From positions 4,601,800 through 4,665,799 of the forward strand of contig NZ_CP037920.1 in NCBI RefSeq assembly GCF_007748195.1: a stretch of DNA of 64,000 nucleotides, in the 5' to 3' direction. This DNA comes from Gimesia aquarii. GTDB lineage: Bacteria > Planctomycetota > Planctomycetia > Planctomycetales > Planctomycetaceae. Shown here one piece after another: positions 1-64,000 of the stretch (position 1 is its first letter; every line of letters starts with the position of its first letter). The translations under genes were made by a program, and so were the position numbers. The notes beneath the pieces were generated by a model. That model searched no databases. It had not been told where the DNA came from and saw only the letters and a program-made list of their open reading frames with translations.

Positions 1-1360
1 CCATACCCTCGATTAAAATCTCAAGACTGCCGCGTTCGAAAGGTGTCTGCCAGACCTGATACAGATCGAGATCATAGAATTCTTGAGGTACCAAATAACC
101 GGTAGTGCCATTAATTAGATTCAAACAGACAATGGTTCGATCATCAAACCGCTGTCGTAGTTCGCGTTGCAAAATTGAATATGATTCCGTCGGACTTCCA
201 ACCAGAATCGTTTCTCCTATCCTCCAGACCCAAATCGGTAGCGCCAAAGTTGATCCATCACCGATGCCACGTCGAATATTTCTACGACGTCGCAAACGTT
301 CTTCCAATGCCCGATCCGTACATGCTTGTCGCTGTGCCTCTAATTCTTCAGCAGATGGCCAGTTTTTGATGGGCAGTTCCACTGTTGCCTGAACTGCTTG
401 CAAGCAGGAAACAGGAGTAATGGGAGTCTGCTTCCAGACAGCAAGAGGTGCCCCCGATTCGACGACTCCCTGATATTCCAGCGATGTCGCGGAAGACTCC
501 ATATCTTCTAACGTCGCCAAAGCAGCAAATGCCAACTGGCGTCCATGTCGATCTGCAACTTCAGTATCACCTACATATTGATAACGGGGAGACAATTCCC
601 CGGAAGCCCCCTGCATAAACAGAGCAGGGACTCCCAATACTTCACCAATGGTGTCTCGCATCGCTCCTGGAAAATCGGGAGAAATCGCCGTATTCTCCCA
701 GGCGAGTGTCGTTGGATGGCAGGCGTAATTGACAACCACTGCTTTGAGCGTACCAGAAACATCTGTGATGCGTCCGAGAATCAGAGTGTCATCGGCAGGC
801 TCATTCGGATTCCATCCACAAACAATGCGATCAGCTTCCGGTGAGGGATCAGGCAGATCACGCATTGACGCTAAAGAACAATGTCCCGTATTCCAATCTA
901 GAACAGCCTCTGTTGCATTCTGAATCGCTTCGCGCACCGCCACGATGGAAGCCTGATAAACGGTCTCCAGATATTCTGCCAAAGATTCACTGGCCGGTAA
1001 ATCCGGATCGGGATCGGTTAACGGCGGCGATGCATGCGTATGACTTAATCCAAAAATCAAAGCCGCTTCTTCAATATCTAATTCCTGCAGGAGTCGTGTT
1101 TGAAATCGTTTGAATGTAATCAATGAACGCCACCAGCCCAGGTCAGCATCGATAAAAACCAACGGTTTTTCAGAGCCAGTCGAATACAGGACCAGCGCAT
1201 TCAAAGTCAAACGACGATGCAGTGATTCCGCCACATCGTGTTTCGCCGCGCCCCAGTTCCGTGCATAGATTCCTACTGGCGGGGTAATATCAACGGTTGC
1301 GACACCGATTCGCCCCTGAAACGCGGTCTGAGTTTTCGTCTCTAATGCTTGTCCGCTCAT
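1..1360 (-). CDS. Neutral/alkaline ceramidase-like hydrolase, C-terminus cut by window edge
   Basis: The reading frame is open from an ATG at 1360 to the left edge, giving about 453 visible codons. The N-terminus reads GRIGVATVDITPPVGIYA, the usual opening of the neutral ceramidase-like fold. Further on are SHTHASPP and YACHPTTL, which match the two histidine-bearing zinc-site motifs of that family, and a QGASGELSPRYQ segment like the conserved oxyanion/active-site region. Planctomycetes carry many such proteins, and their substrates are mostly unknown, so ceramide is only a family-based guess. No signal peptide is visible at this start. It lies 64 bp downstream of the enolase-superfamily gene on the same strand and may be co-transcribed with it. 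Confidence 0.72.
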   Translation of the reverse strand, partial: MSGQALETKTQTAFQGRIGVATVDITPPVGIYARNWGAAKHDVAESLHRRLTLNALVLYSTGSEKPLVFIDADLGWWRSLITFKRFQTRLLQELDIEEAALIFGLSHTHASPPLTDPDPDLPASESLAEYLETVYQASIVAVREAIQNATEAVLDWNTGHCSLASMRDLPDPSPEADRIVCGWNPNEPADDTLILGRITDVSGTLKAVVVNYACHPTTLAWENTAISPDFPGAMRDTIGEVLGVPALFMQGASGELSPRYQYVGDTEVADRHGRQLAFAALATLEDMESSATSLEYQGVVESGAPLAVWKQTPITPVSCLQAVQATVELPIKNWPSAEELEAQRQACTDRALEERLRRRRNIRRGIGDGSTLALPIWVWRIGETILVGSPTESYSILQRELRQRFDDRTIVCLNLINGTTGYLVPQEFYDLDLYQVWQTPFERGSLEILIEGM

Positions 1361-1424
1361 GATGATTTCCGTGAAACAAAAAAACTCTTTGTCAGATTAG
1401 AGTGATGGTAATGTTCTTTGCTAC

Positions 1425-2603
1425 TTACCAATCTCCAATCGCACCATCTTCATAAAAGACGCGTTGTACAGTTTCCTGCTGAAACGGATGTTTTTTGACT
1501 TCAGCTTCATTGATCGAGATCCCCAGTCCCGGCTTGCCATTCGGTTTGACGGTTCGCGTCACAGGATCGATGATAAAGCCTTCTTCAACAATATCCTGTC
1601 GCCAGGGAACATCATCCAATACCGATTCACAGATGATGTAACTCGGTTGAGAAAATCCAAATTCCAGCGAGGCTGCCGTGCTGATTGGTCCTTGTGGATT
1701 ATGGGGGGCGAGTGCAATTCGATGAGCATCCGCCAAAGCGGCAATCCGCCGTGCTTCGGTAAATCCACCACAGTGTGTCAAATCAAGCTGACAAATTTCA
1801 CAGCCTCGTTTTTCAAATAGATCACGGAACGCCGCCAAATGAGTCAATCGCTCACCCGTCGCAATGGGAGTTGTTGTCGCAGCATTGATTCGAGCCAGAC
1901 TATCCAGCGACTCCGGCCAGCATGGCTCTTCAAAGAAATACAAACCATAAGGATCCAGCGCTTGTGCAAACTGTAAACCCATGGCGGGAGAAGGGCGGGC
2001 ATGACCGTCCACCATGATATCAACCTCGTCTCCGACCGCTTCACGCATGGCAGAGACACAATCTTCCGCAGCTTTGATCGGTTTCAGACCCTCAATCGGC
2101 ATCGTGGGTGGTACCGCCATCGATTTGAACGCCGTGAACCCGTCTGCTACCGCCTTTTGCGCCAACTCGGCAAATTGTGACGCGTTATCCGTCGATGTCT
2201 GGTAAAAAGATTCCATATTGCCACCACCCAAATGACAATAAAGACGAATATAGTCCCGAACTGGACCGCCCCAGAGTTGATGGCAGGGAACATCGTGAAC
2301 TTTCCCCAGAATATCCCACAGTGCCAGGTCTATACCGGCAATGGCGGTCGAACGTGTGACACCGCTTCCATGCCAGAAATGCTGGCGCCACATCATCTGC
2401 CAGAGATATTCGACACGCCTTGGATCTTCACCAATTAATAACTGTGATAAATCCTCAATCGTTCCGGCAATCCCACGTGTATGCCACTCCAGGGTCGCTT
2501 CACCCCAACCAATCAAACCGGGTTGATCTGTGATGACTTTCACAAACACCCAGTTTCTCATGCGGGCATAACACACCAGTGTTTCGATGCGTTCAATTTT
2601 CAT
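1425..2603 (-). CDS. Galactonate dehydratase-like enolase superfamily protein (MR/MLE family)
   Basis: This 392-residue protein aligns by eye along its length with D-galactonate dehydratase-type enzymes, which abstract the proton alpha to a carboxylate of a sugar acid and eliminate water. Visible landmarks are the capping domain start [20 protein letters not shown], the metal-ligand series [19 protein letters not shown] and ATGERL, the general acid/base motif APHNPQGP, and a C-terminal YEDGAIGDW like the family's xxDGSxAxW ending. The exact sugar acid cannot be read from sequence: mannonate, galactonate and related substrates share these motifs. A nested inverted repeat lies just upstream. 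The ceramidase-like gene follows on the same strand. Confidence 0.82.
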
Positions 2604-2614
2604 TGAGAATAGTA

Positions 2615-2678
2615 TCCCATCTGCTTTAGCTTTTTATTTTGGTGTCAAAATAACAACATAACCCTAAAGCAGATGGGA
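2615..2678. repeat. Nested perfect inverted repeat upstream of dehydratase gene
   Basis: TCCCATCTGCTTTAG at 2615-2629 is repeated inverted as CTAAAGCAGATGGGA at 2664-2678, a 15-bp perfect match. Inside the spacer, TTATTTTG (2634-2641) and CAAAATAA (2646-2653) form a second perfect 8-bp inverted repeat with a 4-nt loop. On the minus strand this would fold as one long stem with an internal loop, ending 11 nt before the dehydratase ATG. It may be a 5' leader structure, a terminator of the upstream BRCT gene without a U-tract, or a small palindromic repeat element. The pairing is certain and the role is unknown. Confidence 0.5.
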
Positions 2679-2779
2679 AGCAAGTTATTTTGAGAAAGAA
2701 CTGCGCAACATCTGAGTAAGAATTATATGGAGAGGCGCGGCTGACAAAAGAGGAATATCAATCGTACAGTTACTGAATT

Positions 2780-4060
2780 TTATGGAAACTGTTGTTCCAA
2801 TTCTTCAGTGTCGTATTCCTGCAAACGCTGGCGGGCCAATTCAGCCCACGGCCCCATTTCATCGAATTCCAGATACACTTTCCAGTGGGGAACCGCTTCC
2901 TCAACCCGATTCAGTTGATTGAGCATTTCAGCAATATGCAAATGGGCGTCTGGGTAATCCGGATGAACGGAGAGTGCAATTTCAAATGCATGCAGAGCAG
3001 ACTCTCGTTCGCCTAACTCATTATGCAGACAACCGAGTTGTGTCCAGGCTTCGATATAATCGTGATCCCATTCCACAGCCGCATAGTAACGTTCAAGGGC
3101 ACCTTCCGTATTACCGTTCAAGTACAGCGCCTCAGCCAGATGCAAATGTGCTTCGGGCATATCCGGATGTCCCAGCAAAGCCATTCGATATGCTTCAATT
3201 GCTGACTTAGCATCGCCTGCATCGAGAAAACGACAGCCTTCCTGAAACCATTCATCCGCGCTCCGATCCTGAAACTCGGGAGTTTTAAGATGCTCTGTGA
3301 ATTCAATCGTTCCCTCATATGACTCTTCACCGGCCAGTTCTTCCTCAGTCAATTCATTGAGTTGAGTTTCTTCCGTGCCGAAGTCAAAGACCCTCTGGCC
3401 CCGCCTGGGATCAATCAACCCATGCTCATCTTTCAATAAGAGCTGTGCATCCTGTGATAATAGTGTCAACTGAGATAACGGCTGATCGATCTCGTTAAAA
3501 AATTTACCCAAATGCTGCAGGCTGTTTTCGAGATCTCGTGGATTAACTCCTGATTCGAGCAGTGCGGAAAGCCGACGGACACTGGCCACTTCCTGAAAAG
3601 AAAAGTAAGGCAAACGAAAGATCTTGCGCACTGGCTTGATCAAACCCTGTCTTTCCCAGCGACGAATTGTGGTCACAGGAACATTCAGCATCTGCGTCAA
3701 CATGGCGGGAGTATATAACTGGTCGACATTCACTCCCGGATCTTTGAGTTCAATCAGTGCGAGCCAATCTGACTCTTTGATGATCTGAATCGAAACTCCT
3801 TCCGCAATCAACTCTTGTGCCTGACTCAAGTTCACCGAGGGAGAGCCATCCGCCTCCAGCGGCCAGCCTTCCTCTCCTACAACCAGTAAAGTCGTCTGCC
3901 GACTGACATGCTGTGCTGCCTGACCGCCGTGTAATTCTACGAACTCCCAGGCTTTCTGATGTGTCATGCAGGCAAGCGTCCCCGTAAAAACGACACGCTC
4001 CCCCTGCAAAGCAGGAGATCCCTCTAGCAACTGATCAGATTGTTCTTGAGTCTCGGTCAT
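2780..4060 (-). CDS. BRCT-MerR-TPR multidomain protein
   Basis: The 426-residue protein has three recognisable parts. Residues about 20-105 resemble a BRCT domain, opening GERVVFTGTLACMTHQKAWE and ending near the tryptophan of KESDWLAL. Residues about 115-185 form a MerR-type helix-turn-helix (TPAMLTQMLNVPVTTIRRWE, then LIKPVRK). Residues about 270-405 hold several TPR units with the typical A-x-A-LxxHPDxxxAHxxLA pattern, after an acidic linker. BRCT domains bind phosphoproteins or DNA ends, MerR folds bind DNA and TPRs bind partners, so a DNA-linked scaffold or regulator is plausible but inferred. No effector-binding cysteines of classical MerR sensors are evident. The start ATG has no strong Shine-Dalgarno. 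Confidence 0.78.
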   Translation of the reverse strand: MTETQEQSDQLLEGSPALQGERVVFTGTLACMTHQKAWEFVELHGGQAAQHVSRQTTLLVVGEEGWPLEADGSPSVNLSQAQELIAEGVSIQIIKESDWLALIELKDPGVNVDQLYTPAMLTQMLNVPVTTIRRWERQGLIKPVRKIFRLPYFSFQEVASVRRLSALLESGVNPRDLENSLQHLGKFFNEIDQPLSQLTLLSQDAQLLLKDEHGLIDPRRGQRVFDFGTEETQLNELTEEELAGEESYEGTIEFTEHLKTPEFQDRSADEWFQEGCRFLDAGDAKSAIEAYRMALLGHPDMPEAHLHLAEALYLNGNTEGALERYYAAVEWDHDYIEAWTQLGCLHNELGERESALHAFEIALSVHPDYPDAHLHIAEMLNQLNRVEEAVPHWKVYLEFDEMGPWAELARQRLQEYDTEELEQQFP

Positions 4061-4298
4061 AAGCTTAAGTCATAACGTTTTTATGCAAGAATTTCGAGTA
4101 AAAACTGGTCTCTCAGGTGGGAGTCTCAATAATATCAATATACTGAGCGGTAAACTTTCTCTGAGGATACTGATACACGAATCGGTTGGGTAGCTTTCAG
4201 AGCAAACCTTCATTATAAGAGAGCAAATTAAGTTTGATCCCCTCCAGGTACCGTTTGTACCCTGAATTTTGACTATATATCCATGGGAGTTTATGAGA

Positions 4299-5540
4299 AT
4301 GTCCTCGCTTGAGTCGTGTGATCCTGAAATTTGGAACTGTATTCAGTCTGAAGCAAAACGACAGAAAAACGGACTGGAGCTGATCGCTTCTGAAAATTAT
4401 ACCAGCGCGGCCATCATGGAAGCAGCCGGTTCTATTCTCACGAATAAATATGCAGAAGGGCTACCCGGTCGACGTTATTATGGCGGCTGCGAATACGTGG
4501 ATGTCATCGAAGACTTGGCCCGTGACCGTGCCTGCGAACTCTTTGGAGCGGAATATGCCAACGTGCAACCACACTCCGGGTCACAGGCGAATATGGCGGT
4601 TTACCTCACAGTCATGAAACCGGGTGACACCTTTCTCGCCATGGACCTCGCCCACGGTGGTCACTTAACTCACGGCATGAACCTGAACTTCTCCGGCCAG
4701 CTCTATAATCCCATTCATTATGGAGTCCGGGAAGATAACCACCAAATCGACTTCGATCAAATTGCCAAGCTCGCCCGTGAACACAAACCGAAAATGATCA
4801 TCGCCGGCGCCTCTGCGTATCCCCGCGAAATCGATCACCCGAAATTCGCTGAAATCGCTGAAGAAGTCGGTGCTGTATTGATGGTCGATATGGCCCACTA
4901 CTCAGGACTTGTCGCAGGCGGCGTTCACAATAACCCTGTCGAAGTGGCTGACTTCGTCACGTCGACCACACACAAAACTCTGCGAGGTCCTCGCTCCGGA
5001 TTCATCTTGACTAAGAAAGCAAATGCCAAAGATGTAAACCGCGTGGTATTCCCTGGTATCCAGGGGGGACCGCTCGAACACGTCATTGCCGGCAAGGCCA
5101 TCTGTTTCAAAGAAGCGAACACGGAATCCTTTAAAACTTATGCTCAACAAGTCATCTCCAATGCACGCACCTTAGCCGGTGTTCTGCTGGAAGGTGGCAT
5201 CAAGCTTGCTTCTGGTGGAACCGACAACCATTTAATGCTCTGCGATGTAACTGCCATCGGCCTGTCTGGAAAGATTGCAGAAGAAGCCCTCGATAAAGCT
5301 GGCATCACCGTCAACAAAAACATGATTCCGTATGACCAACGCAAGCCTCTCGACCCCAGTGGAATTCGCATCGGTACCGCTGCCTTGACCACACGTGGTA
5401 TGCAGGAAGACGAGATGAAAAAAGTCGGAGCCTGGATTCTCCGTACTCTGGGTGCTCCCGATGACGATGCCAACATCGAATCGGTGAAGGGAGAAATCGA
5501 AGAATTCGCCCAGAGCTATCCCGTTCCTGGAATTGCTTAA
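4299..5540 (+). CDS. glyA: Serine hydroxymethyltransferase
   Basis: This PLP enzyme interconverts serine and glycine while loading methylene-tetrahydrofolate, in the cytoplasm. The sequence shows [13 protein letters not shown], the [12 protein letters not shown] motif, [13 protein letters not shown], the [12 protein letters not shown] stretch and the PLP-lysine motif [11 protein letters not shown]. From the ATG at 4299 the product is 413 residues, close to the usual family length; GGGAG at 4285-4289 is spaced 9 nt before it. The ATG at 4293 is only 3 nt from that site, and a TTG at 4269 would add an unneeded tail. A small hairpin (GGTAC, 4247-4251, with GTACC, 4257-4261) sits upstream. hisD starts 17 nt after the stop, so the two probably form an operon. 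Confidence 0.96.
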
Positions 5541-5557
5541 GAGATAACCTCCCGGCT

Positions 5558-6940
5558 ATGACACAAACTGAACTCAACATCACGACTATCGACTGTACGC
5601 GCAGCGATGCAACTTCATTGTTCGCCGAATTACGCAGTAAACTGAGCCCGAGCGGAAACGTTGTCTCGGAAGCCGGTCGACAACGGACCATCGAACTCTT
5701 TGGCGAACCTCTCTCTCCGCAGCAAGTCGTCGAACGTATCTGCAATGACGTCCGTGACACAGGTCGCGATGCACTTCTCGATTACTCGGTAAAGCTGGAT
5801 CAAAAAGAACTTACCCCCGAAACCATGCGTGTCTCGGCGGAAGAACTGAAAACCGCTCATACAGAAGCAGATCCAGAATATCTTAAAACACTCCGCGCGA
5901 TTCGTGAAAATATTATCGAATTCCAAACGGCACTCTTGCCCGAAGATGTTAAAATCCTCCGCGAGGCAGGGGAGTCTCGCGTGGAATTACGCCAGCGTTA
6001 TTTACCTTTAAAACGTGTTGGAGTTTGCATTCCCGGCGGTGCAGCCGCCTATCCTTCCACACTGTTAATGACCGCTGTCCCCGCACAAACAGCGGGGGTC
6101 AAAGAAATCGTTGTCGTCGTGCCTCCAACTGACTTTGGTGGATACAACACAGATATCCTCGCCGCCTGTTATGAGTTGGGGATCACAGAAATCTATCGTG
6201 TCGGCGGTGCCCAGGCTGTCGCCGCACTCGCCTATGGTGTGGAAGGCATTGAACGCGTTGACAAAATTGTTGGTCCCGGAAACCTGTTCGTTGCACTCGC
6301 TAAACGTCATGTTTTCGGCGAAGTTGACATCGACAGTATCGCCGGCCCGAGTGAAGTCATCGTCCTCGCCGATGAAACTGCCAACCCCGAATTCATCGCT
6401 AGCGATTTGATCTCGCAAGCAGAACACAGCCCCGGCTCCGGTGTGCTCATCACCTGGCACGAACCATTAATCGAAGCCGTCAAAGCCGCGCTCATCAAAC
6501 AGCTTAATGAACTTCCTCGTGGCGATCTCGCACGTCAAAGCCTGCTTGACTACGGCGCTCTGATTCTCACCCGCGATGCCGATGAGGCAGCCGGCTTAAC
6601 CGATTTGCTCGCGACCGAACACTTACACATTTCTATGGCAGACCCCGAACAGATGCTGTCAAAAGTCCAAAACGCTGGCGCGATCTTCATGGGCCATTAC
6701 ACTCCCGTCGCCACAGGCGACTATTACGCCGGTCCTTCGCATGTTCTCCCCACTGGTGGCACAGCCCGCTTTGCCAACGGCCTCTGTTCGATTGATTTTC
6801 TGAAACGTTCATCAGTCATCTCCTACAATCAGGAAGGGTTGGCCCAAGACGCGACGGGCATCTGTTTGCTCGCCGAAAAGGAAGGCCTCACCGCACACGC
6901 CGCGAGTGTCACCATCCGCCTGAAAAATGAATCCCAGTAA
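5558..6940 (+). CDS. hisD: Histidinol dehydrogenase
   Basis: The product oxidises L-histidinol to L-histidine in two NAD-dependent steps, the last reactions of histidine synthesis. Visible signatures are LKRVGVCIPGGAAAYPSTLL, the GGAQAVAALAYG motif, DKIVGPGN, IDSIAGPSEVIVLAD, SQAEHSPGSG with the zinc/active-site histidine region, and EHLHISM. At 460 residues it is slightly longer than the enterobacterial enzyme because of an N-terminal extension. It lies 17 nt behind glyA on the same strand. No other his genes are in the window, so histidine genes are scattered in this genome, as is common in planctomycetes. Confidence 0.96.
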   Translation: MTQTELNITTIDCTRSDATSLFAELRSKLSPSGNVVSEAGRQRTIELFGEPLSPQQVVERICNDVRDTGRDALLDYSVKLDQKELTPETMRVSAEELKTAHTEADPEYLKTLRAIRENIIEFQTALLPEDVKILREAGESRVELRQRYLPLKRVGVCIPGGAAAYPSTLLMTAVPAQTAGVKEIVVVVPPTDFGGYNTDILAACYELGITEIYRVGGAQAVAALAYGVEGIERVDKIVGPGNLFVALAKRHVFGEVDIDSIAGPSEVIVLADETANPEFIASDLISQAEHSPGSGVLITWHEPLIEAVKAALIKQLNELPRGDLARQSLLDYGALILTRDADEAAGLTDLLATEHLHISMADPEQMLSKVQNAGAIFMGHYTPVATGDYYAGPSHVLPTGGTARFANGLCSIDFLKRSSVISYNQEGLAQDATGICLLAEKEGLTAHAASVTIRLKNESQ

Positions 6941-7600
6941 CTATTTCGAGAAGCCTCGCACTGAACTTGCTCCTGATTTTCAGTAGATATTTTCGCACTT
7001 GACGCCCACGCGCCGTTCTCGAAACTCCCTGTTTCTGTCTCGCGCGCGCGAGGCGGCTTTTTCTGGTAACTGCATAGGAAGCACAACTTCGGTTTGTGCA
7101 TGCGAAAATGACCCGTTTTTTCTAACTTTTCACCTGATAAACGATAACCGGTTCCCACTGTCTCGTATGGAAGCACTCCTTTTGAACACGCTTTCCCAAG
7201 CCACAAGGGAAACAAAACCGCATTTTTGTACCACATCTCAGACAGAACCGCGCAAATGTGTCTCTTGACCGCGGTGTGCCGTTCAATATGATCAGCCCAT
7301 CTCAACCACACGATCCCTCGTTCAATCATAGGAAATGCAAACATAATAACTCTTACCTCTCAAAACAGAATCAAAGCAGCAATGACAGTCTGTTAATGAC
7401 ATACTGAGTCTAAGCGCACTTTCAGATATCAAACGAACCGTCACTCGGAAATTCGACAGCGCATGCGCGGAATGAATAATACAACATAGCGCCCGCCAGC
7501 CCTAACTAAAAATCTGGAGGTGCACAAAGCGAATCAAAGGGCGGCACCAAACACGATTGAATCGATCCGTTTTTATTGGCTCTCGTCTTAATATAAAAAA
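6941..7600. other. Gene-poor interval downstream of hisD
   Basis: About 660 bp with no convincing coding region on either strand. Open frames here have no recognisable domain or ribosome binding site, and the longest (minus strand, 6829-7344) overlaps the hisD 3' end. The only structure I see is a GC-alternating palindrome at 7039-7052. The interval leads into the inverted-repeat element that begins at 7601. Confidence 0.6.
7039..7052 (+). terminator. GC palindrome followed by T-run, possible hisD terminator
   Basis: CTCGCGCGCGCGAG is a perfect 14-bp palindrome about 100 bp after the hisD stop. A run of five T's follows 6 nt later (GGCGGCTTTTTC). It could act as an intrinsic terminator, although a stem with no loop bases is not ideal and the T-run is offset. 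Confidence 0.3.
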
Positions 7601-8010
7601 TCAGTACTACCACGAAAAACACGAAACTCACGAAATTATTTTTGATAAGCTAATAAGATCATCTCTAGGAGAGTGTGGGGCATGGTCTCTATCACTTTGA
7701 GTTTTATTGCGAACAGAGAATTCTCGTGTCATTGGTGCCGTTCGTGGTCTGGAGATTGATCACTCTGCACACCATGTGCCCGGTCTAAATACTCGTCCGA
7801 CAGTAATTATGAAAGACAACCCTCACACCATTTCCACTCACTACAAGTGGGTCAGCCCGCATACAATTCGGGCCGAGCGCAGCGAGCAGGAGGTTGCGGG
7901 AAACAAAACCATTATAAAAACAGCAACACTCTATCAGGATCAGTTAGAACATTGATATCAAAACACCAACACGTTTCGTGAATTTCGTGTTTTTCGTGGT
8001 AGTCTACTGA
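7601..8010. mobile_element. MITE-like element with 29-bp terminal inverted repeats
   Basis: CTACCACGAAAAACACGAAA followed by CTCACGAAA at 7607-7635 recurs inverted at 7974-8002 with one mismatch in 29 positions. A further TCAGTA lies at the left outer edge (7601-7606) and inverted at the right outer edge (8005-8010), with a 2-nt offset. The interior encodes no transposase. It includes a CCCGCA/TGCGGG hairpin region near 7856-7903 containing GAGCGCAGCGAGCAGGAGG. The compact size, terminal inverted repeats and lack of a gene suggest a non-autonomous mobile element or its remnant. I see no clear target-site duplication. Degenerate single copies of the terminal motif occur at 53173 and 54954. Confidence 0.55.
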
Positions 8011-8026
8011 ATCACAAACAGGCGAT

Positions 8027-8449
8027 CTATTCTTCGACTTTTGTTGTCTTCACATTGCCACTAAACATCAATTTCCGACGCCCATCCGGGGATTCGCCAA
8101 TCACATAATCGTCAGGTTTGATGCCTTCTTTTGTCATCAGGGGGAGATCGACTCCCCACTTCATCTTATATCCGGCTGCTTGCACAACAGCGATGGCATC
8201 TAATGCCTCCTTTTTCGCCTTTTCGCCGACATCAGTAACTTGTGCTTTTAAATCCTCCCAGCCGGTCGGCCCCTTCTTATGATAAGTGGCATAGAACCCG
8301 TAAAGATTCCCCACAACCTGCAAGGCTACCTCTTCCGCATCAGCAGGGTTGGTCAAAGTGGATTCCGAGTCCGCAGGAGTTGTTTTTCTACAACCATCGC
8401 AGAGAAAGAATGCGATGATGCAGACGCAGGCAACGAAAAAACGTGTCAT
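8027..8449 (-). CDS. Hypothetical small lipoprotein or secreted protein
   Basis: This 140-residue protein starts with a short basic/hydrophobic leader (MTRFFVACVCIIAFFLCDGC) whose final Cys may be a lipidation site, although CDGC is a poor lipobox. The mature part is soluble-looking, with a middle segment rich in Ala and Lys (about residues 70-95) and the ending PDGRRKLMFSGN. I do not recognise a family. The stop codon lies next to the right end of the inverted-repeat element. No neighbour on the same strand is close enough to suggest an operon. Confidence 0.6.
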   Translation of the reverse strand: MTRFFVACVCIIAFFLCDGCRKTTPADSESTLTNPADAEEVALQVVGNLYGFYATYHKKGPTGWEDLKAQVTDVGEKAKKEALDAIAVVQAAGYKMKWGVDLPLMTKEGIKPDDYVIGESPDGRRKLMFSGNVKTTKVEE

Positions 8450-8685
8450 TGTAATCGTTCTTTTTTATCGAAAACGAGAGCGCTGATAATATTCGTTTCA
8501 GTAACGTAGAGGTGCCATAAAATGAACAACAAAAGGTCTCTGCGTTATGATCTAGTAAGCTTCTAATATACAAAGGCAAAGTCACCGCTGCAATCGATGC
8601 TACGTAGCTGAATAGGTCCAGCTATTGTCAACTCGTCAATTCAATCGAAGACACTACGAATTAAAGGACAAACGCCAAAAGCAAT

Positions 8686-9393
8686 TTACGCACGACGTTC
8701 CTGTTGTCGCAAAAAAGCCAGTACGTCCTTACAGCCTTGTTGAATGTGAGCACTCATCAATTCGCGCGCCAGAGACGCATTACCGTCACGCAGCGCGGCA
8801 AGCAACTGCTCTTTTCTTTCACAGGTTTTTTCAGCCAGTTCCTGAGTCAGTAGCTTAGAACTGTTGCGTTGTGATTCAAAGACAGTCGCAATCGCACGAT
8901 GTTCCCGAATGACTTTAGAAATCAGACGATTACGTGAGGCATCGATGACGATTTCATGAAAAGCTTCTTCACAATCAAGCCAGCGGTGAAACTGGGAAGG
9001 CGTCGCATGCCCATCACTTCGCTTCTGAATCGATTCGGCGATTTGATGAAACTCCGACATGATCGATTCGAGATCGTCCAGTTGATGGGGGGTAATATAC
9101 CGTGCGGCTTCTGCCGCCCCACAACTTTCCAAAGCGTCACGCAAGACATAAAGTTCTTCAAGGTCTTCGCGATTCGGCTTCCGTACAAACGCGCCAGCGC
9201 CGGGAACATGCTCAACCAGTCCTTCTGTGACCAGACGATGAATGGCCTCTCGCACGGGAATCACGCTCACGCCAATTTCCGATGCCAGCTTACGATTCAC
9301 CAATTGCACGCCGGGCACTAACGCTCCTTGCTGCATTTCCTGCTTAATAAAGCGATAAGCACGGTCCGACAGATTTTCAGTAACTTCGTACAT
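8686..9393 (-). CDS. GntR family transcriptional regulator, FadR/FCD subfamily
   Basis: The 235-residue protein has an N-terminal winged helix-turn-helix (residues about 10-75, with LVNRKLASEIGVSVIPVREA and the wing motif VEHVPGAGAFVRKP). An all-helical FCD ligand domain follows (about 84-225), with ELYVLRDALESCGAAEAA and a histidine-bearing CEEAFHEIVIDAS of the kind that binds metal and organic acids. Regulators of this subfamily sense sugar acids or other carboxylates. It is divergent from the DUF1559/lipoprotein/sialidase-like run, and tandem palindromes fill the shared intergenic region, so autoregulation plus control of the divergent genes is a reasonable inference. The ligand is unknown. 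Confidence 0.88.
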   Translation of the reverse strand: MYEVTENLSDRAYRFIKQEMQQGALVPGVQLVNRKLASEIGVSVIPVREAIHRLVTEGLVEHVPGAGAFVRKPNREDLEELYVLRDALESCGAAEAARYITPHQLDDLESIMSEFHQIAESIQKRSDGHATPSQFHRWLDCEEAFHEIVIDASRNRLISKVIREHRAIATVFESQRNSSKLLTQELAEKTCERKEQLLAALRDGNASLARELMSAHIQQGCKDVLAFLRQQERRA

Positions 9394-9439
9394 TTTTCAT
9401 TTTCTGGTTGACAAGCGTATTGAAACTAAAGAGAATATG

Positions 9440-9462
9440 TAACATCATGTTATAACACGTTA
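9440..9462. promoter_or_regulatory. Tandem palindromes, probable GntR operator
   Basis: TAACATCATGTTA (9440-9452) is a perfect 13-bp palindrome about a central C. It is followed directly by TAACACGTTA (9453-9462), which has the same TAAC...GTTA arms. A shorter overlapping palindrome, TGTTATAACA, spans 9448-9457. The site lies 47-69 bp before the GntR gene start, in the divergent intergenic region, where an FCD regulator would be expected to bind. Confidence 0.5.
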
Positions 9463-9632
9463 TTACTTCGTGTCAATCTTTTTTCGTTTAAAACATACTT
9501 CTCAGGTTTTTCACCTAATTTTGAGTCCGTTTAGAGGGTTTCGCATGCTGAGCAGCAATGCAAACCCCCTTATCAAACAACCATGATCCCAATTCTTTTA
9601 ACTTTATTCTTACACATCACCGGGAGAACAGC

Positions 9633-10541
9633 ATGAAACCCAAACGCGGATTCACTTTGATTGAGTTGCTGGTGGTCATCGCCATCATTGCGATTTTAAT
9701 TGCCATCCTCTTGCCGGCAGTCCAACAGGCACGTGAAGCCGCCCGCCGCTCCAGTTGCAAAAATAACTTCAAACAGGTTGGTCTGGCCTTACATAACTAT
9801 CATGAAACTCACCGGGTATTTCCTCTGTCCGATCATCGTGACTCGGGACGAGGCTGTTCGGGGAGCGTCTGGACACAAAATGACATCTATCGCTACAGCT
9901 GGGGGGCGATGATCCTTCCCTTTCTGGAAGCAAATGCCATTTATAAAAATATTGATTTCAGCAGAAATTATAATGTCTCTCCCTCCAACGACATTCAGGC
10001 GGTAGGCGCGACCATTCCGGTTTTCATTTGCCCCTCTGATCCGCAATCAGAAGCCCGTTGTAACCGGACCGGTGGTATTAATAACGGCGGACCAGGCAAT
10101 AGAGACGATCTGGGCCGCTCAAACATGGCTGGCGTTGCTGACTCCGTGAATTGGGAATGTGCTGCGAACTGGGGCCGCTCCGATGGTGATGGTGTGTTGT
10201 ATAACAATTCCAGAACGAAGATCCGTGACATCATCGATGGCAGTAGCAATACATTAATGGTTGGCGAAGTAACCGGAGGCAGACCCGGGTCTTTTGACTG
10301 TAATTACTGGAGCGTCGTGAATCATATCGACACCGCCGGAGGTATTAACGGGCCAAATACCACGCCTGGCCAAGGGACATGGAGCCTCAGATCACAACAG
10401 GCTTCGAGCTGGCATACGGGCGGCTGTCATTTTTTGCTGGCAGATGGCAGTGTGCATTTTCTTTCCGAAAACATCGACTCTGGAGTGTTAAAAAGTTTAA
10501 CCACACGCGCCGGCGGCGAAGTCGTCTCCCCCTTTGAGTAA
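9633..10541 (+). CDS. DUF1559 protein with prepilin-type N-terminus
   Basis: The ATG at 9633, preceded by GGGAGA, gives 302 residues starting MKPKRGFTLIELLVVIAIIA, a type IV prepilin-like cleavage/methylation motif with the invariant Glu at +5. ILLPAVQQAREAARRSSCKN follows, the hallmark of the DUF1559 family that is hugely expanded in planctomycetes. The rest is a secreted globular domain ending in the typical HTGGCHFLLADGSVHFLSE. These proteins are thought to be pseudopilin-like surface or periplasmic proteins; their function is not established. An upstream in-frame ATG at 9558 would place 25 residues before the prepilin signal and is rejected. The lipoprotein gene downstream is its usual partner. 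Confidence 0.9.
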   Translation: MKPKRGFTLIELLVVIAIIAILIAILLPAVQQAREAARRSSCKNNFKQVGLALHNYHETHRVFPLSDHRDSGRGCSGSVWTQNDIYRYSWGAMILPFLEANAIYKNIDFSRNYNVSPSNDIQAVGATIPVFICPSDPQSEARCNRTGGINNGGPGNRDDLGRSNMAGVADSVNWECAANWGRSDGDGVLYNNSRTKIRDIIDGSSNTLMVGEVTGGRPGSFDCNYWSVVNHIDTAGGINGPNTTPGQGTWSLRSQQASSWHTGGCHFLLADGSVHFLSENIDSGVLKSLTTRAGGEVVSPFE

Positions 10542-10599
10542 TGCATTCCTTAAGTCCCTATCTTTAAAGACATCGAAGATAATAACAAGGCCAGCAACA

Positions 10600-11025
10600 A
10601 TGAAACAGAGTTCGGTAATCGTAATCTTTGTTCTGAGTCTCACACTTTCAGGCTGTGGATCGACGGAGACGGGCCCCGATCGAACGATTGTAACCGGAAA
10701 GGTCACATTCAAAGGGGAACCAGTACTACAAGGACAAATCTGGTTTCTCCCTCAAGCGGGCAGGGAGGCTCCTCAGGCGGGCGCACCAATTGTTGAGGGA
10801 CAATACCGAGTGGAAAATAAAGGGGGAGTCCCCATCGGTTCCTGTCAGGTGAAAATTACAGCAGAACAACCCAAAGCAGACATAAAAATTGTCGAGGACG
10901 GCGGCCCCGAAGAAATTCCCACCACTCAGTATTTACCAGCACGCTATAATGAGCAAACAGAATTGACGGCTGAAATCAAATCCAGTGCGGATCCTATAGA
11001 AATCGATTTCGAACTCAAGCCATAA
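10600..11025 (+). CDS. Small lipoprotein with carboxypeptidase-regulatory-like beta domain
   Basis: From the ATG at 10600 (AAGG 9-12 nt upstream) the product is 141 residues. A signal peptide ends in the lipobox LTLSGC. The mature part, beginning TVTGKVTFKGEPVLQGQIWF, has the pattern of the small beta-sandwich lipoproteins that routinely follow DUF1559 genes in planctomycetes. The molecular role is unknown; a surface partner of the pilin-like protein is inferred from this recurrent pairing. The gene lies 58 bp behind the DUF1559 stop and is probably co-transcribed. Confidence 0.8.
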   Translation: MKQSSVIVIFVLSLTLSGCGSTETGPDRTIVTGKVTFKGEPVLQGQIWFLPQAGREAPQAGAPIVEGQYRVENKGGVPIGSCQVKITAEQPKADIKIVEDGGPEEIPTTQYLPARYNEQTELTAEIKSSADPIEIDFELKP

Positions 11026-11115
11026 CACTTACTTTTGCTGATAAGAATAACCTGATTTTATTTTATCCTCCAATCAAAACAGACACTTATTTCCTTATTG
11101 ATAGAAGACGGATTC

Positions 11116-12258
11116 ATGAAACCATTCTTTTCATTCCAGACTGCGTTGCTTTTCCTCTTAACCATCACTTGCAGCAATCTGTCTCTACATGCCGACGACA
11201 AATTACCACTCATTGATATTTCGAAGCAGGCAGAACGTCAGACAGTAATTGCCGCCGGTACCAAAGACGTCTATCAGGGACATCCCACGACATTGCTGAT
11301 GCCCGATCAGAAAACGATGTTTGCCGTCTGGTGCGTCAATCATGGTGGTTCAGCAGGCCCCATGGCCAAGAGCATGGATGGTGGAAAATCCTGGCAGAGG
11401 CTTGATGACCAATTACCAAAGGGCTATGCCACGCATCAAAATTGTCCCAGCATTTATCGCATGGTCGACCAGTCAGGCAAAGCACGGCTGTGGGTTTTTT
11501 CAGCCGCCAGAGGCACGCGCAGTGGACCGGGCATGCCCAGTATTATGAGCGAAGATGCAGGAAAAACCTGGAAAGAGATGCCCCCCCTGGGTTTTCCCTG
11601 CGTGATGACGTTCAGCAGTATGGTCAAGTTAAAAGATGGTCGCTATCTGGGACTGTATCATAAAGGACCTGATGGCAAAGACCGATCTCCTCTGGTGGTC
11701 CTGCAAACCATCTCCGATGATGGGGGGTTCAATTGGTCGGAACCACAAATCGTGGCCGAAGTCAAAGGTAAAAACCCATGCGAACCCTGTGTGTTCCGCA
11801 GTCCTGATGGAAAACAACTTTGTTGCCTGATGCGAGAAAACACGCACAAAGGACGCAGCCTGATGATGTTCAGCAATGATGAAGGCACCACCTGGTCCAC
11901 TCCCGTTGATACTCCCTGGGGACTAACGGGAGACCGACACAAAGAAGTCTTTACGAAAGAGGGCCAACTGGTGGTCAGTTTTCGTGATCAAGCACCCGGC
12001 AGTTCCACGCGCGGCCACTTTGTAGCCTGGGTCGGAACCTATGACGACATTATTAACGGACGAGACGGCAAATATCGCATTAAGCTGTTACACCATTATG
12101 GACGAACCGGAGACTGTGGTTATCCGGGAGTCGAACTGCTCCCCGATGGGACAATCGTCGCGACAACCTATGTGAAATATCGCAACGACAAAGCAAAAAA
12201 TTCGGTCGTTTCTGTTCGTTTTCGCCTCAACGAACTACCTCATTCATCAGACCAATAA
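11116..12258 (+). CDS. Secreted BNR-repeat sialidase-like protein
   Basis: The ATG at 11116 gives 380 residues with a cleavable signal peptide ([20 protein letters not shown], then a probable cut after HA). Several Asp-box (BNR) motifs are visible: [27 protein letters not shown] and [11 protein letters not shown]. They mark the six-bladed propeller of the sialidase superfamily. I do not see the FRIP/RLP motif that precedes the first Asp box in classical sialidases, so sialic acid may not be the substrate. It follows the DUF1559 and lipoprotein genes on the same strand and may be in their transcript under the divergent GntR regulator. Confidence 0.82.
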
Positions 12259-12285
12259 ACTGACAAACGATTGAAAATAAGGCCA

Positions 12286-12825
12286 CTAATATTTCGGAGT
12301 ATCGACAAAACCTTCACCGACTTTTTCCATAATATAACCCAAAAACACAGCGCCCCCTTCCAGGCAGGCAAATAAGATAATCAGCCAGAGACGCTCTGTA
12401 AAAGTAAAGGCGATGACGGAAAATACATTCGGAATCTGACGAAATGCATTGAACACAAAGTCTTTCAGAGAAACAAAAACGTTTTTGATCATAGCACCTC
12501 TGGCTCGACTTCGTCTGCCAAACCTTGTTTCATTAGGATCTTCTGCGCTATTCTCTTCGATAAATTTTTCAGCTTCATTCGACCTCCAGCCTTCTTTCGC
12601 ATGCGCGTAAGCCGCTGCTGCACACGCCCAGCCAAACAGGGCAATTGCCACCATTAACATCGCAATCACTTTATGGGTTGAAGGTTCTTCGTCTTTCTTC
12701 TTTTTTTTCCGCTTTTTGTCTGTTGCCTTTTTTTGAGGCGTTGCAGAGGCCTTAGCTTCAACCTTTCCTGCAGTCGGTCTACGTCTCCGTTTACGCTTTG
12801 GACTTCGATTTGGCTCTTGGATCAT
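12286..12825 (-). CDS. Hypothetical membrane protein with Lys/Arg-rich N-terminus
   Basis: The 179-residue protein opens with a strongly basic, low-complexity segment (residues 1-48, including KRKRRRRP and KKRKKKKKDEEP). A first membrane segment follows (about 52-74, VIAMLMVAIALFGWACAAAA). A polar region with another basic patch (RFGRRSRARG) comes next, then two hydrophobic stretches (about 130-165). I do not recognise a family. The basic tail could touch nucleic acid or membrane phospholipid. The gene converges with the sialidase-like gene, leaving only 27 bp between stops. Confidence 0.6.
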   Translation of the reverse strand: MIQEPNRSPKRKRRRRPTAGKVEAKASATPQKKATDKKRKKKKKDEEPSTHKVIAMLMVAIALFGWACAAAAYAHAKEGWRSNEAEKFIEENSAEDPNETRFGRRSRARGAMIKNVFVSLKDFVFNAFRQIPNVFSVIAFTFTERLWLIILFACLEGGAVFLGYIMEKVGEGFVDTPKY

Positions 12826-13305
12826 TGCTGAGGTCCCAATTGATGCTGAATGTGTTATTCACAAATACTTGCCTTGAATGCCTGATTTTTTACACACCTT
12901 CTTCTACATTTTCTTCAATCCCTTTTCAGAAACAAAATCTGGTCGAAACGTGTCAATCTTGTCGTACGTCTCCACAGTCTTGGGATAATCGTTGTCGTTT
13001 TCATAAACCCCAGCGATCTCAACAAACATGAAAACACTTTTTAATATGGTGAATCGATTACCGTTCTCATCACCTTATCTAGATCTATGCATCTATTTCA
13101 ATCAATAACATGTGAATCTGATGAAGATTTGTAATCATTTAAACTTCACGGCATAAAGTGCTTGCAGTATCGTTTTTTCGTTCTACGATGAAACTCATTA
13201 TAAGTTATCTGAAATCGCGATGGCTTCTGACATGAATCTGGACTACATGGGCTATCTAATTTACATACTTTGAATCGGGCTTCACCATCAGATGAGGAGA
13301 AAGAG
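12826..13305. other. Divergent intergenic region without recognisable gene
   Basis: About 480 bp between the basic membrane protein gene and the SnoaL-like gene. No frame shows a convincing product. It presumably holds the promoters of both neighbours. Apart from local AT-richness around 13070-13110 I see no repeat or structured element. Confidence 0.5.
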
Positions 13306-13722
13306 ATGTCAGTAGACGAACAAAAGAGCATGTCGCGCAGCATTCTGGAATTGTGGGGCAGCCATAATACAATTCAGACAGAGGATCTCGTGACTGCAAA
13401 TTATGTCAGCCATCAGCAACCCAGCCCCGATAGTTCTGGTGCATCAACATTGAAACGAGAAGAATGGGAGCAGTTACTCAAGGACTTTCATGAGGCCTTC
13501 AGTGAGGGTTCTGTGCAGATTCTTTCGCAGATTGCCGAAAACAATCTCGTCGCGAGCCGTTGGGAGTTCACCGCAACCCAGGGAGGAGACTTTAGAGGGA
13601 GTTCATCCAGCGGCAAGACAACAACATGGACGGGAGTCCAAACAGATCGATATGAAGGTGGCAAGATTGCAGAAAGCTGGGTCAACTGGGACAAGGCCAG
13701 TTTCCTGGAAGGCCTTGCTTAG
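13306..13722 (+). CDS. SnoaL-like ester cyclase family protein
   Basis: The ATG at 13306 sits right behind a strong purine-rich ribosome site (GAGGAGAAAGAG) and gives 138 residues; a TTG at 13270 is less likely. The sequence MSRSILELWGSHNTIQTEDL, NYVSHQQP, a central WEFTATQGG, and the ending KIAESWVNWDKASFLEGL matches the SnoaL/NTF2-like cone fold. Aldol cyclases, hydrolases and small-ligand binders share this fold. No catalytic assignment is possible. It is a single gene followed by a good stem-loop terminator. Confidence 0.8.
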   Translation: MSVDEQKSMSRSILELWGSHNTIQTEDLVTANYVSHQQPSPDSSGASTLKREEWEQLLKDFHEAFSEGSVQILSQIAENNLVASRWEFTATQGGDFRGSSSSGKTTTWTGVQTDRYEGGKIAESWVNWDKASFLEGLA

Positions 13723-13740
13723 TTGAGCTACAAAAATCGT

Positions 13741-13780
13741 ACAGCTACTTCGCTAGAACCTGACAAAACGAAGTGGCTGT
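13741..13780 (+). terminator. Stem-loop terminator after SnoaL-like gene
   Basis: ACAGCTACTTCG (13741-13752) pairs with CGAAGTGGCTGT (13769-13780) over 12 positions, with one G-U pair and a 16-nt loop. It is followed by TACTTTTG. It lies between two convergent genes and could stop transcription from both sides. Confidence 0.6.
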
Positions 13781-13789
13781 TACTTTTGA

Positions 13790-14353
13790 TTAGTCACTTG
13801 TCTCAACATTGTCTGACAAATCATTAAGATAGTTCCGCAAGCGGATTGATAAATCAAGATACTGTTTTGCCTGATCCTCGGTGAATGTATAACCTTCGGC
13901 GTGCACAATCTTGTTTCTCAACAGGCGTAGATCATTGAAGATCTTGCAATGGCGTTCGTCCATCAGATCCTGTTGATCCAGCGTATCCTGAATCAATTTG
14001 TAAGGAGTCGACACATCATAATTCAATCTGTGCCCCTTCGCCTGAATTAGTGCTTTGGCGGCAGTTTCGATGGACTTCCAGGCTTCCACCACAGCCGCCG
14101 TGGGAGAAATACTGGCGAGTTCATAAAGATCGATCTCGATACTTTCCAGTTTCCGTTCCGGCGGCGGTGCATCCAGTGAAACTTCTTGAGCTTCGGCCTG
14201 AATTTTTTGAATGCTCTCGCGGAAACTGACTTCCAGGTCTTTATATTTGAGTTTCTTGGTGGTCTGCACCAGTTTCCCCAATGGCTGCCGCAAGATGACT
14301 ACAACAATAATCACTGTCACGGGCCAGACCAGGATTTCAATCAATTCGTTCAT
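13790..14353 (-). CDS. Membrane-anchored HEPN/DUF4145-like protein
   Basis: The 187-residue protein has one N-terminal membrane segment (about residues 5-23, ILVWPVTVIIVVVILRQ). A charged coiled-coil-like linker follows (30-60), then a helical domain. That domain contains VVEAWKSIETAAKALIQAKG and, near residue 150, LRLLRNKIVHAEG. RNKIVH fits the R-x4-H signature of HEPN-type domains, and the layout resembles DUF4145. HEPN domains are often RNases or binding partners in stress and defence systems; here only the motif is seen. No nucleotidyltransferase or other toxin-antitoxin partner gene is adjacent. Confidence 0.6.
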   Translation of the reverse strand: MNELIEILVWPVTVIIVVVILRQPLGKLVQTTKKLKYKDLEVSFRESIQKIQAEAQEVSLDAPPPERKLESIEIDLYELASISPTAAVVEAWKSIETAAKALIQAKGHRLNYDVSTPYKLIQDTLDQQDLMDERHCKIFNDLRLLRNKIVHAEGYTFTEDQAKQYLDLSIRLRNYLNDLSDNVETSD

Positions 14354-14586
14354 GTTGCCTCTGTGGATTAATTCTCATATAAAAGATTGTTTAGCCTGCA
14401 TGCCGCAAGTTGCTATTATCTTGTTTGGAAAACAGTTCATTCCTCGCTAATTTAACAGACCATTGATCTCCATAGTAACGAGCCACAACATAACCAGTCC
14501 CCATATCTCTTACTTATTCAAACTCTTCCAGAAGTCCAAATTGGACTGTGATTATTTCCACCAGACTGGTCATTTTGCTCATTTGT

Positions 14587-15093
14587 TTAAGGATCAACAA
14601 ACTGCTGCAGGTGTTGTTCAAGTTCATTCCATTCTTTGATGACATGTTGATGAATTTCCGGATCAGAATAATAGGGATGCCCACTGGCGACGTAAGCATC
14701 GATCGATTCCTTCACCTGAGCAATCAACGTCAACACGCGTGGCGCAAGCTGCAACAACTCTTGTAGACTCTCTTCAGTAAACTGAAACTGGATCACAGAT
14801 CCCAGCCCCAGAATCTGACACCACTCACTTCCATTCTCTTTGCCCCAGACTGGAGTGACCAGCAGATAACGTTCGAGTACCGGGAAATAATAGACAAACG
14901 CCTTATCTCCCATCCACATGAAATCTTCTGAGTACGTACCGGGATTCTCCAAAAATTTCTGGTACGCCTCTGCCAGGCTCAAGCCACCAAAATTTTTCCA
15001 GGCAGACTGCGCATCCAGGTCACCTTCAAAAGGATCAAAGTCCCGTTCGCCGGGTAGGGAACCGGACTGATTCTGAAATTGATTTTGTGTCAT
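14587..15093 (-). CDS. Hypothetical protein
   Basis: The 168-residue soluble protein has no signal peptide. It is acidic and aromatic, with GERDFDPFEGDLDAQSAWKN near the start and a central WMGDKAFVYYFPVLERYLL. The second half is helical, with SGHPYYSDPEIHQH. The pattern suggests a small uncharacterised cytoplasmic family, possibly of the DUF6714 kind, but I cannot confirm that. It is followed on the same strand by the HEPN-like gene, with a 233-bp gap. Confidence 0.6.
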   Translation of the reverse strand: MTQNQFQNQSGSLPGERDFDPFEGDLDAQSAWKNFGGLSLAEAYQKFLENPGTYSEDFMWMGDKAFVYYFPVLERYLLVTPVWGKENGSEWCQILGLGSVIQFQFTEESLQELLQLAPRVLTLIAQVKESIDAYVASGHPYYSDPEIHQHVIKEWNELEQHLQQFVDP

Positions 15094-15208
15094 ACTACTT
15101 TATATCTCTCTAAACCCAACACACCCCTAGATCAACAGCGCTCGTCAGGGGTTTGGTCTTTAACTGTCATAAGCTTATTTTTCAGCAACCAAAATTCTCC
15201 TAAACAGA

Positions 15209-15451
15209 TCACCCAATCATCAACAGTGCCAGATAGGGGACCAGGCTGAACGCAATAAAGACAAGCTTAAACAACCCGAGCAACGAGTAGATCACTACAT
15301 CGAACGTTTCTCGCGGCAGAGGAAACCATTTGCTTTGGAGCCGATACACATAATCGGGAGCGAACATGAAAAAAAACGTCCACAGAATCAGTACGCCCCC
15401 ATTGAAGATTGTGCACCACATAAAGAATGTTGTCAGAGTCTGCGTGTCCAT
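15209..15451 (-). CDS. Small two-helix membrane protein, DUF6868-like
   Basis: The 80-residue protein starts MDTQTLTTFFMWCTIFNGGV behind AAGGAAG. It has two hydrophobic segments (about 8-32 and 54-78) joined by a polar loop (YRLQSKWFPLPRETFDVVIY). Spacing and the loop motif resemble the DUF6868 family of small inner-membrane proteins. Function is unknown. It stands alone between the SRPBCC/membrane pair and the next hypothetical gene. Confidence 0.7.
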   Translation of the reverse strand: MDTQTLTTFFMWCTIFNGGVLILWTFFFMFAPDYVYRLQSKWFPLPRETFDVVIYSLLGLFKLVFIAFSLVPYLALLMIG

Positions 15452-15610
15452 TTTGTACTTCCTTTGTTATTCGGCGCCCTGTTGATACCAAATCGAAAGC
15501 ATCAATAAAAATCCGACTGGTTTCTGAATAAGACCATTATAACCTGCTGCTACCTACAGTGTGAGTCTTTCAAGATTTCTCTCACTAAACTACGACATTG
15601 AAACAGGTCA

Positions 15611-16174
15611 TCATCGACCACGGTCACTCTCTGGAAATCGCTTCTTCCCTCGCAGTGGTTGCCCCCACAAACGATATGCGGCAATTCCATCCTGTATTCC
15701 TGAGAAAAGAACAAACACCGCCATCACAGCCATCACCAAACGCAGTAAGTCCGGTACGCTGGCTGGCTCGTATTTGATATGAGTCGGTAAATTACGCCAA
15801 TCACCGACACCATAACAAACAGCGGTCACAAAGGCACCGAATAACATTGCCAGGATGATGTGCAACACATATTCTCCGCTTGGCAATCCACCAAAGAAAC
15901 GGCGGCTCTCGCGCTCCAAAGCAAAATCGACAATAGAGATCGCAACGTCAAAAACAAATACAGCAATGAGTCCCCAGAAGTACATACCATGCAAGGCAGC
16001 GTTTGGGACCACGAGAAATAACAGCGCGTAGGTCGGTCCACGCAAACTGTGCACGATGAGTTCAAGACGGGAATCAGGGTGCGAACGAATTCCGTGTGCA
16101 AAACTGTGATAGAACGCTATATCGGTTGCTCCCAGGCATCCGATCGCAAAAAGCAGGTAGGTTGCCACTTCCAT
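15611..16174 (-). CDS. Polytopic membrane protein of unknown function
   Basis: The 187-residue protein has about five hydrophobic segments, at roughly residues 3-22, 45-65, 68-88, 105-125 and 143-162. Between them are polar loops with FYHSFAHGIRSHPDSRLELI and DFALERESRRFFGG. The two conserved-looking histidines of the first loop (YHSFAHG) could bind metal, but I do not recognise the family. Its start lies 18 nt after the SRPBCC gene on the same strand, so the two are probably an operon. Confidence 0.65.
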   Translation of the reverse strand: MEVATYLLFAIGCLGATDIAFYHSFAHGIRSHPDSRLELIVHSLRGPTYALLFLVVPNAALHGMYFWGLIAVFVFDVAISIVDFALERESRRFFGGLPSGEYVLHIILAMLFGAFVTAVCYGVGDWRNLPTHIKYEPASVPDLLRLVMAVMAVFVLFSGIQDGIAAYRLWGQPLRGKKRFPESDRGR

Positions 16175-16192
16175 TATTTAGTTGCCTGTCAG

Positions 16193-16669
16193 TTAAGTTG
16201 AAGCGGTAAATTGAATCAATCCATCATTGTCAGCCATACGTTCTAGTGCCAAATTTCGGAATGCAAACAGAGAACGAATAGAATATGCGGCCAGGAGCCG
16301 TGTTACAGGTTCGCCTCCATACTGCCACGATAACCGGATAGTGAGTCGATCCCTAACAACCGTGTTCTCTCCCATTGGTTCGAACTCATGAATGTGAGTA
16401 AACAGTGAAAACGGGCCGTGAATCAATTCCTCTCCAAAACGGTGCGGTGGTTCATAAATCGTGTGACGGAATCCTAACACTACAGGAATACAACCCGACA
16501 TTGTTTGCTCGATCCAGGTCGTTGCTCCCGGATGGATGTGCCCCTCATGGTGCAGCAACCGGAAACCAGGCCACTCCGCATGTAATACACTTAAATGAGC
16601 TGGATTTTCATGGAAGCGAAATACCGTTTCGAGCGAAGCTGAAACTAGCTGTTCAAAACGAAACTCCAT
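16193..16669 (-). CDS. SRPBCC family ligand-binding protein
   Basis: The 158-residue protein begins MEFRFEQLVSASLETVFRFH, the usual first strand and helix of the START/Bet v1-like SRPBCC fold. It continues with a GATTWIEQTMSG strand pair, RHTIYEPPHRFGEE, and DRLTIRLSWQYGG before the long C-terminal helix. These proteins bind hydrophobic ligands or act as cyclases; the ligand cannot be read from sequence. It is the first gene of a two-gene unit with the polytopic membrane protein 18 nt downstream. Confidence 0.8.
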   Translation of the reverse strand: MEFRFEQLVSASLETVFRFHENPAHLSVLHAEWPGFRLLHHEGHIHPGATTWIEQTMSGCIPVVLGFRHTIYEPPHRFGEELIHGPFSLFTHIHEFEPMGENTVVRDRLTIRLSWQYGGEPVTRLLAAYSIRSLFAFRNLALERMADNDGLIQFTAST

Positions 16670-16736
16670 GAAAACTCACTCTCTGTTGAATTCAAAGATC
16701 AGGAATTGGTATAAAACTCTGCAATTCGGTTAGAGG

Positions 16737-17405
16737 TTAGATCTGTAATCGTGAAACACTCGGTTCGTCAATATCTTTTGGATGTTCGAACGCGGCCTGA
16801 ATACCCGCTTTGACTCCGGCCGTCGACGTTTTGACTGACATACTGGGCGCCCCCAGGTTCTCATCCAATGCCGCCACGCTTGGTAAGTGGGGCAGATGAA
16901 TCCACCCCGCGCGAATGGGGAGTTGCTCTTGGGCGATATGATGCAGAACGCCATACATCAGATGATTACAGCAGAACGTTCCCGCCGCATCTGAAATATC
17001 AGAGGGAATCCCAGCGGCACGCATCGCTTTGACCATCGCACGTAACGGGAGCGTGGTGTAGTAAGCCGCTGGCCCCTCGGCTACCGTCGGTTGTCCCTGT
17101 AACACGTTACCTGCATTGTCTGCCAATTGATACCGGGTCCCGTCATTGAAGTTTTGCGCGAGCCGTTCGACCGTGATCATCGCACGACCGCCATATTCAC
17201 CCAGCATAATCACCAGTTCCGGCTGCACTTCGGCAATGGCAGCACAAACAAAGTCGATGCATTCAAAGAACACGTTCGGAACAATGCGAGAGACAATTTC
17301 TGCATCACCAACCAAAGTACCATCAAGGGCCCTCGCTACAGACTCTGCCGGATTGGTGGGAGTGTTTCCGTATGGTTCGAAACCGGTCAGTAACACTTTT
17401 CTCAT
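16737..17405 (-). CDS. pcp: Pyroglutamyl-peptidase I
   Basis: This cytoplasmic cysteine peptidase removes N-terminal pyroglutamate from peptides. The 222-residue sequence opens MRKVLLTGFEPYGNTPTNPA and carries all three catalytic landmarks of family C15: the Glu in MITVERLAQN, the Cys in GTFCCNHLMYG and the His in AGWIHLPHLP. Length and order match the family. AGGAAAG lies 7 nt before the ATG. The neighbours do not suggest a pathway. Confidence 0.93.
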   Translation of the reverse strand: MRKVLLTGFEPYGNTPTNPAESVARALDGTLVGDAEIVSRIVPNVFFECIDFVCAAIAEVQPELVIMLGEYGGRAMITVERLAQNFNDGTRYQLADNAGNVLQGQPTVAEGPAAYYTTLPLRAMVKAMRAAGIPSDISDAAGTFCCNHLMYGVLHHIAQEQLPIRAGWIHLPHLPSVAALDENLGAPSMSVKTSTAGVKAGIQAAFEHPKDIDEPSVSRLQI

Positions 17406-17557
17406 TGGGATCTTTCCTGAAACTGAATCGCGTTAGCTCTCTGGCACGTATGAACCCTCATTACCTTGTAGTATCAATTACGAGGCTACATCGTCTCAAT
17501 TTATTTTAAATCATTGAGTATAAGAAGGTAAGGGCAGAGGATCGGGGCGATAGGAAT

Positions 17558-19060
17558 TCACTTTTGTGAAATGGTTGTTGGGGTTTGCTCATCTACCTGC
17601 AACGCAGCTTTCGCTATATTTCGTAGCATGCCTGAAAAGACAAAATGATGCAGCGGGCAAACCGCATACCAGTACAAACGCCCAAGCAGACCGATGGGAT
17701 CATAAATCGCTGTTTGCGTGATGGTCGAAGATTGATCGTTACCCGTTACCTGGAATTCGAGCCAGGCGCGTCCGGGGAGTTTCATCTCGGCAACCAGTCG
17801 TAGACGATGCTCAGGCTCATAAGCTTCCACGCGCCAGAAGTCGACGGTATCGCCAACCCGCAAATGTTCCGCATGCAAACGACCACGACGCATGCCGACG
17901 CCACCTACCAGTAAATCCATAAACCCTCGCAGATGCCATAACCAGTTGCAGGCATACCAGCCAGTATCGCCGCCAATTCGTTGAATTGGCTGAAACGCAA
18001 TCGAGGGAGGACGGGCAACTTGTGTCGTCCGCGAATCGACAAGTCGCGTACCAAATCGAACTCCCACCCAGGTGGGAAGTGCGCCCGAAGAAGAAAGCGC
18101 ATCGGACCACCGCGTCTCCGCGAAGGCTTTGTCTTCATTCGCCAAGGCACGACGAATCGCCTGTTCGATGCCCATCGGTTGGATATCAAATACGTTCAAA
18201 GCGGCATCATCGCGAACCACCGTGGAATGCACGATGCTTTCAATCAGTTTACGCCCAATGCGCGCGTATAAGGGTGTGACTAACCCCAACCACAGACTCG
18301 AAAGATAGGGTGTTAACACAGGTACCGGTATCATGCGAATTCGTAAATTACGACACTTAGCATACACACGCATGATGTCGGCGTAAGAATCTTGATCAGC
18401 ACCGCCGATCTCATAGACGTGATAGTCTGAGAGCGGCAAATTCATGGCTGCCGTTAGATAGCCAATCAAATCTTCAATGGCAATCGGTTGCGCGTTACGC
18501 ATCACCCACTTGGGTGTAATCATGATCGGCAGACGTTCCACCAACGAACGAATCATCTCAAAGGAGAGGCTTCCCGAACCGATGACAATCGACGCACGAA
18601 ACTCTAGCACAGGGACATCTGACTCGCGCAAAATTTCTCCCACTTCCTGGCGACTCCGTAGATGAGGCGAGAGTTCTTCATGCTCATCTCCCAGTCCTCC
18701 CAGATAGATAATGCGTTCCACTCCTGCCACGCGCGCCGCTTCCGCGAAATTCCGTGCGGCCAGACGATCGTTTTCCTCAAACGAACCTTTGACCCCCATC
18801 GAGTGAATTAGATAGTAGGCAACTTTCACCCCCTTAAGTACGGCATCGAGTGTTTCACGTTCGAGTACATCGCCAGCCACCACTTCAGTCGAAGCGGCCA
18901 CCTTAGGCTGCAGGATTTCAGGACGTCGTGCCAGGCAACGCACTCGATAACCACTCTGTTCCAGCACAGGCAGCAATCGCCCACCCACGTAGCCCGTGGC
19001 CCCCGTAAGCAAAATTAACCCGGTTTCAGCAGCAGCAACTAGACTTTCTGATTCAGGCAT
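17558..19060 (-). CDS. SDR family NAD(P)-binding oxidoreductase with DUF2867 domain
   Basis: The 500-residue protein has an N-terminal Rossmann domain (residues about 14-300) of the atypical/extended SDR type. It starts ILLTGATGYVGGRLLPVLEQ and has RCLARRPE, YYLIHSMG and IYLGGLGDE. The C-terminal part (about 330-490) has the DUF2867 pattern (GGDTGWYACNWLWHLRGFMD, AYEPEHRLRLVAEMKLPG). Substrate is unknown; similar proteins are annotated as NAD-dependent epimerase/dehydratase-like. It is a single gene with about 150-180 bp of spacing on each side. Confidence 0.88.
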   Translation of the reverse strand: MPESESLVAAAETGLILLTGATGYVGGRLLPVLEQSGYRVRCLARRPEILQPKVAASTEVVAGDVLERETLDAVLKGVKVAYYLIHSMGVKGSFEENDRLAARNFAEAARVAGVERIIYLGGLGDEHEELSPHLRSRQEVGEILRESDVPVLEFRASIVIGSGSLSFEMIRSLVERLPIMITPKWVMRNAQPIAIEDLIGYLTAAMNLPLSDYHVYEIGGADQDSYADIMRVYAKCRNLRIRMIPVPVLTPYLSSLWLGLVTPLYARIGRKLIESIVHSTVVRDDAALNVFDIQPMGIEQAIRRALANEDKAFAETRWSDALSSSGALPTWVGVRFGTRLVDSRTTQVARPPSIAFQPIQRIGGDTGWYACNWLWHLRGFMDLLVGGVGMRRGRLHAEHLRVGDTVDFWRVEAYEPEHRLRLVAEMKLPGRAWLEFQVTGNDQSSTITQTAIYDPIGLLGRLYWYAVCPLHHFVFSGMLRNIAKAALQVDEQTPTTISQK

Positions 19061-19236
19061 TGATGCAGGCGCTTTCGTTTTTGTGATTCCTACTTATGGT
19101 GGAGATCACTAAAACATCTCTACAGTAGAAGAACGAATGGAACACACGTGATTATAGCGCCAAAGAATCAAATAGTGAGTTCTCTTTTGAAAAAATCACC
19201 GAATTCTACAGGGATGATAGCGATGACGAACTAGTT

Positions 19237-19866
19237 TCATCGAACCACGTGTCGATTGCCATCATAGGCAATCGCTTTTTGTCGCCTGATCACCATATCC
19301 CAATCCATACGGTGTGGTGGATCCAGATAATGCTGATAAGCGACTGCCATTTGCCGTGCGACTTCGCGATAAGGCACGTTACCAAAACCGGCACCCATCG
19401 CAGGGAAAACGACGGTTTTGATTTTGTCTTTCTCATCAACCTGACTCACATTATGCTGGTACACCGCCAGTAACGAGGCCCATGTCGCGGCATACACCTT
19501 ATCTGTCCCGGAAATCGAACCGGGCACACGCATCGTGGGAGAATGGGCAACGAATGGATAATCAGCATTACCCGTCGGTTCGATGAAAGAACTGCCTATC
19601 GGTTGTTCGCCTAGATAGGCGTCCATAATGCGATATTGAATCCGACGCATCAGGTCTTCACCATGAAAATGCACCACGGCAGCGTCAATCCCGGCGTTCA
19701 TGATCCCAAACGCATTGGCTGCCGTCACAAAACAATCATGCGGAGGCAAATCTTCAAAGCGACTTTCGAGTACAGTCACTCGGGGTAAATCTTGAAAGCG
19801 ATCACGAAATGCGTCGCACATTTCTGTTTCTGGATGAATTAACCAAAGATCAATGGGCAATGCCAT
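19237..19866 (-). CDS. Macro domain protein
   Basis: From the ATG at 19866 the product is 209 residues; a TTG at 19932 would add 22 residues with no family support. A macro domain fills it. DCFVTAANAFGIMNAGIDAA is the ADP-ribose-binding loop region, and VFPAMGAGFGNVPYREVARQ is the second conserved loop. Such domains bind or hydrolyse ADP-ribose and its derivatives. The absence of the usual GGG in the first loop, where NAGID is found, makes this a divergent member whose catalytic status is unclear. A separate PARG-like gene is at 52130-52987. Confidence 0.83.
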   Translation of the reverse strand: MALPIDLWLIHPETEMCDAFRDRFQDLPRVTVLESRFEDLPPHDCFVTAANAFGIMNAGIDAAVVHFHGEDLMRRIQYRIMDAYLGEQPIGSSFIEPTGNADYPFVAHSPTMRVPGSISGTDKVYAATWASLLAVYQHNVSQVDEKDKIKTVVFPAMGAGFGNVPYREVARQMAVAYQHYLDPPHRMDWDMVIRRQKAIAYDGNRHVVR

Positions 19867-20036
19867 AGTGTAGCTGAGAACCTTTCTGAATATCTCTCGA
19901 GATTTATAACATGGTCGTTCAGGATAAGTCAACCAGGAACATGCTTAATCTCAAGTGCGATCTTTGTAAAAAATCTGAGTGAAAGATCTCAAAAGCGCTG
20001 ATCATTGTTTAAATGGAATATCCAATGAAAGAAATT

Positions 20037-20465
20037 TCAGTCAAGAATTTCAATTGATTCAGGTTGACCCCAAGCATAGCTTACATCATCAATGGTAATT
20101 TTTGACACCATGATGCCAATTTCATGATCATTCAGTTGAAGCATCACGCAACCAGGACGCAGGGTAATATCTTGAAATGTCATTTTTATTCCCGACATCT
20201 CATCTGCTTCATCAGGTAACTTGAAAGTCCCCGACTTAATCACATCAGTACCAATATCTTTAAATAAAACCTGGCGGCTCAGATGATCTGATTCAGTTCC
20301 CGCTCGTCGAATCGTCAGAATCAGATCGGGCCCCTCGTTGTCAACTTCCACTTCCCAATATCCCTGACTGGCATTGTACGAAAGGAACCACAGAAAAAAG
20401 AGAATCACTAAAACAAAACATACACCAATAACGTAAAGCAGATCCAGTTTCTCAGACTTTTTCAT
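20037..20465 (-). CDS. Hypothetical single-pass membrane protein
   Basis: The 142-residue protein has one N-terminal membrane segment (residues about 8-27, LLYVIGVCFVLVILFFLWFL) followed by an extracytoplasmic beta-rich domain (GYWEVEVDNEGPDLILTIRR, then MTFQDITLRPGCVMLQLND). I do not recognise the family. Its start is 10 nt after the HEAT-like gene, and it is the last gene of an apparent three-gene unit. Confidence 0.62.
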   Translation of the reverse strand: MKKSEKLDLLYVIGVCFVLVILFFLWFLSYNASQGYWEVEVDNEGPDLILTIRRAGTESDHLSRQVLFKDIGTDVIKSGTFKLPDEADEMSGIKMTFQDITLRPGCVMLQLNDHEIGIMVSKITIDDVSYAWGQPESIEILD

Positions 20466-20475
20466 TTCCGCGCTC

Positions 20476-20976
20476 TCAGCTCTGTTTCAAAATGTTTCGA
20501 ATTCTGGCTTTGACTGACGCTGCTTCATTCTGCATTGCCTGATCCAGAAGCTGATCGACCTCTGCCTGATATTCCGGATATTGTTTAGCAAGCACATAAA
20601 ACCCGTTATAAGCCCAGGCTCTCACGAACTTATTCTGATCAGCGAGACAATTCCTCAGAAAAGATTCAACGACTTTGACTTTCGACTTACGAATGGGCAT
20701 CAATGGCATAGATTGCAAAATATGTAACTTCGATTCCCAATGTTCCAATTTGGGCAGCGTTCTGTAAATACTTCCTATCTCTTGAAGAGTCAAATGCCCC
20801 TTATCCTCCAAATGCTTCTTTAATAGCCAGGTGGCGCCTTTTTGGTAAGGTACCTGTTTGATCAAAGAAAGTGCCTCAGAAATAAAGGCAGGTGCATGAT
20901 AATAACGGCTGTAAATCAAGTGAATGTCATCGGCAGATTTGCCATCCCAGTCAGCAATTTCTTGTTGCATGCTCAT
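20476..20976 (-). CDS. HEAT-repeat-like helical protein
   Basis: The 166-residue protein is all helical, with repeated helix pairs. The clearest is LADQNKFVRAWAYNGFYVLA (about residues 112-131), which has the D-x-x-x-VR-x-x-A spacing of HEAT repeats, ending in ARIRNILKQS. It has no signal or membrane segment and probably serves as a scaffold. Its first 4 bp (ATGA) overlap the stop of the upstream membrane protein gene, so the two should be translationally coupled. The single-pass protein gene follows 10 nt later. Confidence 0.62.
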   Translation of the reverse strand: MSMQQEIADWDGKSADDIHLIYSRYYHAPAFISEALSLIKQVPYQKGATWLLKKHLEDKGHLTLQEIGSIYRTLPKLEHWESKLHILQSMPLMPIRKSKVKVVESFLRNCLADQNKFVRAWAYNGFYVLAKQYPEYQAEVDQLLDQAMQNEAASVKARIRNILKQS

Positions 20977-21497
20977 GTTTCAGATACTTCGCTACTTGAT
21001 TCTTTTACTTCAATTTCAGATTCGGGAGCCTCAAGTTTGACAACCGTTTCTTTCTTCTGCGTCGTTACTTGAACCTCCGCTTTCTTATCGGTTGTCTCAT
21101 TTCCCTTTAGTAGTTCACTGCAAGTCTTAAACCAGGCGACCACGTGCAATAGCACCATCACCGTGCCTGCGATCAGGAACAACCACAAACTGGTAGACAA
21201 CAACCAGGGCAGAGGGTCTATCTGATGAAACTGTTTGTTCCAGAGTTGATTGAATCCCAATACATTCCAAAGCAGATAAATGCCTAAAATAAAGGCAGAC
21301 AGAACCATCGGCAGATCAGCCAGAGTCAGCCAGCCTAGTTTCTTGCGTATTTCCCATTTTTTACTCGCAGCTTTGGGATCATCCCCGGGAATTTCATTCA
21401 TTTTCTGAATCGCCAACAGTCTGATCGCAGACAGATAAGCAGATAACGTAATTGCGATTCCAAAAATTGCCATAAGATTACTGGTTTCGGTGATCAT
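20973..21497 (-). CDS. Membrane protein with acidic C-terminal tail
   Basis: The 174-residue protein has three hydrophobic segments, at about residues 8-28, 55-78 and 93-118. A cytoplasmic basic loop (DDPKAASKKWEIRKKLGW) lies after the first, and the tail of about 45 residues is rich in Glu, Lys, Ser and Thr. GGGAG lies 7 nt before the ATG. No family is recognised. It is the first gene of the three-gene unit and overlaps the HEAT-like gene by 4 bp. Confidence 0.62.
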   Translation of the reverse strand: MITETSNLMAIFGIAITLSAYLSAIRLLAIQKMNEIPGDDPKAASKKWEIRKKLGWLTLADLPMVLSAFILGIYLLWNVLGFNQLWNKQFHQIDPLPWLLSTSLWLFLIAGTVMVLLHVVAWFKTCSELLKGNETTDKKAEVQVTTQKKETVVKLEAPESEIEVKESSSEVSET

Positions 21498-21619
21498 TGA
21501 GCATCTCCCTTCGAACTGGAATCAGGAATGATTCTTATCGGACCAGGCCGGTTAAAGTCAAAACTAATATTCCTCAATTGAGAGTGCCTGCTTGATTATT
21601 TTAAGTATGATTCAATACG

Positions 21620-22177
21620 CTATAGTAGTTCATCCTCAATCGTGCGTTTGATTAATTGATTCGAGGGAACTGAATTGCGATCGAGCATCTTGTGGGCTGC
21701 TTCCGCGCCAGAAACCGGAAGCGTTTCAGGATCGAGCAACCCCGCCTGTACCAGTGCGGAAGCCTGATCCCAATGAATGTGTTCTTCGCTCATCTTTCCC
21801 TCTTCGAACGAAATAATCACAATCAGAACCAGTTCTAACCGACGCCCTGTGGGCGGAACGCCCGGCAATAACCAATCCATCTGCACCGTGTGCGTACAAC
21901 GAAATACAAATTCATCCACAATACGATTCTGTCCGACAGTCCGTGAGATTAACTCTGTCTCTACATCGGCCGGCATATGTGGGATGAAATACTTGTCATA
22001 AAAGTGCTCCAACTGTTTCCGTCCCACGCCACCAGTCAGCGTCGGTATGTGATTCACATACGGCTCTTCGGTCATCGTCCCACAAGATGCGGAAGCACTC
22101 TTGGTTTCAAACTCCGCCTCTAAATGTGCTTCCCATAACTCAACCATCGCCCGCTGCTCCGGCGTCAGTTCATTCAT
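21620..22177 (-). CDS. SnoaL/NTF2-like family protein
   Basis: From the ATG at 22177 the product is 185 residues; a GTG at 22192 with GGGG upstream is an alternative. The order is NELTPEQRAMVELWEAHLEA, EPYVNHIPTLTGGVG, a central FRCTHTVQMDWLLPGVPPTG, and EEHIHWDQASALVQAGLL. This is the cone-fold SnoaL/NTF2-like pattern, most like proteins annotated as ester cyclases or carboxymethylenebutenolidase partners. No enzyme activity can be assigned. The flanking gaps are over 100 bp, so it is probably a single gene. Confidence 0.78.
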   Translation of the reverse strand: MNELTPEQRAMVELWEAHLEAEFETKSASASCGTMTEEPYVNHIPTLTGGVGRKQLEHFYDKYFIPHMPADVETELISRTVGQNRIVDEFVFRCTHTVQMDWLLPGVPPTGRRLELVLIVIISFEEGKMSEEHIHWDQASALVQAGLLDPETLPVSGAEAAHKMLDRNSVPSNQLIKRTIEDELL

Positions 22178-22341
22178 ATCGAGTGTAAACACTTAGATTT
22201 TCCCCTGCGAAAGGCTGAAAGTCAGCTTCAGTAGTCCAAAGTGTAAGAGGATTACAAACCGATCTTCGAGTCACGATGAGGTACATAGCAACGATCAGAT
22301 TCGATTCTATCTCTTATTTATATCATAACGTAAAAATGAGA

Positions 22342-23043
22342 TTACGAAACTACTTTACATTTGAGAAATAGAAAACCGGGCTCTGTCGATAGTTTTTGGT
22401 AAGATTCCGGAGACGATTCCTGCATATGTGAGTCAGGTTCCCCCTCAGTTAATGTGATGACACACATCCCCGCATCGACAATGGCTTGAATAATCGATGT
22501 GAGAGGGCGTCGATAGTATTCCACCCGTACCGGGCGCCCAACCGTATCCCATTCATCCACAATTTTCTCAGTTAAAAAGTAATTGCCGGAGGGAGAGAGT
22601 TGATAATCGACAAAGGGATGATGTGTAGAAAAGATAAAAATGCCATCCGATTTTAAGATCCGCTTGATATCAGAAAACAGTTTCGTGAAATCTTCGAGAT
22701 AATGAATCATCAAAGGGCAAACAGCCACATCAAAAGTCTGATCCTGTTCGTTGGGTAATCCATCAGCAAGATTTTGAACATAGCATTGAATCTTATCACC
22801 CAATTTTTCCTTTACGATTTGAATCATTTCTTGAGAACCATCAACGGCAGTGACTTTGGCACCGTTCTCAACCAGAAATTTAGAATAAAGCCCCGGCCCA
22901 CAACCTAAATCAATCACTGTTTTCTCATTCACTTCAGGGAGCAATGAGAGTAATGATGGCCGTTCATAATGGGCATTATAAGAATTATTTTGAATCGCCG
23001 AGTCATATTCTCTGGCGAATTCATCATACATGGGATTGTTCAT
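22342..23043 (-). CDS. Class I SAM-dependent methyltransferase
   Basis: The 233-residue protein has the Rossmann-like methyltransferase core. Motif I is VIDLGCGPGLYSKFLVENGA, followed by VTAVDGSQEMI, DVAVCPLMIHYLEDF (motif IV region) and LKSDGIFIFSTHHPF. It resembles UbiE/methyltransf_11-type small-molecule methyltransferases. The substrate is unknown. The membrane PH/GNAT gene lies upstream on the same strand, with only 24 nt between, so they are likely co-transcribed. Confidence 0.88.
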   Translation of the reverse strand: MNNPMYDEFAREYDSAIQNNSYNAHYERPSLLSLLPEVNEKTVIDLGCGPGLYSKFLVENGAKVTAVDGSQEMIQIVKEKLGDKIQCYVQNLADGLPNEQDQTFDVAVCPLMIHYLEDFTKLFSDIKRILKSDGIFIFSTHHPFVDYQLSPSGNYFLTEKIVDEWDTVGRPVRVEYYRRPLTSIIQAIVDAGMCVITLTEGEPDSHMQESSPESYQKLSTEPGFLFLKCKVVS

Positions 23044-23067
23044 TTAGTTCTCAATCAAGCTAAAACA

Positions 23068-23979
23068 TTATGTCTTGGCAGTCGTCATTCCGTCTGATTG
23101 TTTTTTCTGCATGAATCGGTTGCCATCCATTTTCCAGTCCTCCCAACCCAGATGGCGGAAAAATCCGACTGCGCGAACCTTCTCATTGGGATCGGTCGTC
23201 AGCCAAATCTCTAGCCAGCCTCGTGCCCAGAGCGAATCTTCAACCATTGTCAACAGTCTCTTACCGATACCGTTCCCTTCATACTCCCGTAGTACCGCGA
23301 TCACCCACATCTCTCCCGTTTTTCTGTTGCCAATCGCAAAACCAACTACCCGATTCTCAATCTCACAAAGCCAACCTTGATGCGTATGTTTCAGCATCTG
23401 TTTCACTACGTTGTAAGTATACCCCAAAGATTCCAGCTCTTCCGCGCCGTTTGAATTTTCCCAGGTTGCAATCCGCACCTCAAAAAGTGCTGGGATATCC
23501 TCTAATTGAATTTCTCTGTATTTTGCGTTTGCCTGGTAGATCCTCCCGATCAGCTCTTCAATATCATTGTTTTCATCCCATGAAAGAAGATCCTCTCCGG
23601 CTGGCCAGAAACGAACTTCGGTGCCTAGCTCAGTGTCTTGACGAAAATTCATTATTACAGTCGGACGCCTACTCCTCTTAGTGCCATAGCGTATATGCTT
23701 GATGTCCCCAAGATTAACTCTGATTTCCTTTCCTGAATTTCTGAGCAATAATGAGTCCCCGTCATCATATACCTCATCAAGCACTTTTAATTCTTTGGAT
23801 TTCATAATGCTCCACAGAGCGATAATTATGATTGGGGTGAAATAAATAGCGAAAATCGGATTTCCTCGTACCCCAAATACAAGCATGGTCATAACATAGA
23901 ATAAAGCACACAGAAAAATAATTGGGTAAAGCTTTTTATGAAAGAAAGTGACTCTACAAGATATTTTTTTCATGACCAT
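23068..23979 (-). CDS. Membrane PH-like domain fused to GNAT acetyltransferase
   Basis: From the ATG at 23979 the product is 303 residues (a TTG at 24045 adds nothing recognisable). Residues 1-60 carry two membrane segments (YPIIFLCALFYVMTMLVFGV and AIYFTPIIIIALW). Residues about 60-150 form a beta-rich PH-like unit (EIRVNLGDIKHIRYGTKRSR, TVIMNFRQ). Residues about 155-300 are a complete GNAT domain, starting KYREIQLEDIPALFEVR, with the acetyl-CoA loop LREYEGNGIGKRLL and the ending VGFFRHLGWE. The frame is continuous. The fusion would place an acetyltransferase at the membrane. It could be a real fusion or a joined pair of genes. Confidence 0.75.
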   Translation of the reverse strand: MVMKKISCRVTFFHKKLYPIIFLCALFYVMTMLVFGVRGNPIFAIYFTPIIIIALWSIMKSKELKVLDEVYDDGDSLLLRNSGKEIRVNLGDIKHIRYGTKRSRRPTVIMNFRQDTELGTEVRFWPAGEDLLSWDENNDIEELIGRIYQANAKYREIQLEDIPALFEVRIATWENSNGAEELESLGYTYNVVKQMLKHTHQGWLCEIENRVVGFAIGNRKTGEMWVIAVLREYEGNGIGKRLLTMVEDSLWARGWLEIWLTTDPNEKVRAVGFFRHLGWEDWKMDGNRFMQKKQSDGMTTAKT

Positions 23980-24060
23980 TTTGCAATCTGTTTGATTAAT
24001 CGTAATAAAAACAGAAAGAGTAGATTCCGAAACAAAACAAACCAAATATCTTGTAATTTT

Positions 24061-24732
24061 TCATTGGCTCAAAGATACACTCTCTGAAGCGACATTCTGC
24101 CAGACACCAAATCGTATCAAACCGGGAACGACACTCAGCATTACTATCAACCCGATTGTACCAATCACGAATGAAACAAAACCCAAAGTGTAAACAGGAA
24201 TTTGTTCGCAACCACACAACTGGTACCTTGCATAAATCATTTGTGGATAATCAGCCAAAGCAGTCACTCCATCTTCTATAATTATCGTCGCCGTATAGTC
24301 CCCCGTTCGAAAAGTAGGAATGTCGGCCAATATAATATCTCCAGTGACATTCCGTATGATCCGACCATTTTGAGGATGAACTCCTAAATGAACCAATTCT
24401 CTGCTATCAACCTCATTTCCTTCCGCATCGGTGAATGTAATCGAAGCCGATAAACCAGTCAGTAGTCCGTCAGGTACATTTCCCGCTTCATCTTTAATAT
24501 TACAGTCCAAAACAATAAGCTCACCGTGCGAGATACTACAGGTCTGATGAAAAGGAACACTGACTTTTCCCGGCTGAGACAAATCGATGGTTGTCTCCAT
24601 CGGTCGGGCCACTATCCATTCTTGGAAATTTTCTTTGAAACGATAAGCAGATGCTCCGAAGGAATATGCGGTATAAATCAAGACCAAAGCAATAATCAAA
24701 CAGATGATCCTACCAATGGCCAGCTTTCGCAT
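24061..24732 (-). CDS. Hypothetical membrane protein with extracytoplasmic beta domain
   Basis: The ATG at 24732 gives 223 residues; a TTG at 24777 is less likely. A membrane helix lies at residues about 5-27 (IGRIICLIIALVLIYTAYSF), a beta-sandwich-like middle at 45-165 (GKVSVPFHQTCSISHGELIV, ASITFTDAEGNEVDSRELV), and a second membrane helix at about 180-205 after a CGC motif (YQLCGCEQIP). No family is recognised. It is part of a minus-strand run but is separated by about 80 bp from the next gene. Confidence 0.62.
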   Translation of the reverse strand: MRKLAIGRIICLIIALVLIYTAYSFGASAYRFKENFQEWIVARPMETTIDLSQPGKVSVPFHQTCSISHGELIVLDCNIKDEAGNVPDGLLTGLSASITFTDAEGNEVDSRELVHLGVHPQNGRIIRNVTGDIILADIPTFRTGDYTATIIIEDGVTALADYPQMIYARYQLCGCEQIPVYTLGFVSFVIGTIGLIVMLSVVPGLIRFGVWQNVASESVSLSQ

Positions 24733-24783
24733 AGTCGAGACTATCCAACTTAAACAAACAAAAAATTTAACTTGCAAGAATTG

Positions 24784-25269
24784 TTATTGGGCTTTGTCGA
24801 CATCCTCAACGATTGCGGTACCTTTCGCATCAATGCCGATGATTCGCTTTGTCGGTATCTGATCGGGCCGATAAAGCTGTGGCCGATACTGATAATCTGG
24901 ATTCTGGAGTTTCTTCACAATGATGTTTCCCAGTTCGTGATGGAGTTTTGCGGCTGTCGCCAAGTCCATCTGTGCGGTGAGTGCGGTGAAGTTCTGATTG
25001 GGATCATGCAAGCGCAACATCACACGCATATCGGGAAGGTTTTTGCCGTTTAAGTCGACTCCTCTCCAGCTCGTCTCGACACTCCATCGATAACGTGCTG
25101 GAATGGCAACCACTCCGGAATCATCAACATGCAGGGCACTGGTATACATGTTAAAAGAATTACCGTACTTGTCGATTTGATTCCTTGCAGGCGGCTCTGC
25201 AGAGAGCACAGTAAACAAGCCACAGACGACAAGGGGACCAAATATTGAGGATCTGACAAAACGTTTCAT
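24784..25269 (-). CDS. Hypothetical secreted protein
   Basis: The ATG at 25269 follows GGAGG by 6 nt and gives 161 residues; upstream in-frame codons are rejected for that reason. A signal peptide (MKRFVRSSIFGPLVVCGLFT, probable cut after SAEP) is followed by a small beta-rich domain (VVAIPARYRWSVETSWRGVD, DMRVMLRLHDPNQNF) and a helix (LATAAKLHHELGNIIVKKL). I do not recognise the family. Its only company is the minus-strand membrane gene downstream. Confidence 0.66.
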   Translation of the reverse strand: MKRFVRSSIFGPLVVCGLFTVLSAEPPARNQIDKYGNSFNMYTSALHVDDSGVVAIPARYRWSVETSWRGVDLNGKNLPDMRVMLRLHDPNQNFTALTAQMDLATAAKLHHELGNIIVKKLQNPDYQYRPQLYRPDQIPTKRIIGIDAKGTAIVEDVDKAQ

Positions 25270-25553
25270 ACTACGCCTCCATTCGTTTTTTATGTTTGCG
25301 ATGTGAATTGAGATAGCAACCATGAAAGGGGTAGCACCCACCTCAAAAACTAGACTTTTCTTTGAATCCCGTGAGTATACACAATCGCCCTTCAGATGGC
25401 ATTAAAAAATTGAGAAGTCAGCCTGCCTTTGTGGTTGATTCTGCCTGGAAAATGTTGGATAACAGTAGTAAGAAGAAATCGTCCTCACTCCCAGTTAATA
25501 CTCACTCCATCGATTCCAGTCGATTACTTATTCATTAAGAAAGTTCATTCGTG

Positions 25554-27491
25554 ATGCGCAATAAATTATGTTTGATGCTGACGTTGATTCCAGCAAGCCT
25601 TTCTCTTGTCGTGGCAACCGCTGGTGCCGATGATTCATTAAATCGCCTCTCGAAAGCTGAACAGCGTAGTGGCTGGAAACTGCTCTTTGATGGAAAGACA
25701 ACTGACGGCTGGCGCAATTATCAAAAAGAGAGTGTCAGTGATGGTTGGACGATTAAAGACGGTGTCCTCTCCCGTTCCGCAAAAGGGGCCGGCGACATCA
25801 TCACGAAAGATCAGTTCGAATTCTTCGAAATCTCGCTTGAGTATCGCATTTCCAAAGAGGGCAACAGCGGCCTGATGTTTCACGTCACGGAAGAAGAAAA
25901 GACTCCCTGGCGCACCGGGCCGGAAGTTCAGATTCAAGATAACGTCGATGGACACGACCCACAAAAGGCTGGCTGGCTCTACCAACTTTACAAACCAGCC
26001 ACACCCAAATGGATGATCGAAGCAGAAAAGGCAGGCAAAAAAGTCACGCCCGCCGTCGTCGATGCCACACGTCCCGCTGGTAAGTGGAATCACCTCTTCC
26101 TCAGAGTCGGGCCTGATCGATCCGAAGTCGTTATGAATGGTGTGAAATATTTCCGTTTCAATAAAGGGAGCGCCGACTGGGATAAACGGGTCGCCGCCAG
26201 CAAGTTCTCAAAGTTCCCTAAATTCGGAAAACCGACCAAAGGACATATCTGTCTGCAAGATCACAACGACCTGGTTTCATTCCGAAATATCAAAATCAGA
26301 GAGATCCCCGCAGATGGTTCGGTACAGGATCCCAGTGATGGGAAACTGGCACTCAAAGGCGTTCCCGCATTCCCTGATTTAAAATGGGAAGGTTGGGAAG
26401 CCGTCAATGAAGAAACCGGAAAAGTCGTTCCACTGCGACCTATGATAGTGACTCACGCCAATGATGATAGCGGTCGTATTTTTATCGCGACGCAGAACGG
26501 CATGATTCATGTTATTGATAAGAAGTCGCCAAAGAAAACCAAGCTGTTTCTCGACATCCGACCTAAGGTCGCCCCCTGGAAGAAGAACAATGAAGAAGGC
26601 ATGTTAGGTCTGGCCTTTCACCCTGACTTCAAAGAAAATGGTCAGTTCTTCGTTTACTATTCCGCATCGGAAGGCCCCCGTCGATCGATTGTTTCCAAGT
26701 TTCAAGTTTCAAAAGACGATCCCAATCGCGCTGATGCCAACAGTGAGCAAGTCGTAATGGAAATCGACCAGCCCTATGGTAACCATAACGGTGGATCTAT
26801 TGCCTTTGGTCCGGACGGGTATCTGTATATTGGACTGGGAGACGGCGGTTCCGGCAATGATCCACTCGGCAACGGTCAGAATCTGGAAACCTTACTCGGT
26901 TCCATTTTACGTATCGATGTAGACCACAAACAAAACGGCAAGAACTATGCGATTCCCGCAGACAACCCGTTTGTCGATCGCGCCAAAGCCAAACCTGAAA
27001 TTTACGCGTACGGCGTTCGCAATGTCTGGCGGCTGAGCTTTGATCCTCAAACCGGCACGTTGTATGCAGGAGAAGTCGGCCAGGATCTCTGGGAAGAAGT
27101 CAACATTATTAAAAAAGGTGGCAACTACGGCTGGAGCGTTCGCGAAGGCACACGCAATTTTGGCAATCGTCCTGAGACTGCAAAAGACGCGCCCATCGAT
27201 CCGATCTGGGAATACGATCACGGCGTCGGTCGTTCCATCACCGGTGGCATCGTCTATCGAGGCAAGCGGCTGCCTGAACTGCAAGGCATGTATGTCTACG
27301 CCGACTTTGTCTCCGGAAAAATCTGGGCGCTCGAATACGATGAAGCGTCTGGTAAAGTCATTCGCAATCTGCAAATCAGCCCAGGCGGGATTCCCGTCAT
27401 GGCATTTGGAACCGATCAAGACGGAGAGCTGTATTACACAGTTCAAACCGTCAAAGGCGGCGAAGGAATTTTCCGGTTTGAAAAAGAGTAG
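25554..27491 (+). CDS. Secreted DUF1080 domain fused to glucose/sorbosone dehydrogenase propeller
   Basis: From the ATG at 25554 (a GTG is 3 nt earlier) the product is 645 residues with a signal peptide ending near ATAGA. Residues about 30-250 are a DUF1080/3-keto-disaccharide hydrolase-type jelly roll (GWKLLFDGKTTDGWRNYQKE, FEISLEYRISKEGNSGLMFH, PEVQIQDNVDGHD). Residues about 275-640 are a PQQ-dependent sugar dehydrogenase-like propeller (EEGMLGLAFHPDFKENGQFF, GDGGSGNDPLGNGQNLETLL, AYGVRNVWRLSFDP, GEVGQDLWEEVN). It is likely to act on oligosaccharides outside the cytoplasm. The nitrilase gene follows 45 bp later on the same strand. Confidence 0.9.
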   Translation: MRNKLCLMLTLIPASLSLVVATAGADDSLNRLSKAEQRSGWKLLFDGKTTDGWRNYQKESVSDGWTIKDGVLSRSAKGAGDIITKDQFEFFEISLEYRISKEGNSGLMFHVTEEEKTPWRTGPEVQIQDNVDGHDPQKAGWLYQLYKPATPKWMIEAEKAGKKVTPAVVDATRPAGKWNHLFLRVGPDRSEVVMNGVKYFRFNKGSADWDKRVAASKFSKFPKFGKPTKGHICLQDHNDLVSFRNIKIREIPADGSVQDPSDGKLALKGVPAFPDLKWEGWEAVNEETGKVVPLRPMIVTHANDDSGRIFIATQNGMIHVIDKKSPKKTKLFLDIRPKVAPWKKNNEEGMLGLAFHPDFKENGQFFVYYSASEGPRRSIVSKFQVSKDDPNRADANSEQVVMEIDQPYGNHNGGSIAFGPDGYLYIGLGDGGSGNDPLGNGQNLETLLGSILRIDVDHKQNGKNYAIPADNPFVDRAKAKPEIYAYGVRNVWRLSFDPQTGTLYAGEVGQDLWEEVNIIKKGGNYGWSVREGTRNFGNRPETAKDAPIDPIWEYDHGVGRSITGGIVYRGKRLPELQGMYVYADFVSGKIWALEYDEASGKVIRNLQISPGGIPVMAFGTDQDGELYYTVQTVKGGEGIFRFEKE

Positions 27492-27536
27492 ACGGTAAGG
27501 ATAGATCTATTTTTCGATTTGCGAGAGGTGATTCCA

Positions 27537-28418
27537 ATGAGCAAATTCATCTACCAAAGTTGGTGTTTTTTGATCGTGATCACTCTAATCGGTACACAAA
27601 CTGGTTTGGCAAAGGAAAAAACTAAACCAACTGCCCGCAATCGAGTTCGTTTAGCGCTGATGCGAGCAGTTCCGGAAAAATGGAAACTGGAGTCAAACTA
27701 CCAACTTTTTGAGAAAGCAGTCTCCCAGGCTGCCCAAAAAAAAGCCAATGTGTTGATCACCCCAGAGTGCTGGCTCGATGGTTATGCGAGTACTACCAAA
27801 GATTCTACTCCGGAGAAAATTCGTACGGTTGCTCAACCACTCGACCAAAGCAAGTACCTTAAAAACGTAGCTCGCCTGGCAAAGAAACACCATATGTTTA
27901 TTTGTTTTGGTTTTACGTCGCTGGAAAAAGGACGGGCTTTTAACGCCTCTGGCTTGTGGAGTGATCAGGGAAAACTGATTGGCGTGTATCATAAAACGCA
28001 CCTGCAAGCTCATGACTTGCAGTACGCACCAGGGCGGGCCTTGCCCGTTTGGAACACGCCCTGGGGAAAAGTGGGTATGATGATTTGCGCCGATCGCCGT
28101 TGGCCCGAAACAGCCAGGACGTTACGGCTCCAAGGGGCGCGTCTGATTCTCAATCCCACTTACGGTTTTCATAACGATTTAAACGAAGCCATGATGCGAA
28201 CTCGATCTTACGAGAACCAATGCTTCATTGCGTTTACTCATCCTAAGCAAAGCCTGGTCACCGGCCCCCGAGGACAAGTGCTCGCAAATCAGGATGACAA
28301 GAACGACAAAGACGATGCGCCCCAAATTTTGATTTGTGACATCAACCTTTCACAGGCAAAAGAGAATAACCACCTCCAGGATCGCCGACCGGAAATTTAT
28401 GGCCCGCTTAATCGTTAA
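27537..28418 (+). CDS. Exported carbon-nitrogen hydrolase (nitrilase family)
   Basis: The ATG at 27537 lies behind GAGAGG and gives 293 residues with a signal peptide (residues 1-25, cut near GLAKE). The catalytic triad of the nitrilase superfamily is complete: Glu77 in TPECWLDGY, Lys153 in YHKTHLQA and Cys184 in GMMICADRRWPE. It should hydrolyse an amide or nitrile of unknown identity. A signal peptide on this normally cytoplasmic superfamily is recurrent in planctomycetes. Its last 4 bp overlap, tail to tail, the end of the HD-domain gene. Confidence 0.88.
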   Translation: MSKFIYQSWCFLIVITLIGTQTGLAKEKTKPTARNRVRLALMRAVPEKWKLESNYQLFEKAVSQAAQKKANVLITPECWLDGYASTTKDSTPEKIRTVAQPLDQSKYLKNVARLAKKHHMFICFGFTSLEKGRAFNASGLWSDQGKLIGVYHKTHLQAHDLQYAPGRALPVWNTPWGKVGMMICADRRWPETARTLRLQGARLILNPTYGFHNDLNEAMMRTRSYENQCFIAFTHPKQSLVTGPRGQVLANQDDKNDKDDAPQILICDINLSQAKENNHLQDRRPEIYGPLNR

Positions 28419-28996
28419 CCGCCATGCTGAGAGTGTGCCGCATTAGCTGCCGTGTCTTTGTCAATGAGAGCACGTATTTGAGAGGCCAGCGGCACGGCGT
28501 CCGTATATTGTTTTCCGTAATCCAGATTGAACGCGTAATCAAAACCTTTAGGGTTCCGACCTTGATTATGTTGTATGAGGGTTTCAATCTTATCGAGTGC
28601 TTTTGCGATCTGTGCTTCGTGGGATGCGACGTTTTCGTACTCGTCCCACAGAGATAAGAACTCAAATTTTAAATGTTCGGGCAGTGTCGACAGGAGGGAT
28701 TCGAAATCAGCTCGTTCCTTATCAGATTTGGGAGCTGCGCCTGTTTGAAAGGGAGCCGGTATGTCACCATCAATCGCCTCACCCAAATCATGTAGAACAC
28801 AAATCTTTAAAAGTCGAAGCAAGTCAACATTTGGTAATAAATCTGAAAACGTAATGACTAACAGTGTTAAACGCCATGTGTGGTCAGCGACACTCTCGGT
28901 TCGGCCTTCGGTGGTATGACCACTGCGAAGGGTGTCTTTCAAACGCTCGGCGCGGCGAAGAAACTCCAGGCGATCTTGAAGTTGCGAATTATCCAT
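28415..28996 (-). CDS. HD domain hydrolase, YfbR/HDDC2-like
   Basis: From the ATG at 28996 the product is 193 residues; an upstream extension to 29074 is not supported. The HD-superfamily metal site is visible: the first His in RTESVADHTWRLTLL, the HD pair in KICVLHDLGEAIDGDIPAPF, and a later Asp in AKALDKIETLIQHNQ. This arrangement matches 5'-deoxynucleotidase YfbR and human HDDC2-like enzymes, which dephosphorylate deoxynucleoside monophosphates. The biochemical substrate is inferred. Its start lies 19 bp beyond the end of the polytopic membrane gene. Confidence 0.88.
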   Translation of the reverse strand: MDNSQLQDRLEFLRRAERLKDTLRSGHTTEGRTESVADHTWRLTLLVITFSDLLPNVDLLRLLKICVLHDLGEAIDGDIPAPFQTGAAPKSDKERADFESLLSTLPEHLKFEFLSLWDEYENVASHEAQIAKALDKIETLIQHNQGRNPKGFDYAFNLDYGKQYTDAVPLASQIRALIDKDTAANAAHSQHGG

Positions 28997-29015
28997 AAAA
29001 AAACATTTTCTATAT

Positions 29016-30101
29016 TCAGGAACTAGAGACGAAGTACTTGCGGACCCAAAGCATGTACCCCACGAACACGACAAAGCTCAGGCTGAATATCAAGGGCAGA
29101 TTCATCCGATCGATCATTCCGGATTGCTCAATAATTTTTAACTGTTCCTTGGGCAGATTCATTTCCTTGTAAAAGTCCATCATGCCGATGCGGGAAAAGG
29201 TAATGATGCCAGAAACGCCTAAAGTCACGTATGCAATCAGCACCGTCCACCAGGCCGCAATCTTTAACTTATACGTTGCCCAGGCCAGATAAACGGAAAG
29301 TAAAGAAAAGACCAGCATCACCAAACCACCTGACACCCCCTTCAAAAGGATTCCAAAGAACGGTGTCACAAAACCGTAGCTCGCCGAATAGAAGATCGAT
29401 AAGGAGCTGTATCCCAGAAACAAACTCATCGCCAGCACTGGCAGCGGACACTTGTCGGTCCAGCGAACATGAGGGTCTTTCATCTCGCACGTCGCTTTCA
29501 CATGCTTACTCTGATAGAACAGAACAAAAATTCCAGGCAGAAAAAGATACATGCAACTGATCGTTCCCGTCATCACCACCTGCATAAACAGGAGCATCTC
29601 AGGTGGAATCTTCTGATCCTGAGCTGCCATGTTGAACAGGTTCGGCATCCAAACGACGATCATGATCATCGCCAGAATGCCGATGACGAGCCACATCCAC
29701 GCCAGTACTAATGTGAGTGCTCTCGCCCAACGACGGGCAAGAAATGAACCGACTCCCAACCAGATTAACAACACCGCCAACAGGGCATAAATTCCAATTG
29801 CTGGAACCAGCGTCTGTGTGTCCAGTTGGGGATTGACATCAGGGGCGACAGCCAGCGATAGCAACATCAATGGAATCATCAAGGCACAGCAGCCCCCCAT
29901 GAAAATTTGCAGCAACCCAAAAATGATCAGCCCGGTACTTCGATCCTTGAACGGTGGACTATCGGTTGATTGATTGTCGACACTTGAGGAGCCTCCAGCA
30001 CTGGTTGACTGCGCTGACTGTGCGGGAAGTTCGTTACTGACAGGATCGGGCTTTGTTGGTTCATCTGCCTGCGAAGCATCATCTATTTCGTTGTCATTCA
30101 T
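29016..30101 (-). CDS. Polytopic membrane protein of unknown function
   Basis: The 361-residue protein begins with a Ser/Pro/Gln-rich soluble tail (residues 1-52), followed by about eight or nine hydrophobic segments between residues 55 and 355. Examples are TGLIIFGLLQIFMGGCCALM, IYALLAVLLIWLGVGSFLA and AAWWTVLIAYVTLGVSGIIT. A loop reading CEMKDPHVRWTDKCPLP lies mid-protein. The low-complexity tail plus membrane bundle occurs widely in planctomycetes without known function. It is followed on the same strand by the HD-domain gene, 19 bp away. Confidence 0.66.
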   Translation of the reverse strand: MNDNEIDDASQADEPTKPDPVSNELPAQSAQSTSAGGSSSVDNQSTDSPPFKDRSTGLIIFGLLQIFMGGCCALMIPLMLLSLAVAPDVNPQLDTQTLVPAIGIYALLAVLLIWLGVGSFLARRWARALTLVLAWMWLVIGILAMIMIVVWMPNLFNMAAQDQKIPPEMLLFMQVVMTGTISCMYLFLPGIFVLFYQSKHVKATCEMKDPHVRWTDKCPLPVLAMSLFLGYSSLSIFYSASYGFVTPFFGILLKGVSGGLVMLVFSLLSVYLAWATYKLKIAAWWTVLIAYVTLGVSGIITFSRIGMMDFYKEMNLPKEQLKIIEQSGMIDRMNLPLIFSLSFVVFVGYMLWVRKYFVSSS

Positions 30102-30268
30102 GGCGATTCCAGATCTGCAGTAACTGATTGATTATTTGAAGAACAGCTATCACAGATAATACTGCAACAGTTTCTTACATGTCAGGGTACTCATCAGCGT
30201 AACAAATAAATGCAGTGTATCAAGAAAATAACGAAAGGCCCTAGTAAAGCACCATGAGAACTAACCAG

Positions 30269-31594
30269 TCATTGTAAACCATCTGATCTTCTATCAACGA
30301 GTGATGATTCAGAATATCGTGCTAACCATTGGTCAATGAATTCAACGGCATTGGCAACACCATCTTCGCTTCGAATCCGCTGACCGATTTGATCGGCTTT
30401 CTCAATCATGGCAGTATCTGTGGTGACTTGTCGAATCGCTGTGCTTAATTTTTCGACTGTCAGTTTCTTTTGAGGCAGGGGAGTGGGACCCACACCCAGA
30501 TTTTCAATAATGCTGCCCCAAAAAGGTTGATCGCCAAAGAAAGGACAAAGGATCGAAGGCCGCCCGGCACGAAGCCCCGCGGCTGTCGTTCCACATCCCC
30601 CATGATGCACCACGGCTGCCACTTGGGGAAACAACCAGTCGTGCGGTGCAAAATTGAGCTTAAAAATGGTCTCCGGTAATTCGATTTGATCCAGATCAAG
30701 ACCGCCCCAGCCGCGCGCTAAGATTGCACGTGCTCCCGTTGTTTTCACGGCTTCGACGATAATTTTCGTCAGACGCAGAGGGTCCTGCCCAAAGATACTA
30801 CCAAAGCCAAAATAGATTGGTGACGCACCGTTTGCCAGAAACTCCTGAAGTTCTGCCGGAGGCTCCCAATCGTCGATCTGGTTCAGGAACCAGTATCCGG
30901 ACACTCTTGCGTTCTCAGGCCAGTCTGAAGGACGGGGAATCACAGATTCGCTAAACGCGTACAGAGCGGGCGCTGGCTGACCGTCTGACTGGTTTAAAAA
31001 ATCAATTCCCTGCTTGCGGGGCATGTTATTCTCTTTGCGCCATGCAGAAATATGTTTTCGCATTCCCCACCAGGTTGCTTTGTTGATCAGTCTATGAGTG
31101 AACCGGTTATACCACCGCCCCAGCTTCCACCGCGGCAGCCCCATCGCGGGGAAGTCGCCAGTGACAGCAAATAGAGGCAAATAGAATCCAATGATACTGG
31201 GCACATTCAATCGTTCAGCAAAATCGGGAGCACACAGTGCTTTCGGATGATAGAGAACGAGATCAGGGTGAACGGCTTGCGTTGCTTGCCAGGAGTCATC
31301 AATCTGACGACGCTGCATAGGCCCAACGGTGGGAATGATTTTGATCGCCGTGCGTATTGCTTCCCACAGGTTCCCCGTATTTTCCATCGCAATCTTACCG
31401 TCATCTGAATGCATGAACTTGATCAGGTCATCATTCATAAACGCATAATCTAATCCATGTGCAGTGACAAAGGACTCAAAATAGGCACAGGTGCAAACAG
31501 TAACGGAATGACCGGAGGCCTTGAGCCCTTTACCCAGGGCGACATAAGGCTGCACATCCCCCTGCGTACCGACGGTAATGATCAATATATTCAT
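30269..31594 (-). CDS. UGT-type glycosyltransferase (GT1, sterol glucosyltransferase-like)
   Basis: From the ATG at 31594 the product is 441 residues (a GTG at 31615 is possible). The N-terminal Rossmann domain opens MNILIITVGTQGDVQPYVAL. The C-terminal domain has the donor-binding signature VHHGGCGTTAAGLRAGRPSI followed by LCPFFGDQPFWG, as in GT1 enzymes of the sterol/rhamnolipid glycosyltransferase kind. These transfer a sugar from a nucleotide-sugar to a lipid or small hydrophobic acceptor; the acceptor is unknown. The alpha/beta hydrolase gene lies just upstream on the same strand (33 bp from its stop) and may share the transcript. Confidence 0.9.
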   Translation of the reverse strand: MNILIITVGTQGDVQPYVALGKGLKASGHSVTVCTCAYFESFVTAHGLDYAFMNDDLIKFMHSDDGKIAMENTGNLWEAIRTAIKIIPTVGPMQRRQIDDSWQATQAVHPDLVLYHPKALCAPDFAERLNVPSIIGFYLPLFAVTGDFPAMGLPRWKLGRWYNRFTHRLINKATWWGMRKHISAWRKENNMPRKQGIDFLNQSDGQPAPALYAFSESVIPRPSDWPENARVSGYWFLNQIDDWEPPAELQEFLANGASPIYFGFGSIFGQDPLRLTKIIVEAVKTTGARAILARGWGGLDLDQIELPETIFKLNFAPHDWLFPQVAAVVHHGGCGTTAAGLRAGRPSILCPFFGDQPFWGSIIENLGVGPTPLPQKKLTVEKLSTAIRQVTTDTAMIEKADQIGQRIRSEDGVANAVEFIDQWLARYSESSLVDRRSDGLQ

Positions 31595-31627
31595 ATCAAC
31601 TAATGGATGCCTCACATTGATTGGCAG

Positions 31628-32482
31628 TTAGTGACTCAGTGATTCGCAAAAAACGCGTACGGCAGCATTGAAGGCTAATGGATTCTCCAGAAAAACAAAA
31701 TGGCTGCCCCCCTTGTCAGCATCAATCATTGTCACTTCTCCGGCGGGAATTCGGGAGGCAATCCAGGGCATTACATCCGGCCCCAGATGACTGCCTTTCC
31801 CACCGATACAAAGGGTGGGCAGGGTAATTCGTGGCAGGAGATCGCGAAAGTCAGCATAACTCACACTGAGCAGTAACTGGGCTGCATACGATCGTGGAAA
31901 TTTTAAACTGTCCCGTGTCACATTTGCCAGTTCTGATTCTGGATAGGCAGAGGTAAACATGCTAGCCAGAAACTCGGCTGACTTTGCTTCTCCCTCTGGT
32001 CCACCAATGATCGCCGCTTGCTCTAACATTTCATCACCGCCAACCGAAGCACCATAATTACGACACTCCGTCTCGGACCACTCAGAGCGCTTGATACGGG
32101 CAATCATCTGATCACAAAGGACTAAGCCACGCAGACCGTCTTCACCAAAAAGATCAATGTAATTCCAGATCACGGCACAACCTGCTGAGTGTCCCAGCAA
32201 AATTACGTTCTGCAAGTCGAGCGTTTCAACAAACTCCCGCACATCCATCGCCAGGCGTGAAAGACGATAACCGTGGTCTGGTTTCGCAGATTCCCCATGC
32301 CCACGATAATCGAGGGCCAGACAACGAAACCCATTACTCAAATCATCCAGTTGCTTATGAAATTGCGCCGCCGACTGCGACCATCCCGACAACAGCACCA
32401 ACGTCGGCCCTGTGCCCGCTTCGAGATAGTGCAACTCAACACCGTCCGATGTAGTGAAATGTCCAGAATCGATTTCCGACAT
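31628..32482 (-). CDS. Alpha/beta hydrolase
   Basis: The 284-residue protein has the alpha/beta hydrolase fold. It opens FTTSDGVELHYLEAGTGPTL, has the oxyanion region LLSGWSQSAAQFH, the nucleophile elbow ILLGHSAGCAV, and a late ADKGGSHFVFLE segment with the catalytic His. The mid-region CLALDYRGHGESAKPDHGYR is typical of esterase/haloperoxidase-type members. The substrate is unknown. GGAGGGAG lies upstream of the ATG. It precedes the glycosyltransferase gene on the same strand. Confidence 0.9.
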   Translation of the reverse strand: MSEIDSGHFTTSDGVELHYLEAGTGPTLVLLSGWSQSAAQFHKQLDDLSNGFRCLALDYRGHGESAKPDHGYRLSRLAMDVREFVETLDLQNVILLGHSAGCAVIWNYIDLFGEDGLRGLVLCDQMIARIKRSEWSETECRNYGASVGGDEMLEQAAIIGGPEGEAKSAEFLASMFTSAYPESELANVTRDSLKFPRSYAAQLLLSVSYADFRDLLPRITLPTLCIGGKGSHLGPDVMPWIASRIPAGEVTMIDADKGGSHFVFLENPLAFNAAVRVFCESLSH

Positions 32483-32515
32483 CTTACGAATTCTCCCTCC
32501 GATGTTCTGGAATAC

Positions 32516-32848
32516 CTATACCTGTTGAGCTGCTTTCAGAAAGTATTTTTTCCAAGTGACTGCTTCACAACTCTCAGGATCTTCAAACAGCGCATATCCT
32601 TTTTTGGTACGGCCCTTCGCAAAATATTTGAGCGGCTTCGCTTTACCTTCAGCAATCAGGTCTTCTGCTTCCTGCTCAGGTAATTTAAACGCCAGACCCA
32701 TCGGCGACCACGAAGCACAAATCGTTCCATCGGCATACAGGGCAGCACCACTGAAGAAATGCTTGACTTCTAAAGAATACGTAACTTCGTCCTCGATCTT
32801 CAATTTAGTAATGAGGTCAGATAATTTATTGAAATATTCTTTCGCCAT
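32516..32848 (-). CDS. TfoX N-terminal domain protein
   Basis: The 110-residue protein corresponds to a stand-alone TfoX/Sxy N-terminal domain (MAKEYFNKLSDLITKL, VEVKHFFSGAALYADGTICA-like core, MGLAFKLPEQEAEDLI, AKGRTKKGYALFEDPES). The C-terminal TfoX domain needed for competence control in gamma-proteobacteria is absent, as is usual for these short forms. Function is unknown. It is followed by the alpha/beta hydrolase gene, 33 bp from its stop, on the same strand. Confidence 0.82.
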   Translation of the reverse strand: MAKEYFNKLSDLITKLKIEDEVTYSLEVKHFFSGAALYADGTICASWSPMGLAFKLPEQEAEDLIAEGKAKPLKYFAKGRTKKGYALFEDPESCEAVTWKKYFLKAAQQV

Positions 32849-33090
32849 ATTTTTAACAATTTTACTGCTTTACTTTGAATGAAATATTAAAACAGTATTA
32901 CTTGCCGTCCTAATTCACATTTGCTTGTAGAATACTCATTATTATCAGGATTTTCTCATGTCTGAATTGATCGTCAACCTTGTGTCATTCAGTTCAGAGC
33001 ATCATAACAAAGTAAGGGAGCTTGGCTATTGTTACACCTTTATTCAGAACTGAAATGAAAACCGATTTAAACTTGTCACGAGCAATTTCA

Positions 33091-33684
33091 TTAACTGTGA
33101 ATCATCAACCGTCGTCCCAATTCGGAGCTGACCGAGTATTGTTTTTCCGCAGGCAAATGTCGCTTCAAACTTTGACCACCTGTTTTTCTCATTTGATTTA
33201 ACTTGAAGACAAGCGGCGTCAAGTCTTCTATCTTCACAATCCAATCATCCACAAATTCTCGAATGATATGCCTGCTTAAACCAACTTGAACACTAAAGTA
33301 AGGCAGAGCAGCACCACGTTGACTACGTTCCGTATCCCATTGAATGTGCACATGAGCCGCTTTGAATTCGTACTCCCACTCTGCCCCTGAAGCATAAACG
33401 CTTTTTTCAGGTGAGGTCAAAACTCCCAACGACAAAGCTTTTTCCCAACCGGTGCGTATTATATGCACAGCCAATATTCGATTCTGACCTGACTTTTTCC
33501 CCCAATTACTGCGATGCATCAACCACAAAAAAGAGGGCTTAATCCAAGTCATTCTATTAAACGAAAAGGGCGCAACAAATCTCTGTTGTTTCAGCGCAGG
33601 GTCCGCAATTTGTGAAGAGTACGCTTGATACATGACAATCGTTTCACGATCATAATTTGCTCGAATCTCATATAATTCCGCCAT
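33091..33684 (-). CDS. DUF4291 family protein
   Basis: The ATG at 33684, 8 nt behind GGAG, gives 197 residues. The sequence [20 protein letters not shown], followed by [20 protein letters not shown] and [20 protein letters not shown], matches the DUF4291 family, a small cytoplasmic family of unknown function that occurs sporadically in bacteria and fungi. The VOC gene lies upstream on the same strand with 35 bp between, so the two may form a unit. Confidence 0.85.
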
Positions 33685-33719
33685 AATTACAACTCCTGGA
33701 ATTTGCAATCTCTCAGTCT

Positions 33720-34073
33720 TTACTCAGGTAAACTTTGGCTCAACTCCACTTTGCGACCATCCGGATCTTGAATTACCAGAATCTTTTGTTGTTGAAATTC
33801 ATAGGTTGATATGACTTCGATCTTCACACGATCTAATAATACACTGAGTTTACTCGTTAACTCGAATCGAAATCCCAACCGCGTCTGATCACTCTGTATG
33901 CCTTGTTTCAGGGGATATAATTCAAATACCAGTCCGTCTAATTCTGCAACATAATGCATAGGCCCCGATCCATGTTGTTCTTTTTCAAAGGAAAATCCTA
34001 ACTGCTCATAAAAGGCTTTACTGACGTCTAGATCACGGCAACGTAAAACAAGCAAGTTAAGTTTAATTTCCAT
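33720..34073 (-). CDS. VOC family (glyoxalase/bleomycin resistance-like) protein
   Basis: The 117-residue protein has the paired beta-alpha-beta-beta-beta units of the vicinal oxygen chelate fold: [20 protein letters not shown], then [19 protein letters not shown], and the closing [19 protein letters not shown] members include dioxygenases, glyoxalase I and binding proteins. The metal-ligand pattern here is not clear enough to choose one. AGGAAG lies 6 nt before the ATG. The DUF4291 gene follows 35 bp later. Confidence 0.85.
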
Positions 34074-34210
34074 AACGCTTCCTGATAATAGAATGTGATT
34101 GACGTAAGCAAAGACACAGTAGTCAGTCTGACGTTCGCTGAATTTTAAGCAATGGATACTAAAGAGTCATACTCTTCGATGTGCTTGCCATTGTATCCGT
34201 CGGGCAACAA

Positions 34211-34675
34211 CTATCTTCTACGTCGCCGCGGTTTCCCATCAACGGCTTCACTCGCCAACCGATACAGCTTAAATCCTGCGTAACCCAGCCAGACACAGCA
34301 ACCAAGGAAGATCCAAACCGCTAGTTTTCTCGAGTATCCCTTGATGCGAGACGAATTTTCGACACCAGAAAAGTATTGGATTGTTACCTTGGGACCCGGA
34401 ATCGGCGCGCTAATAGGGATATCGTCACGTTCGCTATGATGATTTCCGTCTTTATCGGTAAATGTATATTCTACCGCGAGAACTTTTTTCCGGTGACGGC
34501 GAAAGCGACGTCCTGATGATACTTCAGTCGTATATGTTCTGGTCACATCCGCTTCCGTGGTCGTACTCCACACAGCGTATTTCAGTTCCTGATAGGAAAA
34601 GAATCCCGAAACAAGAAATACTACGACGGCAATCAGTAACCATTTCAGTTTTGACAGTTCTTCTTCTTCGTCCAT
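34211..34675 (-). CDS. DUF3592 family membrane protein
   Basis: The ATG at 34675 gives 154 residues. The layout is one membrane helix (about 11-29, LLIAVVVFLVSGFFSY), a beta-rich extracytoplasmic domain (ADVTRTYTTEVSSGRRF, VLAVEYTFTDKDGNHH, VTIQYFSGVENSSRI), a second helix (about 118-136), and a basic tail ending KPRRRRR. This is the DUF3592 pattern. Function is unknown. An extension upstream to 34789 is rejected because it adds residues outside the family pattern. Confidence 0.78.
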   Translation of the reverse strand: MDEEEELSKLKWLLIAVVVFLVSGFFSYQELKYAVWSTTTEADVTRTYTTEVSSGRRFRRHRKKVLAVEYTFTDKDGNHHSERDDIPISAPIPGPKVTIQYFSGVENSSRIKGYSRKLAVWIFLGCCVWLGYAGFKLYRLASEAVDGKPRRRRR

Positions 34676-35103
34676 GCTAATCAATTTCTTCAGATCGCGT
34701 TTTGGTGTGTTTCGTTCGGCGGGAGAGATTCTTACGAATTCTGGCCTCATCACTAGGTTTTTCAGGAAATAATAATTTCTGAATTCCATATCGAGCAGAT
34801 ATGCAATCGACTCGATATGGGCAATAAGGTAAGCCTCTCTGATTTAATTGAACAGGTCCTAAAGAATGATTCTCAAAAAAACATTTGATTCTCAGAACTT
34901 TGGGCTCACAATAGCTATTCAATTCCTTCGGGAATACTAACCCGACCCAACATTCCACAATGGTTTTTACTCATGCACATAGGATTAATCACTACGTATT
35001 CGGGAGAAAAACGACTGTGGCAAACGGTGCCGTCGTCATCCACTCAGCTAAAGGTAGAAAACTCATCGCGGATAATGTGAATAAAATCAGAAAAATTCGA
35101 TTT
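34676..35103. other. Intergenic region without recognisable gene
   Basis: About 430 bp between the DUF3592 gene and the end of the zinc-ribbon membrane gene. A 93-codon minus-strand frame (34677-34958) has no recognisable domain and no ribosome site and is not supported. No repeat or clear hairpin was noticed. Confidence 0.5.
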
Positions 35104-36186
35104 TTAGAACTCATGTTCGGTCACTTCTAATGGTTCATGTCGAAATTGCTCCTCTACTCTACGCTGGATTTCATCCGTACGAATTCGCGAGCGGTAAAAC
35201 CAAAGTGTCAAAAATACGATCACCGCATTAATACTGCCACAGAGGAAGCCCCCTTGTAAACCGCCAATTGCCAAACCCCCAATAATAAATGCAACCACAA
35301 AGAGCATCACATCCAGTAATCCCGATCGAAAAACTTTTTTTATTTCCTGTTTGGTAGACTCATAATTATCGTACTTATAAATAGCATAAAAGAAAGTAAT
35401 CAAGGTCCCCTCGCATACTCCTAACAAGATAGATACTGGAATCCATTTTTCATGACTCGTAATGAGCGACAGAGTGTATCCCACTGCCGCACCTGTAAGA
35501 ATTCCAACAATCGCTCCCAATCCACTCAAGATGGGAACTTTCCAGTGACATGGAGGGGCATTACGGGGGATTCCTGAAAGCGTAAGAAAAGAATACCAAT
35601 GGTCCAGCATTTCAGTTGAATGGCCGCAAGCAATGCGTTTTTCAGGCGTCAGAATGACGATTCCCTGACGCAATCCAGTCAGCATACAAAGTTCGTCATC
35701 GAAGGTACTACCAAGAAACCAGTTACATTCTGACAACGGTACTTCTTGTACTTTCTGAATTGTTTGAATGACAAGTTGCTTTTTATTGACTAATACCGTT
35801 CGTGGGAGGTTTGCGCGAAGAAAAGGCATTCCAATCAGTGCCTTCAGAAGAAGTAGTACTATGCAACCACTACTGAAAAAAGTAAAAACAAAAATAAACT
35901 CTGCAAGATCAGCTTTCCCAGCAAAAACGAACAGCAAATATAGCACAAGAAATAACAGAAACAGAAAGTTTAAAAGCATCCTGCCATAATTCATGACGTA
36001 ACGAAGAACACTTACGTCATATTTAGCAACCACATCTACAAGACGACCACCATCGATCACAAAGTGATAAAACTCGGGTGAAACGTCCTCGACACATTTG
36101 CGACAATAGAGATGATCATCCCATAGTTTAATTGCATCACCGGAAATGGGATCAGAACAGTAATGACAGCGATCCGATTCGATCAA
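35104..36186 (-). CDS. Zinc-ribbon polytopic membrane protein, paralogue B
   Basis: The 360-residue product starts at TTG (36186), which sits 5 nt behind a perfect AGGAGG; no suitable ATG exists nearby. The N-terminus is a zinc ribbon of CxxC-x16-CxxC type (CHYCSDPISG, LYCRKCVEDVSPEF). Membrane segments follow near 75-125, a PH-like beta region near 128-205 (LPRTVLVNKKQLVIQT, ACGHSTEMLDHWYSFL), and more membrane helices near 215-335. The neighbouring gene at 36273-37343 encodes a protein of the same architecture, clearly a tandem paralogue. No function is recognised. It is the last gene of a six-gene run. Confidence 0.72.
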   Translation of the reverse strand: MIESDRCHYCSDPISGDAIKLWDDHLYCRKCVEDVSPEFYHFVIDGGRLVDVVAKYDVSVLRYVMNYGRMLLNFLFLLFLVLYLLFVFAGKADLAEFIFVFTFFSSGCIVLLLLKALIGMPFLRANLPRTVLVNKKQLVIQTIQKVQEVPLSECNWFLGSTFDDELCMLTGLRQGIVILTPEKRIACGHSTEMLDHWYSFLTLSGIPRNAPPCHWKVPILSGLGAIVGILTGAAVGYTLSLITSHEKWIPVSILLGVCEGTLITFFYAIYKYDNYESTKQEIKKVFRSGLLDVMLFVVAFIIGGLAIGGLQGGFLCGSINAVIVFLTLWFYRSRIRTDEIQRRVEEQFRHEPLEVTEHEF

Positions 36187-36272
36187 ACAAACCTCCTGTT
36201 GGACTGTTTTGAATAGATTTACCCGATAAGTAAAACAGTGGTTCGAGTTGTCAGAAAAAAAGTTAACTGTTT

Positions 36273-37343
36273 TTACCGTTCGATCTCGCTCAATTCAATA
36301 AGTTGACGCTGTACCAACCCTGTTACTTCAGTATCGCCCTGAAGTTCTCTATTCTCAATCCATGACCGGCAACACCAGGCCACGATGACTCCTAACACTC
36401 CATTAATACCACCACAGATAAGGGCAGGCAAAGGACCAGCAAAAATACACACTTTGACCCCAATGATCAGGAAGGCACCACCAAGAAAACCGGGATGTAA
36501 TCTTTTATGAGCCGCTTTTGCTCCATAGGAAGTATAATAAGCATAATTAAACGCCGTACCAAATCCATCGAAAGTACCAAGGAACTGCATCGCGAACGGC
36601 CAAAGGGGATCATTCGTAAAGAGTGCAACAATATGCCCCACACACCATCCTGCTAGAAAACCTATCAATGTTCCTGCAATAGAAATCAATAAGATGCGCA
36701 ATGCATCCCAATACGACTTTCGCCGAACCCCCGCCAGTATCAGAAAGGCTCCCCAATATTTCAACATTTCAGGTGAATGGCCACAGCTTATGAAGGCCCC
36801 AGAATGATTGATCGTAATTCCCTTCTGAAGTCCCGTGAAATAGGTAAGCCCATCTCGATCAATCCCGCCGAATTTCCACTTACACTCAGCCAGCGGGAAT
36901 CGAATTTCGTCCTGTGGTCTGATCACCAACAACTGACCAGATTCTACAGTCACTGTTCGGGGCAGAGAACGACGATGGCTCGCGAGTAACAATTTAAGAA
37001 ATATGTAACCAAGGACAAAACCACCACAGAAAAAGGAACATCCAATTAAAAGATCAATCTTGGCATTCACCTTATCCATATTTGCGAGCACCAGAAACGG
37101 TAACATAAAGATAATAAAGGCCACCGCTACTGTTTTTTTGCCCGCACCTTTGAAATATTTCTTGAGGCTGATATCAGACTTTTCGACTGTCTCTTCGAGC
37201 CGACCACCGTTAGTTACAAATTCAAAAAGCTCGGGCGAAACGTCTTTCACACATTTGCGACAATAGACACGATCATCCCACAACGTCACTGCTTCGCCAG
37301 AGACGGGGTCAGCACAATACGGACAGTAGGCGGGTTTGTTCAA
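36273..37343 (-). CDS. Zinc-ribbon polytopic membrane protein, paralogue A
   Basis: I place the start at TTG 37343, 6 nt behind AGGAGG, giving 356 residues starting MNKPAYCPYCADPVSG. This mirrors the start of its paralogue at 35104-36186. An ATG at 37382 would add 13 residues and put the AGGAGG inside the gene. The order matches the paralogue: zinc ribbon (CPYC...YCRKCVKDVSPELF), two membrane helices, PH-like region (LPRTVTVESGQLLVIRPQDE, SCGHSPEMLKYWGAFLILAG), then glycine-rich membrane segments. No function is recognised. The 86-bp gap to paralogue B suggests one transcript. Confidence 0.72.
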   Translation of the reverse strand: MNKPAYCPYCADPVSGEAVTLWDDRVYCRKCVKDVSPELFEFVTNGGRLEETVEKSDISLKKYFKGAGKKTVAVAFIIFMLPFLVLANMDKVNAKIDLLIGCSFFCGGFVLGYIFLKLLLASHRRSLPRTVTVESGQLLVIRPQDEIRFPLAECKWKFGGIDRDGLTYFTGLQKGITINHSGAFISCGHSPEMLKYWGAFLILAGVRRKSYWDALRILLISIAGTLIGFLAGWCVGHIVALFTNDPLWPFAMQFLGTFDGFGTAFNYAYYTSYGAKAAHKRLHPGFLGGAFLIIGVKVCIFAGPLPALICGGINGVLGVIVAWCCRSWIENRELQGDTEVTGLVQRQLIELSEIER

Positions 37344-37436
37344 ACGAACGCCTCCTGACATGCTGTTCTTTACTGAAGTCATTGCTATTTACGATTATAG
37401 AAATATCTTAATGCAAAACATTACTTTCCATAAAAA

Positions 37437-37673
37437 CTAATCGCCGCCTATTTCCTCTTCCTGCGTTTCAACCTCCTTCGCTTCCGTCACGTGCTCGCTT
37501 GAGGGGTTCACTATGCGGTCCATCTCGACCATCATTCCAACGATCCCGCCAGAACCTGCACCTGTACTTCCTTCATGGTCATACAGGTCCTTCACACACC
37601 GGACAAGAATTAAGGGTATCAACAATAAGAACAAGACGAGTACCACAATCATGATCAGATCGAATGGCTGCAT
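37437..37673 (-). CDS. Small single-pass membrane protein
   Basis: The ATG at 37673, 7 nt behind GGAG, gives 78 residues. A hydrophobic helix occupies about residues 5-27 (LIMIVVLVLFLLLIPLILVR). A Gly/Ser-rich stretch (GSTGAGSGGIVG) and an acidic tail rich in Glu follow. The extension upstream to 37787 is rejected because it overlaps the preceding gene and has no ribosome site. No family is recognised. It is the fourth gene of the six-gene run, 40 bp after the glycine-zipper gene. Confidence 0.65.
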   Translation of the reverse strand: MQPFDLIMIVVLVLFLLLIPLILVRCVKDLYDHEGSTGAGSGGIVGMMVEMDRIVNPSSEHVTEAKEVETQEEEIGGD

Positions 37674-37713
37674 AAGTTGACTCCCTGGCCATTTGACAAA
37701 TGAGATTAGATCA

Positions 37714-38016
37714 TCAGCCACTGACTTCCGATTCGCGAATCTCCTGCTGTTTCCGGTTGCAATAACGAATGGCAACGGGCAGCCCAATTCCGTACGGAAT
37801 CCAGAGCAAGTGCTTATAAGACACTGGCAAGAGAAACATCAGTGCAATAAACGTTAAGATGATCGTCCACAAGATCACAGACATCTGGATCATCAACGAT
37901 TTTTCCCGCGGACCATTCGTATTTTTAATACTGAACCAGGTGCCGATTGCACCGCCCATAAAGCCAATGACCGTGCCACCAATACCGCCAATCAAGCCAA
38001 TTGTTGCAGGATCCAT
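37714..38016 (-). CDS. Small membrane protein with glycine-zipper N-terminus
   Basis: The ATG at 38016, 9 nt behind GGAGG, gives 100 residues. The first helix (residues about 5-24, TIGLIGGIGGTVIGFMGGAI) repeats glycine every third or fourth residue, a glycine-zipper pattern that favours close helix packing or oligomerisation. Two further hydrophobic segments lie near 43-63 and 70-85. No family is recognised. It is the third gene of the run and lies 35 bp after the SUFU-like gene. Confidence 0.65.
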   Translation of the reverse strand: MDPATIGLIGGIGGTVIGFMGGAIGTWFSIKNTNGPREKSLMIQMSVILWTIILTFIALMFLLPVSYKHLLWIPYGIGLPVAIRYCNRKQQEIRESEVSG

Positions 38017-38051
38017 TGTGTGTGTCCTCCACTGAATATCATTTGAAATTC

Positions 38052-38699
38052 TCAAACAACCGGATCGCGATCCAAATCCGAATAGGGATAATGGCCCGCC
38101 TTTTTTAATCGTTTAATCAAGCTGTTACCACCTTTTTTTCGAGCATAGTTCATCTCTCTCCGAAATACCTCAATCACGACCATCATACCAAAAGAATTCA
38201 GCTCACTATCAGAAAACGAACCATAGCGATCAAAGATCAAACATTTCCCCCCGATTTCTTCCATATCCTCTGGAAATTCGCAGGTTTCAGCAGGATTTAA
38301 CGTCGCCTGTGCACTGTAGGGGGCAACCACATTCAGGATAGCTTTGAGATGATGATGTATTTGCCCGAAACTGGTGCTCTTATCAAGCGCCTCTTCAAAA
38401 GAAAATTTCTCTCTAGTAAACATCACAAGTTCATAACAGTCAAAAAAATCATTCCTGGAACCTTTTCCAGGCAGAGTTGACAACTCTTTGGTAGCAATCC
38501 CCACTCCTTCAATTCCATTTGGATAATAATACCCATGGAGCGCACCTCCCACCGCATAGGGAATCAAAGAATGCATCACCATGTCATGCTCTTTGCCCAA
38601 TACATGTTCCATCAGATTGCTTTTCTCTTCATACCACTGCTCAGCAGCAGCTTCATCAGATGTTTCGCGTGAGAAAATTCTCTTAATCCAGTTCCACAT
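38052..38699 (-). CDS. Soluble protein resembling suppressor-of-fused (SUFU) domain
   Basis: The ATG at 38699 gives 215 residues with no signal or membrane segment. The order GVGIATKELSTLPGKGSRND, CYELVMFTREKF, a helical stretch (LDKSTSFGQIHHHLKAILNV) and then a strand region (GKCLIFDRYGSFSDSELNSF) resembles bacterial SUFU-domain proteins, but the similarity is loose and other uncharacterised families could fit. Bacterial SUFU proteins are often immunity or regulatory partners. It lies between the RDD gene (20 bp) and the glycine-zipper gene (35 bp) in the same run. Confidence 0.6.
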   Translation of the reverse strand: MWNWIKRIFSRETSDEAAAEQWYEEKSNLMEHVLGKEHDMVMHSLIPYAVGGALHGYYYPNGIEGVGIATKELSTLPGKGSRNDFFDCYELVMFTREKFSFEEALDKSTSFGQIHHHLKAILNVVAPYSAQATLNPAETCEFPEDMEEIGGKCLIFDRYGSFSDSELNSFGMMVVIEVFRREMNYARKKGGNSLIKRLKKAGHYPYSDLDRDPVV

Positions 38700-38719
38700 C
38701 GTTACATTTCCAATGCTGG

Positions 38720-39301
38720 CTAAACTGACTCGTTCTCTTTCGATGACATTTTCTGATCGAACTGTTTTGGTCGTGTCACACGTTGATAAACATAGATAAA
38801 GCCTAAAGCACAATAATTGGCAAGATGAATTTCAGAGCGTCCCTGTGGCGCGGAGTTTTTCTTAACAACACAAGTCCCTGCAAAACGGTCGGTCAGCGAC
38901 TGGCGATCTTCATCAACAGCAGACCACATTAGATCGTAGATATAATTAAACGACATAAAAGTGCTGAGCAAAAGACGATATGTCATTCGAAATACAGAAG
39001 GCTTATTTCCTCTAAGATTGACAATCTTCGAATTGGTCACCCAATAACCAACTGTCCGAATTCTTGAAGCTCTGACAACAGTCAGATAACCCCAAACACA
39101 AAATAACCAGATCCAAATGGGAGTCTCACTCACATAATCACCTGTCAGCAAGTCATGGACTATCGTGATCAATGCCTGTAATAAAATTAACACAGTTACA
39201 TCAACCATAAAAATGATAATCCGGCGCATGATCCCAATATAATCATCGGAGGTAAAGTAGACACCTTCACCCAAAGATCGATCATGTTGATATTCGGGCA
39301 T
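38720..39301 (-). CDS. RDD family membrane protein
   Basis: The ATG at 39301, behind AGAGGATC, gives 193 residues. The RDD signature pieces are present: RRIIIFMVDVTVLILLQALI (Arg then Asp in the first helix), RTVGYWVTNSKIVNLRG, and DEDRQSLTDRFAGTCVV. RDD proteins are integral membrane proteins proposed to move ions or small solutes; most are uncharacterised. It is the first gene of the six-gene minus-strand run and ends 20 bp before the SUFU-like gene. Confidence 0.82.
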   Translation of the reverse strand: MPEYQHDRSLGEGVYFTSDDYIGIMRRIIIFMVDVTVLILLQALITIVHDLLTGDYVSETPIWIWLFCVWGYLTVVRASRIRTVGYWVTNSKIVNLRGNKPSVFRMTYRLLLSTFMSFNYIYDLMWSAVDEDRQSLTDRFAGTCVVKKNSAPQGRSEIHLANYCALGFIYVYQRVTRPKQFDQKMSSKENESV

Positions 39302-39509
39302 GCAAATTGATCCTCTAAAAAGCAAATTATCTGTCAAAACCAGATCACTTCGACCAGAAACATACATCTCAATAGAGTACATGCCATCAGGCTAATGTGC
39401 AAACTCATAATAAGCCTCTGATTACCGTTCCTACTTGACTTCACACTCATACCGGCTTCTAATAAATTTTGTTTAAGCGCTATATGCATACGAAAGAAGG
39501 ACCGACGAA

Positions 39510-41768
39510 ATGGAACAGCAAACCTATTCTTCTATAAAAAATTACTTCTTGGGGATTGCCTCCTTTTTATTCTATTTCATCAGCCCACTCATTTCAGAAG
39601 CCATCGAGAATCAGTCGACAGAGGTAAAAGCAAAACAAAACGCCAGTGTCTTACTTACACAAAGCCTCGATCGCGCGAAACAACTCGCACACAAAACGAC
39701 AATCTACCGAGACACGTACGGCGTACCACACGTCACAGGGCCAACCGATGCCAGTGTGGTCTTTGGTTTTACCTATGCTCGTGCGGAAGACGAGTTTCAA
39801 AAAATCCAAAAAAGCCTGCTCAGCGGAATGGGACGTTCCGCAGAATTAATCGGACCAGGCGGATTTCCGATTGATCGTCTGATGCGCATCAACGAAGTTC
39901 CGAAGCACGCAAAGGCCGAATTCGCAGCCACTGACGATGAATTCAAAACTATTCTGATCGCCTATGCCGATGCGCTCAATTACTACGTCGCGAATCACCC
40001 CGAAGAGCAACCTGTACTCATAAGGCGGTTCGAACCGTGGCATCTGCTGGCAGCCAGTCGAACCATGAATCTCGCTTTATTGACAAAGAGTCCAGAATAC
40101 CGGCACCTGTTAAAAGTGATGAAACAACAGGCAGACTCGAAAAAGAACAAAACCAAATTGCCAGAACCAAAACCAAAGGAGGAACAAGATGGCTCAAACA
40201 TGTGGGCCATCGGTCCCAATCGCAGTGCCACCGGAAACGCAATGCTGCTGATCAATCCTCATATCCCGCTCAACGAAGTCTATGAAGGGCATCTGAACAG
40301 CGAAACCGGTTTGAATATTTCAGGTGGTTTCGCATACGGTAGCTTCCTGTTTCCCTTTGCTGGGCACAACGAAAAACTGGGATGGAGTCTGACGGTCAAC
40401 TACCCGGATATCGTGGATGTCTATGTGGAATCATTTAATCATCCCCAGAATCCCTTAAAGTATCGTTTTAACGACCAATGGCTGACAGCGGAGACCTGGA
40501 AAGAGACGATTAAAATCAAGCAAACCAATGGAACATTGATCGAACAGGAGATCACCTGTTTAAAAACTCATCATGGACCTGTCTTGATTCTTTCTGACAA
40601 GAAAGGCTATGCGATTCGCACGGCAATGATTCGTGAGGGAGGCATGCCACAGCAATTCTATCAAATGGCAAAAGCCAAAAACCGCAATGAATTCCAGGCA
40701 GCGGTTTCAAAACGCGCGCTGGTCTTTCACAACATCATGTATGCCGACGTTGAAGGAAACACGTGGTACGTCTACAACTCGGCAACGCCCCGACGCGATC
40801 CAACAATCGATTGGACCAAACCAGTCCCCGGTAACACATCTGCAACAGAATGGGCGGGCTACCACGCACTGCATGAACTACCACAGGTTCTGAATCCGCC
40901 ATGTGGCTGGATGCAGAACTGTAATTCATCTCCGTTCACGACATGTACAATGAAAGAAAGTCCGCAGCGTAAGAAATACCCTCGCTATTTAGGCCATCGA
41001 GATCAGGACAACAACCGAGTCAAAATCTCAAAGAAGATCTTGTCCGGGAATGACAAATTTACTTTTGACACATGGTCTGACGCCGCCTGGGACACTCACG
41101 TAAATGAAGCTACCACCTGGATTTTAGGCATGTCGAAAGCTCTCTCATCCATCGAAAGTGAAACCACAAACCAGCGACATTCTCAACTGGCGAAATCCGT
41201 CAAACCATTAGTCGACGAACTCAAGTCTTGGGACCAGCAATGTAAACAAGATTCTGTAGCGTCAACACTGTTTCATTTATGGTATGAAAAAATGGGACGA
41301 AGAATTCAACGAACCAAACCAAACGACATCGCAACGCTTGAAGTGTTCAATGGAGTAAAACAAGATTTAGAAAACAAGTTTGGTGATTGGCGTATTGAAT
41401 ATGGCGAAGTGTTTCGGCATCAGCGCCCCGACAGAGCAGGGCAGTTGGCTGGCGATACAGGAAAGAGTTTTCCTCTTGCCGGAGGTCACCCTCGAGTCGG
41501 AATGGTTTTTACGCATCTGTCGCGTGAAATTCCCGGTTCAAAAAAGAGATATGGTTTTCACGGCCATTCCTACGTCAGCGTGATCGAATTTGATCCTGAT
41601 GGAATTCGGTCCAGATCGATTGTGCCTTTTGGACAAAGCACAAATCCAAAGTCACCTCATTATCTGGATCAGGCACCGCTCTATGCAAACGGTCAATTCA
41701 AACCGGCCTGGTTTACGATGGACGAAGTTCGCAAGAACACCAGCGGGTCTTATCATCCGGGAGAATAG
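39510..41768 (+). CDS. Penicillin acylase family protein (Ntn hydrolase)
   Basis: The 752-residue protein has an N-terminal leader and hydrophobic segment (about 10-30) for export. The alpha-chain start is TIYRDTYGVPHVTGPTDASV, then FGFTYARAEDEFQ. The autocleavage site is GSNMWAIGPNRSATG, where Ser229 would become the N-terminal nucleophile. The beta chain has later motifs FLFPFAGHNEKLGWSLTVN and LAGGHPRVGMVF. Family members cleave penicillins, acyl-homoserine lactones or other N-acyl compounds in the periplasm. The substrate cannot be chosen from sequence. It is a single gene that converges with the esterase gene. Confidence 0.92.
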   Translation: MEQQTYSSIKNYFLGIASFLFYFISPLISEAIENQSTEVKAKQNASVLLTQSLDRAKQLAHKTTIYRDTYGVPHVTGPTDASVVFGFTYARAEDEFQKIQKSLLSGMGRSAELIGPGGFPIDRLMRINEVPKHAKAEFAATDDEFKTILIAYADALNYYVANHPEEQPVLIRRFEPWHLLAASRTMNLALLTKSPEYRHLLKVMKQQADSKKNKTKLPEPKPKEEQDGSNMWAIGPNRSATGNAMLLINPHIPLNEVYEGHLNSETGLNISGGFAYGSFLFPFAGHNEKLGWSLTVNYPDIVDVYVESFNHPQNPLKYRFNDQWLTAETWKETIKIKQTNGTLIEQEITCLKTHHGPVLILSDKKGYAIRTAMIREGGMPQQFYQMAKAKNRNEFQAAVSKRALVFHNIMYADVEGNTWYVYNSATPRRDPTIDWTKPVPGNTSATEWAGYHALHELPQVLNPPCGWMQNCNSSPFTTCTMKESPQRKKYPRYLGHRDQDNNRVKISKKILSGNDKFTFDTWSDAAWDTHVNEATTWILGMSKALSSIESETTNQRHSQLAKSVKPLVDELKSWDQQCKQDSVASTLFHLWYEKMGRRIQRTKPNDIATLEVFNGVKQDLENKFGDWRIEYGEVFRHQRPDRAGQLAGDTGKSFPLAGGHPRVGMVFTHLSREIPGSKKRYGFHGHSYVSVIEFDPDGIRSRSIVPFGQSTNPKSPHYLDQAPLYANGQFKPAWFTMDEVRKNTSGSYHPGE

Positions 41769-41806
41769 CCGGTTCAGCAATGCGTCTCTATTTCAAATAT
41801 GACTCA

Positions 41807-42514
41807 TCATCCCAACAACCATTGCATCGCATCAGAAAATTCGGCTTCCCAACACTTTGGATCGTGCCCTCCTGCAAAGAGATGATAGTGCACTACGTCT
41901 CCTTGCGCCTTTAGTGTATCGGCGAATCTTTTCACAGCGGAAATCTGATCGACATCTTGTACTAAGCCAGTCGGAGGATGAATGATTCCCGAATCTGTTT
42001 CCTGATCACCCACACTAATCCAAAATTTGCCACTCGTTGTAGAACGACTCTGTAAATCATTCTTCAACCACTCGTTGTTCCACCACAGAGATCCAGACTG
42101 ACAAAGTGTGAATAAAAAGACCTCAGGTGTAGTCAGAGCAATATACGCCGCCTGCAGTCCACTCAAACTCAGCCCACCGATCAAACAATCTTGCCTGGAA
42201 ATTCCTGCATTCCGACTTTGAATCCACTCAATCAGGTCTTCGGTAATGAAACGCGCATAACGATCATTGCAGGTAAAGTCGTAATGACGCGTTTCGCCAT
42301 CCACATAAGAAACAAACAAGCAAGCCACGGGAGGAATTAAGCCTTCGCGTTGTAGCACAGTCAATTTATCCGGTACGTCCATTTGATTGACATAATATTC
42401 GCCATCCAGAAAAAGGCAAATTTTTTCAGGAGACTGCTCGGCAGGTAAGTACCACACTCGGCGTGTGTATTCACTGCAAGAACTCGTCAGAGTGTGTTCT
42501 TCTAAATTCATCAT
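41807..42514 (-). CDS. Putative esterase, enterochelin esterase/esterase D-like
   Basis: Of two possible starts (42523 and 42514), the ATG at 42514 has AAGAG 9 nt upstream and is chosen. The 235-residue product has EKICLFLDGEYYVNQMDVPD, PVACLFVSYVDGETRHYDFT, the nucleophile elbow IGGLSLSGLQAAYIAL and a late FAGGHDPKCW with the likely catalytic His. This matches the esterase D/enterochelin esterase branch of alpha/beta hydrolases. The real ester substrate is unknown. It converges with the penicillin-acylase-family gene, 38 bp between stops. Confidence 0.86.
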   Translation of the reverse strand: MMNLEEHTLTSSCSEYTRRVWYLPAEQSPEKICLFLDGEYYVNQMDVPDKLTVLQREGLIPPVACLFVSYVDGETRHYDFTCNDRYARFITEDLIEWIQSRNAGISRQDCLIGGLSLSGLQAAYIALTTPEVFLFTLCQSGSLWWNNEWLKNDLQSRSTTSGKFWISVGDQETDSGIIHPPTGLVQDVDQISAVKRFADTLKAQGDVVHYHLFAGGHDPKCWEAEFSDAMQWLLG

Positions 42515-42694
42515 TAAGTGCATCTCTTATTTATAGAAGATGTTTTCGTCAGTCTGAACTTCAAAACCTGACAACCTCTAGACTTCACGCCTGACAAACT
42601 CTTCGCGAAGGCACAGGATCTTAAGTCCCACCAATCGCAATCACAACGACGACTTTCACAAAATTTGGTTTTCGTTCCAAAAAAGGACTTTACA

Positions 42695-42712
42695 TATTCC
42701 CATATGGGAATA
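42695..42712. promoter_or_regulatory. 18-bp perfect palindrome, probable ArsR operator
   Basis: TATTCCCATATGGGAATA reads identically on both strands over all 18 bases. It ends 2 bp before the ATG of the ArsR gene and covers its ribosome binding region. ArsR-type repressors bind such dyads, so tight autoregulation of the downstream cassette is the natural reading. Confidence 0.68.
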
Positions 42713-42714
42713 CA

Positions 42715-43089
42715 ATGACCGCCATGCCTAGATCACCAACAACAACCGACGCTTTTAATGCCATTGCGGAAGAACGTAGGCGCGAGATCATCCATCATCT
42801 GGCAGGCCAGGAGCGTTCTGTGAATGACCTGGTGGACTCGATGGGTGTGGCACAACCACAAGTATCGAAACATCTTCGCGTTTTGCGCGAGGTGGGACTC
42901 GTGAATGTGAGACAGGACGGAAAACACCGCTGGTACAGCCTCAACGCCAGACAGCTAAAACCAGTTTTTGACTGGGTACAAACATTTGAACGATTCTGGG
43001 ATCACCAGTTGGCTGGAGTCAAAGCACTTGCTGAGGCTAAGGCCAAAGCAGCGAAACAAGAGAAATCCAAGAAAGAGAAAGAAGGGTAA
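42715..43089 (+). CDS. ArsR family transcriptional repressor
   Basis: The 124-residue protein is a winged helix-turn-helix repressor of the ArsR/SmtB superfamily: AFNAIAEERRREIIHHLAGQ, the recognition helix in MGVAQPQVSKHLRVLREVGL, the wing DGKHRWYSL, then a Lys-rich tail. It has no cysteines for metal sensing, as in the subgroup that pairs with AHSA1-type proteins. The 18-bp palindrome abuts its start. The SRPBCC gene begins 7 bp after its stop, so they are one transcript. The inducing signal is unknown. Confidence 0.93.
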   Translation: MTAMPRSPTTTDAFNAIAEERRREIIHHLAGQERSVNDLVDSMGVAQPQVSKHLRVLREVGLVNVRQDGKHRWYSLNARQLKPVFDWVQTFERFWDHQLAGVKALAEAKAKAAKQEKSKKEKEG

Positions 43090-43095
43090 CCAAAC

Positions 43096-43545
43096 ATGGT
43101 AACAGCAGCAGATCAAAATCAAACATCGTTACATATCGAGCGCACTATCGAAATTGCCGCGCCGATTCAACTGGCGTACGAATCGCTACTCGAACAATTG
43201 GGACCTGCTTCCAAAATGCCGGATGGAACTCCTTTGCCTATGAAACTGGAAGCGTGGCCCGGCGGACGCTGGTTTCGCGATCTTGGAGAAGGGACAGGGC
43301 ATTTCTGGGGAACAGTGCAGGTCATCAAGCCCCCCACCTTAATCGAAATCAATGGGCCACTCTTCATGTCTTATCCGGTCATGTCACATATGCAATACCG
43401 GCTCATCGAAAAAGGTGAAGCCACCACACTACAGTTCCTGCATCAGGCCATTGGAAATATTGATCCCTCACATGCAGAACATGTGACTCCTGGCTGGGAA
43501 TACCAGTTAGGCCAAATCAAACAACGTGCTGAAAAATCAGCTTAA
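43096..43545 (+). CDS. SRPBCC/AHSA1-type protein
   Basis: The 149-residue protein has the SRPBCC fold: LHIERTIEIAAPIQLAYESL, the EAWPGGRWFRDLGEGTGHFW strand pair, LIEINGPLFMSYPVM, and a C-terminal helix after HVTPGWEYQLGQIK. It is the AHSA1-like partner that typically follows this kind of ArsR repressor. It probably binds a small hydrophobic ligand or acts on one; the ligand is unknown. GAAGG lies upstream, and the DinB gene follows 35 bp later. Confidence 0.86.
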   Translation: MVTAADQNQTSLHIERTIEIAAPIQLAYESLLEQLGPASKMPDGTPLPMKLEAWPGGRWFRDLGEGTGHFWGTVQVIKPPTLIEINGPLFMSYPVMSHMQYRLIEKGEATTLQFLHQAIGNIDPSHAEHVTPGWEYQLGQIKQRAEKSA

Positions 43546-43579
43546 AAACCCCTTATAAAACAGAATCAGGAGATTATTT

Positions 43580-44092
43580 ATGACAACACAACAACAAACC
43601 CCCTCAATTGTAGAACACGCTGCGGAACAACTGCCTCGCTCTCGTAATTTTTTACTTGGACTACTGGAAACGTTATCTGATGACCAATTACACGTGCGTG
43701 CTGGTGGAGCAGGGAACCATGCCCTGTGGGTGATGGGCCACGTCGCTTATGCGGACGACTTGTTCGTTTCATTATTTTGCAATGAACCCAGTTGTTTGCC
43801 GGAAGGACACACCGAGTTGTTTATCAACGGAACGACTCCCAGTGACAACCCTGCCGACTATCCCGACCGTGAAGAATTATTGAAACGGATGGAAACTGCC
43901 CGCACCAGACTGATTAAGTGGGCTCAGAGTTTAGAAGGCGATGCCATTTGGCAGGCATCCCCGGAAGAAATCGCGCAGATTGCCCCTGATGCAATCACTG
44001 CCGTACACACATTAGCACAACATGATTTTGTGCACGGCGGTCAAATCGCCACAATTCGAGCAACACTCGGCATGGAACCAGTCTTTGCTTAA
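43580..44092 (+). CDS. DinB family protein
   Basis: The 170-residue protein has the four-helix DinB/YfiT-like fold. The metal-binding histidines are the expected ones: the His in GGAGNHALWVMGHVAYADDL and two more in HTLAQHDFVHGGQIATIRAT. DinB-like proteins include thiol-dependent S-transferases and putative detoxification enzymes. AGGAGA lies 7 nt before the ATG. It sits between the AHSA1-like and DUF899 genes in the ArsR-led cassette, which suggests a detoxification or stress role. Confidence 0.88.
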   Translation: MTTQQQTPSIVEHAAEQLPRSRNFLLGLLETLSDDQLHVRAGGAGNHALWVMGHVAYADDLFVSLFCNEPSCLPEGHTELFINGTTPSDNPADYPDREELLKRMETARTRLIKWAQSLEGDAIWQASPEEIAQIAPDAITAVHTLAQHDFVHGGQIATIRATLGMEPVFA

Positions 44093-44186
44093 TACATAAC
44101 GATTTAAGATGTCGTCGCAAATTCTCGACAATCTACGTGCGGCGGCATTTTCTTTCTTTCACATTCATTTCAAGAGGACAACTCAA

Positions 44187-44900
44187 ATGTCATCCCCTGC
44201 AATTGTTTCTCCCGATCAGTGGCTCGAAGCCCGTCGCGAATTACTCATCAAAGAAAAAGCTGTGAGGCACGAACTGGACGATCTGGCGCGCCAACGAAGA
44301 GAGTTGCCACGTGTCAAAGTCGAAGAGGACTACCTGTTTGAATCAGAATCTGGTCAGCAAACACTCTCAGATCTTTTTGGTGATAACAGCCAACTGATTG
44401 TTTATCATTTTATGTACGGCCCTGGCTGGAAGGCAGGGTGCGTCTCCTGTTCCTTTCTCGCTGATCATTTTGATGGGATCAATCTCCATCTGGCTCACCA
44501 CGATGTTTCTCTGGTTGCCATCGCGCGGGCACCTCTCGCCGAATTTCAGGATTTTAAACAGAGAATGGGTTGGGCTTTTCCCTGGGTCTCTTCAGCGGGC
44601 AGCAATTTCAACTTTGATTTTGGTGTCTCATTTACAAAAGAGCAAATCGCTGAAGAAGCAGCCTTTTACAACTATGAACATACAGGGAAAGTTGCAGAGG
44701 AAATGCCCGGCTTGAGTGTCTTCGTCAAAGAAGCCGACGGCAGCTTATATCACACCTATTCAACTTATACCCGCGGTCTTGACATTTTGCTGGGAGCACA
44801 TAATTTTCTTGATCTGACTCCGAACGGACGCAACGAGAAAACAACCATGGATTGGGTGCGACATCACGATAAATATAAAACCAACAAGACTGCACAGTAA
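44187..44900 (+). CDS. DUF899 thioredoxin-like protein
   Basis: The ATG at 44187, 9 nt behind AGAGGA, gives 237 residues; the upstream ATG at 44109 adds 26 residues outside the family. The sequence has the DUF899 pattern: QWLEARRELLIKEKAVRHEL, ELPRVKVEEDYLFES, and the thioredoxin-like core MYGPGWKAGCVSCSFLADHF with a CVSC motif. RGLDILLGAHNFLDLTP and a final DWVRHHDKY follow. These are predicted peroxiredoxin/thioredoxin-related proteins. It is the fourth gene of the ArsR-led cassette. Confidence 0.9.
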   Translation: MSSPAIVSPDQWLEARRELLIKEKAVRHELDDLARQRRELPRVKVEEDYLFESESGQQTLSDLFGDNSQLIVYHFMYGPGWKAGCVSCSFLADHFDGINLHLAHHDVSLVAIARAPLAEFQDFKQRMGWAFPWVSSAGSNFNFDFGVSFTKEQIAEEAAFYNYEHTGKVAEEMPGLSVFVKEADGSLYHTYSTYTRGLDILLGAHNFLDLTPNGRNEKTTMDWVRHHDKYKTNKTAQ

Positions 44901-44935
44901 TTAGACGAGTGTTGCTCCGCAAAAGAAAGTTGATT

Positions 44936-45229
44936 ATGAGTTCATCTTGCCACTGCAGAACCTCTCTCAAAGAAACACCAACAGTCGGTAAACCTGCAAA
45001 ACAAATTCTACCGACTTTAAGCTGTCTTCTCTCCGGGCTCGCTCTGGCATTAATGCCAAAGTGTCCTGCCTGTGTTGCTGCATATATTGCCCTCTTCACT
45101 GGTGTCGGACTTTCGACACCAGTTGCCGGGTATCTAAGAATTTTACTGGTCATACTCTGGAGTATTTCTTTTGTGTTTGCGATTAGTTTGATCATCAAGC
45201 GACGGTGGCTCTCCTGGAGTACACACTGA
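44936..45229 (+). CDS. Small membrane protein with CxxC, MerC-like
   Basis: The ATG at 44936 gives 97 residues. An N-terminal CHC motif (SSCHCRT) is followed by hydrophobic segments at about 30-45 (LPTLSCLLSGLALALM), 50-65 with KCPACVAAYIALF, and 70-92 ending KRRWLSW. The PKCPACVAAYIAL segment resembles metal-transport membrane proteins of the MerC type, but the match is short. It follows DUF899 by 35 bp on the same strand and may be the last gene of the ArsR-led cassette. Confidence 0.6.
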   Translation: MSSSCHCRTSLKETPTVGKPAKQILPTLSCLLSGLALALMPKCPACVAAYIALFTGVGLSTPVAGYLRILLVILWSISFVFAISLIIKRRWLSWSTH

Positions 45230-45253
45230 TTCGACAACACCTCAAATGTTTGT

Positions 45254-46141
45254 CTATTTCTTGGGGATTTTTTTCAGGTGCAGGCCTTTCGTAGCGATTT
45301 GCACGCTCAATGCGGCATCTGCCAAATTCGCGATGAAAAAAATTGCTAATCCTGTGAAATACTTCCCCTCAGAAAATGCGATTAAGGTGAGCAGGACTAA
45401 TAACAAAAAACCACAAAACTCAGCGCAGGCCAATGCATAATGCCTCATCACAATATCGCCCCACGAAGGGAAGATAAAGCTGCGAATTCCAACTTCGGAA
45501 GGTGTCCAATAGGTAGCACGACAACACTCACACTGATAGATATTCGGTGGAATCACACTAAAGCAGTGACCACAAAGCTGCTCTTGTGATTGAGTCACTG
45601 CAGGATCAAATCCTTTGTCCCGATATTCCAGTCCAATCTCCTCAACAAGGCACTGCATACTTTGCTGTGCTTCTTTGTTAAATCCGGAAAACCACAAATT
45701 GTTGCCATCTTTGAGGCAAATCTTTGTATAGCCAAGAATCGTGGAAACGATCTCATCAATTTGGCTATAGTAAATTGACCAGAATGTCTTATGAGGAATT
45801 CCCATCCTATCGGTGCGAATACAGAACACACGTAAATTCGTAAATACTATTACGGTATGCAACGTGCTTTCTGCCCACAATGAGCCCATTAAAAACACAT
45901 CGGAGAGTGTTGATTGACTCCCTTTGGAGAGAAATAAAACGACTTCTTTTTTCAGAAGCATCATTCCCAGCAGAGGCTCAAGATGCCGTACCAAATCAAC
46001 CTTATCCCTGATTTGGACATTAATGAAGAACCCATCAATGCGAGGAAACATTGTTTCCAACCGATAAGAAATTTTGGGATACCAATAGAAATTCAATTCC
46101 CCTAATTTCTCTGCCACTCGATCTCGGTCAACAGTTTCCAT
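45254..46141 (-). CDS. PH-like/zinc-ribbon membrane protein, paralogue 1
   Basis: The 295-residue protein has an N-terminal helical part (1-55), a PH-like beta domain (about 65-170, including VVLFLSKGSQSTLSDVFLMG, TVIVFTNLRVFCIRTDR and KTFWSIYYSQIDEIVSTILG) and a zinc ribbon (LCGHCFSV...YQCECCRATYW). Then comes GIRSFIFPSWGDIVMRHYAL and two C-terminal membrane helices. A paralogue with the same order and many identical blocks is at 51087-51977. The PH-like part suggests membrane or lipid binding. GGGGGAG lies just before the ATG. Function is unknown. Confidence 0.72.
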   Translation of the reverse strand: METVDRDRVAEKLGELNFYWYPKISYRLETMFPRIDGFFINVQIRDKVDLVRHLEPLLGMMLLKKEVVLFLSKGSQSTLSDVFLMGSLWAESTLHTVIVFTNLRVFCIRTDRMGIPHKTFWSIYYSQIDEIVSTILGYTKICLKDGNNLWFSGFNKEAQQSMQCLVEEIGLEYRDKGFDPAVTQSQEQLCGHCFSVIPPNIYQCECCRATYWTPSEVGIRSFIFPSWGDIVMRHYALACAEFCGFLLLVLLTLIAFSEGKYFTGLAIFFIANLADAALSVQIATKGLHLKKIPKK

Positions 46142-46349
46142 GGCTCCCCCTTCCTTAATAGAGTTATCAAAGAAGTTTGAGCTTATTTTACTCGAGATTC
46201 ATCAGAAAATTTTCAAAAAAAAGCAGGAAGTGAATTTTATCTCCGTTTTGAAAGAAATGTAGTTGACTCATAAATAGAATCAGTTAGCCATGACTTGGCT
46301 TACCTCTGAAATAGTGACATCAAATCAAAAGAAATGCGAGGAATCATCA

Positions 46350-46892
46350 TCAAATCCGCTCGGTCCAGCTTTGCACATCCAGTACTTCACTCAACATCAT
46401 CTGCTGTGCGCAGAGAACCGAACGATGCAACTCTTCTGCCGTCACTTCTCCTGCGGAGTTCGAGAGAGAGAGTGTCCCCGTCGCATCACCCAAAAACTCA
46501 ACGGTAAATCCCAGGTGTACTGCCTGTCGCGCTGTTGTGTCACAGCACATATGCGTCATGTATCCTGCAATTGTGATGGTATCCACACCACGATCACGCA
46601 ACCATTCTTCTAAATCGGTACTTGTAAAACTTCCCGGTAATGTCTTCTGAACTAGATGGTCATACGAACGAGATGCTACCTCAGGGTGTAGTTCCCATTC
46701 CGGCGTTCCTTTTTGAAAGAACGGCTTATCTGAATCTGGAAAATAATGTTGTATCACAACGGTTGGTACAGAACCTGCCGCTGCATCCATCGCCTCCAAA
46801 ATCTTTTCCAGATGCCCCGCGGGATGGGTAATGGGCAATGCTCCAGTAAAATACTCATTTTGCACGTCGATGACTAACAGCGCACGGCTCAT
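46350..46892 (-). CDS. Isochorismatase-family cysteine hydrolase
   Basis: The 180-residue protein shows the family's catalytic triad: Asp in LLVIDVQNEYFTG, Lys in HLVQKTLPGSFTST and Cys in AGYMTHMCCDTTARQAVHLG. The next block, GFTVEFLGDATGT, is also typical. Members hydrolyse isochorismate, nicotinamide or other small amides and esters. The HMCCDTTAR loop is that of the broad cysteine hydrolase group, so no substrate is claimed. GAGG lies 7 nt before the ATG. It is a single gene between paralogue 1 and the AraC regulator. Confidence 0.88.
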   Translation of the reverse strand: MSRALLVIDVQNEYFTGALPITHPAGHLEKILEAMDAAAGSVPTVVIQHYFPDSDKPFFQKGTPEWELHPEVASRSYDHLVQKTLPGSFTSTDLEEWLRDRGVDTITIAGYMTHMCCDTTARQAVHLGFTVEFLGDATGTLSLSNSAGEVTAEELHRSVLCAQQMMLSEVLDVQSWTERI

Positions 46893-46991
46893 TGAATCGC
46901 CTCACATTCTTTACAGTGATCTTTTAAAACCCAAAACAATTGACCCGATACGCAGAATAGCATAATCGTGAGCGAGCAACAATTGTTTTAA

Positions 46992-47726
46992 TCAGCTGTA
47001 ATCTCTCGACTTCTGATAGTCGCGGGGTGATATTCCCGTTGTACGACGAAACTGACGTGTGAAGGCACTCTGATCGGAGTAACCCACACTCAACGCGATG
47101 GAAGCAATCGATGCCTCAGTCTCCCTCAGTGCCTGTCGTGCACGATCAATGCGCAATTTCAAAAGCCATTGACCTGCAGTCAGACCAAAAACATGACGCA
47201 TACGTCGGTTGAGTTGATAGTGTGACATTTCAGCAATCTTAGTCAGTTCATCAACTGTGGGAGGCTTTGCCAGATGTTCTTCAGCATAAGAAATCGCTGC
47301 TGCGAGGTGCTGATACGCTTCTGTCGTCATATCAGGCAAATGTAGGTCCTGGGAGACACCAACCAATCCCACAACAGTGCCGGTTTTTCGTTTTCGTAAA
47401 GGGAGTTTGGTCGTCAGACACCATCCCACATCTCCTGAAGCGTAAATATGCAGTTCTAATTGCGAAACAATCGGCTGTCCCGTTTGCAATACCGACAGGT
47501 CCTGCGCCACAAAACTGGTTCCCAGCGGCGCGGGAAGTACCTCGGCTGCAGTGCATCCAATTAATTGTCGCTTGTCTTGAACGTTACAACGATCCACAAG
47601 CGTGTTATTGACAACTAAATATTCCCCTCGCTCGTTCTTGATGAAAAAAACAATGTCTGATAAGTGATCAAACAACTCCTCACCCGTAAAGGGGGGATCA
47701 AGTTGGCTTAGCATTTCATAAATCAT
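46992..47726 (-). CDS. AraC family regulator with N-terminal PAS domain
   Basis: The 244-residue protein has an N-terminal PAS-type sensor (about 15-125: FDHLSDIVFFIKNERGEYLV, then VGLVGVSQDLH) and a C-terminal AraC double helix-turn-helix (about 140-240: LTKIAEMSHYQLNRRMRHVF and IALSVGYSDQSAFTRQFRRT). It is divergent from the hydroxyproline genes and shares with them a 169-bp intergenic region holding a 9-bp inverted repeat. It is the likely activator of that set. GGAGA lies upstream of the ATG. The PAS ligand is unknown. Confidence 0.9.
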   Translation of the reverse strand: MIYEMLSQLDPPFTGEELFDHLSDIVFFIKNERGEYLVVNNTLVDRCNVQDKRQLIGCTAAEVLPAPLGTSFVAQDLSVLQTGQPIVSQLELHIYASGDVGWCLTTKLPLRKRKTGTVVGLVGVSQDLHLPDMTTEAYQHLAAAISYAEEHLAKPPTVDELTKIAEMSHYQLNRRMRHVFGLTAGQWLLKLRIDRARQALRETEASIASIALSVGYSDQSAFTRQFRRTTGISPRDYQKSRDYS

Positions 47727-47745
47727 GAGTTTGTCTCCATTTCAT

Positions 47746-47800
47746 AATTGTGCGCTTTTTTAAGTTGAATGTCGACTCTTAGTCAAGACAACGCACAATT
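47746..47800. promoter_or_regulatory. Inverted repeat in AraC/hydroxyproline intergenic region
   Basis: AATTGTGCG (47746-47754) and CGCACAATT (47792-47800) are perfect 9-bp inverted copies separated by 37 bp. They lie 20-74 bp before the AraC start and 96-150 bp before the DapA-family start. Half-sites about four helical turns apart would suit an AraC-type dimer. Binding is inferred. Confidence 0.42.
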
Positions 47801-47895
47801 TTAGACATAACATATACAGTATTCTGAATTCGTATTCAGCGGGATCGCGCCGCGATTAAGCTAAAGATCGAAACGCTTCGACAAGGAGAACTGAT

Positions 47896-48843
47896 GTGAC
47901 TGATAAGGCACACGTATTTCGCGGATGTATTCCTGCTCTAATGACACCATGTTCTGCTGATGGTCTTCCTGACTTTGAGTCTCTAGTCAAAAAAGGTCGT
48001 GAACTCATCGCGGCCGGAATGCGGGCTGTTGTCTACTGTGGCTCTATGGGCGACTGGCCCTTACTCACCGATGAACAACGCAGAGAAGGGGTACGTCAAC
48101 TGGTGGAAGCAGGCATACCAGTCGTCGTAGGCACTGGAGCACAAAACACGCAACGCGCGGTGGCGATTGCCAGTCACGCAAAAGAAACTGGAGCGGCAGG
48201 ACTGATGGTCATACCACGTGTCTTGTCACGTGGCACCTCGACCACAGCACAGCGTGATCACTTTGCAGCTATCTTGAAAGCGGGCGGTGAACTTCCTGCT
48301 GTGATTTATAACAGTCCCTATTATGGCTTCGAAACGAAAGCGGATCTATTTTTCGATCTGCGCCGCGATTATTCCAATCTCGTGGGATTCAAAGAATTCG
48401 GGGGTGCGGAATCACTGAGCTACGCCGCTGAGCATATTACTCATAGCGATCCGGACCTTGTGCTGATTGCAGGTGTAGATACTCAGGTCTTTCATGGCTA
48501 CGTACATTGTGGCGCAAGCGGTGCTATTACAGGTGTCGGTAATGCGTTACCAAAAGAAACTCTGCGTCTGATCGAACTCTGCGAACAGGCAGCCGCCGGT
48601 GATGCAGAAGCGAGAAAACTCGCACTCGAACTCACGGAAGCACTCAATGTACTTGCTACTTATGATGAAGGCCCGGACCTTGTGTTGTACTACAAGTATC
48701 TGATGGTGCTGGAAGGCAATCCGAAGTATGAACATCACTTCTACAAATCGGATGCACTCAGTCCCAGTCAACAGAATTTTATTCGCTCGCAGTGGGAACA
48801 ATTCAGAAAATGGTGGAGTATGTGGCCAGGTTCGAACACTTAA
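47896..48843 (+). CDS. DapA-family lyase/deaminase, probable pyrroline-hydroxycarboxylate deaminase
   Basis: The start is GTG at 47896, 7 nt behind AAGGAG; the ATG 2 nt earlier runs straight into TGA. The 315-residue TIM-barrel protein has the Schiff-base lysine in VGFKEFGG and a tyrosine in VIYNSPYYGF. The arginine expected in true dihydrodipicolinate synthase (YNVPxRT) is missing, so that activity is unlikely. Next to a hydroxyproline epimerase and a D-amino-acid dehydrogenase, the best assignment is delta1-pyrroline-4-hydroxy-2-carboxylate deaminase, giving 2-oxoglutarate semialdehyde. The next gene follows 17 bp later. Confidence 0.8.
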   Translation: MTDKAHVFRGCIPALMTPCSADGLPDFESLVKKGRELIAAGMRAVVYCGSMGDWPLLTDEQRREGVRQLVEAGIPVVVGTGAQNTQRAVAIASHAKETGAAGLMVIPRVLSRGTSTTAQRDHFAAILKAGGELPAVIYNSPYYGFETKADLFFDLRRDYSNLVGFKEFGGAESLSYAAEHITHSDPDLVLIAGVDTQVFHGYVHCGASGAITGVGNALPKETLRLIELCEQAAAGDAEARKLALELTEALNVLATYDEGPDLVLYYKYLMVLEGNPKYEHHFYKSDALSPSQQNFIRSQWEQFRKWWSMWPGSNT

Positions 48844-48860
48844 ATCGCGAGGAGCCTATT

Positions 48861-49805
48861 ATGCGCATCATCGACTCACATACTGAAGGAGAGCCAACAC
48901 GTGTCATCGTCGGAGGAGGACCAGACCTGGGTAGTGGCTCTCTGTCGGAACGCTTGCAACGCTTTAAAGAAGAATTTGACAACTATCGTAGCGCGGTGAT
49001 TAGTGAACCACGTGGATCAGAGGCAGTCGTAGGTGCTTTACTTTGTGAGCCTGTCGATTCCACTTGTGCGGCGGGCGTCATCTTCTTCAATAATACCGGC
49101 TATCTGGGCATGTGTGGTCATGGTGCGATGGGGGTGGCTGTCACTCTTGCCTATCAGGGGAGCGTGGAACTCGGTATCTGTCGGTTAGAGACACCTGTCG
49201 GGGTTGTCGAAGCCAGTCTTCTCTCGCCTAACAAAGTTGCAATTCATAATGTTCCCAGTTATCGCTTTCGACAAAAGGTCAGTCTGAATGTTTCCGATTT
49301 AGGAACGGTTGTTGGTGACATCGCCTGGGGTGGGAACTGGTTTTTCCTGATTGAACAATCACCTGTTGCACTCACGCTAGAAAATGTGAGACCACTTACT
49401 GAAGCGGCTCGACTGATCAGATCAGAGCTGAAACGTCAACAGATCACCGGGGCAGATGACGAAGAGATTGATCACATTGAATTCTTCGGGCCTGCAGAAT
49501 TCCCTGATGCAAACAGTCGTAATTTCGTTTATTGCCCCGGTGGTGCCTATGATCGTTCCCCCTGTGGTACCGGCACCAGTGCCAAACTTGCTTGTCTGGC
49601 TGCTGACGGAAAACTAAAGCCGAATGAACCCTGGATTCAGGAAAGTATTATCGGCAGTCGTTTTCTTGCCACCTATTGCGACATAAATGATGGCCACATT
49701 GTCCCCACCATCACTGGTAACGCTTATATCTGCGGAGAAGGACAACTCATCCAACAACCCAATGATCCATTTCGATTTGGAATCACTGTTGAAGGCCAAT
49801 CATGA
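48861..49805 (+). CDS. 4-hydroxyproline 2-epimerase / proline racemase family
   Basis: The ATG at 48861, 6 nt behind GAGGAG, gives 314 residues. The opening MRIIDSHTEGEPTRVIVGG and the two catalytic cysteines, in GYLGMCGHGAMG and DRSPCGTGTSAKLA, place it among the two-cysteine racemases/epimerases rather than the Ser/Thr-containing 3-hydroxyproline dehydratases. It should invert carbon 2 of trans-4-hydroxy-L-proline, or possibly proline. Context with a D-amino-acid dehydrogenase and a DapA-family deaminase favours hydroxyproline. It overlaps the following gene by 4 bp. Confidence 0.9.
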   Translation: MRIIDSHTEGEPTRVIVGGGPDLGSGSLSERLQRFKEEFDNYRSAVISEPRGSEAVVGALLCEPVDSTCAAGVIFFNNTGYLGMCGHGAMGVAVTLAYQGSVELGICRLETPVGVVEASLLSPNKVAIHNVPSYRFRQKVSLNVSDLGTVVGDIAWGGNWFFLIEQSPVALTLENVRPLTEAARLIRSELKRQQITGADDEEIDHIEFFGPAEFPDANSRNFVYCPGGAYDRSPCGTGTSAKLACLAADGKLKPNEPWIQESIIGSRFLATYCDINDGHIVPTITGNAYICGEGQLIQQPNDPFRFGITVEGQS

Positions 49806-51061
49806 ATGTCTCCTCGGAACCCAAAACAGCGATTGTTGTCGGCTCGGGAATCATTGGAATTGCTTGTGCTCACTATCTGTCAAAAACAGGCATCCAGGTT
49901 ACCGTCATAGACCGAAAGTCGATCGCGGGCGCTTGCTCGTATGGAAACTGTGGGTATATCTGTCCAAGTCACGTCTTGCCTCTCACAGAACCGGGAGCAT
50001 TTCGCGTCGCTCTGAAATCACTGTTTACTCCCCATGCCCCCTTTCGTGTCAAACCACGATTGAGCCCGGCTCTATGGAACTGGATGTGGCAATTCGCCAG
50101 ACGCTGCACTCATCGCCAGATGCTCGCCTCGGGGAATCATCTCAAATCAATTCTAGACTCTTCAATGGTCGAATATCGCAAACTCATCAAAGAAGAGCAG
50201 CTTGATTGTGAATGGACAGAAAAAGGACTGCTCTATGTGTTGCAAACCGAAAAAGGAATGCACGAATTCTCGAAGACAGATCAAATTCTGTCCGAGCACT
50301 TTGAGGTGAAGGCCCACTGTATTAAAGGCCATGATCTCCCCGCATTTGACCCCGCACTAAAACACGATCTTGCAGGTGCCTATTATTATCCGTCCGATAC
50401 TTCCGTGCGACCGGACTTACTCAATTCACAGTGGGTAGACCATCTCAAAGAAAGAGGCGTCAAATTCGTCGAGAATTGCGAGTTACAAGAGCTTCGAAAA
50501 TCGAATGAGCAGATCACACATCTGAATACTTCGTGTGGAGAAATGGACGCTGATCGTATCATTTTTGCCACAGGTGCGTGGAGCCCGCAATTCTCAGCGG
50601 AATTGGAATGTCAGATTCCAATCCAGCCGGGCAAAGGTTACTCAGTCACGATGCAGCGGCCGGAGCCGTGCCCACAATATCCAATGCTGTTTCCAGAGCA
50701 TAAAGTAGGTGTCTCACCATTCGAAAACGGCTATCGTCTAGGGTCAATGATGGAATTCGCAGGCTATGACACCTCAATCCCCAAGCATCGCATTGCTCAA
50801 TTATGCACATCTGCAGAGCCTTATCTGATTGCCCCCTTCACAGAGCGCGAACAGGAAACATGGTTCGGTTGGCGTCCCATGACCTGGGATAGCCTGCCGA
50901 TTATCGGCCGCGTTCCCAATCTCACGAATGCCTATCTCGCCACCGGCCATAATATGCTCGGAATGAGTTTGGCCACCGCCACAGGAAAATTAATTGCCGA
51001 GATCGTGCAAGACCAACCCACGCACATTGACGCGAATCCATTTTCACCAGCGCGGTTTTGA
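49802..51061 (+). CDS. FAD-dependent D-amino acid dehydrogenase, probable D-hydroxyproline dehydrogenase
   Basis: The 419-residue protein has the DadA-type FAD fold. The nucleotide-binding motif is AIVVGSGIIGIACAHYLSKT, then VIDRKSIAGACSYGNCGYI, DRIIFATGAWSP and a C-terminal GWRPMTWDSLPIIGRVPNL with TGHNMLGMSLATATG. It would oxidise cis-4-hydroxy-D-proline made by the preceding epimerase to the pyrroline that the DapA-family enzyme deaminates. Its ATGA overlap with the epimerase gene implies translational coupling. It converges with paralogue 2, 25 bp apart. Confidence 0.88.
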   Translation: MNVSSEPKTAIVVGSGIIGIACAHYLSKTGIQVTVIDRKSIAGACSYGNCGYICPSHVLPLTEPGAFRVALKSLFTPHAPFRVKPRLSPALWNWMWQFARRCTHRQMLASGNHLKSILDSSMVEYRKLIKEEQLDCEWTEKGLLYVLQTEKGMHEFSKTDQILSEHFEVKAHCIKGHDLPAFDPALKHDLAGAYYYPSDTSVRPDLLNSQWVDHLKERGVKFVENCELQELRKSNEQITHLNTSCGEMDADRIIFATGAWSPQFSAELECQIPIQPGKGYSVTMQRPEPCPQYPMLFPEHKVGVSPFENGYRLGSMMEFAGYDTSIPKHRIAQLCTSAEPYLIAPFTEREQETWFGWRPMTWDSLPIIGRVPNLTNAYLATGHNMLGMSLATATGKLIAEIVQDQPTHIDANPFSPARF

Positions 51062-51086
51062 AATGCAGAGCTTCAATTAAGATCGC

Positions 51087-51977
51087 TCATGCTTCTCTGG
51101 GAACCTTCTTGAGATGCAATCCTTTCGCAGCAATTTGTGCAGTAATTGCTGCGTCAGCGCCATTAGCGATAACAAACAAGAATACAGCAAAACCATACTC
51201 TCCATCTGAAACTGCAAATGCGATTGCCATAAGTAAGATCATAAACCCGAGTAGCTCAGCACATGCCACAGAATAATGTTTCATGACAAAGTCACCCCAA
51301 GACGGGAAGACAAAGCTACGGATACCGATCTCCGATGGTTTCCAGAAAGTGGCTCCACAGCTTTCACACTCATAATTGTGTTTCGGAACAACATCAAAAC
51401 AATTGCCGCACAGTTTCTCGCGAGATTGAGAAACTTCGGGATCAAAGCCTTTTTCTTCAAACAATTTGTAGGCATCCAGAAACACCGCCCGCATCGTCTT
51501 GCGATCAATTTTGGGAAAACCGGAATAGTTCAGATTCTTGCCATCTTTCAGACAAATTTTTGCGTTTCCAAAGATCGTACTTTTCAACTCCTTAATTTGG
51601 CTATAGTAAATCGACCAGAAGGTTCGTTTTGGTTTTCCCTTGCCATTGGTCCTAATACAAAGCAGTCTTAAATTCGTGAGCACCACCACCGTATGATTAA
51701 TCGTTTGTGCCCAGAGTGCACCCATAAAAAACTGCTCAGAAACAGAGGACTGATTCCCTTTGGAAATAAAGAGCACTTCCTCATTTTCCATAAGCAACTC
51801 TTTCAACAACGGTTCCACACGCTGCACCAGTTTGAACTTTTTCTTAATCCCGCTGTTAGCAAACATCCCTTCAATTTTGGGAAACATCGTTTCCAGTCGA
51901 TAATTAATATCAGGCGATAACCTGAGGTTCAATTGTGTTAGTTTGGTATCCACCAGATTACTATCAACAGCGGCCAT
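51087..51977 (-). CDS. PH-like/zinc-ribbon membrane protein, paralogue 2
   Basis: The 296-residue protein parallels the gene at 45254-46141 block by block: INYRLETMFPKIEGMF, EEVLFISKGNQSSVSEQFFM, TVVVLTNLRLLCIRTNG, RTFWSIYYSQIKELKSTIFG, the zinc ribbon LCGNCFDV...YECESCGATFW, GIRSFVFPSWGDFVMKHYSV and two terminal membrane helices ending KGLHLKKVP. The two genes bracket the isochorismatase, AraC and hydroxyproline genes in the same orientation. Membrane-associated lipid or stress sensing is a guess from the PH-like part. Function is unknown. Confidence 0.72.
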   Translation of the reverse strand: MAAVDSNLVDTKLTQLNLRLSPDINYRLETMFPKIEGMFANSGIKKKFKLVQRVEPLLKELLMENEEVLFISKGNQSSVSEQFFMGALWAQTINHTVVVLTNLRLLCIRTNGKGKPKRTFWSIYYSQIKELKSTIFGNAKICLKDGKNLNYSGFPKIDRKTMRAVFLDAYKLFEEKGFDPEVSQSREKLCGNCFDVVPKHNYECESCGATFWKPSEIGIRSFVFPSWGDFVMKHYSVACAELLGFMILLMAIAFAVSDGEYGFAVFLFVIANGADAAITAQIAAKGLHLKKVPREA

Positions 51978-52129
51978 AGCCTATAATTCCTAAATTTGAG
52001 TCGGTCAAAGAAGTGGGAACGTGCATCTTACCCCGAGACGCCGAATTGTTCAAAAAATATCCTTGAATTTTCGAGTGATTTTTTTATTCGGTGACCGACC
52101 TCATTTTTTATCCACACAAATCTGAATTG

Positions 52130-52987
52130 TTAAAGTAGTTCTGCAAAGAATTGATCAAACGCCTTAAAGATCGGTTTTTCCTTCGTCCGATCGAATACAG
52201 AAAATCGAACCTGCTTGAAACGACCAAAATATGGAGAACCTTCACACAGAAATTCATAAAAATTCTCTGCCACCATCTTAGGACAATTTCGAAAAACGCC
52301 ACACCCCCAAGCCCCCAGAACCAGCGCATCACAGCCTTTTGCCGCGAATAAAGCCAGCACTTTATCCATCCGTGTTTTGAATAACTGCGGGATCGCATCA
52401 ACTTTATCAGGTTCATTTTTCTGAATGGCCCCCGCATTCGGAGCTGCACTGGTCAGGAAGTCCACTTGGTAACTTGCTTCCAGAAAGGCACCAGCGTCAT
52501 CACGAAACACAGGACAACCTGGCGAGAAAATCATCCGATCTGAGTAAAAGGCACTCCGCAGATTCCGATGTGTATCATAGTATTCTTCAAAAAACAGATT
52601 CAACGAACTATATAAGCTTGAACTCCGAGCCAAGCTTTCTTCCTGTGCCTGACTACCTCCTAGGAAACCACCGCCAGGATTTTTAGCTGACGCAAAATTG
52701 AGTACACCTATTTTGCTGCAATCTTCTTCAGAACAAAGTTCACGAGCGCCTTCTAAAGTTGTTTCATTCACGAGACGGAAACTGGTACTCGTAAACGATC
52801 GCGGCTGTTCAGACACGTCACGTCTAATCTGATCCAGTTGCTCTGGATCAAAATGCTCGGCCCCAGCATTACATGCTTCCACCTCCGCTTGAATCGCCAC
52901 CAATTCCCCTTGCGGATTCACATAGCGACCTTTTTCTACCACTTCTAATGTTGTTTTCGCCAGTTGCGATCTTGCTGATCGACTCAT
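52130..52987 (-). CDS. Bacterial PARG-like protein (TIGR02452 family)
   Basis: The 285-residue protein has the macro-fold catalytic signature of poly(ADP-ribose) glycohydrolases: NPGGGFLGGSQAQEESLARS holds the GGG-x7-QEE motif with the catalytic glutamates. SAAPNAG, LVLGAWGCGVFRNCPKMVAE and an N-terminal helical region beginning LAKTTLEVVEKGRYVN complete the microbial TIGR02452 pattern. It should remove ADP-ribose chains or related groups from proteins or nucleic acids. AGGA lies 6 nt before the ATG. It is unlinked to the macro-domain gene at 19237-19866. Confidence 0.9.
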   Translation of the reverse strand: MSRSARSQLAKTTLEVVEKGRYVNPQGELVAIQAEVEACNAGAEHFDPEQLDQIRRDVSEQPRSFTSTSFRLVNETTLEGARELCSEEDCSKIGVLNFASAKNPGGGFLGGSQAQEESLARSSSLYSSLNLFFEEYYDTHRNLRSAFYSDRMIFSPGCPVFRDDAGAFLEASYQVDFLTSAAPNAGAIQKNEPDKVDAIPQLFKTRMDKVLALFAAKGCDALVLGAWGCGVFRNCPKMVAENFYEFLCEGSPYFGRFKQVRFSVFDRTKEKPIFKAFDQFFAELL

Positions 52988-53294
52988 ACTAAATCCTTTT
53001 CTTCCTAAATTTTTTTATTTTTTCTTGTTAAGAACAAGAATACCTTAGTGTATTTAATACAACAAGATATCCGTAAAAAGGTTCGCTAGTTTTTACAAAA
53101 TATTTCGAAAAATTTTCACACAACTGCTAATACTGACTGCTCCACGCGAATGACGCCCAAAACCTCAATCCCTTTCGTATATTTCGTGGTCGAATCACTT
53201 CCCTTTGGCTTTCTATCCAGTCAGAATTTTCGATAGAATAGAAGTCCTCTCCTCATCCATCAGCCGCAAGATAACATCAATCAGGAACATCATC
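52988..53294. other. Intergenic region with degenerate repeat copy
   Basis: About 300 bp between divergent genes, without a coding region. It is AT-rich near 53000-53130. At 53173-53192 it holds TTTCGTATATTTCGTGGTCG, which matches the inner part of the inverted-repeat element terminus (7983-8002) at 17 of 20 positions. Confidence 0.5.
53173..53192. repeat. Degenerate copy of TTTCGTGTTTTTCGTGGTAG repeat
   Basis: Seventeen of 20 bases match the terminus of the element at 7601-8010. A second copy in the same orientation lies at 54954-54973, so the two flank the secreted propeller-like gene. Confidence 0.4.
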
Positions 53295-54848
53295 ATGAAG
53301 CGATTGCTGGCCCTCTGCCTCTCACTTTTGATCATCATCACCTCAAGCATCAGCTTCGCAGCCGAACCTATTAATATTGGCTCGCAACTGGAATTAATGG
53401 TGGATGACACCTTAATTGAATCGCGCTCACCAGAGACCCGCTTTGTGTTGCATCATCCCATTCCGCAGGGAGTTGTATTCACCTATGATGCCCCCTGGGA
53501 AGGGAGTGGCTGCGGCTATCAGAGTATTTTCAAAGACGGCGACAAATATCGTATGTACTACAAAGCCTGGCAGCTCAACGTGCAGCAGGGAAAACTCGGC
53601 CCCAATCCCAGTAACTTCACCTGCTATGCTGAGAGTGATGATGGAATCCACTGGAAACGTCCTGATCTCGGCCTGTTTGCTTTTCCGAAAGGTGGCTCCA
53701 AAGACAACAACATCGTGATCGGGCTTGAACGTCGCGACTGGATGAAAGATGCCCAACCCGATCCCGTGCATCCCGCCGTCTTCAAAGACGAAAACCCGAA
53801 CTGTACTGCTGATGCCAAATACAAGGCCATTCTGCGCTCCCGCGGTCCCAAAGGTCTGCTCGTCCTGAAATCACCAGATGGCATTCACTGGTCGCTCATG
53901 ATTGATAAACCGGTGATTACCCATGGTGCCTTCGATTCACAAAACCTGGCGTTCTGGGATCCCACCATCAAAAAATACCGCGCCTACTGGCGTTATTTTA
54001 CAGCCGGCACCACTGATAAAGTCTGGAAGCCGGCCGGCTATCGCGATATCCGTACCGCGACCTCTGAAGACTTACTGAATTGGAGCAAGCCCCAGAACCT
54101 GACTTATGGCGATGCACCACCCGAGCATCTCTATACGAATCAAATCAAACCCTACTATCGTGCTCCCCACATTCTGATCGGCTTGCCCACACGTTACATC
54201 GAACGTGGCTGGTCAAAATCGATGGAAGCGCTGCCCGATGCGAAACATCGTAAGATGCGTTCTTCCATTTCTGATCGTTATGGCATGGCCATTACCGAAG
54301 CCCTTTTCATGACCAGCCGTGACGGCGTGAAATTCAAACGCTGGCAGGAAGCCTTCCTGCGTCCCGGCCCCGAACGCAACGACACCTGGGCCTACGGCAA
54401 TCAATACATTGCCTGGCAAATGGTCGAAACCAAATCTACCACCGAAGGTGCTCCGAATGAACTTTCTCTCTATGCTTCCGAGGGCTACTGGACCGGAACA
54501 AGCAATCAACTGAGACGCTACACGATGCGAATCGACGGCTTTGTCTCTCTAAAAGCACCGATGAAGGGAGGAGAGATCATCACTAAACCCTTCACGTTCA
54601 AGGGTAAAGAACTGCTGTTCAACTTCGCCACCTCCGCCGCCGGTTCCATTGTCGTCGAATTACAAACCCCAGACGGCAAACCGATCCCCGGCTTCACAGA
54701 AAAAGAGGGCATCGAACTCTTCGGCGACACACTCTCACGCTCCGTTCACTGGAAAAATGGTTCCGACGTCAGCCAACTCGCCGGCAAACCAATCCGCATG
54801 AAAATCAAACTCAAAGACGCGGATCTGTATTCGCTGCGGTTTAAATAA
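53295..54848 (+). CDS. Secreted propeller-like protein of unknown function
   Basis: The ATG at 53295, 8 nt behind AGGAA, gives 517 residues with a signal peptide (MKRLLALCLSLLIIITSSIS, cut near FAAEP). The start of the mature protein, LELMVDDTLIESRSPETRFV, and recurring motifs ESDDGIHWKRPDLG, LKSPDGIHWSLM and TSEDLLNWSKPQNL look like the strand-end turns of a sialidase/GH43-like beta-propeller. A C-terminal beta-sandwich-like segment lies near 420-515 (GGEIITKPFTFKGKELLFNF). Such proteins are common in planctomycetes and are thought to handle polysaccharides; no activity is established. It is a single gene. Confidence 0.72.
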   Translation: MKRLLALCLSLLIIITSSISFAAEPINIGSQLELMVDDTLIESRSPETRFVLHHPIPQGVVFTYDAPWEGSGCGYQSIFKDGDKYRMYYKAWQLNVQQGKLGPNPSNFTCYAESDDGIHWKRPDLGLFAFPKGGSKDNNIVIGLERRDWMKDAQPDPVHPAVFKDENPNCTADAKYKAILRSRGPKGLLVLKSPDGIHWSLMIDKPVITHGAFDSQNLAFWDPTIKKYRAYWRYFTAGTTDKVWKPAGYRDIRTATSEDLLNWSKPQNLTYGDAPPEHLYTNQIKPYYRAPHILIGLPTRYIERGWSKSMEALPDAKHRKMRSSISDRYGMAITEALFMTSRDGVKFKRWQEAFLRPGPERNDTWAYGNQYIAWQMVETKSTTEGAPNELSLYASEGYWTGTSNQLRRYTMRIDGFVSLKAPMKGGEIITKPFTFKGKELLFNFATSAAGSIVVELQTPDGKPIPGFTEKEGIELFGDTLSRSVHWKNGSDVSQLAGKPIRMKIKLKDADLYSLRFK

Positions 54849-54893
54849 ACGAGGATGTAAGGCAAAAGTAATTTCTTAAAATATGCAAGTGCC

Positions 54894-54924
54894 ACTGTCG
54901 GCTCATTCTTTAGGCCGACAGTGC
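54894..54924. terminator. Stem-loop between convergent genes
   Basis: CACTGTCGGC (54894-54903) pairs perfectly with GCCGACAGTG (54915-54924) across an 11-nt loop. It lies between the convergent ends of the propeller-like gene and the ribose permease gene. There is no long T-run, but position and strength suggest a bidirectional terminator. Confidence 0.55.
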
Positions 54925-54953
54925 GTTGAACTAACAAACCCAACAACCCAAAC

Positions 54954-54973
54954 TTTTGTATCTTTCGTGGTAG
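54954..54973. repeat. Degenerate copy of TTTCGTGTTTTTCGTGGTAG repeat
   Basis: TTTTGTATCTTTCGTGGTAG matches the terminus of the element at 7601-8010 at 17 of 20 positions. It has the same orientation as the copy at 53173-53192 and shares its GTAT variant. Confidence 0.4.
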
Positions 54974-54997
54974 TGAAACAACCACATCAAAGCCAAC

Positions 54998-56002
54998 TCA
55001 CCCACGCCGCTTCCACCGCTGTCGAGCGGCGTCCAGTAACACCGCGACAATGATCACCGCTCCCGTAATCACACGTTTAATCGGATCCGAAGCCCCAACC
55101 TGAGCCAGCCCTGTTTGCAGGACGGCGATGATTAGCACACCGAAGAACGTATTGATCACCGAACCGCGACCGCCCATCAGGCTGGTACCGCCGATCACAC
55201 AGGCTGCGATGGCCGCCAGTTCTAATCCGACGGCGGCGTTGGGGTCGGCAGTGGAAAGTCTGGAAGTTTGCATGATGCCAGCTAAACCACACATCAAACC
55301 GCTGATTGTGAACACGGTGATTGAGTAGGGAGCTGTGCGGATGCCCGACATGCGCACTGCTTCCACGTTTGTGCCAATGGCGATGCAGTATCTGCCAAAC
55401 ACAGTCCGTGTGAGCAAATATTGTCCCGCCGCAACGATGACCAGCGATAACAGAAACGCAGGAGAGAATGCGAGGCCCTTCATTGGCACGCCAATCCATT
55501 CAATCGAAGAGCCAATGTATTTTGTCTGTGAATCTGTCATCAGATAGGCACTGCCGCGTGCCATTTCCAGCATGCCCAATGTAACGATGAACGATGGGAT
55601 ACTCGCTTTCACGCTGATCACACCATTCAACACGCCACAAAACGCCCCCACTCCCAGACAGATGGGAACCGCCGCCCAAAGCGGCCAGCCATAGTTAACC
55701 ATCAACACCCCCAATACGGCTGAAGAGAGTGCCAACAGCGAACCCACCGACAAATCAATGCCACCGATAATCAGTACCAGCGTCATCCCAACGGCAATCA
55801 CTGTCAGGTCAGGAATTTGATTGGCAATCGTGATCAAAGTCTGCTGCGACAGAAAATTCTGGCTCATCAGACTGAAGATCAGAACCAACAGCGCCAGCAC
55901 ACCCAGCAATCCCACGTATTGCAGGAGCGAAGACATCAGGTTTCCGCTGACAGAGCGTGAAGCAGAAGTCGTCTCGGAAACAGGGGCAGGGGAGTCGTTC
56001 AT
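54998..56002 (-). CDS. rbsC: Ribose-type ABC transporter permease
   Basis: The ATG at 56002 overlaps the rbsA-like stop by 4 bp and gives 334 residues. The protein has about ten membrane segments of the RbsC/BPD_transp_2 family, with the signatures MTLVLIIGGIDLSVGSLLAL, GWPLWAAVPICLGVGAFCGV, LNGVISVKASIPSFIVTLG and AACVIGGTSLMGGRGSVINT. It forms the membrane channel for a sugar imported through the binding lipoprotein and ATPase encoded just upstream. It is the last gene of the LacI-led operon. Ribose is the likely but not proven sugar. Confidence 0.9.
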   Translation of the reverse strand: MNDSPAPVSETTSASRSVSGNLMSSLLQYVGLLGVLALLVLIFSLMSQNFLSQQTLITIANQIPDLTVIAVGMTLVLIIGGIDLSVGSLLALSSAVLGVLMVNYGWPLWAAVPICLGVGAFCGVLNGVISVKASIPSFIVTLGMLEMARGSAYLMTDSQTKYIGSSIEWIGVPMKGLAFSPAFLLSLVIVAAGQYLLTRTVFGRYCIAIGTNVEAVRMSGIRTAPYSITVFTISGLMCGLAGIMQTSRLSTADPNAAVGLELAAIAACVIGGTSLMGGRGSVINTFFGVLIIAVLQTGLAQVGASDPIKRVITGAVIIVAVLLDAARQRWKRRG

Positions 56003-57558
56003 ACGTTTGATCCTGGAACAAGATGAGTCTCTGGTTGTGTGTATCCTGAAAAGCAATCTTGCATGATCGCGTCGTAGGACCATGTTTCGCGGGTATATTC
56101 TGAAACCAGTTTCCCCGCCGACATCACGCCGATGCGATCACAGGTCTCGAACAGTTCTTCCAGATCACTGCTTACAATAATGAGTGCCTTACCTTGTTTA
56201 GCAAGCTTGTCGAATAGCTGATGAATCTTTCTGCGGGCTGCCACATCAATGCCGCGAGTCGGTTCATCAAACAGAAACACGTCGGCGTCTTTTAACAACC
56301 ACTTTGCCACGGTCACCTTTTGTTGATTGCCACCACTCAGCGTACTCACAGTTTGCTCAATATTGCGGGCGTGAATTTGCATCGTGTCCCGCTGTGCTTC
56401 GACGAGCTTTCTTTCCTGGCTTCGATTGATGATACCAACGGAACCAGCCAGCAAATCCATGCTGGAGAGTGTCGTATTCACCCGAATCGATTGTGAAAGT
56501 AACAACCCGTTTTGCTTGCGATCTTCTGTTACCATTGCCAGTCGTTGTGAGACTGCTGTATGAGGATGGTCAAACTGATAAGCCGATGATTCCCCCCGTA
56601 AAAAAATTTCTCCGCTGTCCGCTCGGTCAGCCCCAAATATCAACCGTAACAGTTCAGTACGCCCCGATCCCACCAGACCGGCGATTCCATAACGTTCGCC
56701 CGCTTTGACTGAAAAATTCACATTTTGAACCACGGACGCGCGCCCCAATCCGGAAACACGAATCATTTCCTGGTTCGTTGCATAAGACCGATGATTCTGA
56801 ATTGCGTGCTGCGCCGTCCCTGTTTCTCCCGTCATGAGATCAATCACTCGTTCGATCGGTTTGAACTCATCCACCTTATGAGTGTTTACATATTTGCCAT
56901 CTCGCAACACAGTCAGACGGTCGGCAATCTGAGCGATTTCATCCAGCCGATGACTGATATAAATAATACCAACACCATTCTTTCTCAGTTCAGAGAGCCG
57001 CGTAAACAGCCGCTCGGTTTCACCAGCACTCAATGCCGCCGTCGGTTCATCCAGAATCAACACCTGACAATTCCGATCCAGGGCCGCTGCGATTTCCAGC
57101 ATCTGTTGCTGGCCAACACCGAGGCTACCCGCCATTTGATTGGTGTCGATATCGTTTAACCCGAATCGATCCAAAGCCACTCGTGCATGTGCATGGAGTA
57201 ACTTTCGATTGACGATCCCACACCGCTGTGGAAAGCGTCCCAGTAATAGATTTTCAGCGACAGTCAACGTCGGAATCAGATTCAGTTCCTGTTGTACAAT
57301 CTGGACACCCAACGACTCGGCAGAGCGTTTATCGCGGGGATTGTACAACTCGCCGTTCAGAGTCATGCTGCCCGAAGTTGCTAGCGTCAAACCGGCGATA
57401 ATCCGACAGAGCGTACTTTTGCCCGCACCATTGGCTCCCAGCAGCGCGTGGATTTCACCTGCTTTGAGTTCAAACTGCACGTTATCCAATACCCGTACAA
57501 CGTAATCCTTGCACAGTCCGCGGACGGTAAGACGGAGCGGCTGCGACTCACCATTCAT
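55999..57558 (-). CDS. rbsA: Ribose-type ABC transporter ATP-binding protein (double ATPase)
   Basis: The 519-residue protein contains two ABC domains, as in RbsA/MglA. The first has Walker A ALLGANGAGKSTLCRIIAGL, signature LGVGQQQMLEIAAALDR and Walker B VLILDEPTAAL. The second has the degenerate Walker A IAGLVGSGRTELLRLIFG, LSGGNQQKVTVAKWLL and VFLFDEPTRGIDV. It powers import through the permease. It overlaps its neighbours on both sides by 4 bp (57555-57558 and 55999-56002), implying translational coupling. Confidence 0.93.
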   Translation of the reverse strand: MNGESQPLRLTVRGLCKDYVVRVLDNVQFELKAGEIHALLGANGAGKSTLCRIIAGLTLATSGSMTLNGELYNPRDKRSAESLGVQIVQQELNLIPTLTVAENLLLGRFPQRCGIVNRKLLHAHARVALDRFGLNDIDTNQMAGSLGVGQQQMLEIAAALDRNCQVLILDEPTAALSAGETERLFTRLSELRKNGVGIIYISHRLDEIAQIADRLTVLRDGKYVNTHKVDEFKPIERVIDLMTGETGTAQHAIQNHRSYATNQEMIRVSGLGRASVVQNVNFSVKAGERYGIAGLVGSGRTELLRLIFGADRADSGEIFLRGESSAYQFDHPHTAVSQRLAMVTEDRKQNGLLLSQSIRVNTTLSSMDLLAGSVGIINRSQERKLVEAQRDTMQIHARNIEQTVSTLSGGNQQKVTVAKWLLKDADVFLFDEPTRGIDVAARRKIHQLFDKLAKQGKALIIVSSDLEELFETCDRIGVMSAGKLVSEYTRETWSYDAIMQDCFSGYTQPETHLVPGSNV

Positions 57559-58538
57559 TTCAGAACCTCAGCGGTAATGAGATCGACGGGGGTTTCGCGA
57601 TCTTCAACTTTCGCATCCGGGTCCTCTATCAAACGCAATGCGTGTTCAATTCCAAACACCGCCAGCTCACCACCATGCTGGTCGGCCGTCGCCAGGATCT
57701 GGCCATCCCGAATTGCCTGTTGAACGGCGGCGATATTATCAAATCCGACAATGGCCACCTCGCCAGTCTTGTTATTATTCTTGACGGCCGCTAATGCCCC
57801 CAGAGCCATACTGTCATTCGCTGCCAGAATCGCTTTGACATTCGGATGCTCGCTAAGCATCGAAAGGGCCAGAGTATTCGCCATACTCATTTCCCATTGT
57901 GCCGACTGACTGTCTACAATCTTGATTCCCGCATCCTGCATCGCCGCCTCAAAACCAAGTCGCCGCTGTGTTCCGTTAAATGAGGTTCGGATGCCTTCTA
58001 ATACAACCACTTCATCACCCGACTTCAGCTTCGAAGCCAGGAAATCGCCCACCTTTTTGGCTCCCGCTTGATTATCGGGCCCAACGAAGGGAATTGAAAT
58101 TTTTTCCGCTTCCAGGATTTCCTGATCCAGCTTATTATCGATGTTTACGACCACCACCCCCGCTTCCCGCGCGCGACGGAGAGCAGGAACCAGCGCTTTT
58201 GAATCCGCGGGGGCAATCACAATTGCATCCACGCCGTTAGCTACCATTTCTTCAACGAGTGCCACCTGACGACTGAGATCTCGCTCATCCTTGATTCCGT
58301 TCACAATGAGTTCATATTCATCCCCTTGTTGCTGTTGATGTTTTTTAGCTCCCTCCGCCATGGAAGAAAAAAAGTCGTTCGCCAGTGACTTCATGATTAA
58401 AGCAATCCGTGGTTTTTTATCTCCCGAATTGACGTCAACCTGCTCAGCTTTCTGATCACTGTTTTCTGTGCAGCTCATCAGCAGGCAACAGAATGCCAAC
58501 AATAAACTATAATGCCAATGTCTTCTGAACTCGTTCAT
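57555..58538 (-). CDS. rbsB: Ribose-type sugar-binding lipoprotein
   Basis: The 327-residue protein has a signal peptide with the lipobox LLMSC (near residue 23), so it is anchored as a lipoprotein and not free in the periplasm. The mature part is a type I periplasmic binding fold: PRIALIMKSLANDFFSSMAE, GVDAIVIAPADSKALVPALR, VVVNIDNKLD and AIVGFDNIAAVQQAIRDGQI. This is the RbsB/galactofuranose-binding group. It delivers sugar to the RbsA/RbsC-type transporter. GAGGGA lies upstream of the ATG, and the ribokinase gene ends 13 bp before it. Confidence 0.9.
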   Translation of the reverse strand: MNEFRRHWHYSLLLAFCCLLMSCTENSDQKAEQVDVNSGDKKPRIALIMKSLANDFFSSMAEGAKKHQQQQGDEYELIVNGIKDERDLSRQVALVEEMVANGVDAIVIAPADSKALVPALRRAREAGVVVVNIDNKLDQEILEAEKISIPFVGPDNQAGAKKVGDFLASKLKSGDEVVVLEGIRTSFNGTQRRLGFEAAMQDAGIKIVDSQSAQWEMSMANTLALSMLSEHPNVKAILAANDSMALGALAAVKNNNKTGEVAIVGFDNIAAVQQAIRDGQILATADQHGGELAVFGIEHALRLIEDPDAKVEDRETPVDLITAEVLK

Positions 58539-58551
58539 TTGAGCGTCCCTC

Positions 58552-59484
58552 TTATTGTCGTTTTAAAAGTGTTTCGATCTGTTCTCGTGTCGGCATCGCT
58601 GTTTGTGCTCCTGCGCCCGATGCAGCCAACGCACCCGCGGCGGAAGCAAACTGTACCGCTTCGATCAAACTCGCATGCTCTGCCAGGCGAACGGCTATTC
58701 CCGCTGCAAACGCATCACCGGCAGCTGTAGAATCGATGGCTTCTACGGCAAATGACGGCACTGTTTGAATGGTCTCTCCGTCAAACAGAACTGCCCCTTG
58801 TTCCCCCATCGTGATGATTGCCTGTTTCGGGCCAAGCTGTATCAGTTCTTTCATCAGCGACACCGCATCGTCCATTGACTCAACCGGTTTCCCCAGCAAT
58901 GCCGCCGCCTCGGATTGATTGGGGCAAATCAAATCGACATTCAATAAATCGGCACAACATTCAAGCGGAGCAGGCGCCGGATCGAGAATCACAGGCACTC
59001 CCGCATCGCGTGCGATCTGTGTTGTATACGCGACGATCTCCTGCGGCACCTCCAATTGCATCAGCAAAACATCACTGCCGTATATCACCTCTCTAGCTTG
59101 TTCGATCTCCTGCTGATTGACCAGAGCGTTGGCACCAGGCACAACGAGAATCGCATTCTCGCCACTCTCTTCCACCATCACTACTGCGACACCACTGGCG
59201 GTATTCTCTCGCCGTATAATGCGCGATGTATCAACGTTTTCTTCTGCAAGGTTCTGCAACAATTGCGTAGCAAAACTGTCATCTCCCACACAGCCAATCA
59301 TTGTGACTTCCGCGCCCATGCGGGCTGCTGCCACCGCCTGATTCGCACCTTTGCCTCCCGGATTTTCCACTTTAGAATCAGCAATGACCGTCTCACCAGG
59401 GAGTGGCAGATTTGACGCACGGATCATCAAATCCATGTTGATGGAACCGACGACAGTGATCTTCGCTTGTTGCTTCTCAGCCAT
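58552..59484 (-). CDS. rbsK: Ribokinase
   Basis: The 310-residue PfkB-family kinase starts ITVVGSINMDLMIRASNLPL, with the GG motif VENPGGKGANQAVAAARMG. Near the C-terminus is DSTAAGDAFAAGIAVRLAE, which holds the anion hole and the catalytic Asp. These are the ribokinase signatures (PROSITE PfkB 1 and 2). It phosphorylates imported ribose to ribose 5-phosphate. It lies between the nucleoside hydrolase (16 bp upstream) and the binding protein (13 bp downstream) in the LacI-led operon. Confidence 0.94.
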   Translation of the reverse strand: MAEKQQAKITVVGSINMDLMIRASNLPLPGETVIADSKVENPGGKGANQAVAAARMGAEVTMIGCVGDDSFATQLLQNLAEENVDTSRIIRRENTASGVAVVMVEESGENAILVVPGANALVNQQEIEQAREVIYGSDVLLMQLEVPQEIVAYTTQIARDAGVPVILDPAPAPLECCADLLNVDLICPNQSEAAALLGKPVESMDDAVSLMKELIQLGPKQAIITMGEQGAVLFDGETIQTVPSFAVEAIDSTAAGDAFAAGIAVRLAEHASLIEAVQFASAAGALAASGAGAQTAMPTREQIETLLKRQ

Positions 59485-59500
59485 TAAACAATCTTCGCTT

Positions 59501-60568
59501 CTATTTTGCAGGTGGTTGACTGGAAAGCTGCACGAGCGCTTCGATCAGCCGCTGGCGTTGGGCATCATTCAGCTTTAAATAGCGGTGACGACCTTGATCG
59601 TTTTTCTTAAATGTCGTCAGACCATTGTCTTTGACATCGACATCGCCTGAATCCGAAAGACCAAAATACCCGCGATGAGGAAAGACCGCATAAAGCACAC
59701 TCGTTAAATCCCAGGTCGGACGATTGTGAGGCGGAGGGTTATACAGAATGTATGCCTCGGCTAACGGATGATGAGGCGTGTAATTATAATCCTCTTCGAT
59801 GCTTTCATGCGGATAGGGTACCGATAGACCAATTTCATAACCACTCCACACAACGGGTGTCGGCCATTCCTGAGCCAGCTTTTGCGCGGCTGGGACATCC
59901 TTAATAATATTATACTCGAGATGATCAACCAGTTTCCCTTTTCTGGGAATTTTTTCAAACGCCCCCGCCATGATCGAAAGCAGCTTCACTTTTTGTTTCA
60001 CCAGTTGTTTTCCAGTCAACGGACTGATGTCATCTCTGGTCGATTTCAGTAAATTCGCCAGATTGGTCGAAAAACCGACTTGTGCAATGACCACTGAACT
60101 ATCTTTCGCGCCAGCCAATGCTTTGCGTAAGACCGTTACAGCATCGGGGATCTGCTTGGCATCTTTCAAATCATGGGGATAGCGTAATTTGCCGTTGTCT
60201 TTTTGTTGAGCCAGTTTGTTAAACTTGCCTGTTGTGGGTGTTACCCCACTCCGACAGATGCCAATCGGAACTTCACCTTTGCCATAAAACGTATTCACCG
60301 CGTCAGTGAACGATGCAGCCAGTGGATTGTCTTTCGTAATCGTAACGGCCAGCAATTTACAATCGCCACGGGCTTCGAGTGCATGAATCATGCCTAGCGC
60401 CAGGACATCATCTACGTCATTTCCGATATCGGTATCAAAGATCAGTGGGACAGGACGCTCTGGTTCCTCTGCCTCCAATGTCGCACTCATCCATAACAAT
60501 GTGCAACAAAAAAAACTACAAACGAGCCATGAGTAACGATAGTTGAGCGACTTCGCATTTTGATTCAT
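59501..60568 (-). CDS. Exported nucleoside hydrolase
   Basis: The 355-residue protein has a signal peptide (residues about 1-32, ending in LEAEEPE). The calcium-binding N-terminal motif of the inosine-uridine nucleoside hydrolase family is PLIFDTDIGNDVDDVLALGM. Further family segments are LLSIMAGAFE and WPTPVVWSGYEIG. Export suggests that nucleosides are split outside the cytoplasm into base and ribose, which the downstream transporter and ribokinase then handle. Base specificity cannot be told. It lies 37 bp after the LacI gene. Confidence 0.9.
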   Translation of the reverse strand: MNQNAKSLNYRYSWLVCSFFCCTLLWMSATLEAEEPERPVPLIFDTDIGNDVDDVLALGMIHALEARGDCKLLAVTITKDNPLAASFTDAVNTFYGKGEVPIGICRSGVTPTTGKFNKLAQQKDNGKLRYPHDLKDAKQIPDAVTVLRKALAGAKDSSVVIAQVGFSTNLANLLKSTRDDISPLTGKQLVKQKVKLLSIMAGAFEKIPRKGKLVDHLEYNIIKDVPAAQKLAQEWPTPVVWSGYEIGLSVPYPHESIEEDYNYTPHHPLAEAYILYNPPPHNRPTWDLTSVLYAVFPHRGYFGLSDSGDVDVKDNGLTTFKKNDQGRHRYLKLNDAQRQRLIEALVQLSSQPPAK

Positions 60569-60605
60569 TTTCTTGAAACCTTTCTCAGAGTTGTTTTATT
60601 TATGT

Positions 60606-61640
60606 TCACTCGACTTTTGCAATCGAAGATCGATTAATGATTTCGACAGGAATACGATGTTGTTTTTCTGTAGGTTGTTTTCCGGTTTTGATTTGTTCCA
60701 TCAGCAAGCTCGCGGCAACGCGCCCCAATTGACTTACATCCTGACAAACCGATGTGAGCGGTGCGGCCAGATAGGCGGCAAAAGGATGATCATCAAAGGC
60801 AATCAATGAAAGATCGTCGGGAATCTTACGTCCCAGTTCCGCAGCCGCCCGCAGTGCCCCTAAGGCATTCTGGTTACTGAATGCAAACAGCGCAGTGATC
60901 TCAGGATGAGCGGATAATAGTTGATGTGCGGCCTGATAGCCCGAGGATTCATCGAAATGATTTCCTGCAATCAATGTCGGATCAAAGGCGCCCCCGCAAC
61001 GTTTGAGTTCTTCACGGTAACCTCTTAAACGCTCCGTGTTCGGCAATGTATCGGGTAGCCCCTGTAATACGCCAATCTGCTGGTGTCCCTGCTCAGTTAA
61101 TAACTTTGTCGCTGCACGAGCCCCCTCACGATGATCAGAGGTCACCGTGACTAAATTTTTGTGTGCAAATCCTCGGTCTACTAACACCAGAGGCAAGTTC
61201 TGTCTGATAATTTTGGTAAGGTGCTGATTTTGAATCCCGACGGGACACACCACCAGACCTTCAATCTGTCGAGCCTGCAATTGCTCGACTAGATGCACTT
61301 CAGTCTCGCCATTTTCCTGGCTGTCTGCCAGGAGCACTGAGAACTCATCCTCTTCTGCCGCTAATGTGATTTCTCGGGCGATCGCTGCAAAAAACGGGTT
61401 GGCGATGTTGGGCAGGACCACACCCAGTAATTTGGTACGTTGAGAGCGCAAAGATTTCGCCAACAGACTGGGTTGAAACTGCAATCGTTTCGCCGCCGCT
61501 TGCACTGAGCGTTCAGTTGAACGACTGATTCGATAGGCTTCCGCTTTCCCCGCCAGAGCCCGAGAAGCCGTTGAAACGCTCACTCCAGCCGCTTCTGCCA
61601 CCTGTTTTAATGTAATCTGTTTGTTCGCAGAATGACTCAT
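60606..61640 (-). CDS. LacI family transcriptional repressor
   Basis: The ATG at 61640 (GGGG 4 nt upstream; GTG at 61655 is less likely) gives 344 residues. The N-terminal helix-turn-helix and hinge are ITLKQVAEAAGVSVSTASRA and RSVQAAAKRLQFQPSLLAKS. The sugar-binding domain runs from TKLLGVVLPNIANPFFAAIA to LIAFDDHPFAAYLAAPLTSV. An 18-bp perfect palindrome lies just before the start, so it very likely represses itself and the nucleoside/ribose genes that follow in the same transcript. The inducer is probably ribose or a nucleoside (inferred). Confidence 0.94.
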   Translation of the reverse strand: MSHSANKQITLKQVAEAAGVSVSTASRALAGKAEAYRISRSTERSVQAAAKRLQFQPSLLAKSLRSQRTKLLGVVLPNIANPFFAAIAREITLAAEEDEFSVLLADSQENGETEVHLVEQLQARQIEGLVVCPVGIQNQHLTKIIRQNLPLVLVDRGFAHKNLVTVTSDHREGARAATKLLTEQGHQQIGVLQGLPDTLPNTERLRGYREELKRCGGAFDPTLIAGNHFDESSGYQAAHQLLSAHPEITALFAFSNQNALGALRAAAELGRKIPDDLSLIAFDDHPFAAYLAAPLTSVCQDVSQLGRVAASLLMEQIKTGKQPTEKQHRIPVEIINRSSIAKVE

Positions 61641-61650
61641 ATAACCCCTT

Positions 61651-61668
61651 TGCACAATCGATTGTGCA
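61651..61668. promoter_or_regulatory. LacI-type operator, 18-bp perfect palindrome
   Basis: TGCACAATCGATTGTGCA is identical on both strands and has the central CG step typical of LacI/GalR operators. It begins 11 bp before the LacI ATG, in the likely promoter or leader of the six-gene operon. No second copy was noticed elsewhere in the window. Confidence 0.75.
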
Positions 61669-61764
61669 TAATAGCGAATTTCAACAGGAAATCAAGCCTC
61701 GGGATCATTCAGTACAGAGAATGGCTCACAAGTATGCCAAATGCTGTCGTTGCTGAGAACAAAT

Positions 61765-63039
61765 TCAACGGGTTTTTAGCGGGTAAGACTCAAGAATTTC
61801 ACGTGCCGCGTCATACTGACTCGCAAATAGAAACGCCGCCGCTTTTTTTAGTTTTTGTAACTCATCTGGTTGTTTTTGATACTGTTTTTTCAGTTGATAC
61901 AGTCGCGCTGGCAATCGTAAATCATTGGCAGTTGCAGTCGTGACATTGCTGTCCTGTGACTTGATGAAGTTCTGGATCATTTCCAGAGACTGATAGCCAC
62001 GTTTTGTATCAGGTTCAACTATGGTTCCTTCGCCGTAATCATTCCAGGTTGCAATCTGAATCAGGGGGGAGTCACTCTCTGCAGCCAGTTTCAACGATTC
62101 CTCCAGGGTCTTGCCACCCCGCGCTTCAATCAATCCATAACTCTTATGTAAACCAGCTTGCTCGTAAATGTCATGAAAACCGGGAAAGGCTACGGCAAGA
62201 ACCGGCTCTGCCGATGATTTGTCATAATGCAAACGAAGTTGTTTTTGCCACTCATCGGGAGTCACTGTTTTCCCCCCTGAGACAGGAGGCCAGAGAAACA
62301 TACCATCAAAGCCTGCCGATTTTGTCAGATGCGGCAAACCAAAGAGCAGGGGAGGCAGAGACAAACCAGCTTTGAGCTGGAGCCAATTTGCTTTGTGATA
62401 ATACTGAGGCCCAAAAACCAGAAGAATCGGCTGGCCCTGAATTTTGACATACGCATCATCGGCAAGCCAATGTTCGTCAAGCCATTTGAAAGCATCCTTT
62501 CCGCGGGCAACCGCGTCCTGCTGCGAAATGAATTTGTTCTCGAGCATATGCTTGATCGTCTGGTCTTCATAACAGATCGCAAATTTGAGTCCCGCTTGTT
62601 TGATAAATTTGACCAGATGACGTGTATTGCGGTGAATGTGACCATAGTCCCGAAAGTCAGAAATTCCATACCAGTCAACGATCACGCCATTGATGCCAGC
62701 CATTTTCATCTGAAGCACATGACATTCCAGCGCATCGGGATCATTCGAATCATAGAGACCAATCAGCGGATAATCATGAGAGGCCACCTCGCGCTGACCA
62801 TTACTGCGAATTTTTTCGGGATCAAAACGACCCATCGTCCAGTGCCATCCCCATTCGCCACTGACAGGCTTGGAAGCGTACCAGGGCATATAATGGACGA
62901 GAACCGGTTTGGCAGAATTCACCTCAGCAGACAGAGCAGAATTCAGACTTAGCATGAGCATGACCACAGCAGAGCTCATAAATGTTACAAAAATGTTGCT
63001 CAACACATTGTAGCCTGAATTCACAATTAACTTCCGCAT
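61765..63039 (-). CDS. Secreted GH99-like (endomannosidase-type) protein
   Basis: The 424-residue protein has a signal peptide/hydrophobic N-terminus (residues about 15-38). A TIM-barrel domain of the GH71/GH99-like group starts PVLVHYMPWYASKPVSGEWG, with HDYPLIGLYDSNDPDALECH, MAGINGVIVDWYG, FAICYEDQTI and a late IQIATWNDYGEGTIVEP. A helical tail lies at about 350-420. GH99 enzymes act on alpha-mannosides, but GH99-like bacterial proteins are diverse, so the substrate is unknown. Downstream is the LacI-led operon; upstream is the PQQ-like propeller gene, 9 bp away on the same strand. Confidence 0.85.
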   Translation of the reverse strand: MRKLIVNSGYNVLSNIFVTFMSSAVVMLMLSLNSALSAEVNSAKPVLVHYMPWYASKPVSGEWGWHWTMGRFDPEKIRSNGQREVASHDYPLIGLYDSNDPDALECHVLQMKMAGINGVIVDWYGISDFRDYGHIHRNTRHLVKFIKQAGLKFAICYEDQTIKHMLENKFISQQDAVARGKDAFKWLDEHWLADDAYVKIQGQPILLVFGPQYYHKANWLQLKAGLSLPPLLFGLPHLTKSAGFDGMFLWPPVSGGKTVTPDEWQKQLRLHYDKSSAEPVLAVAFPGFHDIYEQAGLHKSYGLIEARGGKTLEESLKLAAESDSPLIQIATWNDYGEGTIVEPDTKRGYQSLEMIQNFIKSQDSNVTTATANDLRLPARLYQLKKQYQKQPDELQKLKKAAAFLFASQYDAAREILESYPLKTR

Positions 63040-63048
63040 ATTGAATAC

Positions 63049-64000
63049 TTACTTCTCACCCACACAAATCAACTTGCTGCGTGTGCGAACAAACATCCGA
63101 CCGTCGGCAATCGCGGGAGTACCCAGAATGGAATCGCCCATGTCGTTCTTAGCGAGAATCTTTTGCTCCGGGCCATCTTCTAACACAACGATCTTGCCGT
63201 TCTCGCCAGCGACATAAATCTTCCCATCGCCAAAAATCGGCGAAGCAAAATATTCACTTTCATTTTGAATTCGCTTGGGCCCCCAGAGCTTCTTGCCTTT
63301 CCCCACTTCATAACAGGTTGAAATCCCGCCCCCCTTGACCAGAAACATGCGATCTGCCGTTACCAGAGGCGAGACAATATGATCGGTGTGTTTGGTTGGA
63401 TGTTTCCAGAGTAAATGTGATTTGGTCACATCACCTCTACCACCACCTTTCACTGCCAGGATAAACTGCTGTGCCGGTTCTTCTCCAAACTTCGCACCTG
63501 CCTCATTACCCGGTGGAAGAAACGCGATGTCCAGTTCCTTACCTTCCAGTGCACCATCTTTATTCAGGTCTCCACGATCAAATGTCTTTTTATAGAAGGC
63601 CTCGGGAACTTTGACTTTACCCACAAACGCCTGAATTTCGTCTTTGGTCACTTTCCCATCGCTGTTACCTGTCTCCCAGCGATCGATGGAAGCCAGCCAC
63701 TGGTTGGCAATGCCACCACTTTGGAGTGCAACGTAGATAATGCCATCACGGCTGACGGGAGTCGTTTTAATATTACGTAACAATGTACGGGCACTCCAGA
63801 GCCGCTTACCGGTTTTCGGATCGTAACCGATTAACTTACCGGTACCGGCAACAACAATCTCGTCTCCTTTGTCGGTTTCACAAATAACGGGATGGGAATA
63901 GTTCACAGCCTGATCGCTGCGATCATCTTTCCAGACAATCTTTCCGGTTGCCTTGTCGAATGCATAGAACGCAGGCGCCAGGTCATCGTCCTGACAGAAG
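63049..64000 (-). CDS. PQQ-like beta-propeller protein with EF-hands, start beyond window edge
   Basis: The frame stays open to the right edge; the GTG at 63906 is an internal valine (SDQAVNYSHPVI), so the true start lies outside. About 317 codons are visible. They show PQQ/BamB-like propeller blades (VVAGTGKLIGYDPKTGKRLW, GDGKIYVAGENGKIVVLED, GTPAIADGRMFVRTRSKLIC). These are interrupted by a calcium-binding EF-hand pair: GNSDGKVTKDEIQAF, then DRGDLNKDGALEGKELD. No PQQ-enzyme active-site residues are evident. This is a common secreted planctomycete protein type whose role is unknown. It overlaps nothing and ends 9 bp before the GH99-like start. Confidence 0.82.
   Translation of the reverse strand, partial: FCQDDDLAPAFYAFDKATGKIVWKDDRSDQAVNYSHPVICETDKGDEIVVAGTGKLIGYDPKTGKRLWSARTLLRNIKTTPVSRDGIIYVALQSGGIANQWLASIDRWETGNSDGKVTKDEIQAFVGKVKVPEAFYKKTFDRGDLNKDGALEGKELDIAFLPPGNEAGAKFGEEPAQQFILAVKGGGRGDVTKSHLLWKHPTKHTDHIVSPLVTADRMFLVKGGGISTCYEVGKGKKLWGPKRIQNESEYFASPIFGDGKIYVAGENGKIVVLEDGPEQKILAKNDMGDSILGTPAIADGRMFVRTRSKLICVGEK

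Follow-up and report, generated by a model that had tools for sequence, protein, structure and literature searches.

Six closely spaced genes lie between positions 35104 and 39301 of the window (the whole 64,000-nucleotide stretch of DNA that was analysed; its source genome, a single 7.397-Mb contig, is called G000 here). Do their products assemble into one membrane machine, or is the locus something else? The original prediction placed all six genes on the minus strand with gaps of 20, 35, 40, 93, and 86 bp, and all of these details are confirmed. The locus is laid out as follows.

38720..39301, minus strand: RDD-family membrane protein (RDD), 193 aa; PF06271, 56.9 bits against a cut-off of 24.1
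38052..38699, minus strand: SUFU-like soluble protein, 215 aa; PF05076, 22.1 bits, cut-off 25
37714..38016, minus strand: glycine-zipper membrane protein (GZ), 100 aa; alignment, class-wide profile matches, ECF fusions
37674..37713, minus strand: 40-bp gap, site of c4; c4 is here in 14 of 16 mapped genomes, and in G002 exactly here
37437..37673, minus strand: ACID, one-helix membrane protein with a conserved acidic tail, 78 aa; alignment
36273..37343, minus strand: ZnR-A, zinc-ribbon polytopic protein; alignment, AlphaFold2 model, Foldseek
35104..36186, minus strand: ZnR-B, zinc-ribbon polytopic paralogue; alignment, overlap with c1
34995..35114, minus strand: c1 remnant, 40 codons; the extended match holds three TGA and two TAG codons

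Five of the six products are membrane proteins, as had been claimed: hydropathy gives at least one helix for each of the five and none for the SUFU-like protein. GZ, ACID, ZnR-A, and ZnR-B match no Pfam or NCBIfam family; RDD scores above its Pfam cut-off, and the SUFU-like protein scores below its own. Searches of Pfam, NCBIfam (window proteins), PHROGs, and PADLOC give no function for GZ, ACID, ZnR, c1, c4, or M16, and an Rfam search gave no match. Between species, the dN/dS ratios of intact copies are mostly 0.07–0.5, a mark of purifying selection, which shows that the six frames are real genes. The preferred start of each ZnR gene is a TTG codon with AGGAGG in front of it (37343 for ZnR-A and 36186 for ZnR-B). 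An in-frame ATG at 37382 also exists for ZnR-A; the gap between ACID and ZnR-A is 93 bp with the TTG start and 54 bp with the ATG. The seventh gene in the window is the broken c1, the ATG of which overlaps the stop codon of ZnR-B by 11 nt. Promoter and terminator scans show no excess over shuffles, so the transcript borders are not told by these scans.

The site was mapped in 16 of 17 sampled Gimesia genomes (G015, which is 74% complete, gave no match). Gene maps were refined with tblastn, and counts are intact copies over the 16 mapped genomes. The locus occupies one fixed chromosomal site, kept throughout Gimesia, at which genes for small membrane proteins, uncharacterised for the most part, come and go, duplicate, and replace one another singly. 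Where all are present, the site is downstream of an isochorismatase-like gene, bPH genes, a beta-lactamase-like gene, and a methyltransferase gene. On the other flank, it is upstream of a DUF3592-like gene, VOC, DUF4291, and alpha/beta hydrolase genes, and further common genes (flank genes except bPH were named by inspection rather than by family search). The left flank of the window and of G002 is replaced by other genes, penicillin amidase among them. Between the flanks, the gene order is RDD–(SRPBCC–M12)–M16 or SUFU-like–GZ–c4–ACID–(DMP19-like)–ZnR and/or c1. A tRNA-associated island was rejected, as the window holds no tRNA that could mark the site, and no recombinase was seen in the gene maps of the locus.

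The steadiest members are ACID (16/16), c4 (14/16; absent from G000 and G004), c1 (14/16; a remnant in G000 and none in G002), and GZ (13/16; absent from G003, G004, and G010). RDD is intact in 11 genomes and missing or broken in five, with remnants in G001 and G016 and a displaced gene in G010. M16 is intact in eight, with remnants in G007 and G014, and ZnR in six, with remnants in G002 and G011; only G000 carries two copies of ZnR at the locus. The SUFU-like gene occurs in three genomes (G000, G002, and G009), as does a DMP19-like gene (G002, G005, and G009), which has its own separate slot. M16, a membrane protein unrelated to the SUFU-like protein, shares with it the interval RDD-[x]-GZ, and the two never co-occur. 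The c4 product is a membrane protein, too, of about 100–136 aa. ACID is found shortly downstream of GZ in each of the 13 genomes with GZ here, indicating that the clustering is not due to chance. The expectation that gene order is kept is thus borne out for a GZ–(c4)–ACID core, which has a common site throughout Gimesia, but not for the full six-gene set, which is found in the window genome only. The proposed cytoplasmic partner, the SUFU-like protein, is encoded in 3/16 genomes, and its slot is filled by an unrelated membrane protein in eight others. In the window, c4 is lacking from its usual place, c1 has shrunk to 40 codons, ZnR has undergone its sole duplication, and the SUFU-like gene stands where M16 otherwise lies. 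Therefore, the window version is late, derived, and partly broken, and is not the ancestral unit.

Divergence jumps from gene to gene, indicating that the locus is a mosaic (the dS background used for comparison is that of the flanking genes only). In the close quartet G001, G004, G008, and G012, most genes have a dS of about 0.06–0.2; that of c1 is 1.1–1.3 between G012 and the other members, and that of intact RDD is 0.39 between G004 and G012. Between G000 and G002, dS is 0.02–0.03 for RDD and the SUFU-like gene, 0.20 for GZ, 0.74 for ACID, and 0.10–0.41 for the other shared genes. The identity of these two genomes in 250-base bins is about 98–99% over 38001–39500, 82% in 37501–37750, and 98.8% in 37251–37500, with a sharp step near 37750. 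Past about 37218 the ZnR match of G002 ends, followed by the DMP19-like gene. In accordance, the trees of RDD, GZ, and c1 conflict with those of the flanking genes. The c1 tree contains old paralogue classes, so differential loss is likely as well as exchange. The difference of G012 c1 from its close relatives may possibly reflect such loss, beside allele replacement.

Two gene pairs overlap. The overlap of c4 and ACID is 1 or 4 nt (TAATG, TGATG) in nine genomes, and that of ZnR and c1 is exactly 11 nt in G000 (where c1 is a remnant), G005, G007, G013, and G014. These overlaps are the strongest evidence for a putative operon; c4–ACID and ZnR–c1 are translationally coupled and probably act as pairs. 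Both couplings are broken in the window: c4–ACID is gone, and ZnR–c1 is disrupted.

The C-terminal segment of ACID, DRIVNP..HV.EAKEVE..E..GG[DE], is conserved in the alignment and ends GG[DE]; the helix is not conserved. A scan of 84,980 species with two short patterns recovered ACID at only five loci, none clearly outside the genus and all already mapped (G003, G005, G006, G010, and G011). The scan missed other known Gimesia copies, so restriction to the genus is not proved by it. Present in all 16 mapped genomes with its tail conserved, ACID looks like a housekeeping partner more than an exchangeable immunity protein.

ZnR is composed of a zinc ribbon, two transmembrane helices, a probable PH-like domain, and four transmembrane helices; residues C20, C23, C41, and C44 are invariant in the alignment. 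The AlphaFold2 model has a mean pLDDT of 67 (about 60–86 in the domain blocks). In the model, residues 142–217 form a six-stranded domain that closes with a helix, positioned between the two helices and the four helices. PH domains rank first in Foldseek (SSRP1 middle domain, centaurin, and Rtt106; probability 0.98). The E-value of 0.15 makes the fold a lead rather than a result; on this footing, a PH-like domain probably lies between the membrane helices of ZnR. A sequence search of solved structures with the ZnR profile gave no meaningful match. The model resembles bacterial PH-domain membrane proteins in its six strands, its C-terminal helix, and PH domains as best structural matches, but ZnR has no bPH Pfam sequence match and has the zinc ribbon and four further helices in addition. 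Beyond Gimesia, ZnR turns up sporadically in the same family, with the best matches in G240 and G156, and neither GZ nor ACID nor c1 lies alongside. Full-length relatives of c1 occur in a few planctomycetes, alone, and many weaker matches are restricted to a short C-terminal motif.

The GZ profile has class-wide matches. In each Gimesia genome the locus copy is the only match; outside the genus, GZ is a stand-alone gene without steady neighbours. Among the long-frame profile matches are seven ECF-type sigma factors with GZ fused on the C-terminal side: L161, L171, L172, L173, and L174 contain Sigma70 regions 2 and 4, and L170 and L175, the frames of which were read in part, contain region 4 only. 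HMMER E-values for GZ in the ECF proteins range from 1e-18 to 1e-4. In hhalign, GZ aligns with the ECF C-terminal domain over 100 columns (probability 99.2%, E 1.6e-19), and the alignment takes in the SI.NT..P.ER loop and the C-terminal NR..I.. segment. By this whole-domain homology, GZ is a membrane module of sigma factors in stand-alone form. C-terminal membrane extensions of ECF sigma factors in other groups have been described as built-in regulators (PMC8999054). GZ resembles these in being homologous to that domain in seven planctomycete proteins, but the 100-aa Gimesia GZ contains neither Sigma-70 region 2 nor region 4 by Pfam, and the gene maps of the Gimesia loci show no recognisable ECF gene. 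No earlier report of a GZ–ECF link was found in a literature search covering papers other than the main ECF classifications.

RDD is a member of PF06271 by score. The RDD part alone matches the C-terminal part of PD-T4-6 in PADLOC (E 4.5e-6, profile positions 337–475 of 476); PADLOC gave no other match at the locus, and no match to a known anti-phage defence system. The SUFU-like protein covers profile positions 26–171 of 172 of PF05076, and a homologue in G050 scores 33.9 bits, above the cut-off of 25. The Gimesia copies score just below it themselves, however (window protein 22.1 bits, G002 21.8 bits, G009 23.3 bits), and no toxin gene adjoins. The window protein is best described as SUFU-like and is not counted as a SUFU member. 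Its AlphaFold2 model, built from four sequences (pLDDT 40), is too poor for a reading of the fold, and a sequence search of solved structures with the SUFU profile gave no meaningful match.

We consider the above description of the locus very probably correct. What the proteins do may be read in several ways. The idea that all six form one assembling membrane complex, with the SUFU-like protein on its cytoplasmic side, draws on the shared strand, the short gaps, and an order partly conserved in the genus. Turnover of one gene at a time, however, is hard to reconcile with a multi-subunit complex of fixed make-up. The six-gene set is complete in one genome only (SUFU-like in 3/16, intact ZnR in 6/16); the window has neither c4 nor an intact c1, both commoner than the SUFU-like gene or ZnR; and GZ, ZnR, and c1 occur separately outside the genus. 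Such a complex is highly improbable. Another reading is a gene nursery: a permissive, transcribed site at which short membrane genes peculiar to the genus arise, duplicate, and decay, their functions weak and unrelated and without a purpose in common. This would account for the many remnants (RDD in G001 and G016, M16 in G007 and G014, ZnR in G002 and G011, c1 in G000), for the unrelated surroundings of the members elsewhere, and for the lack of a known family for most of them. This reading is possible but rather unlikely. Against it stand the purifying selection seen in intact copies (most dN/dS ratios 0.07–0.5), an ACID gene in 16/16 genomes with its tail almost fixed, and conserved coupling overlaps of 11 nt and 1–4 nt.

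A membrane signalling or envelope-stress module is suggested by GZ, which would be the detached membrane part of the membrane-tethered ECF sigma factors of planctomycetes. GZ, ACID, and ZnR–c1, with its zinc ribbon and PH-like part facing the cytoplasm, would then sense the state of the membrane and keep a cytoplasmic regulator bound there. GZ is C-terminal to sigma-70 regions 2 and 4 in five proteins and to region 4 in two partly read ones, the hhalign match spans 100 columns at 99.2%, and ECF extensions are reported as built-in regulators (PMC8999054). In addition, ZnR has PH-like and zinc-ribbon parts, and the conserved acidic tail of ACID looks like a binding motif. Yet the Gimesia loci contain no recognised ECF gene, the profile finds no GZ copy in these genomes but that at the locus, the stand-alone copies outside the genus lack a steady partner, and the PH match is weak (E 0.15). 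Such a module is possible but rather unlikely. Still less probable is a planctomycete membrane regulatory module in which GZ, ACID, and ZnR–c1 would hold and release a cytoplasmic regulator and the exchangeable SUFU-like, M16, DMP19-like, and RDD slots would adjust it to signals or toxins particular to each species.

Our best functional guess, with a probability of roughly 35%, is that protective membrane proteins are exchanged at this site much as in a polyimmunity locus. This protective reading is suggested by the mosaic, slot-wise exchange, the same-strand packing, the absence of recognised toxin genes, and the SUFU-type member. Several unrelated proteins would be made from a single polycistronic message and would act in the inner membrane, singly or in pairs, as interchangeable protective factors, like those of a heterogeneous polyimmunity locus. 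Each would blunt another kind of attack on membrane or DNA by neighbouring bacteria, and selection would then favour frequent single-gene exchange instead of a fixed complex. SUFU is described as one of the immunity superfamilies in polymorphic toxin systems, and the genes of polyimmunity loci as sharing a strand, lying close together, including no toxin, and varying from one close strain to the next (PMC3482391). The Gimesia locus is likewise same-strand, with short gaps, variable between close relatives, and home to a SUFU-like gene, and neither family matches nor gene maps revealed a toxin gene in the mapped array. It differs from the heterogeneous polyimmunity loci of PMC3482391 in that most members are membrane proteins without an immunity assignment and no recombinase was seen beside them. 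Within the window, the SUFU-like protein is the only one related to a known immunity superfamily; RDD, GZ, c4, ACID, ZnR, and c1 are outside these, and the name DMP19 is absent from the text of PMC3482391. Rhs core proteins, encoded in 13 of 17 Gimesia genomes, and the DMP19-like gene in its own slot speak for the protective reading. Against it count the lack of a detected Rhs core protein in the window genome, the lack of a tRNA at the site, the housekeeping look of ACID, and differential loss of old paralogues, which could account for part of the c1 pattern. We do not file the locus as a member of the polyimmunity class, since most of its proteins are not known immunity proteins and no Rhs core protein was detected in G000.

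The analysis gives a clear picture of a chromosomal site that changes fast, in a genus rich in uncharacterised genes, and points out a conserved core, ACID with c4 and ZnR with c1. It also ties an anonymous 100-aa family, GZ, by homology to the membrane domain found in ECF sigma factors. Zhang et al. reported no extended polyimmunity loci from planctomycetes in 2012 (PMC3482391). Should conflict be what drives the exchange, the site would be a polyimmunity-like locus made up mostly of membrane proteins, in a phylum without extended ones in that survey.

At least one Rhs core protein is encoded in 13 of the 17 Gimesia genomes, and none was found in the whole genome from which the window derives (G000).

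A penicillin amidase gene (window 39510-41768) is divergent from the array and, within the genus, is confined to G000, G002, G003, and G010; in G003 and G010 it is located more than 20 kb from the gene for ACID, the one-helix membrane protein with an acidic tail. An ArsR-type regulator and two conserved proteins make up a three-gene cassette (window 42715-44092; also at loci L072, L078, L079, and L080), the position of which within the locus differs between Gimesia species, with the orientation always opposite to that of the array. In G004, G008, and G012 (L069, L073, and L077), a histidine kinase and response regulator pair has entered the region immediately downstream of the locus.

Two Gimesia genomes, G008 and G009, share a second locus with relatives of the zinc-ribbon polytopic membrane proteins, without the remaining array genes.

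Zinc-ribbon relatives at the second locus (coordinates in reading orientation)
L081, 5178-6119
L082, 5798-6820

The glycine-zipper membrane domain occurs in other proteins as well. It is fused to the C-terminal side of ECF sigma factors from several planctomycete genera (L161 and L170-L175), and its first half forms the end of polytopic proteins of about 300 residues (L176, L177, and L179).

In ACID (window 37437-37673), the membrane helix drifts and the acidic tail, with its GG[DE] end, is nearly invariant. The tail resembles a motif for binding or recognition.
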